Source of the DNA: Halomicronema sp. CCY15110
GTDB taxonomy: Bacteria; Cyanobacteriota; Cyanobacteriia; Phormidesmidales; Phormidesmidaceae
Assembly: GCF_016888165.1 (NCBI RefSeq)
Contig: NZ_JACSWC010000289.1
Span: 1-42,544, forward strand
Length of the DNA: 42,544 nucleotides
Reading direction: 5' to 3'
Shown here: in pieces, positions 1 through 42,544 of the stretch
How positions within the stretch are numbered: the first letter of the stretch is position 1
Layout: every line of letters starts with the position of its first letter
Position numbers and translations under genes: made by a program
The notes under the pieces: model-generated
What the model saw: only the letters and a program-made list of their open reading frames with translations
The model's database searches: none
What the model was told of the DNA's origin: nothing

Positions 1-1
1 G

Positions 2-67
2 TTGTCTGCCTTTGAGGCGATTTCCCGCGTCCTTACCTCACAACAAGCTGATTGGCTACTGGGTTGA
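2..67 (+). CDS. 3' end of an unidentified upstream gene (partial)
   Basis: Reading from base 2, an open frame runs to a TGA at 65-67 and encodes 21 residues ending in QQADWLLG. The frame is open to the left edge of the window, and the residues (SAFEAISRVLTSQQ) look like an amphipathic helix at the end of a real protein. It is too short to assign a family. The stop lies 116 bases before the pgi start, so the gene would be codirectional with pgi. This could equally be chance, since only 22 codons are visible. Confidence 0.35.
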   Translation: MSAFEAISRVLTSQQADWLLG

Positions 68-183
68 GCAATTACCAATTTTCAATAAAAGTGCGGCGGC
101 ATTACCGATTCCTGAGACCGTGTTTCCTTACACTGTTTTGAGGTTAATCTCATACATGCGCTGCATTGCACAGGAAAATTGCT

Positions 184-1782
184 ATGGATGAACTTGCACT
201 TTGGCAACGTTATCAAGACTGGCTCTATCGGCACGAAGACCTCGGGCTTTATCTCGATATCAGCCGCATCCGGTTTGATGACGCCTTTGTTAACCAGATG
301 CAACCCAAGTTTGCCAAAGCCTTCGATGATATGACCGCGCTGGAAAACGGGGCGATCGCCAATCCCGACGAAAACCGCATGGTCGGTCACTATTGGCTCC
401 GTGATCCCGATCGCGCTCCGTCCGCCGCACTGAAGCAAGACATCCTCTCGACCCTGCAAGACATCAAGACATTTACCCAGCAGATCCATACCGGCGCGCT
501 CTATCCGCCCGGGCAAGAAAAGTTCACCGATTTGCTGTGCATTGGCATTGGCGGTTCCGCCCTGGGGCCACAATTTGTCTCCCAAGCGCTGACGGCCGAC
601 CAGCCGCCCCTGACGGCTCACTTCATCGACAATACCGATCCCGCTGGCATCGACCGCGTGCTCAATCGTTTGGGCGATCGCCTCGCCACCACCTTGGTGA
701 TCGTGACCTCCAAGTCCGGCGGCACTCCCGAAACCCGTAACGCCATGGTGGAAGTGCAGCATCGCTTTGAGAAAATGGGCCTGCAATTCGCCAAGCAGGC
801 TGTCGCCGTCACCGGCATCGACAGCAATTTAGACAAAGTAGCCACTTCCCAGGGGTGGTTGGGCACTTTTCCGATGCACGGCTGGGTGGGCGGACGTACC
901 TCGGAGCTGTCCGCCGTGGGCTTGCTCCCTGCCGCCCTCGAAGGCATCGACATCATTGCGATTTTGCAAGGGGCCAAAGTGATGGACGCGGCGACGCGAG
1001 TGGCCGATTTGCGCCAAAATCCCGCCGCGATGCTCGCCCTGAGTTGGTACTACGTGGGCGAGGGGCACGGTCTGAAAGATATGGTGCTGCTGCCCTACAA
1101 AGACAGCCTGGCTCTCTTTAGCCGCTACCTCCAGCAGTTGGTCATGGAATCTTTGGGCAAAGAGCGTGATTTAGACGGCAACGTGGTCAATCAAGGGATT
1201 GCGGTCTACGGCAACAAGGGCTCAACCGATCAACACGCCTACGTGCAGCAGCTCCGCGAGGGGGTCAACAACTTCTTTGTGACCTTTATTGAGGTGTTGC
1301 AAGACCGCCAAGGGGATTCGCTCCCGATTGATCAGGGGGCAACGGCGGGCGACTTTCTCAATGGCTTTCTCCTCGGCACCCGCCAAGCCCTGTTTGAAAA
1401 TCAGCGCGATTCGATCACCATCACCGTGCCCAGCGTGACGCCCGCCATCGTTGGTGCCCTCATTGCCCTGTACGAGCGAGCGGTGGGCTTGTATGCCTCA
1501 CTGGTGAATATCAACGCCTATCACCAACCCGGTGTGGAAGCGGGCAAAAAAGCCGCTGCCGGAATTTTGGATCTACAAGCGCGGGCGATCGCGGCGGTGC
1601 AAAATGCCTCTAGTCCCTACACTTTGCGGGAGCTAGCCGCCAAGATTGGGGCCGAACCAGACATTGAGACGCTGTACCAAATCCTGCGGCATTTGAATGC
1701 CAATCAGCGCCACATTCAACTCTCCGGCTCGCTCCATCAATTAGACCAACTCCAGGTGACGCGCCAGACTGGCGACTGCTAA
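184..1782 (+). CDS. pgi: glucose-6-phosphate isomerase
   Basis: Interconverts glucose 6-phosphate and fructose 6-phosphate in the cytosol, linking glycolysis, the oxidative pentose phosphate route and glycogen synthesis. The 532-residue product shows the sugar-isomerase (SIS) phosphate-binding loops: [10 protein letters not shown] at about 120-129 and [12 protein letters not shown] at about 175-186. [11 protein letters not shown] follows, then the catalytic-region block with ESLGKERD and [18 protein letters not shown], and [12 protein letters not shown] near the C-terminus. The length fits the cyanobacterial enzyme. I chose ATG 184 because AGGA lies about 9 bases upstream; an in-frame TTG at 166 would add six residues. 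It appears to be a single gene, convergent with the next one. Confidence 0.97.
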
Positions 1783-1865
1783 GGGACTGGCAGGGAAATC
1801 ATATCCCGGCGGTGATTGGTCGGTGAGTCGGTGAAGTGATTAGTTCGGTGGGACAGCGCCAATTC

Positions 1866-1889
1866 AGCTACCCAGCTACCCAGCTACTC
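1866..1889. repeat. three tandem 8-bp units (AGCTACCC)
   Basis: AGCTACCC is repeated three times (the last unit is AGCTACTC) in the gap between pgi and the Lin0512-family gene. It resembles the short tandem repeats found in filamentous cyanobacteria, and it resembles in composition the CACCC/CTACCC tract at 39.3-39.5 kb. No coding or regulatory role is visible. Confidence 0.6.
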
Positions 1890-1922
1890 AACCACTAGCC
1901 GTTGCTCCCTGATGCCCCAAAC

Positions 1923-2285
1923 CTAATCAGGAATGGAAACCGTCACGGCTGCGGTCGCGATATACATATCGTCGTTTTTGTCGTCGAGTTCCGCGATCGC
2001 TTTACCCACGACCACCATGCCGCCATCCTGTAGCGTCAATGTCTTCTGGCCAAACGGCAAGACCGCCAAGACTTCATCCCGCCGGACGGTATCGGGAAAC
2101 GGCACTGCGACTTGCACATCCACTAGCATTTCATTCGGATGGGCCAGACCGGCGACTTCCCAGACTCCGGGTAGGGCATTGTGGGCGATCGCGTTCCGCA
2201 CCGCCCGCGCTGCCGCCACCGTCGGGTCCTGACCGTGCTGGTCAACGCCCATGCCCATTTCAATCACCAAACGTTTTGCGGTCAT
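1923..2285 (-). CDS. Lin0512 family protein (conserved, function unknown)
   Basis: A 120-residue soluble protein starting MTAKRLVIEMGMGVDQHGQD. The N-terminal block with GMGVDQHGQDPT, followed by AAARAVRNAIAHNALPG and a C-terminal GKAIAELDDKNDDMYIATAAVTV, matches what I recall of the small Lin0512 family. Its biochemical role is not known. I prefer ATG 2285 because AGGAACAGG lies just upstream; an earlier start at 2321 would add a basic 12-residue stretch (MVKRAGKKSRNR) that does not look conserved. It converges with pgi and lies 65 bases downstream of the next minus-strand gene, so the two could be co-transcribed. Confidence 0.7.
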   Translation of the reverse strand: MTAKRLVIEMGMGVDQHGQDPTVAAARAVRNAIAHNALPGVWEVAGLAHPNEMLVDVQVAVPFPDTVRRDEVLAVLPFGQKTLTLQDGGMVVVGKAIAELDDKNDDMYIATAAVTVSIPD

Positions 2286-2350
2286 CCTGTTCCTGCTCTT
2301 TTTACCAGCTCTTTTTACCAATTTAAGATTTGCCCATAGACCGCAGCGAT

Positions 2351-2875
2351 TTACGCGGCCGAGTCGGCCATGGGCGATTGATAGCCCTGAATGTTTTCAG
2401 GGCGGAAGCGACGAATAATCGGCGTTGCCAGTCGAATTTCGGCATCCGAACCGCGCACCACCACCAGATATTTCCCCGCGTTCAAGCGGTTGCGATACGA
2501 CAGCGCATCCCCACTACCAAAGGCCGCCGCCGTCCCACCGCCGACAAAAAAGGCTCCCATGGCTCCCGATCCTGCGCCTAGAATGCCACCGATAATTTGG
2601 TTGCCAGTCGTTCCCGCCCAGGGAAACGTGTCTAACCCCGTGATCGCGTTGAACCCAAACCCGGCAATAAAGCCGAACGGCACCAGCCAGAACATCATCA
2701 ACCGTACTTGCTTCCAGACTTGGTTGGCGGGATCAATCAGGCCAAACTCGTCAGCACTCTTGTATCCCCGGCCCAAAATGGTGACCTCGTCCATCCCAAA
2801 CTTGGCCTCCTCCAGCGCCGAGTAGGCTCCTTCTGCCTGCATGCGATCGTCTAAAACCGCGATCAAATAATTCAT
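2351..2875 (-). CDS. conserved hypothetical protein with glycine-rich membrane centre (general stress protein 17M/YflT-like)
   Basis: A 174-residue protein in three parts. The N-terminal part (about 1-55, NYLIAVLDDRMQAEGAYSALEEAKF) looks like the YflT/general-stress fold that begins with a strand and helix. The centre (about 60-125) has one or two hydrophobic segments (MMFWLVPFGFIAGFGFNA) and a glycine-rich helix (GGILGAGSGAMGAFFVGGG). The C-terminal part is a strand-rich tail (KYLVVVRGSDAEI) that repeats the layout of the N-terminus. This arrangement suggests a small membrane-associated or glycine-zipper protein. The first ATG is at 2875; a TTG lies immediately before it. The function is unknown and the YflT link is an inference from layout. 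Confidence 0.6.
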   Translation of the reverse strand: MNYLIAVLDDRMQAEGAYSALEEAKFGMDEVTILGRGYKSADEFGLIDPANQVWKQVRLMMFWLVPFGFIAGFGFNAITGLDTFPWAGTTGNQIIGGILGAGSGAMGAFFVGGGTAAAFGSGDALSYRNRLNAGKYLVVVRGSDAEIRLATPIIRRFRPENIQGYQSPMADSAA

Positions 2876-3264
2876 CAATAACTCAAACTAATCACAACAT
2901 CATCAAAAAAGTGTTTGGGTACCCAAGCGTCTCCATCCGTTTGCATCCAGAGAGCTCTTTAGTGAGTACCAGTACAGCCTTCTAATTATTACGTGCCAAC
3001 TGGTCATCCGTTGATCCGTTGACTGGATTGTGCCGTCTGCAGCCTCACTTCATCAGTCCCCTCTCAATTTACTCAAGCAACCCTAGCTTGCTAGCCTTCA
3101 GCCCGATTGCTCCCTCGTCTCTTGACGGCCAAAACCATTCCTTTCATCGCTCCGCTCAAGCGCAAACCTACAAAAAGACATACGAGGAGGCACTGCCAAC
3201 AGGGTAATATGGCTAGACATGCTGCATCTGTTTGGCATCATTGTTGCTCACCCTTTAGGAAATT
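2876..3264. other. 389-bp intergenic region between divergent genes
   Basis: This separates the minus-strand membrane protein from psb27 and should hold both promoters. A 62-codon plus-strand ORF at 3019-3207 has no recognisable product and a composition unlike its neighbours, so I do not call it. I see no strong hairpin. The psb27 ribosome-binding site AGGAAATT is at the right end (about 3257-3264). Confidence 0.5.
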
Positions 3265-3669
3265 ATGAGACAGTTCATGACGCGCTTATTGGCAATAGTA
3301 CTCGTTGCGGTCGTTGGTTTGGCCGGTTGCAGCAATGCTGGCGTGAGCGGCAAGATGACGGGCGACTACCAACAAGACACCCTGACCGTCATTGAAGATT
3401 TGAGAACTGCCATCAACGTTGCTCCTGATGGTCCGGAAAAGGCCGAGGCCGAGGCCGAGGCTCGTAACATCATCAACGACTACTTCTCCTATTACCGTCG
3501 CGATAACGCGATCGATGGGCTGAGCTCCTTTGCCACCCTCCGTACTGCCCTTAACGGCTTGGCTGGGCACTACAGTTCCTATCCCAATCGTCCCATTCCC
3601 GAAAAACTCAAAAAGCGTTTAGAACAAGAATTCAAACAGGTTGAGGCAGCCTTGAAGCGAGGAGCCTGA
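3265..3669 (+). CDS. psb27: photosystem II assembly lipoprotein Psb27
   Basis: Psb27 is a lumenal lipoprotein that binds CP43 in PSII assembly and repair intermediates, before the oxygen-evolving cluster is complete. The 134-residue product has a lipoprotein signal with lipobox LAGC (Cys22). It is followed by the family blocks GDYQQDTLTVIEDLRTAI, ARNIINDYFSYYRR, GLSSFATLRTALNGLAGHY and YPNRPIPEKLKKRLEQEF. Length and lipobox position fit the family. ATG 3265 is preceded by AGGAAATT; a second ATG at 3277 is less well placed. The acidic run KAEAEAEAEA comes from a short GAGGCC triplication in the DNA. It is a single transcription unit. Confidence 0.95.
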   Translation: MRQFMTRLLAIVLVAVVGLAGCSNAGVSGKMTGDYQQDTLTVIEDLRTAINVAPDGPEKAEAEAEARNIINDYFSYYRRDNAIDGLSSFATLRTALNGLAGHYSSYPNRPIPEKLKKRLEQEFKQVEAALKRGA

Positions 3670-4109
3670 GCCCCTTGGCCACTCGATCACCCAACCGCTG
3701 CCGACCAAAGGCGCGATCGATAAACTGACTGTCACGTTAAACACGTCTTTGGGAAGAGCGGGTTGATTGCCGATCGCCTTCCCCTGTCCCAAGGGGAACG
3801 TCTGAGCACAAGCGAGTGCTCTGTCAGCTCTTAATTTTAGGGTGATGCACAGTCGCCAACATCCTATGTCCTTCAGTCAGGCACGCCCTACGATAAACTC
3901 AGGGTGAGCGGGAGCTGTACGTTCGGGCTGAGCTGGTCGTTCACGCAGTGGCTCCCTCCAAGAGCAAGCCCTAGATTTTAGTCTTGACGCTGCACTAGCT
4001 GTAAATCGAGTTTCGACTTTGCTTAACTTTCGGAGCTGAAAAGTTGAGCAAAGTCGAGATCGGGTTGATTCGGTGTTAATTTAACGGCATTCAGCTTATG
4101 CTGGGCAGC
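3670..4109. other. 440-bp intergenic region between convergent genes
   Basis: Lies between psb27 and the response-regulator gene, which point toward each other. It contains the long inverted repeat at 4013-4057, annotated separately, and several HIP1-like GCGATCG sites. No ORF of credible coding character is seen. Confidence 0.5.
4013..4057. repeat. inverted repeat of the TTTCGACTTCGCTCAA family
   Basis: The left arm TCGACTTTGCTTAACTTTC (4013-4031) pairs with the right arm at 4038-4057, whose reverse complement is TCGACTTTGCTCAACTTTTC, across a 6-base loop. The stem is almost perfect and about 19 bp long. Related copies lie at 27223-27280, 30107-30120 and 42509-42524. It sits between convergent genes, so it may also stop transcription, but there is no clear T-tract. 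Confidence 0.75.
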
Positions 4110-4892
4110 TCACATCGCGCTGCTAGAACCGGGAACGGGGACGGATGCAGCGGTCGCCATTGAGCGCACCTCGCTGCGCGACTGCCCAGGTAAGTCAGCA
4201 TCCGCCACTAAACGGTCAACATTGAAACGGTAGCCGACATTTCTCACGGTTTGAATAATGCTGGGCTGACGGGGATCGGCTTCGATCTTCTTGCGCAATG
4301 ACAGAATATGGGTATCGACCGTGCGGGGATTATCGATCGCATCCGGCCACGCCCGTTGCAAGAGATCAGTGCGGCTGAGGGGTTTGCCGCTAACCTGCGT
4401 GAGCACATATAGCAGGCTAAATTCTTGAGGCGTCAAATCAATATATTCGTCGCGATAGCGCACTCGGCGCTGCACCAAGTCGATGTACAGTGAGCCGTAG
4501 TTGAGTGACGCCGGAGCACTCAGACGATTGAAGCGGCGGGCTAAGGCTTCGATTCGGGCTAAAAATTCGCGCATCCCAAACGGCTTAGTCAAGTAATCAT
4601 CCGCCCCTGATTTAAGCCCGGCAACAATGTCGGCCTCGGTATCCCGAGCGGACAACATCAGCAGATAACTATTGCCCTGCTGCACAATCCACTGACAAAA
4701 CTCCAAGCTATTGCTGCCAGGCAGTTGTGCATCTAATACAACGAGATTCGGTTGGTGAGTCTGATACGCTTCCCGCGCCCGCACAAGATCAGCAGACTGA
4801 TGCACGCGATAGCCAGATTGCTGCAAATGCCATCCCAACAGCGATCGCAGATGAGGGTTGCCCTCAATAACTTGAATAGTCGCTATAGCCAC
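4110..4892 (-). CDS. OmpR/PhoB-type response regulator with atypical receiver
   Basis: A transcription factor of about 260 residues with an N-terminal receiver and a C-terminal winged helix. The receiver has the phospho-acceptor Asp in VVLDAQLPG, Ser in LMLSARD, and Lys in LTKPFG. The usual acidic pair after strand 1 is replaced by VIEGN, so only one acid remains. The winged-helix domain carries LTPQEFSLLYVL, DNPRTVDTHILSLRKKIE and IQTVRNVGYRF. A Ser/Ala/Pro-rich tail of about 30 residues follows. I prefer GTG 4892, because GAGAAG lies upstream and the product then begins just before IQVIEGN; ATG 4934 would add 14 residues. No histidine kinase is adjacent, so it is an orphan. NblR and other cyanobacterial orphan regulators are possible relatives, but I cannot decide which. 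Confidence 0.85.
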   Translation of the reverse strand: MAIATIQVIEGNPHLRSLLGWHLQQSGYRVHQSADLVRAREAYQTHQPNLVVLDAQLPGSNSLEFCQWIVQQGNSYLLMLSARDTEADIVAGLKSGADDYLTKPFGMREFLARIEALARRFNRLSAPASLNYGSLYIDLVQRRVRYRDEYIDLTPQEFSLLYVLTQVSGKPLSRTDLLQRAWPDAIDNPRTVDTHILSLRKKIEADPRQPSIIQTVRNVGYRFNVDRLVADADLPGQSRSEVRSMATAASVPVPGSSSAM

Positions 4893-5528
4893 CAGATCTT
4901 CTCTGTACAGGATCCTAAAATTGACCCTCAACATAACAAAGCGTTAACGAGGTTTTTGTAACGGCAACTACCTGAGTTTGGGGCAAGCCAGTGATTGGGC
5001 AGGTGCAGACGTGGCTGAGCAAATCTAAAGAATTTCCATAGCGGCTGAGGGGGTAAGTTTCCAGTCGCCAAGTGGGCATCAGCAGTCGCGGCTGATCAGC
5101 CCCTGGTCTGGAGACACGCTCGACCTAAAAGCCCCCGCTTGGGAATGAGGATCCAATAAAGTCCAAATTGTCCTCAGGCCGGCAAGATGTCTGCCTGGGA
5201 ACAGTCGAGACGGCGATCCCAACTGATTCAATTCTCATTTTTTTAACTCTCATGCCTGGGCCAAGACCAGGGATAGCCCCAAACTCATCGCCCCATCCCC
5301 TGCCCTCAGTCGCGCTGTGATGTGCTCGCCGAGGCCTCGCCCCATAACAGCGGCACCCTAAAGCGTGACTGTTGAGCAGTACCGACGCCAATCTCCAAAA
5401 CCTCGCCAGCGCAACTTTTTGTAAAGAATGGCAGGCCAAACTAGCACTCAACCCTTAAACTCTCCTCTCAGTGGAAGTTATTTCTCCACTTACTGGATAT
5501 TTTTGAACTCACAGGTCTACAAAACATC
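4893..5528. other. intergenic region of about 600 bp upstream of petJ
   Basis: This is the divergent promoter region between the response regulator and cytochrome c6. It contains a copy of a 49-bp dispersed repeat (5191-5239). A 108-codon minus-strand ORF at 5125-5451 has no recognisable domains and crosses the repeat, so I do not call it. The region should contain the petJ promoter, which in other cyanobacteria responds to copper, but I could not identify a specific operator. Confidence 0.5.
5191..5239 (+). repeat. 49-bp dispersed repeat, copy A
   Basis: The segment from CTGCCTGGGAACAGTCGA to TCAATTCTCATT matches the reverse complement of 27126-27174 with about four mismatches over 49 bases. 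In both copies the repeat is preceded by a short GGCA...TGCC palindromic element. It is non-coding in both places. Confidence 0.75.
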
Positions 5529-5858
5529 ATGAAAAACTTTGTTTGGGGTCTTTGTCTCGTTTGCTTAACTTGGTTGGTGACGATGACACCCGCTTTTGCT
5601 GGAGACAGCGGCCATGGCGGTCAGGTGTTTGCCAGCAATTGTGCGGCCTGTCATATTGGCGGCGGCAACGTGGTCAATGGGGCGAAAACGCTGAAGCTGG
5701 AGGATTTAGAAAAATATGGCATGGCTTCCCTAGAGGCGATCAAAACCCAGGTCACTAATGGCAAGAGTGCCATGCCGGCTTTTCTTGGCCGTCTCACTGA
5801 GGAAGATATTGAAGATGTCGCGACCTACGTTTTGGCACAAGCGGAAAAAGGCTGGTAG
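5529..5858 (+). CDS. petJ: cytochrome c6 precursor
   Basis: A soluble lumenal class I c-type cytochrome that carries electrons from cytochrome b6f to photosystem I or to the terminal oxidase, as an alternative to plastocyanin. The 109-residue precursor has a Sec signal peptide (MKNFVWGLCLVCLTWLV...), with likely cleavage after AFA24. The mature chain of 85 residues fits the family. The heme motif is CAACH (Cys38, Cys41, His42) and the sixth ligand Met82 lies in SAMPAF. The C-terminal helix EDIEDVATYVLAQAEKGW is typical. The next gene starts inside the petJ 3' end. In cyanobacteria that also have plastocyanin, petJ is repressed by copper. Confidence 0.96.
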   Translation: MKNFVWGLCLVCLTWLVTMTPAFAGDSGHGGQVFASNCAACHIGGGNVVNGAKTLKLEDLEKYGMASLEAIKTQVTNGKSAMPAFLGRLTEEDIEDVATYVLAQAEKGW

Positions 5859-6738
5859 GCCACTGCTGGGCCAACTGCTGGGCCTTTGCTTGATTGCCAT
5901 GATGTGGAGCGGCGGGGATAAGGCGATCGCAGCCCCAGTTTCTCCCTTACAGCGGGGAGTCGAAGCTTTGCAGCAACAACACTACGAAGCCGCCATGCAG
6001 CAGTTTGCGGTGGCGGCTGAGTCGGAGCAGACCGGGGGCGATGCCCAGAGCTATCAGTGCTTGACCTATCTCATGCTCAATCAGCCCCAATTGGCGACTG
6101 AGCGCTGCGCGGCGGCCCTCCAGGTGGATGCCCAACATCCTCAGGCTTGGTTTTACCAGGGGTTGGCCCAGTATCGACTGGGTCAATTTGAGGCGGCGAT
6201 CGCCGCGCTCAGTCATCATCTGGACGCCCACCCCACCGATCCGCGAGCTTACTACAACTCTGGCTTAGCGCGGTTTGCCCAAGGGGACGTGGGGGGCGCG
6301 ATCGCCCACTATCAGCAAGCGCTCGCCTATGCTGGCGATCTCACGGCGCTGGAAATGTCGAACCTTTACAACGATTTGGGCATCGCCTATTGGGCGGCAG
6401 ACTCCCTGTCGGCCGCTAAATTCGCCCTGGATCAAGCTGTGGTGATGGATGCCAACGATACCCGGGCGTATTTTAACCGTGGCTGTATTTGCCACCATTT
6501 AGGTCACTATCGGGCGGCGCTTCAGAACTTTGAGCAAGTATTGGCACTCGATCCACACCATGCCGAAACCTACCTGAATCGCGGCTTGGTGCAGCAACAG
6601 CTCGGCGATCGCCAAGCGGCCCAGCAAGATTACCAAATGGCGGCGGAGCAGTTTCGTCAGCAAGGCGATTTGCACAGCGCTCAGAACGCCAAGCTCCGTT
6701 TGCAACAGCTGCAAAAATCTCCAGTCACGGTCGGTTAG
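5815..6738 (+). CDS. TPR-repeat protein with signal sequence
   Basis: A protein of about 307 residues. A basic N-terminus (HKRKKAGR) precedes a hydrophobic stretch (LLGQLLGLCLIAMMW) and AIAAP, which looks like a signal peptide delivering it to the lumen or periplasm. The rest is a chain of TPR helices with typical units such as AWFYQGLAQYRLGQFEAAIAAL, AYYNSGLARFAQGDVGGAIAHYQQAL, AYFNRGCICHHLGHYRAALQNFEQVLALDP and TYLNRGLVQQQLGDRQAAQQDY. Its likely role is protein-protein binding. I chose ATG 5815, which overlaps petJ by 44 bases in another frame; ATG 5758 is in the same frame but would bury the signal peptide. The overlap implies translation coupled to petJ. Confidence 0.8.
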   Translation: MSRPTFWHKRKKAGRPLLGQLLGLCLIAMMWSGGDKAIAAPVSPLQRGVEALQQQHYEAAMQQFAVAAESEQTGGDAQSYQCLTYLMLNQPQLATERCAAALQVDAQHPQAWFYQGLAQYRLGQFEAAIAALSHHLDAHPTDPRAYYNSGLARFAQGDVGGAIAHYQQALAYAGDLTALEMSNLYNDLGIAYWAADSLSAAKFALDQAVVMDANDTRAYFNRGCICHHLGHYRAALQNFEQVLALDPHHAETYLNRGLVQQQLGDRQAAQQDYQMAAEQFRQQGDLHSAQNAKLRLQQLQKSPVTVG

Positions 6739-6849
6739 GCGTGGGTAATCCGGGCCCATCTTGATGACTGCTGTTGATCCCATGACTGCTGGGTCAGCCC
6801 CATCCTTAGTTTTTGAAAACTGTCCGAAACTTGCACAGCTCTCTGAAAT

Positions 6850-7395
6850 ATGTCTAAATTTATCGCCACTTTAACCGCTACGACCCTTTTGACGCTAGGG
6901 CTGGCAGCGATCGCTCCCGCCCCCTTAGGCGCCGACAGGGGCCACGACCACAGCCAAGATGCCTCTGACGTGCAACCGACCACGCCCACGACAGCAGCAC
7001 CACGCAGCGGTGGGCATAGCGACCATGGCAGCCACAGCCACGGCATGTTAGCAATTCCGGCAGGGCAACCGGTGCCAGAGCTTACGGTGGATATTTTTCC
7101 GGATCCCGTCGCAGGCTGGAATTTGCAGGTACAGACTGCTAACTGGGAGTTTGCGCCAGCAGCTGTGAACACCACTAGCAACTTCACCGAAGGCCACGGT
7201 CACTTGTATATCAATGGGGAAAAGGTGACTCGCATCTACAGTGAGTGGTACCACCTGCCGAGTCTGCCGCCAGGGGAGCATGTCTTGACGGTGGGGCTCA
7301 ACGCCAACGGCCACGAAATGCTGATGCACGACGGCGAACCGATTGAGGCTTCGGTAACGGTGATCTTGCCCGCAAGCGCCTCTGAGGTGCAGTAA
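6850..7395 (+). CDS. secreted histidine-rich protein, function unknown (possible metal binding)
   Basis: A 181-residue protein with a Sec signal peptide (about 1-28, MSKFIATLTATTLLTLGLAA). It is followed by a low-complexity His/Asp/Ser segment (about 29-65; HDHSQD, GGHSDHGSHSHG) that looks able to bind metal ions. A strand-rich domain (about 75-178) contains NFTEGHGHLYINGEKVTRIYS, YHLPSLPPGEHVLTVGLNANGHE and a C-terminal VTVILP. This layout resembles small periplasmic beta-sandwich domains. It is 111 bases downstream of the petJ-TPR pair and codirectional. A link to copper is an inference from the His-rich segment and from the neighbouring petJ; I do not recognise the family. Confidence 0.7.
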   Translation: MSKFIATLTATTLLTLGLAAIAPAPLGADRGHDHSQDASDVQPTTPTTAAPRSGGHSDHGSHSHGMLAIPAGQPVPELTVDIFPDPVAGWNLQVQTANWEFAPAAVNTTSNFTEGHGHLYINGEKVTRIYSEWYHLPSLPPGEHVLTVGLNANGHEMLMHDGEPIEASVTVILPASASEVQ

Positions 7396-7435
7396 ACGCC
7401 AGCCTGTTTCTCAAAAACGTCTATTTCAACTGTGT

Positions 7436-7465
7436 AGGAGCGATCGCGGCGATCGCTCCTTTCTT
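7436..7465. terminator. HIP1-based hairpin with T-tract between convergent genes
   Basis: GGAGCGATCG (7437-7446) and CGATCGCTCC (7450-7459) form a 10-bp perfect stem with a 3-base loop, extended by an A-T pair and followed by TTTCTT. The hairpin is built from two overlapping HIP1-like units. It lies 41 bases after the His-rich protein gene and before the end of the minus-strand CobO-like gene, so it probably ends the rightward transcript. Confidence 0.7.
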
Positions 7466-7499
7466 GATCAGGCTGCCGTTATTTCGGTCGTGAAGCCCA

Positions 7500-8633
7500 T
7501 TAATAATCGACGCCTCGCTTCAGATCGACCCCATTTTCCGCATAGTGCTTGTGGTTAAACACTTCGGAGTGGGTGCTGGCCAGGGCAAAATAAGCCGGAG
7601 GATTTTTGCAGCGTCCGGTAATAATCACCTCGGTATCGCGGGGTTTGCGCAACAGTGCCTGCACAATGGGCTCCTCGGGCAGCAGTTCCAGATCAACGGT
7701 GGGGTTCAACTCATCCAAAATGATGGTTTTGTAAAGGCCCGAAGCGATCGCGGTGCAAGCCAACTCCCAGCCGCGCTCGGCTTCCACATAGTCAATCTCT
7801 TGCTGCTGACCGCGCCAGACGATCGCATCCCGTCCACAGCGCTGGTGATCCACCAGGTTGGGATAGCTTTTGCGCAGGGCGGAGATCGCCGCATCTTCGG
7901 TATAGCCCTGCCCGCCCTTGAGCCACTGCATGATGAGCACCCGGTGCGACTGGTCTTGACTGATGCCCCGCCCAATCGCTTGCAGCGCCTTGCCCAAAGC
8001 ACTGGTGGATTTACCCTTGCCATCGCCGGTGTAAATTTCGACCCCTTCAATGCCCGGAAAATCCATGTTTTGCGAGCGCTGGGGCTTCATCTCGGAATGC
8101 AGATTGGCGATTTCCACCAGCGACGAGGGAGCCCCCCGTCCGGTCGCGATGACTTCCAGATGCTCGGGCTTATTTTTCAGCGATCGCACCACATCATCGA
8201 CCGACAACAGCCCTAAGTCGATCACTGGATTAATTTCATCCAGCACCACCACGGAATACAGCCCGGACGCGATCGCCCCCTTCGCCACATCCCACCCTCG
8301 CTGCGCTTCCAATCGGTCAAATTTCGTAATACCTTCTGGGCCAAAAAACTCCGCCCGCCCCGTGCGCACCTGATCAATCAAGTGGGGAAACCCGCGCTGT
8401 AGCGCCTCGATTGCCGCATCTTCGTCATAGGTGCGTCCCGGCCCTTTCAGAAAGCGCAGCAACAGCACCCGACTCTCCATAAAATTTTGAATGCCGAGCC
8501 CAATGGAGCGCAACACCACCCCTAGCGCCACCTGCGACTTGCCCTTGCCCTCACCGTCGTAGACGTGAATTTGGCCGGCCAAGCGCTCATTATGGAGCTG
8601 TGCAGTGCGAATTCCGATGCCAGTTCTGACCAT
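7500..8633 (-). CDS. tandem-domain CobO/BtuR-like P-loop ATPase (corrinoid adenosyltransferase family)
   Basis: A 377-residue protein made of two homologous halves. Each has a Walker A loop near its start: GEGKGKSQ at 27-34 and GDGKGKST at 203-210. Each half then has VLLLRFLKG / VLIMQWLKG, ERGW-type segments (EAQRGWDVAKGAIASGLY and EAERGWELACTAIASGLY) and a Walker B-like acidic strand (VVVLDEINP and IILDELNP). These are hallmarks of cob(I)yrinic acid a,c-diamide adenosyltransferase (CobA/CobO/BtuR), which transfers adenosyl from ATP to cob(I)alamin. Bacterial CobO is about 200 residues, so this is an internal duplication. I see no other cobalamin gene nearby, so the reaction is not certain. 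It is divergent from fraC. Confidence 0.8.
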   Translation of the reverse strand: MVRTGIGIRTAQLHNERLAGQIHVYDGEGKGKSQVALGVVLRSIGLGIQNFMESRVLLLRFLKGPGRTYDEDAAIEALQRGFPHLIDQVRTGRAEFFGPEGITKFDRLEAQRGWDVAKGAIASGLYSVVVLDEINPVIDLGLLSVDDVVRSLKNKPEHLEVIATGRGAPSSLVEIANLHSEMKPQRSQNMDFPGIEGVEIYTGDGKGKSTSALGKALQAIGRGISQDQSHRVLIMQWLKGGQGYTEDAAISALRKSYPNLVDHQRCGRDAIVWRGQQQEIDYVEAERGWELACTAIASGLYKTIILDELNPTVDLELLPEEPIVQALLRKPRDTEVIITGRCKNPPAYFALASTHSEVFNHKHYAENGVDLKRGVDY

Positions 8634-8770
8634 TTGTAATTGTTGGGCGTTAAGTTTTGAGCAGTACCGCCTAAAATTCTATCGAAACCTTTACCAACGA
8701 GATACCCTAGTTGCCTGTGTGCGTACGGCGGTATTGACCTTTCTAGTGCCCCTAACCAGCTAGCGATTGT

Positions 8771-9334
8771 ATGCCGTTTTCTTTGCTTGATAGTGCTGCG
8801 GTGTTGCCCCTGCGGGCAATTGTTTTTCAGTGTTTGCTGCTGCTGGTGGCGATCGCCCTCGAAGCCCAGGTGCTCCGCAAACAGTTGCAGTTAGGCTATC
8901 AACCTAGCATTCGCTATGCCGCCAGCCTTAATCTGTTGACCGTGGTCTTGGGGTGGATGGCCTTTTTTAGTGTGGAGTCGTTATTGCCAGACGATCTGCG
9001 CACGCAGTTGATTAGCTACGTGCTCTTTGGCAATTTTTACGTCAATGGACTATCCGGCAGCTTAGGTATCTTTATTGTGGTGGCCGGATTAGTCACGTTT
9101 TTCCTCACCTTTTGGCTCAAAGTTTTGGGACTAGAGGGGCTCACCTGGGCTTTAGGCAATCCCATTGTCCCCAAAGATACGAACAGTAACAAAAATCGTT
9201 ATCGTCATCGGCGATCGCCTCAGCAAACCACCAAGTCCCCCCATATCTTGGCGGTGCTGCAAGCCAATGCGTGGAGCTTTACGGCCATTTTGGTGCTCCT
9301 GATGCTGCGTTACGGAGTGACCCAGCGGCTATGA
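8771..9334 (+). CDS. fraC: FraC-like filament integrity protein
   Basis: A 187-residue membrane protein with three or four hydrophobic segments: about 12-30 (PLRAIVFQCLLLLVAIALE), 50-70 (LNLLTVVLGWMAFF), 95-120 (LGIFIVVAGLVTFFLTFWL) and 165-180. A basic Asn/Arg/Gln linker (SNKNRYRHRRSPQQ) lies before the last. The segment AIALEAQVLRKQLQLGYQPSIRYAASLNLL matches what I recall of FraC, a cyanobacterial protein needed for filament integrity and septal junctions. It overlaps the next gene by ATGA (9331-9334), as fraC-fraD do elsewhere. The fraE ABC-transporter gene of the classic operon is not next. Confidence 0.8.
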   Translation: MPFSLLDSAAVLPLRAIVFQCLLLLVAIALEAQVLRKQLQLGYQPSIRYAASLNLLTVVLGWMAFFSVESLLPDDLRTQLISYVLFGNFYVNGLSGSLGIFIVVAGLVTFFLTFWLKVLGLEGLTWALGNPIVPKDTNSNKNRYRHRRSPQQTTKSPHILAVLQANAWSFTAILVLLMLRYGVTQRL

Positions 9335-10323
9335 TCAAGCTCCTACAAGACCTCTGGACACGCATTTCGAGCTTTCTATTTCCGGCTGACTATTACGCCT
9401 GGCAAACCTTAATTTATCTAGGCATCTTTTCCTTCACGATGTCCTGGGTAGCACGGCTGACTATCGGTAAGGGGTTCACCGTCAACCTCATTGCGACTGG
9501 CGGTTGGCTGTTTTTCGCCCTCGGCATCGGCTGGTTTTTAGACGATTCGAAAGTGCGCTTTTTTGGCATTCCCGTCGCCCCTTGGGTGATGGGGGCGATC
9601 GCCTGCCTCTACGTCTTTGGCATCATGCCCTGGGGCACCTGGGAAGTGGGGCTAATGTCTTGGCCGTTGGTGTCCGTCGCCATCATTGCCATACCCTGCT
9701 TTCTGACCTGGGAACTCCAGCCCAAACTGCCCCCGCCCCCCGTACGCCAGCAACTCATTCTCCTGACCTTGCTAGCCCTGCTGTTTAGCAACTGGTTTCA
9801 GTTGTACTTTCGGCTACAAGCCTGGTTTGACGACTACCCCAGTTTGCTCGCCGACGATTTTGCCCACAGTGGCTTTGTCTTTCGGGCCTCAGAGCCCCCC
9901 GCCGAAAAAGCTCGCGGCATCGTGCTGCTCACCTCCGCCGAAACCGAAATCACGAAAGAACTCGACAACACCCCTTGGCCCTATGTTGAGCGCTGGCTCC
10001 TGGGACTGGACGAGCGCTTAGCCAATATTGAAAACAGCAATATCGTCTCTTTGACCTCGCCTCAAGAAAGCGACCTGTGGCAACTGCAAGCCAAACGCGA
10101 TGCCCTTGAAAACGGTAGCTATGTCCTCAATTTAATGGCGCTGTGGTCCGGCCCCGCTTCCACCCAAGACGGCTATTTTTTGACCAAAACCTGTGTGGTG
10201 CAACCGCACACCGTGGCCACCGCCAGCCCCGGCACGCCCCCAGGGGCACAGCCGCCCCCCATGGCCCGGGTGGAATGCGATCTGGCGACTCCCAAAACTC
10301 CTGGCCAACCGACCTTGCCCTAA
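9331..10323 (+). CDS. fraD: FraD-like septal junction membrane protein
   Basis: A 330-residue protein with five N-terminal transmembrane segments (about 22-42, 50-70, 80-100, 108-128 and 140-158) and a soluble C-terminal domain from about 165. This matches FraD, whose C-terminal region is periplasmic and plugs septal junctions in Nostoc. The soluble domain contains SPQESDLWQLQAKRD and ends in a Pro/Gly-rich tail (TASPGTPPGAQPPP). The start ATG at 9331 overlaps the fraC TGA, so translation is probably coupled. The pairing with fraC supports the call, but I could not align the C-terminal domain. Confidence 0.75.
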   Translation: MIKLLQDLWTRISSFLFPADYYAWQTLIYLGIFSFTMSWVARLTIGKGFTVNLIATGGWLFFALGIGWFLDDSKVRFFGIPVAPWVMGAIACLYVFGIMPWGTWEVGLMSWPLVSVAIIAIPCFLTWELQPKLPPPPVRQQLILLTLLALLFSNWFQLYFRLQAWFDDYPSLLADDFAHSGFVFRASEPPAEKARGIVLLTSAETEITKELDNTPWPYVERWLLGLDERLANIENSNIVSLTSPQESDLWQLQAKRDALENGSYVLNLMALWSGPASTQDGYFLTKTCVVQPHTVATASPGTPPGAQPPPMARVECDLATPKTPGQPTLP

Positions 10324-10340
10324 TGGCCCGACGGGCCTAA

Positions 10341-10952
10341 ATGACGACCCTTGTTATGCCCACAACGCTTGACCTCGATCCAATTCCCCTTTTGACGGCT
10401 GCTGCCCACGGCTTTCTGGCCCCACGGAGTCAGGCTCGGCCCGATGGCAAAACCCTGACTGCTGCTCTACTCATGGCGGAAAAAACGGCGAAGCAAACCC
10501 GCCAAAGTCTGTCACTAGAGTCCCTGTTGGGCACTTGGCGGCTGTGTTTTAGCGCGGGTAAAAAAGCCAAATTTCAGTCGGGCCAGCCGATGGGCAATGG
10601 ATTTTATGTGCCGCAGCTGGCGATCGCCCGCATCACCTTTGCCCACAGCGAAGCGAGTGAGGACTTACTCGTGATTAAGAATGAGCTACAGGTCGGCCCG
10701 CTGACGGTGCGCTTTACGGGGCCAGCCCGCTATCCCGGCAAGAAAAACCTTCTCGCCTTTGATTTCACCCACCTCCAGCTGCAATGCTTTGGCCTCACGA
10801 TTTACAGCGGCAAAGTCGGGAAGCGCGATGAGCAATCCTTTGCGGCGACCCCGATCGCGAAGTTACCGTTTTTTGCCTTTTTCGCCGCGACTGAAGACTA
10901 CATTGCAGCTCGGGGACGCGGCGGCGGCCTGGCCATTTGGGTGCGGGAGTGA
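10341..10952 (+). CDS. PAP/fibrillin-like plastid-lipid-associated protein
   Basis: A 203-residue protein without a signal peptide. The block SLLGTWRLCFSAGKK, followed by alternating strands (FYVPQLAIARITF, LQVGPLTVRFTGPARY) and a C-terminal GRGGGLAIWVRE, resembles the lipocalin-like PAP/fibrillin family. Cyanobacterial and plastid members bind thylakoid lipids and affect carotenoid or plastoglobule function. It starts 17 bases after fraD and is probably in the same transcript, which is the only context clue. The match is by motif impression, not by alignment, so the family call is moderate. A second possible start is ATG 10356 (Met6). Confidence 0.5.
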   Translation: MTTLVMPTTLDLDPIPLLTAAAHGFLAPRSQARPDGKTLTAALLMAEKTAKQTRQSLSLESLLGTWRLCFSAGKKAKFQSGQPMGNGFYVPQLAIARITFAHSEASEDLLVIKNELQVGPLTVRFTGPARYPGKKNLLAFDFTHLQLQCFGLTIYSGKVGKRDEQSFAATPIAKLPFFAFFAATEDYIAARGRGGGLAIWVRE

Positions 10953-11052
10953 AGAGGCATGGAACGGCGATCGCCCGCTTGTCCCATCAGAAATTCTCCG
11001 GATGCTTGATCAGCCGCCGTGAAATTCCATACCAGTAGTTACAGCACTGGGT

Positions 11053-12312
11053 ATGAAAGGGTTGCGTTATCTCGGACTGACGATACTGACGGCGATTTGG
11101 CTCGGGTTGAGTCAGGGAGCCCTCTGGGCGTTGCCGTTTGGCTATCCGTCCGATGGCGGCGGGCCGCCGTCGCCGCCGTCGATACCCGTAGCTCAGCAAG
11201 AACTGCGCGGCGTGTGGCTGACCAACATTGACAGTGCTGTGCTCTTTTCGCGCCAGTCAGTAGAACACGGGCTTCAGCAACTGGCCGACTATCATTTCAA
11301 TACGGTTTACCCCGTCGTCTGGAATTGGGGCTACACGCTGTATCCCAGTCAGGTCGCCGAGCGCGAAATTGGCTACGCTCAGGGGCTTTACCCCGATTTT
11401 GATGGTGTGGGCCGCAATGCAGCGTTGGAAGCCGCCCAGGGCGATCGCGACATGTTGCAAGAAGTGATCACCCTCGGTCATGAGCGCCATCTCACGGTGA
11501 TCCCCTGGTTCGAGTTCGGCTTCATGGCTCCAGCCATTTCGCCCTTGGCCCAACGCCATCCCGACTGGCTAACCCAGAAACGCGGGGCGTTGCCAGCGGC
11601 CCAATATTCTCAAGAAGGTGATCACAACCGGGTTTGGCTGAACCCATTTCATCCCCATGTGCAGCGCTTCATGCTGGAATTGTTGGGCGAACTGGCCGAG
11701 AACTATGACATTGACGGCATCCAATTTGACGATCACTTCAGCCTACCCGTGGAATTTGGCTACGACCCCTACACCGTGAGCCTCTATCAGCGCGAGCATG
11801 GGGGCAAGTCGCCCCCGACCAACTACAACGATCCCGACTGGGTGCGGTGGCGAGCCGACAAAATCACCGATTTCATGGATCTCATCTTTCGCACGATCAA
11901 AGCCCGACGCCCGCATGCAGTGATTTCAATCTCGCCCAATCCGGCCTATTTCGCCTATCACTACTCGCTGCAAGACTGGCCCCGGTGGCGCGACCTGGGC
12001 TACGTGGAAGAGTTGGTGGTGCAGGTTTATCGCGCCAGTCTCGACAGCTTTCGGCAAACCCTCCGCGATCGCACCCTCCACGATGCCAGTCGCCACGTCC
12101 CCACCGGCATCGGCATTCTCACTGGCTTACGCAACGCCCCCGTCCCCGCATCGCTGATTCGGCAACAGGTCCAAACGGCGCGATCAATGGGCTTTCGGGG
12201 GGTGTCGTTCTTCTTCTATGAATCCCTGTGGCAGGTCGCGCCAGGGGAGACATTAGGCGATCGCACCCAGGCGTTACAGCAGTTGTTCGCGCAGCCCCAA
12301 CCCCGCGCTTAG
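11053..12312 (+). CDS. GHL10-type (DUF187) glycoside hydrolase-like secreted protein
   Basis: A 419-residue protein with a signal peptide (about 1-26, [16 protein letters not shown]...) and a Pro/Gly linker ([11 protein letters not shown]). The catalytic-type domain has [14 protein letters not shown] (52-65), [28 protein letters not shown] and [12 protein letters not shown] (218-229), with Asp residues as candidate catalytic or binding acids. It continues with [15 protein letters not shown] and [11 protein letters not shown]. This matches the family of glycosidase-like proteins with a TIM-barrel fold (GHL10). The substrate is unknown; peptidoglycan or polysaccharide is plausible for a secreted member. 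It is codirectional with the HIT gene downstream. Confidence 0.85.
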
Positions 12313-12382
12313 ATTTCAGTTGGGTAGAGGTCATTCGCCCGGTATGATGACGGGGATGATGGTTTTAGAGGCAATCGCCCCC

Positions 12383-12730
12383 ATGAGTGAAGACACGATT
12401 TTTGGCAAAATCATTCGCCGCGAGATTCCCGCCGACATCGTGTACGAAGATGACCTCTGCCTGGCGTTTCGCGACATTACCCCCCAAGCGCCCACCCATG
12501 TGCTGCTGATTCCCAAACAGCCGATTCCCAAGCTGTCTGATGTCACCAATGACGACAAAGCACTGCTGGGCCACATGATGGTGACCCTCAAGTCTCTGGC
12601 AGAGCAACTGGGCATTGCCGAAGACGGCTATCGTGTGGTGATTAACACGGGCACCGATGGCGGTCAAACCGTCTTTCATTTACACATGCATTTGTTGGGT
12701 GGGCGATCGCTACAGTGGCCACCCGGCTAA
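12383..12730 (+). CDS. HIT-family (HINT) nucleotide-binding protein
   Basis: A 115-residue cytosolic protein with the histidine triad HLHMH at 99-103. It has the preceding family blocks [39 protein letters not shown] and [21 protein letters not shown] proteins hydrolyse purine nucleotide phosphoramidates such as adenosine 5'-monophosphoramidate. The length and triad are complete. I chose ATG 12383 ([11 protein letters not shown]), which is the usual start; an in-frame ATG at 12344 lacks support. It lies about 270 bases before psbA. Confidence 0.93.
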
Positions 12731-13002
12731 TCTGTCCCGGCCTGAACGTCCCCGCTACAACCCTTGAGCCCAGGGACGATCAGCGATCGGCCCCCTGTTG
12801 CCTGGCCAGATCGTCCACAGCGCCGAGCCAAGCGTAAACTCTTTCGCCAAAAGAATTACGGAGTGTTTCGCAACACAAAGAATCCTATCCGGGGTATTCA
12901 AATCTCCAAAAAGAATCTTTACGCTAATCAGCAGGTGGATAACTGTACTTAACAGGGGTTCATCTGTTCTTTTTTGTCGTATCTATACTGGCAATCATCA
13001 CT

Positions 13003-14061
13003 ATGACTACTACTTCTCAAGTCCGCCAAGCGGGCCTGTGGGAGCGCTACTGTCAGTGGGTCACCAGCACCGAAAATCGCCTCTATGTAGGTTGGTTCGG
13101 TACGCTGATGATTCCCACTTTGATCGTCGCTACCACTTGTTTCGTCATCGCATTTATCGCCGCTCCTCCTGTTGATATTGACGGCATCCGTGAGCCCGTG
13201 GCTGGCTCCTTGATGTACGGCAACAACATCATCTCCGGTGCGGTGGTGCCTTCTTCTAACGCGATCGGTCTGCACTTCTACCCCATCTGGGAAGCCGCTT
13301 CCCTCGATGAGTGGTTGTACAACGGTGGCCCTTATCAGCTCATCGTTTTTCACTTTTTGATTGGCTGCTTTGCGTATCTCGGTCGTCAGTGGGAACTGTC
13401 TTACCGCTTGGGCATGCGTCCTTGGATCTGCGTGGCCTACTCCGCGCCTTTGGCATCGGCCACTGCTGTGTTCTTGATCTATCCCTTGGGTCAGGGTTCC
13501 TTCTCTGACGGGATGCCTCTGGGCATCTCCGGTACGTTCAACTTCATGATCGTATTCCAGGCTGAGCACAACATTCTGATGCACCCCTTCCACATGTTGG
13601 GGGTCGCAGCCGTGTTCGGCGGCAGCTTGTTCTCCGCGATGCACGGTTCCTTGGTGACTTCCTCCTTGGTCCGTGAGACGACTGAGAGCGAATCCCAGAA
13701 CTATGGCTACAAGTTCGGTCAGGAAGAAGAGACCTACAACATCGTGGCCGCCCACGGCTACTTCGGTCGGTTGATCTTCCAATACGCGAGCTTCAACAAC
13801 TCTCGTTCCTTGCACTTCTTCTTGGGTGCCTGGCCGGTGATCGGTATCTGGTTCACCGCTTTGGGCATCAGCACCATGGCGTTTAACCTGAATGGGTTCA
13901 ACTTCAACCAGTCGGTGTTGGATTCTCAAGGTCGGGTGATTGCGACTTGGGCCGACATCATCAACCGGGCCAACCTGGGTATGGAAGTGATGCACGAGCG
14001 CAATGCTCACAACTTCCCCCTCGATTTGGCGACGACTGAAGCTCCCGAAATCATCGGTTAA
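13003..14061 (+). CDS. psbA: photosystem II D1 protein, with shortened C-terminal extension
   Basis: D1 binds P680, pheophytin, QB and the Mn4CaO5 cluster. The 352-residue product is one residue shorter than standard at the N-terminus, so standard numbering is one higher. All functional residues are present: Tyr161, Asp170, Glu189/His190, His198, His215, Ser264, His272, His332/Glu333, Asp342 and Ala344. Gln130 is present. Gly80, Phe158 and Thr286 are the normal forms, so this is neither a rogue D1 nor a ChlF. The extension after Ala344 is only nine residues (TTEAPEIIG) instead of about 16, and [12 protein letters not shown] differs from the usual LIGIFCYMGRQW. The start is in a weak context without a clear Shine-Dalgarno site. 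A possible -35 (TTTACG) lies at 12918-12923, but no strong -10 follows. Confidence 0.97.
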
Positions 14062-14097
14062 GCTTCTCTCGCTAGCCCAGCTCGTTTGAGCCTAGTC

Positions 14098-14135
14098 AAA
14101 ACAGCGTCTCTCGCTCAGGGAGACGCTGTTTTGTT
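14098..14135 (+). terminator. intrinsic terminator of psbA
   Basis: AAAACAGCGTCTC (14098-14110) and GAGACGCTGTTTT (14120-14132) form a perfect 13-bp stem with a 9-base loop. The stem ends in T residues and is followed by GTTGTG. It lies 36 bases after the psbA stop and fits a strong factor-independent terminator. Confidence 0.85.
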
Positions 14136-14293
14136 GTGTGGGCGCAGCAGCTATCAGCGGCAACAAAGTGATGGCTGGTTTGGCAGTTTTGGAGGCTTAC
14201 CTTACCGTAGGTTGTGATGCTTAGGGCGCGTCATCACTTAATTCCAGAAACCTTTCGGAATTGACATGACCGCGCTCGCACTCCTAAAACCAA

Positions 14294-15187
14294 CTAGGGC
14301 CGCAGGGTTAACTGCCGCCCGATCGCAAACCGCAGCATTTTCCCAGGAGTTGTAGACTCGGCTAGCACAGGCCGCCGCAGATACTTGCCCAGCAATAACC
14401 GACCGATGCCTTTCGTGCGGGCCTTGAGCCGTGAAAAGAGCACATGCAGGGCTGGATGGGACTGTGTTGCAGTGTAAACCGGGTTGAAGGCCAATTTGCG
14501 GTATAAAACATCAGCGCGGTGTGCCGGACTCAAACCAGCTTTTTTATGCTCAGGGTTGGGCTTGCCGCCATGTTCGCCGTAATTGCGCCAGGGCACGTAG
14601 CCATTGAGGCCGCGACGACGCAAAAATTCTTCAACATTACTGTCCCAGGTGGAGTATTGAGTCGGGCCGGGATGCTCAGTAATTTGATCAACCAATTGAA
14701 TCAGGTGTTGGGCTCCGGCTGGGGTCAAAATGTAGGCCACCATCGAGGTCGAAAAGCCGATCGCGTGATTGGTCGAGGAAACGTTATAAATTTGGGGAGC
14801 GCAAGTATAGAGCCATGCAATGCCGACGTTGTCGAGCGACGGATCGTAGGGCAGGGGCAAAGTTGATAGATTGCGAACGGGCACAAAATCAGCTTCGCAA
14901 ATCAGGATGGGCTGCTGAGCGCTGACCACCTGTTGCCAGGCGCTGAGATGATTGAGCAAGCAAAGGTAGCTAGGCGAGTATTGACTGTACTCGGCCTGAT
15001 GGGTTTGCCGGATAACCTGGCAGTCGAACCCTTGTTCGGTAAGGTAGGTCTCTAGCTGCTGGGTGTCTTCTTTGTAGGCCAGGATGATGCTTTGGGAGAT
15101 CGCGTCTTTGATCGAGGACATGTTCTTCGTCAAGATTTTGGGTGAGGCTAAATCCGGTGGCAGTTCAGCGTCCCGATCCCAGACCAT
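14294..15187 (-). CDS. glycosyltransferase family 25-like protein
   Basis: A 297-residue cytosolic protein. The core has SIILAYKEDTQQLETYLTEQGFDCQVIRQTH, YLCLLNHLSAWQQVV and PILICEADFVPVRN; the EAD block resembles the acidic motif of LPS-type GT25 enzymes. It continues with SMVAYILTPAGAQHLIQLVDQITEHPGPTQYSTWDSNVEEFLRR, a typical GT25 sequence of helix, P-x-T and aspartate. The C-terminus is basic (SRLKARTKGIGRLLLGKYLRR). It probably adds a sugar to a surface glycan. The start is ambiguous: ATG 15187 or ATG 15121 (MSSIKDAISQ). Neither has a strong ribosome-binding site. It is a single gene. Confidence 0.7.
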   Translation of the reverse strand: MVWDRDAELPPDLASPKILTKNMSSIKDAISQSIILAYKEDTQQLETYLTEQGFDCQVIRQTHQAEYSQYSPSYLCLLNHLSAWQQVVSAQQPILICEADFVPVRNLSTLPLPYDPSLDNVGIAWLYTCAPQIYNVSSTNHAIGFSTSMVAYILTPAGAQHLIQLVDQITEHPGPTQYSTWDSNVEEFLRRRGLNGYVPWRNYGEHGGKPNPEHKKAGLSPAHRADVLYRKLAFNPVYTATQSHPALHVLFSRLKARTKGIGRLLLGKYLRRPVLAESTTPGKMLRFAIGRQLTLRP

Positions 15188-15559
15188 CGCAATTTTTCAT
15201 CACGGCAGGTGGTTGAGACAAGGACGACGATTCGGCCATTTCAGCTTGTAATCGCAAGAAACAATAGTCGATGTAGCTAATATTTTGTCAGTGTGTGTTT
15301 CGGGGGTTATCTAAATGTCTATTTGTCAACATCTGATTCCTATCGGGCAGAAACGCGGCTGTTGACAAGTGCAGAATGTATGACACTTACAAGTCCTAAT
15401 TTTTAGTCCTGGCACAGCCCTAGCGTTATCGCCTAGGGTTAATATGCCCAGCAATCCTGGTTCAGTTGACTTTTGGGCGGTGTGTCAAGGTCTCCCAATC
15501 AGCCTTGTCAGGTACTTTTGCAAAAGACACCCCCCGCCGTTGGCAGAACAGTGACGGCA
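15188..15559. other. 372-bp intergenic region
   Basis: Lies between the minus-strand glycosyltransferase gene and the minus-strand amidohydrolase gene. The left part is AT-rich and should hold the glycosyltransferase promoter. I see no long hairpin, tRNA or credible ORF. Confidence 0.45.
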
Positions 15560-16627
15560 TTAAGCTGGTGCCGATCGCCGACTAATCACCGCGATGGGGC
15601 CGCCCCCCGGGGGGCCTTGATGTTCGCTGCCACCGGAAACGTAAATCATCGGGTCTTGCACGGCTGCGGCGATCGCGGCCCCGACGACGGCTCTGGCCAT
15701 GCGGGTATGGTTGATGTCTGAGTCATCCAGCATGGTGTGACGGCAGCCCAAAATTTGTCCCGACGGGTCGGCCTCTGCTTTGGCAAAGATATTGACGATG
15801 CGATCGCGATCCTCCTCGCACCCGGCACTGGCGATCGCCCGCTGCACTGCCGCTACATCCAGCGCGTGCGCCATCACACTGTGACCGATCACGTAGTCAC
15901 TGTGGGAATTGGGCGCATTGCCCAACACTAAAATTTCGCAGTTCTGCAACTCGACCCCAGCCGACGTGGAAGCCACCGACGAATAAAGCGCATAGTTGTG
16001 GCAGATGTCCGCTGCGGTGAGATCCGCCAGCATAATTTCGCCCAGCGCGACGGCAACACCTAAAGCCGCCGCTCCCCGGGAGTAGGCCATTGATTTATAG
16101 CTGTCTTGGGTGATTACGGCCTCGCCTTGGCTCTGGCGCGAGGCCGTGATCAAAGGGCATTTAATCTGCACGAAGTGAACGTCCTGAGGCGTCAGGTGAG
16201 CGGCCGCGATCGCGGCGGTCACGCCCTCAGCCACGACTTTCACCATCGCCAGCGTTCCGATCTCCTCCACTGCAAAATCTCGCGTGTGGTGAACGCCCAG
16301 CGCCAACCCAGCATGAGTCGGCCCTGTCAGGCCCTCGGTTTGGCGGGTAAAGACGGTCATGTGGGGACTCAACACGCCCTCGGTGCCCCCCGACATGACG
16401 AAGACAATTTGCGCCGTGCGTTCTTCTCCAATGCGCGGGCGCAGGTAATGTTGGAGGGTCGCTACGGCGAACCCGCGCGTGAAGTCATTGACGCAGCCAT
16501 TGCCCTCGGTTTTGCCCAGGATGGCAACGATGGTCTGAGGATCGAGCTGTTGGCTTTCGATCAGGTGGTGCAAGCCACTCAAGTCATCGGGACGGCTTTG
16601 GGGAATTTTGAAGACACCTACTTTCAT
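15560..16627 (-). CDS. ring-opening amidohydrolase (cyanuric acid amidohydrolase/barbiturase family)
   Basis: A 355-residue enzyme of three homologous domains, each with a Lys-Ser pair. These are LGKTEGNG (Lys39) with VMSGGTEG (Ser79), IKCPLI (Lys156) with [10 protein letters not shown] (Ser183), and [10 protein letters not shown] (Lys283) with [15 protein letters not shown] (Ser331). [11 protein letters not shown] (296-306) is also diagnostic. These residues form the catalytic and metal-binding site of AtzD/barbiturase enzymes, which hydrolyse cyanuric acid or barbituric acid by ring opening. I cannot tell the substrate. It overlaps the upstream RraA-like gene by ATGA, so they form an operon, and there is no other visible triazine or pyrimidine catabolic gene in the window. 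Confidence 0.9.
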
Positions 16628-17259
16628 GAGTCCGACGCGGCAAATCCCAAACTTTGCAGCATTTGCTCAACTTTGGCGTGATGGTTAGCCTTCCACTCCG
16701 CTAAGGATTGGGCGGCATCTTTGTCCATGCGTTGTTTCGCAAACAGTCGAATATCTTCCTGCTGTGCCGCTGGAATGACCGCGATCCCTTCTTCGTCAGC
16801 GACCACAATATCGCCCGGATGCACCTGTACGCCGCCGCAGGTAATGGGCTGGTTGAGGGTGCCCAGGGCTTGCTTTTTACCCGGCACCGGCGACAGCCCG
16901 CGGGCAAACACCGCAAATTCGGCGGCTCGCACTTCTGCCACATCGCGAATGACGCCATCGATGACGAATCCGGCAATGCCCCGCTGCTGCGCCGTGGCAC
17001 ACACGTTGCCGCCCGACATAGCGTAATCGGTATCGCCCGCTTGCACCACAATGACGGCACCGGGTTCAGCGCGATAAATCGCCGCATGTAGCATCAGGTT
17101 ATCCCCCGGCGGACAACTTACGGTGTAGGCGGGGCCAGCGATACGAGGAATCTGAGGCCACATTTCGCGAATGCCCAGATCCATAAATTGCGATCGCTCT
17201 AAGCCCGCATCGGCATAGCTCGTGGGAGAAATCGCCGCAAATCTTGAGTAATCGTTCAT
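16624..17259 (-). CDS. RraA-family aldolase/decarboxylase-like protein
   Basis: A 211-residue protein of the RraA / 4-hydroxy-4-methyl-2-oxoglutarate aldolase family. The substrate and divalent-metal site [13 protein letters not shown] (97-109, with Asp101, Arg105 and Asp106) is complete. The second conserved block, [18 protein letters not shown], is intact too. Family members include RNase E inhibitors, aldolases and oxaloacetate decarboxylases, and the sequence does not settle which. The start ATG 17259 has a strong AGGGAGG about 9 bases upstream. The gene is first in an operon with the ring-opening amidohydrolase (4-base overlap), so it could act on the amidohydrolase product, which is an inference. 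Confidence 0.85.
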
Positions 17260-17402
17260 GCCGCGAACCTCCCTGTTGACCCAGCAAAATTGAATTTTCT
17301 TATCTTAAGGCCTAACGCGATCGCGGGCGGCTCGTCCAATGATCTGGCCGGGCGGCTTGCCCCAGGCTGAAGCGCTGGTGTGGGCTCAAGCCGTCGAGCG
17401 AG

Positions 17403-19181
17403 TTACGGGCAGTCGATCGTGCCGGTGCCGCCATCCAGCCGGACAGTCTGCCGCGATTGCAGGCGATCGCGCCCCCGTTGCAACACCACGGTAGGCAAGC
17501 CATATTCCCGAGCCACCACAGCGCCGTGGGACAATTGCCCGCCGGTTTCGGCAATCAGCCCAGTTACTCCCAGTTGTCTCAGGCCCGGAATTTCACTGGC
17601 TTTGAGATAGGGCACGACCAAAATCGTGGCGGGTGGCAACGCTCGCAGATCGGGCACGGCTTTGAGCCAGCGCAACGCGCCCCGCACCTGACCAGGACAC
17701 ACGGGTAATCCCACCAGTGATGATGCGTACTGGGCCTCTGCGGCCAAGGATGGGGCGGTGCCGGGCAGTGCGGGCGTCTGGTCTCGCGGCAAGTCAGAGG
17801 GTGGGGGAATCAGCGGGCGACTGTGCAAGAGCCAGAGGCGATCGCCGTCAAAGCTCCATTCCACCATTTGCGGAATGCCCTGCGATCGCCGTTCCACATG
17901 GCGGGCCAAAAACGCCACCTCTTGCAGCAACCGCTGGGGCGTGTCGCCCGCCCCTTGCACGTCTAACGAGAGGACATCGGGAATCGCCCAACTGTCAGCC
18001 GCTGTGACATCGTCTGGCAGGTCATTGTCTTGGAGCATCACGCGAAAGCGCTCGGGGTCTTGTTTCCCGGCGGTAACCTGCGCCGCTGGACCCAGCACCG
18101 CTTCGATCAGCACCGCATCGCCCTGACTGGTGAACGGATCGCGACTGGCGGCGACACCGCTGCATAGTCCTTGCACCTGCTGCTGCACCACCACCGCCAA
18201 GCTACCGTCGGGCAAGCCGCGATCGCGACGATATTGTCTCGCACTGGGGCGATCGTAGGTGCGAAAGCACTGATTCATCGCCGCGTACAGCGCCTCTTGG
18301 GAGGTCAGGTCAGCACTCCCCGCATATTGTCCGGCACTGGCAGCCAGGGCAGGCCGATCGCCCACCATCGAAGCCCGCACCACCACGGGCGACGCCACCG
18401 AAGGGCGAGTAATGTCTAGCAGCATGGCGGGGTCATCGCCAGCGGGCAGCCCATAGCCTGTCGGCACCGGATAGCCCCACGCATTTAATTCAGCCAGCCG
18501 CGCCGCTTTGCCCCCAACGGTAGCGGCATCCAGCGATGTGTCTAGTGACAGCAGGGCGCGATCGCTACGAAAAAAGCCAAACAGCCGCCGCGATTCCAGG
18601 CGTGAAGCGGGATTGGGCAGCGCTAAATCTTCGGGCTGTTGGTCATAAATCCAGGCGATGAGGCCACTGAGACAGGCCGTTAGCAAGATCTGCATCCCCT
18701 GGGCTTGGCTCAAGGCCGTAATCACGGGGAATAGAATGAGCACCAGCAAGCGCCCCTGCTGCCGTTCGCGAAAGATGGTGAACCCCAGCACACTGATGAG
18801 CAGGGTCAAACCCGCCGCAATGGGATTGTGGGCGATCGCCCCCGACAGCACACTCGTCGTGCCCACTGCTTTGGCCGCCCAGTAGCGCCCCATCACCAGG
18901 GCAATCAGCGCCACGATTTCCCACGTGGGGTCGGTGGCAAAGTAATGCCGGGCCAGCAGCACCGTCCCAATCCCTTTGGCCGCTTCGAGCAAGAGCGCCA
19001 GTAACCCCGCCGGAGTGCTCAGTTCAAACGCGGCGGGGACACCGATTGCTGTCGGTGGCGGAGCGGGCGATCGCGCACCGGCCACCGCTGCCGTCGCCCA
19101 TTGACTCAGCGGCAATGCCCCCACCAACGGACAGAGGGTAAAAATCAGCAGGGCTCCCCAAACTTGCGTCAGCGTCAGCAT
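17403..19181 (-). CDS. fusion of a PlsY-like membrane domain with a PEP-synthase-like module
   Basis: A 592-residue protein. The N-terminal part (about 1-190) has five or six hydrophobic segments and the layout of PlsY acyl-phosphate glycerol-3-phosphate acyltransferase, for example LLALLLEAAKGIGTVLLA. The family motifs GNPGATN and GFKGGKG have no clear match, so that activity is doubtful. The middle (about 215-480) is a pyruvate phosphate dikinase N-terminal (ATP-grasp) domain, from TVGGKAARLAELNAWGYPVPTGYGL. The end (about 490-592) is the PEP-utilizing mobile domain, with GGQLSHGAVVAREYGLPTVV and candidate phospho-acceptor His552. The PEP/pyruvate-binding TIM barrel of a full PEP synthase is missing. 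Known analogues exist in cyanobacteria, but I cannot assign the substrate. Confidence 0.8.
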   Translation of the reverse strand: MLTLTQVWGALLIFTLCPLVGALPLSQWATAAVAGARSPAPPPTAIGVPAAFELSTPAGLLALLLEAAKGIGTVLLARHYFATDPTWEIVALIALVMGRYWAAKAVGTTSVLSGAIAHNPIAAGLTLLISVLGFTIFRERQQGRLLVLILFPVITALSQAQGMQILLTACLSGLIAWIYDQQPEDLALPNPASRLESRRLFGFFRSDRALLSLDTSLDAATVGGKAARLAELNAWGYPVPTGYGLPAGDDPAMLLDITRPSVASPVVVRASMVGDRPALAASAGQYAGSADLTSQEALYAAMNQCFRTYDRPSARQYRRDRGLPDGSLAVVVQQQVQGLCSGVAASRDPFTSQGDAVLIEAVLGPAAQVTAGKQDPERFRVMLQDNDLPDDVTAADSWAIPDVLSLDVQGAGDTPQRLLQEVAFLARHVERRSQGIPQMVEWSFDGDRLWLLHSRPLIPPPSDLPRDQTPALPGTAPSLAAEAQYASSLVGLPVCPGQVRGALRWLKAVPDLRALPPATILVVPYLKASEIPGLRQLGVTGLIAETGGQLSHGAVVAREYGLPTVVLQRGRDRLQSRQTVRLDGGTGTIDCP

Positions 19182-19223
19182 AGGCCGGAAAAATCAGCGA
19201 TCGCTTTAGAACTTAACAGGGTT

Positions 19224-19247
19224 CCTCAACGGGGCTGACCGTTGAGG
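19224..19247. repeat. 9-bp inverted repeat between divergent genes
   Basis: CCTCAACGG (19224-19232) and CCGTTGAGG (19239-19247) form a perfect stem with a 6-base loop, followed by CAAAACTTTATT. It lies between the divergently transcribed PlsY-fusion and SDR genes. It could be an operator or part of a leader. It has no clear T-tract on either strand. Confidence 0.5.
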
Positions 19248-19336
19248 CAAAACTTTATTCTGTAGTCATCGGGACTATCGAGGGGCAAACATTCATGGTG
19301 AAGTAATAATTAGCCGAGCAACTTCTAAGGAAACGG

Positions 19337-20116
19337 ATGACGACAGCATTGATTACCGGCGCTTCTGGCGGTATTGGCGCGGTGTTTGCCGAACAGCTCG
19401 CTGCACGAGGCCATGACCTGGTGTTAGTAGCGCGATCGCAGGATAAATTACAGGCGATCGCCGAGCAACTCGCCGCCACCCATGGCGTCACCACCACCGT
19501 CATGGTGCAAGATTTACTGGCGGCGGGAGCCGCAGCTCAGATATTCAACCAACTGGCACAGCAAGACATCCAAGTCGATCTCTTGGTCAACAACGCTGGA
19601 TTTGGCTCCTACGGTGAGGTGGCCGACGGTGACTTGCCGACTTACCTCAACATGATTCAGCTCAATGTGTCGGTGCTGGTAGATCTGACCCATCGAGCCC
19701 TACAAGGCATGCAGCAGCGGCGATCGGGCAGCATTCTCAACATCAGTTCCATCGCGGCCTTTCAGCCGATGCCCTACTTTGCAGTCTATGCGGCGACCAA
19801 ATCCTTTGTGCTGAGCTTTAGCGAAGCCTTGTGGTACGAATGTCAGCCCTACGGTATCCAGGTGCTGGGAGTCTGCCCTGGCCCTACCGAAACCCAATTT
19901 TTCAAAACGGCGGAATTTCCTGACGGGTTAGCCTCCTCTGAGCAAAGCCTAGCGGCACCAGAAGTCGTGGTCAAAGAAGCGCTACAAGCATTGGAAAAAG
20001 GACATTCCAATGTCGTCACTGGCGGCCTAATGAATCAAATCATCGTGAATAGCGGCCGATTTTTGCCTCGAGAAGCCCTCACAAAATTTGTTGGCGAAAT
20101 GTTCAGCACTACATAG
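19337..20116 (+). CDS. short-chain dehydrogenase/reductase (SDR)
   Basis: A 259-residue classical SDR. The cofactor loop is TGASGGIG (7-14), followed by VLVARSQDKLQAIAEQL, NNAGFGSYG and NISSIAAFQPMPYFAVYAATKSF, which holds the Ser and the YxxxK catalytic residues. VCPGPTETQFF is the typical downstream block. A helical C-terminal extension (GHSNVVTGGLMNQIIVNSGRFLP) suggests the DltE/YqjQ-like subgroup. The basic residue after the first strand (ARS) points to NADP(H). The start has AAGGAAACG upstream. The substrate is unknown. Confidence 0.9.
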   Translation: MTTALITGASGGIGAVFAEQLAARGHDLVLVARSQDKLQAIAEQLAATHGVTTTVMVQDLLAAGAAAQIFNQLAQQDIQVDLLVNNAGFGSYGEVADGDLPTYLNMIQLNVSVLVDLTHRALQGMQQRRSGSILNISSIAAFQPMPYFAVYAATKSFVLSFSEALWYECQPYGIQVLGVCPGPTETQFFKTAEFPDGLASSEQSLAAPEVVVKEALQALEKGHSNVVTGGLMNQIIVNSGRFLPREALTKFVGEMFSTT

Positions 20117-20428
20117 CGGAACGGCTGCACCAGAAGTGGTGCTCTACTGCCACGCGACCGCTGGAAAGGTTTACAGCTTTCCCGTTCCCGTGAGGTCCAG
20201 CGCCATCTCTAAACCCCTCTCCATGCAACGGTCTCAGACAACATCTGTACCTTAGCCAGCAAGGAAACGTCGTCTCTCCTTAAAGACCTCAAACTGTTCA
20301 GCGCTCTAGCTTACCGAGAGGGAACCTGTGCTCAATATTGAGTTGCATATCCCGTATATAGATAGTTTTAAGAGATCAACAGAGATGGGAAAGCTAAACT
20401 CAGTGGTAAGTAATGTAGGCATTTACTT
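20117..20428. other. 312-bp intergenic region
   Basis: Lies between the SDR gene and the small unknown gene. A 76-codon ORF (20328-20558) overlaps the following gene in another frame and looks less likely to be coding. I see no tRNA and no long hairpin. Confidence 0.4.
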
Positions 20429-20764
20429 ATGGCAACTCCTGCCGATTCTAGCTATCGCTGGCATGATGTACTCGCTCAGCATTATCGACTCAGCCAGTTT
20501 AAGGAACGGCTTCCTGATGCGGTCAAAGCGTGGCTCAACGCCTGTGAATGGACTTTGATTGTCGGCGCGGGTCAAGCCAAGGTACCGCTCTTAGTGCTAA
20601 GAGCGCCAGGTCGTGTTCGCTTGCGGCATCCATTGCTGCTGCAATTAGCAGAAAGTGCGCACAGTCATTTGGGTCCGATTGACTTGTCGCTCTTTTCGGC
20701 TGAGACCAAAGACCCAGTCAGAGTGCTGAGCAAAACTTTGGTTGAGATTAATCGACATCAGTAG
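20429..20764 (+). CDS. small hypothetical protein
   Basis: A 111-residue protein (MATPADSSYRWHDVLAQHYRLSQFKERLPDAV...) with no signal peptide or membrane segment. It has a Leu/Arg-rich core, LLVLRAPGRVRLRHPLLLQLAESAHSHL. I do not recognise a family. The start has no strong ribosome-binding site. It is codirectional with the SDR, 312 bases away, and converges with the YihY gene. Confidence 0.4.
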   Translation: MATPADSSYRWHDVLAQHYRLSQFKERLPDAVKAWLNACEWTLIVGAGQAKVPLLVLRAPGRVRLRHPLLLQLAESAHSHLGPIDLSLFSAETKDPVRVLSKTLVEINRHQ

Positions 20765-20856
20765 CGATCGCACGCCCCTCCAATGAGCCCTGGACGGTTC
20801 AGATTAGACGACCTGCGAGCATTGGGCTGTGAAGGTTGGGTCACGCCCAGCCGCCC

Positions 20857-21870
20857 TCATCGATAGGGGCGTTGTTTGGGAATGGTAAAAGACTCAAACG
20901 AGGGGGGTGGCCCTTGGGGCGATGACTGCGGCGATCGCCCCGGTGGAAAGTAGCGATTGATCAGCTTGTTGTACTGGCCGCCGAGCAAGAGTCCCAATGT
21001 GCAGATATAGAGCCCGATGAGGGCCAGAGTGAGGGTGCTGGCAGCGCTGAATAGCCAATGGTAGTCGGCCAGGGACTCTAAATGATGTTTAAACGCCATG
21101 GCCGTGGCGAGCCAGATGACCGTGGCAAACACGGTGCCCGGTAAGACCGGAACCGAACGCGCGGATGATTTTTGACTGCTACGGTAGAGCACGCCGTAGC
21201 TTAGAGCAATGGTCGAGGCGGCCAAACTCCACCGCAGGCTTTGCACCAGCCATTGCCGAATCAGCCCAATGACACTGACTTCGGCCAGTTGCTGTACTCC
21301 GACTGGTAGCGCCAGCAAGACTACCCCCACTGCGAGTAAAGTCAGGGCGGCAGTCGCGATCGCCACCAGTCCTGTCAGGCTCCGTTGGCGCAGCGTCGGG
21401 ATCAAATGTGAAGCGAGATCGCCATCGGAACGAATGATCTGCTGCGTTAACCCCACCACTTTGCACCAGAGCGCCAAACTCGCTCCAGCAGTCAGCAAAA
21501 AGAGCCACCAGCGGCGGTTTAGCGGCCAATCGGCACTCATGTCGGCAATGACGGTCTGCATCGGGGCCACAACAGCCGGAACCCAACGTTGTAAACCGTT
21601 GGCTAGCCCCTGGGCAACGGCAGCCCACAAACTGGCAGCGGCGATCGCCATAAAGCTGCTCAATAAACAGCAACAGACAATGCCGTAGGCGATCGCCGCT
21701 CCCTTCATCCAATAGCGATGGCGAGCCGCTTGCTGCCCCAAGTTTTTCCACAGAGGATAGTTGAGATAACTGCCCACTGTTCGCTTAGTCGGTGGCGGTG
21801 TCGCCGGCGGCAATAAAAACTGAGATGACGATCCATCGGGTGGATAAGGTCGAGAAGGCGGCAGCGACAT
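20857..21870 (-). CDS. YihY/BrkB-family inner membrane protein
   Basis: A 337-residue membrane protein with about six hydrophobic segments, for example AIAYGIVCCCLLSSFMAIAAA, WWLFLLTAGASLALW, LTGLVAIATAALTLLAVGVVLLA and STLTLALIGLYICTLGLLLGG. The C-terminal half, with LSYGVLYRSSQKSSARSVPVLPGTVFATVIWLATAMAF and HHLESLADYHWLFSAA, matches the YihY/virulence factor BrkB family, formerly misassigned as ribonuclease BN. The N-terminus (about 30 residues) is Pro/Ser-rich and the C-terminus Pro/Ser-rich, both probably cytosolic. The function is unknown. Confidence 0.8.
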   Translation of the reverse strand: MSLPPSRPYPPDGSSSQFLLPPATPPPTKRTVGSYLNYPLWKNLGQQAARHRYWMKGAAIAYGIVCCCLLSSFMAIAAASLWAAVAQGLANGLQRWVPAVVAPMQTVIADMSADWPLNRRWWLFLLTAGASLALWCKVVGLTQQIIRSDGDLASHLIPTLRQRSLTGLVAIATAALTLLAVGVVLLALPVGVQQLAEVSVIGLIRQWLVQSLRWSLAASTIALSYGVLYRSSQKSSARSVPVLPGTVFATVIWLATAMAFKHHLESLADYHWLFSAASTLTLALIGLYICTLGLLLGGQYNKLINRYFPPGRSPQSSPQGPPPSFESFTIPKQRPYR

Positions 21871-22130
21871 AGCATCAAGCTCAGAAATAAAGCGGTAATG
21901 GGTCTCAAGGGCCTGACCGTGAGCTGCAATGGATGGGCGTGACCCCGAACAGGCGTTTTACTTGACAGTATTATGCAGCGATCTCCCTAAAAACACCTGA
22001 GTATGTCATGTAATCCTTTGCACTTGTTTAGATAAGGCACCTCAGATCGTCTGAACCTTGCCCCACTGTGGCCCCTAGCAGCGCCCGGTAAACCAGGCGG
22101 TGATGATGCGCCGATACTTAGCTGCCATCA

Positions 22131-22883
22131 CTACATGAACGAAGTAATGCTGGGCAAGTCGATGCGGATTTCACCGCCGAGTACGAGGTAAAGCCCCGCC
22201 GCGATCGCTGCGCCCACAATGGGGGCAACTACGGGAATCCAGGCATAACTCCAGTCACTGTCGCGCTTGCCACCGGGCATGGGCAACAGCATGTGCATCA
22301 GACGCGGGCCAAGATCGCGGGCGGGATTAATGGCATAGCCCGTGGTGCCGCCGAGAGACAGGCCAATAGCGAGCACCAGCAGCCCCACCGGCAAGGCATC
22401 CAGTGCCCCCAGCCCCACTGCGGGCTGAGCTAACTGCAACACCGCAAACACGAGTACAGAGGTGCCCATCGCTTCGCACATAAAGTTAGAGAGCAGGTCG
22501 CGAATCGCTGGAGAAGTGCAGAAGGCCGCCATCTTCAGGTCGCGATCGCGGGTTTTGGCAAAGTGGGGGCGATAGAACAGCCACACCAAGAACGCACCCA
22601 ACATCGCCCCCAAAAACTGGGCGATCACATAGCCCGGCACCACACTCCAGCGCAGCTTGCCCGCGATCGCTAACCCAATACTGACGGCGGGGTTCAGATG
22701 GGCACCGCTAATCGCCGCGACGGAAAACACCGCCACAAACACCGCCATGCCCCAACCCAGGGTAATCGTGTTCCAGTCCGCGCGGTCAGCTTTAGTTTCA
22801 CTGAGCACCACATTGGCCACCACGCCATTGCCCAACAGGATGAGCAGCGCTGTCCCAATAACTTCCCCGTGAAATGATTCCAT
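22131..22883 (-). CDS. glpF: aquaglyceroporin (GlpF-type MIP channel)
   Basis: A 250-residue MIP-family channel with six transmembrane helices. The first half has GAHLNPAVSIG (NPA at 64-66). The second half has GYAINPARDLGPRLMH (NPA 186-188), followed by Arg189 and Asp190, the aquaglyceroporin signature rather than the water-only aquaporin one. This suggests transport of glycerol or small neutral solutes. The N-terminus MESFHGEVIGTALLILLGNG is typical. No glycerol kinase or dehydrogenase is adjacent. Confidence 0.88.
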   Translation of the reverse strand: MESFHGEVIGTALLILLGNGVVANVVLSETKADRADWNTITLGWGMAVFVAVFSVAAISGAHLNPAVSIGLAIAGKLRWSVVPGYVIAQFLGAMLGAFLVWLFYRPHFAKTRDRDLKMAAFCTSPAIRDLLSNFMCEAMGTSVLVFAVLQLAQPAVGLGALDALPVGLLVLAIGLSLGGTTGYAINPARDLGPRLMHMLLPMPGGKRDSDWSYAWIPVVAPIVGAAIAAGLYLVLGGEIRIDLPSITSFM

Positions 22884-23275
22884 GATGATTATTCGTCAGA
22901 CCGCCAATTACTGTTCACCATACAAAATTGCTGTGGCAACGAATGTCTCCCCCGGGAACCGCTCCCTGGGCCATGACCTCAAGGTTTTGGGGATGCCGCT
23001 CCGGGACGGCTCCCACCGCTCTCGCGATCGCCCACTGCTTCATGGTGTGAAGCGTTGCCAGCTCGTCATGGGCAGTTGCGGTGAAACGACTGGTGCAGGC
23101 TGATTGTCCGTTTGAGCGACTCCGCGATCGCTCCTCCCAAACGCTTTCCCAGTGACATCGTCACGGGTCGGCGGGGTCAGGGTTGGACTGGGGATTTTAA
23201 GCGATCGCGCATCCCAAAATCCCCAGTCCAACCGTTAGGATGGGAGACAGGTAATTACAGCGTTAAGAGAACATC
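22884..23275. other. 392-bp divergent intergenic region upstream of lipA
   Basis: Carries promoters for the glpF-like gene (leftward) and lipA (rightward). The right half holds an 18-bp perfect inverted repeat at 23181-23233, annotated separately. I see no tRNA. Confidence 0.5.
23181..23233. repeat. 18-bp perfect inverted repeat in the lipA leader
   Basis: GGTTGGACTGGGGATTTT (23181-23198) is exactly complementary to 23216-23233, with a 17-base loop that contains a HIP1-type GCGATCGCGC. It ends 42 bases before the lipA start. No T-tract follows on the plus strand, so it is not a simple terminator. It could fold as a very stable hairpin in the mRNA leader, or be a mobile palindromic element. 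Confidence 0.9.
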
Positions 23276-24172
23276 GTGGCGGTAAAACCAGAGTGGCTTC
23301 GGGTCAAGGCTCCGCAGTGGGAGCGAGTCGGCAATGTCAAATCCTTGCTGCGTGATTTGCAGCTCAACACAGTCTGTGAAGAAGCATCCTGTCCCAACAT
23401 TGGCGAATGTTTCAATGCGGGTACTGCCACATTTTTGATCATGGGGCCAGCCTGCACCCGGGCTTGTCCCTATTGCGACATTGACTTTGAGAAAAAGCCC
23501 CAGGCCCTGGATCCGACGGAACCCTGGCACTTAGCGGAAGCAGTGAAGCGCATGGGCCTAAACCATGTGGTAATTACGGCTGTAAACCGGGATGACTTAC
23601 CCGACGGCGGCGCATCGCAGTTCGTCCGCTGCATTGAGGAAGTCCGCAAATCATCGGCCCAAACGACGATTGAAGTCTTGATCCCTGACCTGTGCGGCAA
23701 CTGGGACGCCCTCGCCAGCATCTTGAAGGCGCAGCCCGAAGTGCTCAATCACAACACCGAAACGGTACCGCGCCTCTATCGGCGGGTGCGGCCCCAGGCC
23801 AATTACGAACAGTCGCTGGAGCTGTTACGGCGGACGCGGGAACTAACCCCCTGGGTTTACACCAAGTCTGGCATCATGGTCGGCCTGGGAGAAACCGATG
23901 ACGAGGTACGGCAGACCATGGCGGATTTGCGGCGGGTCGATTGCGATATTTTGACCATCGGCCAATACCTGCAACCCAGCGACAAGCACTTACAGCTGCA
24001 AGATTTCATCACGCCTGAACAGTTCGAAACGTGGCGCGTCATCGGTGAAGAGATGGGCTTTTTGCAAGTGGTTTCCTCGCCCCTTACTCGGAGCTCTTAC
24101 CACGCCGAGCAGGTGCAGACTTTGATGGCGCGCTATCCTCGAACGGCTCCTGCGTCAGAGCATAGCCGTTGA
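23276..24172 (+). CDS. lipA: lipoyl synthase
   Basis: A radical-SAM enzyme that inserts two sulfurs into octanoyl groups on the lipoyl domains of pyruvate dehydrogenase and glycine cleavage H-protein. Both iron-sulfur motifs are complete: Cys34/Cys39/Cys45 ([12 protein letters not shown]) for the auxiliary cluster and Cys60/Cys64/Cys67 (CTRACPYC) for the SAM cluster. [31 protein letters not shown] and the C-terminal LTRSSYHA are diagnostic. The 298-residue length fits. The start is GTG 23276. Its last 89 bases overlap the convergent potassium-channel gene. Confidence 0.96.
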
Positions 24173-25067
24173 CCGGATCAACGCGATAAACCCTGTCAAA
24201 GTTGTTGAAATTGATGGCGCGGCGACCGTCCCGCGTCCACCCCAACACGTCCTTAAACCGAAAATTCCACAGTACTTCATCGGCCACAAACGAATGGCGC
24301 GCGTGAATGGTTTGTGACAGGTTCTCGTCAATGCCCGTCAGAATGACGATGAGTTCGGCATGGTCGCGCCGTAGGGACTCAGGGGTCGCGCTGTAGAGAG
24401 GACTGTTTTCGTTGATTGGGTGCAGCGCTGTCCAGGTGAGGGCAAACAGCGGGGTGTGCGACCGGATGAGTTCTAAATCGTAAAAGCGACGAAAGAGGTC
24501 GCCTTCTTTAGTGAACTCATCACGCACTAGGGTCACCCAAAGCTGGGCTTCTAAAATGCGGTTGCGGCGCTTATTGGCGGTGCGAAACATCAGGCACGGT
24601 GAGCCGTTGAAAGGGGCAATCAGCGCGTAGTGGCTGAACAAAATGCGCGCCGTAGGCACCGAAAAGCGGGCGAAGATCATGCCCGTGGCCATGGCGATGA
24701 ATAGCAGACCGACAAAGGATTCAGCGACCACGAGAAAGTTGGCGTAATCGGTTTGCGGATACATGGCCCCGTAACCAATCGAGGCCATGGTCTGCACACT
24801 AAAGAAGAAGGCGTCCAAAAAGGAGTTGGGATCCGCATTGGCGATCGCATCTTCCCCCAGCAAATAGGCCACCGCAAAGGTGGCATTCACCAGCAAATAG
24901 GCAAGCAACAGTACGGCGACAAATCCGGGCCAGGAGATCGTGATCAGCAGATGATACAGATCCCGCCAGGGAGAATGGGGGTCGCCCAAGCGAATAATGT
25001 CGGGAAATTCGCCATCGCGCTTAACAATCCGCTGAGGGGTGGGACGGGAATAGGGATGCTTGTCCAT
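24084..25067 (-). CDS. inward-rectifier potassium channel (KirBac type)
   Basis: A 327-residue protein with two transmembrane helices (about 47-68 and 108-128) around a pore loop. The selectivity filter is SIGYG (96-100) in [14 protein letters not shown], with Ser where KirBac proteins usually have Thr. After TM2 comes a C-terminal Ig-like domain of the inward-rectifier family ([25 protein letters not shown] and HPINENSPL). This makes a potassium channel gated by cytosolic ligands. The C-terminus of about 29 residues is encoded by DNA that also encodes the lipA C-terminus on the other strand. Confidence 0.9.
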
Positions 25068-25234
25068 GGGCGAATGACACTGACGTAGGGGGGCAAAGAA
25101 AGGCTGCGATTGCTTAATCTATTCTGTCAGCCTCCAAGCGGCGAAACCGATTCCTTGCCTCTATGATGCCGAATCTGGCAGTACTGCTCAAGGAGCGAGG
25201 TGGGAACGGGAGCGACGCCTGTCTGCAAATTGTC

Positions 25235-26992
25235 CTAGTCGTTCACAGGGTGCCGGGTAAAGGTATAGATGCGTTGGGTTTGCCAGCGCCCTTGCAGCTC
25301 GGACGGATACAGCATGTCTGGGCCGGGCTGGAGTGAGAAGACCTGGCGGCTCAGCCCCACTTGCAAATGACTGAAGGGGTCAGCCCCGTCCGACACGATC
25401 GTTTCCAGCTGCTCTAAGTCGGGCGATTGGACCAATTCGTCCAAAATGGGGGTAAGCGATCGCCAGGTTTCCGCCCCGGCTTGGTTATACCAACCGGGCG
25501 ACACCGCTTGCGGGGCTTCGAGGCCCAGATTGACGATGAGCGTTCCTTGACCAAAGAGTGCGACCGCCACCGATCGCACTTCTTCCTGGGCTAAGAAGCC
25601 CGCTTGATGAGCCAGCTCCCGCACTTTTTCTAACTGCTCGTACTTGGCCGCGATCGCTGAAAAGTCGGCTTTGGTCTGAATCGCGATCGTCACCAGATAC
25701 GTTTGGATCAATAAATGCCCCAGCTTTTGGGCTTTGGTTTCCAAATAATGGGAGTTGTAAGGGGTCGCTTCAATAATCAACGGGACGCGATCGATCATGT
25801 CAAGCCCGTAGCCTTTCAAACCCGCAATCTTGCGCGGATTGTTAGTGATGAGGCAAAACCGGCGCACGCCAATATCATTCAAAATTTGCGCCCCGACGCC
25901 GTAGTTGCGCTGATCGACTGGGAGGCCCAATTTTTCGTTAGCTTCCACGGTATCGAGCCCCATGTCTTGCAGCGAATACGCTTTGAGTTTGTTGACCAGG
26001 CCGATGCCTCGGCCCTCTTGACGCAGATAAACAACCACCCCCCGACCAGCGGCATCAATCATTTTGAGGGCCGCTTGCAGTTGCATCCGGCAGTCGCAGC
26101 GCAGCGACCCAAACGAATCGCCAGTCAGGCATTCAGAGTGCACTCGCACCATCACCGGGACATCAGCAAACGTGGCCGGATCCCCTTTCACCAGCGCGAC
26201 ATGCTCCGAGTTATCCATCAGGTTGCGATAGGCGTAGATGTCGAAATGGCCAAACTGGGTGGGGAGAACCGCGATCGCCTCCCGCTTGATGAACCGCTCG
26301 TGTTCGAGTCGATAGCTGATCAAATCCGCAATGCTGATCAGTTTCAACCCGTGGGTTTGCGCATAGTCAATCAGCTCCGGCAGTCGCGCCATCGAGCCGT
26401 CAGGATTCTGGATTTCGCAAATCACCCCCGCCGGATACAGCCCCGCCAATCGGGACAGGTCAACCCCCGCCTCTGTATGGCCCGCCCGTTTAAGGACTCC
26501 CCCCGCTTTGGCCCGCAGCGGAAAGATATGGCCAGGGCGACGTAGGTCTTGAGGTCGTGCACTCGGATTAAGCGCCACCTGAATGGTGCGCGCCCGATCT
26601 TCCGCCGAGATGCCCGTGGTGACGCCCCACTTGAGAGCCGCGTCAATGCTCACGGTAAACGCCGTTTGCTCGTTTTCGTCTTCAAATGAGCTCTGAGTCA
26701 CCATCAGCGGCAACTCCAGGTCATCGAGTCGCTCACCCGTCATCGCCAGACAGATCAGGCCCCGCGCTTCGACCGCCATGAAGTTGATCATGTCTGGGGT
26801 CGCAAACTGGGCCGCGCAAACCACGTCCCCCTCATTCTCCCGATTTTCGTCGTCTACCACGACGATCGCTCGACCGGCAGCTAAATCTTGTAAGGCGTCG
26901 GCAATGCTGTCAAACGCAAACTCTAACTGTCTTGAGTCACCGGGCTGCGATGGTGAGTTGCCTACCGGGGTTACGTCCTCAAGGTTTGCCAA
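25235..26992 (-). CDS. ribBA: bifunctional 3,4-dihydroxy-2-butanone 4-phosphate synthase / GTP cyclohydrolase II
   Basis: The first enzymes of both branches of riboflavin synthesis fused in one chain. The N-terminal part has the DHBP synthase metal-binding block DDENRENEGD and HTEAGVDLSRL. The middle is GTP cyclohydrolase II, with the zinc Cys triad ECLTGDSFGSLRCDC and RQEGRGIGL. A C-terminal extension of about 157 residues follows the usual end LETKAQKLGHLL. It resembles extensions seen in cyanobacterial and plant RibBA, and I cannot assign it a function. The reading frame is preceded by a TAA, and TTG 26992 is the first plausible start; it has a weak ribosome-binding site. Confidence 0.93.
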   Translation of the reverse strand: MANLEDVTPVGNSPSQPGDSRQLEFAFDSIADALQDLAAGRAIVVVDDENRENEGDVVCAAQFATPDMINFMAVEARGLICLAMTGERLDDLELPLMVTQSSFEDENEQTAFTVSIDAALKWGVTTGISAEDRARTIQVALNPSARPQDLRRPGHIFPLRAKAGGVLKRAGHTEAGVDLSRLAGLYPAGVICEIQNPDGSMARLPELIDYAQTHGLKLISIADLISYRLEHERFIKREAIAVLPTQFGHFDIYAYRNLMDNSEHVALVKGDPATFADVPVMVRVHSECLTGDSFGSLRCDCRMQLQAALKMIDAAGRGVVVYLRQEGRGIGLVNKLKAYSLQDMGLDTVEANEKLGLPVDQRNYGVGAQILNDIGVRRFCLITNNPRKIAGLKGYGLDMIDRVPLIIEATPYNSHYLETKAQKLGHLLIQTYLVTIAIQTKADFSAIAAKYEQLEKVRELAHQAGFLAQEEVRSVAVALFGQGTLIVNLGLEAPQAVSPGWYNQAGAETWRSLTPILDELVQSPDLEQLETIVSDGADPFSHLQVGLSRQVFSLQPGPDMLYPSELQGRWQTQRIYTFTRHPVND

Positions 26993-27125
26993 AATTACTT
27001 ATTTCACTCATTCGTCCTCATTATCGATTTTAGTGTGCTGGCTTGATCCCTGACGGCAGATTCGCCCAGTCATCAAGATTTCTGCCCGCAATTCTCACTA
27101 CGAAAGATCGGGCTGGGAGCGCCGG

Positions 27126-27174
27126 AATGAGACTTGAATCAGTTGGGATAGCCGTATCGACTGTCCCCAGGCAG
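27126..27174 (-). repeat. 49-bp dispersed repeat, copy B
   Basis: Inverted copy of 5191-5239 with about four mismatches over 49 bases. A 7-bp perfect stem (GCAGGCA/TGCCTGC, 27171-27187, loop AGA) lies at its right edge, and a degenerate form of the same element precedes copy A. Confidence 0.75.
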
Positions 27175-27222
27175 GCAAGATGCCTGCGCTAAGTAGGCAG
27201 GCGTCATTAACTGTAAAACGCA

Positions 27223-27280
27223 TTTCGACTTCGCTCAATGCTCAAGCTGCTGCTAGGCAGAGGGTTGAGCGGAGTCGAAA
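27223..27280. repeat. inverted repeat of the TTTCGACTTCGCTCAA family
   Basis: TTTCGACTTCGCTCAA (27223-27238) pairs with TTGAGCGGAGTCGAAA (27265-27280) with one mismatch, across a 26-base loop. A CTGTAAAnCG tract precedes both this copy and the one at 4013, which shows they are copies of one larger element rather than chance palindromes. Confidence 0.75.
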
Positions 27281-27414
27281 CCCGGAAACCTGCACCGGAT
27301 TTAATTCAGCCCTCTTACCTAACAATGTGGATAATAATGATCCTCATTCCTATAGATGGAGCGTTAAAGAACCCTGCCCGGTTATCAACTCCTTGGGACT
27401 AAACAGGTGAGAGA

Positions 27415-28011
27415 CTATGCACTTTGCCAGGTGATGTAAGGCAGGTTGGCGGCGGTCGCTTTGACGGCAGCGCTCTGGGCAACCAGTTGCCCAGTGGCAT
27501 CCCAAGTGCCGGCAGTAAACATTTGCCGCAGACTATCGGCGAGTGCGACCGGTGCGGTGAACTCCGCCATCGTCACGGTCATAGACTCTAGATCGAGCGT
27601 CAGCGGTGTTTGGGGGTGTGCGGCGATCAGAGCTTGGAGTTGACTGGCCACCTCAGAACTCACGGTGACACAGGGCACCCCCATCGCCACGCAGTTCCCC
27701 AAAAAGATTTCGGCAAAGCTTTCACCAATCAAGGCTTTGATGCCCCACCGAGAGATCGCTTGGGGGGCATGTTCGCGGGAGGAGCCGCAGCCAAAATTGC
27801 GATTCACCACGAGGATTTCGGCGGCTTGATATTGTGACTGATCGAAGGCATGTTGGCCGTTGAGCTGGGTGCGATCGTCGGCAAATACTTGTTCACCCAA
27901 GCCGTCAAAGGTGACGCACTTGAGAAAGCGGGCGGGAATGATGCGATCGGTGTCAATATCATCGCCCTTGAGGGGCAGCCCTGGCCCTGACACGGTCTTG
28001 ACTTGAGACAT
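27415..28011 (-). CDS. leuD: 3-isopropylmalate dehydratase small subunit
   Basis: With LeuC it isomerises 2-isopropylmalate to 3-isopropylmalate in leucine synthesis. The 198-residue product has the family blocks [16 protein letters not shown] and [19 protein letters not shown], then [15 protein letters not shown]. The swivel-domain layout and length fit. leuC is not adjacent on the visible left side, so the subunits are either separate or leuC lies elsewhere. The start is ATG 28011; a 16-bp hairpin lies about 50 bases upstream of it. Confidence 0.95.
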
Positions 28012-28063
28012 ACGCTACGCTGCAACTTCTGGGGTGGATTTGGAGTGGATTTTTATGATACCG

Positions 28064-28113
28064 CCTGACGCAGAGGGAACATTCGAGGGACGTAATTTTC
28101 CCTCTGCGTCAGG
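28064..28113. repeat. 16-bp perfect inverted repeat between the sugar phosphorylase gene and leuD
   Basis: CCTGACGCAGAGGGAA (28064-28079) and its exact complement (28098-28113) form a 16-bp stem with an 18-base loop. It lies 10 bases after the stop of the phosphorylase gene and 52 bases before the leuD start, on the same strand as both. The following bases on the minus strand are CGGTATCATAAAA, not a T-tract, so an ordinary intrinsic terminator is not supported. Confidence 0.8.
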
Positions 28114-28123
28114 GGCAGTCAGC

Positions 28124-29896
28124 CTAATCGCCGAGCAGGGGGTCAGGGGTCATGTGGTCTTCAGCGGAATCGACCTTATTGGTAATCCACAGCGATTGAT
28201 AGGGTTGGAGGCTGTAAGCTGCGTCCAGGGTGGTCAAGCGATCGCCCGAAATCAGGTCAGTCCACTCATCGGTATCCAGCAGATTCAGATCAGAGAGCCG
28301 CAGTTCTTGCGAGTCGCGGCTCAGGTTATGAATGCAAAAGATGCTCTGATCCCGCGCCATACTCTGCCGCCAAAAGGCAAAAATCGCCTGGTTCAGCGGA
28401 TGCAGAGTGTACTGGGTGGCGTTGGGATGAAAGGCCCGCTGCCGACGGCGAATTTTGATCAGGCGGGACAGCTCAGCGAGGACTTTGGCGTGGGGTGTGG
28501 TGGGGTCAGCCAAAGCCGTTTCTAATGCCTGAATATTCCACTTGTAGCGGTTAATGGTGCGATTGTGACCGGTTTCAACGACTCCCTCATGGTTGTTGTG
28601 GGTCGCCAGCAGACTGTGAATGTAAAACGCGGGAATGCCTTCTAGGGACATCATGATGGTCTGGGAGCAAAGGAACCGCTCAATTTGCCACTCATCTTCG
28701 CCGGCCACCGTCCCCTTCATCGCGTCGAAGAGGGAAATGTTGATTTCGTAGGGCGACTCTGAGCCGTCGGCATGGCTGCGCATACTAATTTTGCCGCCAA
28801 AGGACTTCATCGTGCTCAGCAGCGTGTTGTATTCGTCAGCGGTGAGTAGACCTTCGGTGGGGCGGAGTCCAATGCCGTCGTGGGAAGCGGTGAAGTTAAA
28901 GTAGGCGCACCCAATGGGGGCGGGGGGCATACTCATCATCCACTGCTTTAAATAATCCGATCGCCCCTGCATCAACGCATTCAGCACCAGCGGTGGCAGG
29001 CTGAAGTTGTAAATCATGTGGGCTTCGTTGCGGTTGCCAAAGTAGCTCAGATTTTCGCGGTTGGGAACGTTCGTTTCCGTGATGATGGCAATCTGGGGAT
29101 CAATCATCTGTAGGAGTTCCCTGAGCAGCCGGACGACCGTGTGCGTCTGGGGCAGATGAATGCAGCGGGTGCCGATTTCTTTCCACAGATAGCCCACCGC
29201 ATCGAGGCGGATGTAGCGCGTGCCCGCAGCGACGTAAAACAGGATGATCTTGACATATTCCAGCAGCACATCGGGATTGCTGAAATCAACATCGATCTGG
29301 TCACTGCTGAAGGTGCTCCAAACATGTTTGGGGCCATCCACCGTTTCAAGCTTGGTCAGCAGGGGCGAACTGCGGGGACGCACCACGCCTGCGAGTTGTT
29401 CATCATGGGGATCGGCCTCAATGAGGTAGTCGCAACCGGGTTTTTCCCCGGCTTGAAATTGCTGGACCCAGGGATGCTGACTGGAGACGTGGTTAATGAC
29501 TAAATCGACCATCAGGTTAAACGATTCGCTGATGCGTTTAACGTCTGACCAATCCCCCAGTTCTGGGTTGACGGCGGTGTAGTCTTGGATGGCGAAGCCG
29601 TCGTCAGAGGTGTAGGGAAAAAACGGCAAAATGTGAACGCCCGTGAGGCTGTCTTGGAGGTGCGTTTCTAAAAACTCGGCGAGAACCGCCAGCGGCGATC
29701 GCCCATCATCGGCCACCAGACTATCGCCGTAGGTAATCAAAATAACGTTGTCATGGCTCCATTTGCGCCAGTTTTCACGGCTGCTGTGTTGCAAGTGGGG
29801 GGCCAACAAGTCTTGCAGTTGGGGAATCAGGGCTTCAACCTGTTCAGGTGAATACACCTTGCTGAGTAAGGGGTGAATACGGGCAGAAAAATCCAT
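28124..29896 (-). CDS. GH13_18-type sugar phosphorylase (sucrose or glucosylglycerate phosphorylase-like)
   Basis: A cytosolic glycoside phosphorylase of 590 residues that would split an alpha-glucoside with phosphate to give glucose 1-phosphate. It has VILITYGDSL near the N-terminus. The catalytic residues are Asp232 in RLDAVGYLWKE, Glu274 in ITETNVP and Asp340 in TASHDGIGLRP. These follow the sucrose phosphorylase pattern (RLDAVGY, ITE, HDGIG). The acceptor specificity (sucrose, glucosylglycerate, glucosylglycerol) cannot be read with confidence. ATG 29896 is chosen; an earlier TTG at 29902 is in frame. It is a single gene upstream of leuD. Confidence 0.85.
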   Translation of the reverse strand: MDFSARIHPLLSKVYSPEQVEALIPQLQDLLAPHLQHSSRENWRKWSHDNVILITYGDSLVADDGRSPLAVLAEFLETHLQDSLTGVHILPFFPYTSDDGFAIQDYTAVNPELGDWSDVKRISESFNLMVDLVINHVSSQHPWVQQFQAGEKPGCDYLIEADPHDEQLAGVVRPRSSPLLTKLETVDGPKHVWSTFSSDQIDVDFSNPDVLLEYVKIILFYVAAGTRYIRLDAVGYLWKEIGTRCIHLPQTHTVVRLLRELLQMIDPQIAIITETNVPNRENLSYFGNRNEAHMIYNFSLPPLVLNALMQGRSDYLKQWMMSMPPAPIGCAYFNFTASHDGIGLRPTEGLLTADEYNTLLSTMKSFGGKISMRSHADGSESPYEINISLFDAMKGTVAGEDEWQIERFLCSQTIMMSLEGIPAFYIHSLLATHNNHEGVVETGHNRTINRYKWNIQALETALADPTTPHAKVLAELSRLIKIRRRQRAFHPNATQYTLHPLNQAIFAFWRQSMARDQSIFCIHNLSRDSQELRLSDLNLLDTDEWTDLISGDRLTTLDAAYSLQPYQSLWITNKVDSAEDHMTPDPLLGD

Positions 29897-30427
29897 CAGC
29901 AAACATCAATAACAGAACAGATAGAAAGAAATCGGAAGCTAAAGCCGCTGCCGATACCGTCAGAGGATGACCCCTCAGAGGGGGCAGTCGTTCTTATTCG
30001 GTAAATATCGATCATTCAATGCAAAAAACAGCGGCTTTGAAATAACCCAGGTAATTTCTTCATGTAATCGCAAAGACAGCAATAACTCGAAAGGTCAGTC
30101 AGGGAATTGAGCGGAGTCAAGCCCTGGCAGCGATCGCGCCAGCGCCAGGTGATTTATCGGCATAGCGTAGCATTCTGACCAAAAAGTCTTGTAATCTTTG
30201 ACACGACATCGGCCTGAAGACCGTCGCGCTAGGACTGACGGGCAGTTGGCCCATGGCTGGGCGGGTGACTCGCTCCACCGTCTGGGCCGCCAGGTTGACC
30301 AACCGGGGGGCAAAGACGGCGATCGCTGGATGGCAAGCCCGCATTCCGTCACCCAGGACACCTACAACTAGGCGAAAAATCCGCCATCATAAACAAGTTG
30401 TCGTCGGCCAAGTGTGGGACAGGTATC
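29897..30427. other. 531-bp intergenic region upstream of uvrB
   Basis: Divergent region between the phosphorylase and uvrB genes. It contains a shortened member of the TTTCGACTTCGCTCAA family (30107-30120, in the opposite orientation). Two overlapping minus-strand ORFs at about 30095-30361 (88 and 75 codons) have no recognisable product. One contains [19 protein letters not shown], which looks somewhat protein-like, so a small pseudogene cannot be excluded. Confidence 0.4.
30107..30120 (-). repeat. short copy of the TTTCGACTTCGCTCAA repeat
   Basis: TTGAGCGGAGTCAA is a partial match to the right arm of 27223-27280 (TTGAGCGGAGTCGAAA), with GA of the last GAAA missing. No left arm is seen nearby. 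Confidence 0.5.
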
Positions 30428-32443
<2,016 letters not shown>

Positions 32444-32960
32444 CCGCGTCCAACTGAGCGCCGCCAACTGAGCGCCGCCCGACGTGCCCAACCGCTCGCC
32501 GATGGAGTGAGCGGTTCTGCTGCTGGCAGCGCAGAGACGGCAGCCGGGGGCGCGTCGGGCCATTGATGCGGGGGGCGGCTACATTTTTGGGGGTTGAGGC
32601 GGTGCGATCGCGCGATCGCGCCGCCCATTTGGGAGATTTTCCTGATTTACCGCATGACTCACTGATAAAAGTGGGTAATCTATATCACAAATCAGGTTCT
32701 CACTTTTATTGATGTTTTTTGGCGCTTGGATAGCTTTGTCTGAAATCGGTTTGATTGCTGTGGTTCATAGTTTGCCTATCGCCATAGGAGCGATTACCCC
32801 CTGATACCAAGTTGTCATGACATTTTTTGTTGTTCAGACCGCTGGCGTTTAGACCAACGGACGCATTGATTCGCCAATTAATCCTGAACAGCTCACGGCT
32901 GATTTGGCTTCCGGCTGATTTTGACTCTTTTTCGCTGCCTACAAGGTTGACCCCAGCTGC
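32444..32960. other. 517-bp intergenic region upstream of the Amt-histidine-kinase gene
   Basis: The left part holds a direct repeat of about 14 bases (CAACTGAGCGCCGC twice, near 32451-32479) after uvrB and a GC-rich stretch with HIP1-type GCGATCGCG units near 32605-32625. The right part (32641-32710) has nested inverted repeats and an NtcA-like site, annotated separately. No ORF of credible coding character is seen. Confidence 0.5.
32641..32709 (+). promoter_or_regulatory. nested inverted repeats with an NtcA-like site upstream of the Amt-kinase gene
   Basis: CCTGATTT (32641-32648) pairs with AAATCAGG (32689-32696), and ATAAAAGTG (32665-32673) pairs with CACTTTTAT (32701-32709). Between them GTA-N8-CAC (32675-32688) is close to the NtcA consensus GTA-N8-TAC. 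NtcA activates ammonium transporter genes under nitrogen starvation. One mismatch in the core and no clear -10 at the usual distance make this only a candidate. Confidence 0.3.
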
Positions 32961-35663
32961 ATGACTCCATCCCTCATCGATATTCTCTGGGTGCTAATTA
33001 GCGCCAGCCTAGTGTTTTTAATGCAGGCGGGGTTTATGTGCTTAGAAGCAGGCAGCACCCGCAGCAAAAACAACATCAACGTCGTTATCAAAAACATCTC
33101 TGACTTTGGCATTTCGGTGCTGTGTTTTTGGCTGTTTGGCTATGGCCTGATGTTTGGGCAAACCCACTTTGGCTGGGTGGGCACTAACGTTTGGGCTCCC
33201 GAAGTCGGCCAAGGCGAGACCTGGTTGGTCGTGTTTTTCCTGTTTCAGGCCATGTTTTGCAGCACGGCGGTCACCATCGTCTCGGGGGCGGTGGCCGAGC
33301 GGATGCGGTTTTCTAGCTATCTGGCGGTTTCGGTGCTGGTCTCCGGTTTTATCTATCCCTTCTTTGGTCATTGGACCTGGAATGGCCTGAATCTGGGCGA
33401 GAGTAGCGGCTGGCTCGGGCAGCTCGGTTTTGTGGATTTTGCGGGCTCGACCGTCGTCCATAGTGTCGGCGGGTGGGTGGCCTTAGCTGCGGCCATCATC
33501 GTTGGGCCGCGCATTGGCCGATTTTCGCGCAAGCGGCGACGGCGATTTTTAACGGGGTACGACTTGCCGTTATCGCTGTTAGGCACGCTGCTGCTGTGGT
33601 TCGGGTGGTTTGGCTTTAACGGGGGCAGCGTGTTGGCGCTGAACGACCAGGTGCCTGGCATCATCACCAACACGGTGATGGCGGGGGCCGCCGGCTTAGT
33701 CACGCCCATTTTGCTCAGCCTGTTTCAGCAACAACAGCTGCGGGTGAGTGCGGTGGCGAATGGGTCACTGGCGGGCTTGGTGGCGATTACCGCCAATTGT
33801 CACGCGGTGACCACCCACAACGCCATCTTGATTGGGGCGATCGGCAGCCTGTGCATGTTGTTTGCCGAGGCCCAACTCCAGCGCTACCAGATTGACGACG
33901 TGGTGGGGGCGATTCCGGTGCATTTAGCCGCGGGCATCTGGGGCACCTTGGCCGTAGGGCTATTTGGTGATCTGACGGTGCTCAATACGGGGTTAAGCCG
34001 GGTGGCCCAATTGGGTGTGCAGCTAGCGGGCATTGTGACGGCGAGTGTGTGGGCCTTTGGCGTGACCTTTTTTCTGCTGTGGCTGACCAATCGCCGCTGG
34101 CCGCTGCGAGTCAGCCATCGCGATGAGCACATTGGGCTGAATGTGGCTGAACACGGGGCGGCGAGTGATCTAGTGGATTTTTTTACGGTGATGCAGCGGC
34201 AAGAACGCACCGGTGACCTGCGGCTGCGCGCCCCGGTGGAACCGTTTACGCCGGTGGGGCAAATTGCGGCTCGCTACAATCGCGTCATTGGCAGTTTGGA
34301 ACAGGCGCTGGCCCGCACGGATGCCATTGTGGAGAGTGCGATCGAAGTAATTCTGACGGTGTCGCGGCGCGACTTGCTGATTCAGACGGCGAATCCAGCG
34401 GTGCGCAAGATGTTTGGTTTGGCGGAAGGCCAATTGCCGGGGATGCCCCTCAGCACGTTACTGGTATTCGAGGCCCAACCGACTGCTGAGGAAAAGGAGA
34501 TCACAGCGATCGTTGACCGGGGGCAGCGGCCAGTGGCGGCTCTGGAGCTGGCTCGGGTCGTACAAAAAGCCAGTGAGGAAGGGACGCCCTATGAGTTGAT
34601 CGGTCGTCGCCGCAGTGGGGGTGAGTTTCCGGTGGAGGTGACGGCGGCGGTCCTCAAAAGTCAGCCAGAGGATAGTTACACTCTGATCGTGCGTGACATT
34701 ACGCTGCGCAAACAGGCCGAAGCGGCGATCCAGCGGGCGGAAGCGAAAGATTTGGAAGCGAAGCGGCTGGAGAAAACCCTGGCTGAATTGCAGGAAGCGC
34801 AGTTGCAGCTGGTGCATAGCGAAAAGATGTCGAGCCTGGGGCAGCTGGTGGCGGGGGTCGCCCACGAAATCAACAACCCAGTGAGCTTTATTCACGGCAA
34901 TCTGACATATGTGGATGAATATATTGAGGATTTGCTGACGCTGATTAATCTGTACCTGTCAGATCCTGAGATCCAGGCATCGGAGGCAATTCAAAAGCAA
35001 GTCAAAGCGATGGATATTCATTATCTGGTCGAAGATTTGCCCAAAATTTTGCAGTCGATGCGGGTGGGCACGGAACGGATTACGGAAATTGTCCGATCGC
35101 TGAAGGACTTCTCGCACCAGGGGGGGACACAGCGTAAGCGGGTAGATTTACATCAAGGGCTGGATAGTACCCTGACGATTCTCGGCAATAAGCTGAAGGC
35201 GCGGGGCGATCGCCCGGCAATCGAGATCATTCGCGAATATGGCGACTTGCCCCTGGTGGATTGCTTTCCGGGTCAATTGAACCAGGTCTTTATGAACCTG
35301 TTGACCAACGCGATCGATGCCCTGGATGAAAAGTGGGCCACTCAGCATACCGTAGCTGATGCCACCCCTTCCCAGTGGCTGCCGAAAATCATTTTGCGGA
35401 CGGAACAGGTGGCAGGCGATCGCATTCACCTACACTTCACGGATAATGGCACCGGCATTCCCGACCATGTGAAACGCCGCATGATGGACCCATTTTTTAC
35501 CACCAAACCCGTGGGCCAAGGCACCGGACTCGGCATGGCCATCAGCTATCAAATCATCGTCGAGCGGCACCACGGCCAACTCAACTGCCTCTCGACACCG
35601 GGGCACGGTACCCGCTTTTTGATCGATTTACCCCTGGAGCCGTCGGTGCTATCCGCGACTTGA
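32961..35663 (+). CDS. ammonium transporter fused to a PAS-histidine kinase
   Basis: A 900-residue protein. Residues 1-380 are an Amt/Rh channel with the twin histidines His167 (GSTVVHSVGG) and His321 (DDVVGAIPVHLAAGIWGTL), Asp159 and HWTWNG. A linker (about 385-450) leads to a PAS domain (about 450-585; VESAIEVILTVSRRDLLIQTANPAVRKMFG). A coiled coil (585-615) and histidine kinase follow. The H-box is LGQLVAGVAHEINNP, with phospho-acceptor His635. The ATPase domain has NQVFMNLLTNAIDAL, FTDNGTGIP and GTGLGMAISY. All kinase motifs are present. This layout suggests an ammonium-regulated sensor kinase, as reported for other Amt-kinase fusions. No response regulator is adjacent. It converges with the MDR gene, 7 bases away. 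Confidence 0.93.
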   Translation: MTPSLIDILWVLISASLVFLMQAGFMCLEAGSTRSKNNINVVIKNISDFGISVLCFWLFGYGLMFGQTHFGWVGTNVWAPEVGQGETWLVVFFLFQAMFCSTAVTIVSGAVAERMRFSSYLAVSVLVSGFIYPFFGHWTWNGLNLGESSGWLGQLGFVDFAGSTVVHSVGGWVALAAAIIVGPRIGRFSRKRRRRFLTGYDLPLSLLGTLLLWFGWFGFNGGSVLALNDQVPGIITNTVMAGAAGLVTPILLSLFQQQQLRVSAVANGSLAGLVAITANCHAVTTHNAILIGAIGSLCMLFAEAQLQRYQIDDVVGAIPVHLAAGIWGTLAVGLFGDLTVLNTGLSRVAQLGVQLAGIVTASVWAFGVTFFLLWLTNRRWPLRVSHRDEHIGLNVAEHGAASDLVDFFTVMQRQERTGDLRLRAPVEPFTPVGQIAARYNRVIGSLEQALARTDAIVESAIEVILTVSRRDLLIQTANPAVRKMFGLAEGQLPGMPLSTLLVFEAQPTAEEKEITAIVDRGQRPVAALELARVVQKASEEGTPYELIGRRRSGGEFPVEVTAAVLKSQPEDSYTLIVRDITLRKQAEAAIQRAEAKDLEAKRLEKTLAELQEAQLQLVHSEKMSSLGQLVAGVAHEINNPVSFIHGNLTYVDEYIEDLLTLINLYLSDPEIQASEAIQKQVKAMDIHYLVEDLPKILQSMRVGTERITEIVRSLKDFSHQGGTQRKRVDLHQGLDSTLTILGNKLKARGDRPAIEIIREYGDLPLVDCFPGQLNQVFMNLLTNAIDALDEKWATQHTVADATPSQWLPKIILRTEQVAGDRIHLHFTDNGTGIPDHVKRRMMDPFFTTKPVGQGTGLGMAISYQIIVERHHGQLNCLSTPGHGTRFLIDLPLEPSVLSAT

Positions 35664-35670
35664 GCGCGGC

Positions 35671-36696
35671 CTACGGCACCAAAATCAACTTGCCCAAGTG
35701 CTCGCCGCGTTCCATGGTGGCGTGAGCTTTTTGGACATCCCGCAGGGAAAAGGTTTGGGCGACGGGCAACGCATAGGTACCATCGGCCACCCGGTCTAAC
35801 ACGTGGCGGTACGCACTCTGCTCGGAGCCGCTGGCGGCAATCTCATTCAGCAGCCAACCCCGCATCGAAGCCATTTTGCGGATCAACGGGGTGACATCGA
35901 CGGTGTCAGGAGTGCCCAACAGGCCATAGATCCATAAGGTGCCGTGGGGCGCGAGCAGGCGAATTTCTTGATTCAGAAAATCCCCTGCGGCGACGGGATC
36001 AAAAATGATGTCAAAGCCTTGGCCTCCGGTCAATTTCTTGGCCTCGCGCCACCAGTTAGTCGCTTGCGTCACCACAACATGGTCAAAGCGGGCCTCGGGC
36101 AGGGCGGCGAGTCGCTCGACTTTTTCGGGTCGGGTGGTGGTGCCCACAGCCATGCCACCGTAATATTTCACCACCTGAGAGGCGGCGATCGCCACACTAC
36201 TGCTCGCGGCGGGAATGAGGACACGAGCTCCCGGTTGCATATTTTGTTTCCACACGAGACAGCCCCACGCCGTCAAAAAGGGCAGCCATAAAGCCCCCAG
36301 CAACTCATCGGGAACTGCCGCTGGAGCAATCACCGTTTTATTGGCAGCCACGACGAAATGCGATTGGTAGGTGCCTTGACCCAGTCCTCGGCTCGCTGGG
36401 GCATCGAGGGCGAGTGCCACCCGCTGACCCACTGTGCGTTGCTGGTCAGCATTTGCCGCATCGCTGACGCCCGCCCCCACCGCCTCGATCACACCGCCCC
36501 CCTCTAACCCGGGAATAAAGGGCGGATTGCCTGAAACCAGACGATATTCTCCCCGTCGGGCCATGAGTTCGGCGTGGTTCATGCCGATGCTGGTGAGGCG
36601 CACCACGACCTCGCCCGGCCCTGGTGCTGGCGTCGGGGCATCTTCGATGACTAGTTGATCAATATCGCCAAATCCCTTCACAACCGCTCGATACAT
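35671..36696 (-). CDS. quinone oxidoreductase-like MDR family enzyme (zinc-less)
   Basis: A 341-residue medium-chain dehydrogenase/reductase. The GroES-like N-terminal part has MNHAELMARRGEYR, and GLEGGGVIEAVGAGV holds Leu-Glu in place of the Zn-binding GHE, as in quinone oxidoreductases. The Rossmann part contains IPAASSSVAIAASQVVKYYG and FDIIFDPVAAGDFLN. It probably reduces quinones or alpha,beta-unsaturated carbonyls with NADPH; the substrate is not visible. The start ATG 36696 has a strong AAGGAGG 10 bases upstream. The gene ends 7 bases from the convergent Amt-kinase gene. Confidence 0.85.
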   Translation of the reverse strand: MYRAVVKGFGDIDQLVIEDAPTPAPGPGEVVVRLTSIGMNHAELMARRGEYRLVSGNPPFIPGLEGGGVIEAVGAGVSDAANADQQRTVGQRVALALDAPASRGLGQGTYQSHFVVAANKTVIAPAAVPDELLGALWLPFLTAWGCLVWKQNMQPGARVLIPAASSSVAIAASQVVKYYGGMAVGTTTRPEKVERLAALPEARFDHVVVTQATNWWREAKKLTGGQGFDIIFDPVAAGDFLNQEIRLLAPHGTLWIYGLLGTPDTVDVTPLIRKMASMRGWLLNEIAASGSEQSAYRHVLDRVADGTYALPVAQTFSLRDVQKAHATMERGEHLGKLILVP

Positions 36697-37080
36697 GTCA
36701 AATCCCTCCTTGGTGCTGTTTTGCTTTTGCCTGATGCTGGCGGCCCCGGCGGATTGCCGGTGTTAACAGCACGACTGATGACCATGGTGCAGCCTCAGGA
36801 CTAGGGGGCGACGATGACCGGCAATCGTGAAGCTATGTTCACACTCCCTTCAGGTTTGGCCCGTTTTTCTTCAAGGCTATGTGAAATGCATCAGAAAAAA
36901 TACGGATTTACCCTACAGAAACCTATAGTTTTATTTAACAAGGGTGTGCCATGACCGCGTAACTACTGAAGATTACGCCGCAATCGTCCAAATGAGATTA
37001 GCCTGATTGCCCCTACTTCTGCGGACGAATGTTCTAGCCAATTCTGCGTCTACCGTTGTCAATCCTCTTCGGGTCAGGCT
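36697..37080. other. 384-bp divergent intergenic region
   Basis: Lies between the MDR gene (leftward) and the unknown gene at 37081 (rightward). It holds both promoters and an AT-rich stretch near 36890-36960. No tRNA or credible ORF is seen. Confidence 0.45.
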
Positions 37081-37599
37081 ATGCGCTCTCTAGTTGAGAC
37101 TCCATCTATGACTTTGCGTCTACGAAACAGTCATTACCGCTTTGCGTATTCGTTTGCCTCGGGTCACCAATTAGTCGGCACCATGATTGGTGACAGTTAC
37201 GGCGGTCAGCCAGATTATGTCTTTAATGTGCGATCGCTGCGGGCGATCGCCGTCATGCCCCAAGGCCATCTGATGATGAGTTTTGACGAGGTGTTTGGGC
37301 AGTTCACCTACACCACCGCAGAGACGATTTTGTCTGGTTCCCATTCTCAAAAGGATTCTTTTTTTAGCATTAGCTCCCGCAACGACGAAGCCTGTATTTA
37401 CGATGCCGCGACGGATCAATGGATTTCAAGTCGCTGGCAGCCGGCATGCTGGAAAATTGAGGAATTGCCGCTGCTGCCATCCATGATGCCGCCGTCACCA
37501 TCGCGCCCCAGGTACTCGCGTCAGTCTGGAGCCGACGGGCGATCGCTTAGAAAGTGTTTTAAAAGTCGGGCAGCGAGTAAAGAAACCTTCTCAGTGTAG
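37081..37599 (+). CDS. hypothetical protein, function unknown
   Basis: A 172-residue protein without a signal peptide or membrane segments. The body (about 16-130; YRFAYSFASGHQLVGTMIGD, QPDYVFNVRSLRAIAVMPQGHLMMSFDEVFGQFTY) is strand-rich and Tyr/Phe-rich, similar in style to small cyanobacterial proteins of unknown role. The C-terminal 40 residues (PPSPSRPRYSRQSGADGRSLRKCF...) have a different, basic and low-complexity composition, which could mean a disrupted end. An alternative start is ATG 37108. I do not recognise a family. Confidence 0.5.
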   Translation: MRSLVETPSMTLRLRNSHYRFAYSFASGHQLVGTMIGDSYGGQPDYVFNVRSLRAIAVMPQGHLMMSFDEVFGQFTYTTAETILSGSHSQKDSFFSISSRNDEACIYDAATDQWISSRWQPACWKIEELPLLPSMMPPSPSRPRYSRQSGADGRSLRKCFKSRAASKETFSV

Positions 37600-38113
37600 G
37601 CTGCGAGTATGGATGTCCAGGGTACTGGGCAAGCTCATGCGTCAAGCGGATCGCCGCCACCTGCCCCACGACCAGCTTGACCGGTTCAGCCACCTGCTGT
37701 CCCCAGCCACCCCTGGAACAGGCAAAAGATGGTCGAGCTAGAAAGCTGTCACCTCGCCCGCCCTGGATGGCTGTCCTGACACCAGCATTACACGAACCTG
37801 AGGAAGGCCTGTCCACCTGACGGGTTCCGGTAAATCACTGACAGAAGCTTGGCTATTCATAGCTTTGACAGAATTATGTCTTATGAATAGTTTGACCAGA
37901 GAGCGGCGACAGCGGGGGGGCAATGTTGAGCCCAGATTGAGCTGCCAGTTGCTCAGACTTAACTCGAATCTTTATTGACTCGTCCCGAAAGGCCGACTGG
38001 AAATTGTGGCCTTGATCCATCATGGGTGCCCAAAATCCGTCTAACGCTGCTACCCAAATGACCGCTCCCATGCCTACAGTAGGCTTTATGAGTGAGGAGA
38101 CGCAGTTTTAGGG
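37600..38113. other. 514-bp region without a gene, upstream of HPPD
   Basis: Minus-strand ORFs of 60-85 codons cover parts of it (37559-37816 and 37738-37923) but overlap one another and lack any recognisable motif. A 9-bp inverted repeat, CTATTCATA/TATGAATAG (37853-37890, loop 20), lies in the AT-rich right part. I considered an insertion-sequence remnant, but see no terminal repeats or transposase motif. Confidence 0.4.
37853..37890. repeat. 9-bp inverted repeat upstream of HPPD
   Basis: CTATTCATA (37853-37861) pairs exactly with TATGAATAG (37882-37890) with a 20-base loop. It lies about 220 bases before the HPPD start and could be a binding site or a leader structure. No further support is seen. 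Confidence 0.35.
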
Positions 38114-39184
38114 ATGGATTTTGAGTATTTACATCTCTTTGTGAACAACGCCCAGGCATGGCGCGATTGGCTGGTCAAAACGCTGGATTTTTGCGCTCTG
38201 ACCGATCGCGTTTGGCAAGAGTTGGGCGATTTTGCCGTGCAGCACGATCGCATTCTCATCTTGCTGTCGTCCCCCCGTACCGGACGCCGCGAGGTGCAGC
38301 AGTTTTTGCAGCGCTACTCTGAGGGGGTGGGCGATGTGGCCTTTCGGGTGCGGGATCTGGATGCGATCGCGACCCGGCTACAGCGCTTGGGCACCCAGTT
38401 GGTCGAGCCCATTCGCTCACTGACGACGACGACGGGGCCGTTGCGGTGGTGCCGCATTCAGGGCTGGGGCAGCCTATCCCATACCCTCATCGAGCGGACT
38501 CCGCCCCCGGTCGGGGCCGCCACCTTGACTGGGCCTGCACCGAGCCTGCGCTGGCTGAGCATTGACCATACTGTGCTGAACGTGCCCGCTGGCGAACTCA
38601 CCGCCGCCGCCACCTGGTATGAACAATGTCTGGGATTTACCCCAGCGCAGCAATTTGTGATTGAAACCCCGCGTTCGGGGCTGCGCAGTGTCGTGCTCAA
38701 ACATCCTGATGGGGATGCCACCTTGCCCATTAACGAGCCGATCTCAGACAACTCCCAGGTGCAGGAATTTATTACCCAACATCGCGGTGCCGGGATTCAA
38801 CATACGGCGTTAAAAACCGCCAACTTGATCCAGACGATCGCCACTCTGCGGCGACGAGGCTTGGCGTTTTTAGCCGTCCCGGCGAGTTATTACAGCCAGC
38901 TTAAGCAACGCCAGGGCTTTTGGCGCGAGGCCACCGATTGGGCCGCGATCGCCCAGCAGCAAATCCTGGTGGATTGGCCCGCCGACGCCCCCCATTCCCG
39001 GCTACTGCAAACCTTTACCCAGCCCCTGTTTGAGCGCCCCACCTTCTTTTGGGAGTTCATCGAGCGGCAGTCGGCCCCCACCCCCACAGGTCAGCGCCCC
39101 GCCGATGGCTTTGGGGAAGGGAATTTTCGCGCCTTGTTTGAAGCGATCGAGCGCGAACAAGCCGTCCGAGGCAGTTTGGAATAA
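38114..39184 (+). CDS. hppD: 4-hydroxyphenylpyruvate dioxygenase
   Basis: A non-heme iron enzyme that converts 4-hydroxyphenylpyruvate to homogentisate, the head-group precursor of tocopherols in cyanobacteria. The 356-residue product has two vicinal-oxygen-chelate domains. The iron ligands are His152 (SIDHTVLNV), His230 (GIQHTALKT) and Glu314 (TFFWEFIER). The N-terminal domain is YLHLFVNNAQAWRDWL. The C-terminal GFGEGNFRALFEAIEREQ is diagnostic. The length is that of bacterial HPPD. Its TAA stop lies inside the first copy of a 40-bp direct repeat that continues downstream. Confidence 0.93.
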   Translation: MDFEYLHLFVNNAQAWRDWLVKTLDFCALTDRVWQELGDFAVQHDRILILLSSPRTGRREVQQFLQRYSEGVGDVAFRVRDLDAIATRLQRLGTQLVEPIRSLTTTTGPLRWCRIQGWGSLSHTLIERTPPPVGAATLTGPAPSLRWLSIDHTVLNVPAGELTAAATWYEQCLGFTPAQQFVIETPRSGLRSVVLKHPDGDATLPINEPISDNSQVQEFITQHRGAGIQHTALKTANLIQTIATLRRRGLAFLAVPASYYSQLKQRQGFWREATDWAAIAQQQILVDWPADAPHSRLLQTFTQPLFERPTFFWEFIERQSAPTPTGQRPADGFGEGNFRALFEAIEREQAVRGSLE

Positions 39185-39259
39185 TCAGTCTTGTGCCCGG
39201 GCGTCTCGCCTGGGGTGGAAATAATCAGTCTTGTTGCCCGGTCGTCTCGTCCGGAGTAG
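39180..39259 (+). repeat. 40-bp direct repeat at the 3' end of HPPD (two units)
   Basis: AATAATCAGTCTTG occurs at 39180 and 39220, each followed by a GCCCGG-x-CGTCTCG-type element. The units are about 40 bases long and diverged in their second half. A third, inverted partial element lies at about 39281-39293 (GGGACGCCCGGGC), which could pair with the first unit. The HPPD stop TAA is inside unit one. Confidence 0.65.
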
Positions 39260-39315
39260 CAAACGGCACCGGCATGACGGGCGGGACGCCCGGGCATACG
39301 AGTAACTCATCCCCC

Positions 39316-39495
39316 CTGCCACCCAACCGATCGCCCCACCCACTCCACCCACCTCACCTACCCAACCACCCTGCCACCCGACTACCCTGCCACCCACCTC
39401 ACCCACTCACCCACTCACCCTGCCACCCACTCACCCTGCTACCCTGCTACCCAACCACCCTGCCACCCTGCCACCCACTCACCCTGCCACCCCCA
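39316..39495. repeat. low-complexity CACCC/CTACCC tandem tract
   Basis: About 180 bases of imperfect short units such as CACCCTGCCAC, CACTCACCC and CTGCTACC. The minus-strand gene for the TIR-NB-ARC protein ends inside the tract, so its last residues and TGA (39479-39481) come from it. It resembles the short tandem repeats of filamentous cyanobacteria. Confidence 0.8.
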
Positions 39496-42322
39496 ACGCC
39501 CCCGCCTCATCAAACGCCACCCGATACACCCACTCACCGCCGTCACACCGCGCCAGCTCCCGCGCCGCGCGCGCATGCCCCAACGCCGCCGCCCCATCGC
39601 CCTGGGCCAGTGCCTGCTGCGCCAAACATAGCCGCACATCCGCCTCTTTCAATACGTAGCCGCTGCGCTCCGTAATCAGCAGCGCCGCTTGCGCCTGCCG
39701 CAGCGCCGCGTCACCCTGCCCCTGGTCTACCCGCAACCGCGCCAGATCGAGCAGAATATCAGCTTCAAACTCAACCAAGTTGATGGTGCGGCAGCGGGTG
39801 AGGGCCTCGCTGAGGTGGCCGTCGCTCTGGGCCAGGTCGCCGTTGACGCGGTGGGCCGCCCCCAGTAGCCAGTGCGCCTGCACGTAGTCTCGCTCAAGCG
39901 GAAATTGAGTGCGAGTCCATTCGTCGGCGAGGTCGAGGGCGCGCTGGGCAGCCGCCAACGCCGGGGCCGCCGCGGCCGTTGCCCCCGCCCGATGCTGGAG
40001 CAGGGCCGCCAGCGATCGGTAAGCCCAGACATTGCCTTGGGCCTGAACGTGCTTCTGCTGCTCGAACATCGCCAGGGCCTGGTCTAGCTCAGCGGCAGAT
40101 TCGGCCCAGAGGCCTCGGTAGGCCAACAGTCGGCCCAGCTCTTGGTGAGCGACAGCTTCCCAAAACTCATCCTCAATTTCCTGGCAGATGGCGATGCTGC
40201 GACGCAGGTTGGCCTCTGCCGCTTGCAGGGCACCGATAGGGAGTTGCGCCATATAAGCCAGGTTGCCGAGGGCGATCGCCCAATTTTTCTTGTCCGCTCG
40301 TCGCTCGCTAATTTCCGCATCTCTCTCAAACAACGGCACCGCCTTGGCGGGCAGCCCGCTGAGGCTGTAGCTGTTCGCCAACTCGTTCAGTGTCCACCCC
40401 TGCGCCCCCTCATCCTGCAACTGCGGCGGCTGGTCTTCCCCCTGGGGAAAGAGGGCGCGCAGCAGTTCAATCTGCAGTTGGTAGGCTCCGAGTTGGTAGT
40501 AGGTAGCCTGGTTGAGGCGATCGCGAAACAATACCCGCGCCTCGTCATACTGCCCGGCCCGCACCTGATGGTGATACAGCTCAATCACCGGCTCCAGATC
40601 CGCCAGGGTCTCCACCCGCTCTGGCGGGGGCACCGCCTCAAAGTAGTCCCGCAGTTGGGCATGGGCGGCGGTGCGCTCGGGCCTCGCCAGGCGGTCATAG
40701 GCATAGCGCCGCACAATCGGGTGCAGGTCAAACCGCCGCGTCGGCCCATCAAACTGCAACAGCCCCCGCGTCACCAAATCCCGCAGCAAACCTTGTAGGG
40801 GCGCACGGCCGTGCGCCCCTACGGCATCACCCACCTGCTCCAGCACGACAATCTGCACCGGCCCCCGAAAACAGGCAATCCGCCCCAACAGTTGCCGCGC
40901 TGCCGCCGACAAATTCTCATACGATCGCGCCAGCACATGATTCCGCCGCTGCACCAGATCCCCCGTCAAATCCAGACTCGCCGCCGCCTGCACATCCCCC
41001 GGATATTCAAAATCATCCAAAATAAAGCCCGCCAGCAGCCGCAAGCTCAGCGGGTGATAGCCATATGCCCCACAAATCTGCGCTATCTCCCCCCGCGTCC
41101 CCCGGATCCCCTGCTTCCCAAAAAACGCCACCGCATCCTCCGGCTGTAGCTGCGTCAGCGCCACCTCCCGACAGCCCTGCAACAGCAAGCCCCCCGACAC
41201 CTCCACCGCCTTGGGTCGCAACCGCGTCGACATCAGCACCCGGCCCCGCACCCCCGGCAAACTCGCCACCCCCCGCAAAAAATCCTCCGCCAACGGATTC
41301 ACACAGTCCCGCCCCGCGTCTGTACCCCCCTCTCTCAGTTTTGGGAGAGGGGCTGGGGGTGAGGGTCTTCCCCCCTCTCCCAGTTTTGGATCAGTTACTG
41401 GGGGTGAGGGGCTTTCCTCTGCCCGCAGAATCGGCTCATCTCCCTGATACGCCGCCCCCAGGCCGCTATACGCCCGCAACTCCCGCTCAAAGCCATCCAG
41501 CACCAGCAGCACCCGCCGTTCCTGTAACAGCCCCAACAACTGCGCCAACTGCTCCCGCTTCCCCCCCTCCGGCTCCCGCCCCGTCACATACGTCAGCGTC
41601 ACCCGCAAAAAGGCGTCAAAGCTCGCCGACGTTTCGTAAAAGCTCCACCACACCACCTGGGGCCACTGCCCCGCATCCACCCGCTTCGTCAGCCAGTGCC
41701 AGGTCAGCGCACTCTTGCCAAAGCCCCCCAACGCCCGCAACATCAACAGCGCCGGGGTGCCTGCCCCCGCCAGCCACTCATCCAGCATCCCCAGTTCCGC
41801 CTCGCGCCCCGTAAAGTTCGGCGGCATGCCATAGGGGTGCGCCAAAAACCAATCGCGCGGAGTCGCCGGTTGGTCAGCAGCTTTCACCTGAGGCGGTTTA
41901 CCTAGCGCCGTCAGCACCCGCGTCCACGCCAGTTCCAAATCGTCCGGCTCCGCAAAGTCCACATAGGTGAACACCTTCAGCCGCTTGGGAATCTCGCAAA
42001 CCGCCTTGCGCAGGGGAATCATCCGTAGCTTCTTATTCGCCGGATCGAAGGTTTGCAACAGGATGGTTTCAAAGTCCGTCCACTCGCTCTCCATGTAGGC
42101 CGGACTCAGGATCAGCAGGGTGCGTTCGCTGGTCTCGGCCAGTCGCTCAATTTCTGTAATGGTCGCCGCCCCCGGTCGAAAATCCCGAAAGTCAATGCCC
42201 ACCCGGAGCCCCGCTGCTTCTAGCGTCTGAAGCAGTTCGCCCCGCACCCACGCTTTGTCCTGGGTGCTGTAGGAGATAAACACATCGTAGGCGTAGGCCT
42301 TGGGGGTGGGGGCGGCGGTCAT
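39479..42322 (-). CDS. TIR-NB-ARC-TPR protein (STAND ATPase, possible defence protein)
   Basis: A protein of about 947 residues from ATG 42322 (a GTG at 42367 would add 15). The TIR domain (about 10-140) starts AYDVFISYSTQDKAWV and has the conserved SPAYMESEWTDFE with Glu85, a candidate NADase Glu. The NB-ARC part has the P-loop ALGGFGKSALT (197-206), Walker B LLVLDGFERE, PLAEDFLRG and the winged-helix region to about 570. TPR-type helices follow to the end (LNELANSYSLSGLPAKAVPLFERD, AYMAQLPIGALQAAEANL, AVAHQELGRLLAYRGLWAES). Two repeats are inserted in frame: at 302-336 and at 501-510. Both lie in likely loops. The domain set resembles STAND ATPases involved in antiviral defence, an inference from architecture alone. 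Confidence 0.9.
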   Translation of the reverse strand: MTAAPTPKAYAYDVFISYSTQDKAWVRGELLQTLEAAGLRVGIDFRDFRPGAATITEIERLAETSERTLLILSPAYMESEWTDFETILLQTFDPANKKLRMIPLRKAVCEIPKRLKVFTYVDFAEPDDLELAWTRVLTALGKPPQVKAADQPATPRDWFLAHPYGMPPNFTGREAELGMLDEWLAGAGTPALLMLRALGGFGKSALTWHWLTKRVDAGQWPQVVWWSFYETSASFDAFLRVTLTYVTGREPEGGKREQLAQLLGLLQERRVLLVLDGFERELRAYSGLGAAYQGDEPILRAEESPSPPVTDPKLGEGGRPSPPAPLPKLREGGTDAGRDCVNPLAEDFLRGVASLPGVRGRVLMSTRLRPKAVEVSGGLLLQGCREVALTQLQPEDAVAFFGKQGIRGTRGEIAQICGAYGYHPLSLRLLAGFILDDFEYPGDVQAAASLDLTGDLVQRRNHVLARSYENLSAAARQLLGRIACFRGPVQIVVLEQVGDAVGAHGRAPLQGLLRDLVTRGLLQFDGPTRRFDLHPIVRRYAYDRLARPERTAAHAQLRDYFEAVPPPERVETLADLEPVIELYHHQVRAGQYDEARVLFRDRLNQATYYQLGAYQLQIELLRALFPQGEDQPPQLQDEGAQGWTLNELANSYSLSGLPAKAVPLFERDAEISERRADKKNWAIALGNLAYMAQLPIGALQAAEANLRRSIAICQEIEDEFWEAVAHQELGRLLAYRGLWAESAAELDQALAMFEQQKHVQAQGNVWAYRSLAALLQHRAGATAAAAPALAAAQRALDLADEWTRTQFPLERDYVQAHWLLGAAHRVNGDLAQSDGHLSEALTRCRTINLVEFEADILLDLARLRVDQGQGDAALRQAQAALLITERSGYVLKEADVRLCLAQQALAQGDGAAALGHARAARELARCDGGEWVYRVAFDEAGALGVAG
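40795..40822. repeat. 28-bp perfect palindrome inside the STAND gene
   Basis: GTAGGGGCGCACGG is followed directly by its reverse complement, giving a 28-bp palindrome without a loop. It is in frame in the minus-strand gene and encodes VGAHGRAPLQ. From memory, similar palindromes are common in cyanobacterial genomes as dispersed elements. Confidence 0.85.
41325..41411. repeat. two copies of a CCCCTCTC...GGGGTGAGGG repeat inside the STAND gene
   Basis: Unit one (41325-41365) contains CCCCTCTC and GAGAGGGG in inverted orientation around TCAGTTTTGG, then GCTGGGGGTGAGGG. Unit two (41370-41411) keeps CCCCCCTCTCCCAGTTTTGG and the CTGGGGGTGAGGGG end, but its middle differs. The two copies encode the proline-rich insert ESPSPPVTDPKLGEGG / SPPAPLPKLREGG in frame. 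Related elements are familiar from cyanobacteria. Confidence 0.8.
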
Positions 42323-42508
42323 GGGCCAGCGGGTGCTCCGGACAGCAACAAAAAATTCTGTTACCACTATATTTGCTCAGCCTAGCCGGTGCGACCCACA
42401 GAGGCCAGCGCCGGGAAGCAATTCAAAATTCAACAGCCGGGGGCGGGCTGGGGGCCGTGGGTATGCTGTAAGGGATCTGCAACTAAATAAAGTACCCGTT
42501 CAATCCGG

Positions 42509-42524
42509 TTTCGACTTCGCTCAA
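42509..42524 (+). repeat. TTTCGACTTCGCTCAA repeat at the window edge
   Basis: Exact copy of the left arm of the 27223-27280 element. The right arm, if present, lies beyond the window end. Confidence 0.7.
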
Positions 42525-42544
42525 CCTACCAGTATCGAGAGTTG

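Follow-up and report, generated by a model that had tools for sequence, protein, structure and literature searches.

The closest described relative of the protein considered here is RPH from Listeria monocytogenes (5fbs; 5hv1), in which an ATP-grasp domain comes first, a swivel His domain is C-terminal and a PEP barrel is absent, as in the short protein described below. In this enzyme, Lys22, Arg117 and Thr136 are needed for resistance and the phosphate is carried by His825, while variants at Arg117 and Thr136 retained ATP pyrophosphatase activity (PMC4844700). PEP synthase and pyruvate phosphate dikinase (PPDK) likewise share their ATP-grasp and swivel His domains with the short protein, but in these enzymes the His domain lies mid-protein, followed by a C-terminal PEP/pyruvate barrel, and there is no membrane domain. 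The membrane portion of the protein instead resembles the glycerol-3-phosphate (G3P) acyltransferase PlsY (5xj5), with which it shares a hydrophobic N-terminal layout and a match to PF02660. The G3P and acyl-phosphate site of the A. aeolicus enzyme comprises Ser35, Thr41, Arg45, His92, Lys104, His177 and Asn180 (PMC5700162).

The window, the whole stretch of 42,544 nucleotides that was analysed, comes from the cyanobacterium Halomicronema sp. CCY15110, whose genome assembly amounts to 6.15 Mb in 443 contigs. It encodes a short protein in which PlsY-like, ATP-grasp and swivel domains are joined (Table 1). Pfam matches to G3P_acyltransf (residues 17-181; 36.6 bits against a cut-off of 24.1), PPDK_N (residues 263-457; 80 bits) and PEP-utilizers (residues 516-587; 57.6 bits) were obtained, the latter two above their curated cut-offs. 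The PPDK_N match covers profile positions 100-309, the second part of the PPDK ATP-grasp domain, and because the GGK motif of the first half is present (Lys225), the gap in the profile reflects a subdomain that is reduced in length but not absent. His552 aligns as the swivel His within an LSHGA motif, no Pfam match to a PEP/pyruvate barrel was found in the protein, and the sequence stops after the swivel domain. In these respects the original prediction of a PlsY-like membrane domain fused to ATP-grasp and mobile domains, lacking the barrel, was borne out, as was its failure to see the PlsY motifs, since GSGNxGATN and GGKGxAT are both absent in alignments with A. aeolicus PlsY and with the canonical PlsY that this genome also encodes. 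Its designation of the fused module as a PEP synthase needs refining, as the module is closer to RPH, the best PDB match both for the short form (3.6e-21) and for a profile of its full-length relatives (6.3e-75). The short protein differs from RPH in bearing an N-terminal membrane domain, and it has neither the central acceptor domain nor a number of the catalytic residues. Five other species share its uninterrupted reading frame, with 63-85% identity, and it is thus neither a chance occurrence nor the product of a frameshift; assembly error as the source of the short length was ruled out on the same grounds, with six genomes sharing the short form without stops. An AlphaFold2 model of the short form, built from a four-sequence input, reached a pLDDT of 35 and a pTM of 0.23, values too low for the model to be of use.

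Table 1. Features of the short gene, its surroundings and related loci. Positions without a locus handle (L) refer to the window.
Feature	Position	Strand	Basis or remark
Short PlsY-like/ATP-grasp/swivel protein	17403..19181	-	592-aa ORF, ATG start; conserved across the genus (6/6 species)
PlsY-like membrane domain, residues 1-195	18597..19181	-	Pfam PF02660; hhalign to canonical PlsY; residue counts
ATP-grasp domain, residues 205-458	17808..18569	-	PF01326; alignment to RPH 5fbs; residue counts
Pro-rich linker, residues 459-486, replacing the acceptor domain (~415 aa)	17724..17807	-	MAFFT alignment
Swivel (PEP-utiliser mobile) domain, residues 487-592	17406..17723	-	PF00391
His552 codon (CAC)	17526..17528	-	Asn (AAT) in 4/6 orthologues
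Short-chain dehydrogenase, divergent neighbour	19337..20116	+	Adjacent in 6/6 species
Cyanuric acid amidohydrolase	one of the overlapping pair 15560-16627 and 16624-17259	-	NCBIfam CyanAcHdlAtzD, 497 bits, cut-off 360
RraA-like gene, overlapping the amidohydrolase gene	pair 15560-16627 and 16624-17259	-	
Protochlorophyllide reductase/haem-oxygenase-like loci	L050 6792-7772, L051 8558-9607, L052 10059-11108; L055 5646-6359, L054 6466-7209		
Full-length fusion loci	L057 (G012), L012 (G000:C330)		

Three genes of the window genome match PF02660, namely a canonical PlsY (174 bits), the short gene and a full-length fusion on contig C330. The full-length proteins, of roughly 990 residues (about 950-1015 in general, 950-1050 within the window's taxonomic family), are composed of a PlsY-like domain, an ATP-grasp domain, a middle acceptor domain of ~415 residues and a swivel domain. 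Searches of relatives, the order and the phylum recovered one such fusion in nearly every genus of the window's taxonomic family, and a match at E <= 1e-60 in 38 of the 49 Cyanobacteriia genomes of the phylum sample compared with none of its 68 other members, a division of the sample read from its listing order; plasmids yielded only distant PEP synthase-like matches. No paper naming or describing the fusion was found in the open literature searched, and a functional description of this family, widespread as it is in Cyanobacteriia, was likewise not found there. The short form is far more restricted, being present in all six species sampled in the window's genus and in none of the other sampled genomes of the order and phylum. 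Candidates from G014, G027 and G084 were not counted as further short forms; they are split or frameshifted full-length genes, seen as pieces in broken or partial frames. Besides the short gene, every sampled species of the genus has an intact full-length copy, which in the window genome is that of C330. The short protein thus derives, by a shortening specific to this genus, from a cyanobacterial dikinase fusion with PlsY-like and RPH-like parts. With full-length proteins in the same taxonomic family it shares 50-60% identity over residues 1-458, as well as the swivel domain. Unlike the short form, full-length members such as that of G012 and the C330 paralogue possess the acceptor domain and intact GTGN..YHGG, RSSAxxED and LSHGA motifs.

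The acceptor domain was lost whole, with the cut made at domain edges. The short protein aligns with its full-length relatives up to residue 458 (SRPL/I) and resumes at residue ~487, the start of the swivel domain; alignments with relatives from the order and the phylum cover residues 1-458 and 480-590, between which the relatives have ~400 residues, and in a MAFFT alignment the 28-residue Pro-rich linker stands where G012 has residues ~464-878. The full-length profile matches L. monocytogenes RPH with one contiguous stretch spanning RPH residues 514-866, which comprise the C-terminal half of the rifampin-binding domain and the swivel domain, so that the lost domain is, as judged by profile comparison, a homologue of the rifampin-binding (acceptor) domain of RPH. 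The Arg666-Glu667 pair of RPH (PMC4844700) is not clearly conserved across the cyanobacterial full-length proteins in the profile alignment, suggesting that their substrate, and perhaps the second half-reaction, may differ from those of RPH. No stand-alone acceptor domain able to act in trans was found in the window genome, where the only such domain is that of the full-length paralogue.

The residues of the ATP site have been retained in part. Lys225, Arg269, Glu441 and Arg455, equivalent to Lys22, Arg117, Glu297 and Arg311 of RPH, are kept in all six short forms. The ED pair of the ATP-grasp domain, invariant in the full-length proteins (24/24), is lost from every short form (Asp275/Arg276 in the window protein), and the position equivalent to Thr136 of RPH, Ser or Thr in 24/24 full-length proteins, is Ala or Gly in 6/6 short ones (Gly288 in the window protein). 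In the swivel domain, the T, D, G and W of the YTDxGW motif are lost in all six, with YTDAGWxP having become YLKASEIP in the window protein. The swivel His itself (CAC) persists in the window protein and in that of its nearest relative, G001, and is replaced by Asn (AAT) in the other four orthologues, a pattern that the tree accommodates by three losses or by one loss and one reversal. In the membrane domain, hhalign relates the full-length family to PlsY with a probability of 95.6%, with a common loop-1 position and the GTGN of the family aligned with the GSGN of PlsY. Ser35 is replaced by Thr, Thr41 by Ser, Arg45 by Tyr and His92 by Arg, while motif 3 (His177 and Asn180) has no alignable equivalent and the register of Lys104 is ambiguous. 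The family has instead a motif of its own, GTGN..SAAFYHGG, of which the GTGN and YH are present in 24/24 full-length proteins and 0/6 short forms; the window protein has TAIGVPAAFEL at this location, and even the Thr kept by the full-length family at the Ser35 position is gone. The original prediction placed the loss of acyltransferase motifs in the short protein. It does lack Arg45, His92, His177 and Asn180, but the full-length family is already without these PlsY-type residues, so PlsY activity is not what the short form has lost. As for the membrane-anchored phosphotransfer module that had been proposed, the membrane-anchored fusion stands, but active phosphotransfer is not supported, given the deletion of the acceptor, the loss of the ED pair and Thr136-equivalent, and the Asn of four orthologues.

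In a tree of residues 1-458, the six short forms constitute one clade (100/100) within the clade of the window's own taxonomic family (100/99), grouping with G012, G015 and G011 (96/97). A separate clade (100/100) unites the full-length copies of the genus; it lies outside that family, beside G052 of another family, with support of 91/94 that falls just below the usual threshold. The short genes of four species (G002, G003, G004 and G005) have neighbours in common with the full-length gene of G012, which places the short gene at the ancestral locus, the same locus as that of its full-length orthologue. Most simply, the resident orthologue would have been shortened where it stood and the other, full-length copy would have come from another lineage, and was thus probably acquired; less simply, this copy stems from an old duplication lost elsewhere.

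The divergently oriented short-chain dehydrogenase beside the short gene, for which the best NCBIfam model is mycolate_SDR (below its cut-off), does not adjoin the full-length gene in G012 and is a candidate functional partner of the short protein. The cyanuric acid amidohydrolase and RraA-like pair lies directly downstream of the short gene in the window and occurs beside it in only two of the six species, the window species and G001, the same two that keep His552, a co-occurrence that may be due to shared ancestry alone. In G002-G004 the surroundings of the short gene include a light-dependent protochlorophyllide reductase (TIGR01289, 566 bits), and in G004 and G005 the full-length copy adjoins a gene for a haem-oxygenase-like protein, recognized by eye with no model match; a pigment-metabolism context is possible. 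A conserved neighbour of the full-length family that could hint at its substrate was sought across genera and none was found.

Pairwise dN/dS of the short gene is about 0.06-0.28 where dS is finite, several dS values being saturated, and these low ratios indicate that the gene is under selection. When mean dN was compared between the short gene and its full-length paralogue across the same five species (codon bootstrap), the ratio was 1.09 (0.83-1.39) for the PlsY-like domain, 0.88 (0.69-1.10) for the ATP-grasp domain and 3.15 (2.14-4.71) for the swivel domain, the last evolving faster in the short form. The PlsY-like and ATP-grasp domains are thus as constrained as their counterparts in the paralogue, and it is these parts of the protein that have been maintained. 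This undiminished constraint on the membrane and ATP-grasp parts points to a membrane-anchored nucleotide-binding pseudo-dikinase, and it is probable, on the residue and constraint patterns described, that the short form is a selected protein of this kind, a scaffold or regulator of a partner that would no longer complete the phosphotransfer cycle. Following the RPH scheme, ATP would phosphorylate the swivel His in the full-length family, and this residue would then swing to the acceptor domain to phosphorylate a substrate that is presumably handled at the membrane. The short form has given up that domain and family-invariant active-site residues, and the same genomes have a second, full-length copy. 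Nucleotide binding may serve as a signal by which a partner is scaffolded or regulated. The most natural partner would be the full-length paralogue, engaged through the PlsY-like membrane domain, although this is a guess. A fuller proposal is offered only tentatively: the short form would be a membrane pseudo-dikinase peculiar to the genus, one that binds nucleotide but transfers no phosphate, controls the intact paralogue, and arose once a second copy allowed the resident gene to shed its substrate domain.

Some catalysis may nevertheless persist. ATP-dependent self-phosphorylation or hydrolysis is possible in the window species and its nearest relative, which retain the His in addition to the four ATP-site residues kept throughout; the RPH variants noted above retained pyrophosphatase activity (PMC4844700). 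Phosphotransfer in trans, in which the ATP-grasp domain charges His552 and either the paralogue's acceptor domain or some separate acceptor takes up the phosphate, would apply to these two species only; it draws on the same retained residues and on the intact acceptor domain encoded in the same genome, but is unlikely given that the His has become Asn in four of six orthologues though the rest is conserved, that the ED pair and Thr136-equivalent are gone even where the His is kept, that the swivel domain is accelerated, and that the window genome offers no stand-alone acceptor. Somewhat less probable still is a membrane domain that functions as an acyltransferase or lipid-binding enzyme of altered substrate with the remainder as an ATP-sensing appendage, for while the relationship to the PlsY fold and the undiminished constraint on this domain favour it, the family does not conserve Arg45, His92, His177 or Asn180, the short form has lost even the family's own motif, and a canonical PlsY is present in the genome. 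That the short gene is a decaying remnant heading for loss, redundant beside the second full-length copy, is improbable, since the lost catalytic motifs, the accelerated swivel domain and the extra copy are outweighed by the selection data: the gene is intact throughout the six species, at identities as low as 63%, its dN/dS is low, and its PlsY-like and ATP-grasp domains evolve no faster than those of the paralogue.

The comparison reveals that most of the sampled photosynthetic cyanobacteria have a large membrane-anchored dikinase, one that automatic annotation would call PlsY or PEP synthase, neither name being supported by its residues. The short form represents a natural experiment in the passage from enzyme to non-enzyme, with one domain cleanly removed, the active sites eroded, the rest still selected and the intact enzyme alongside. 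If the pseudo-dikinase reading is true, it gives a handle on the full-length fusion, whose membrane domain, derived from PlsY, may supply an RPH-type kinase with a lipid-like substrate.
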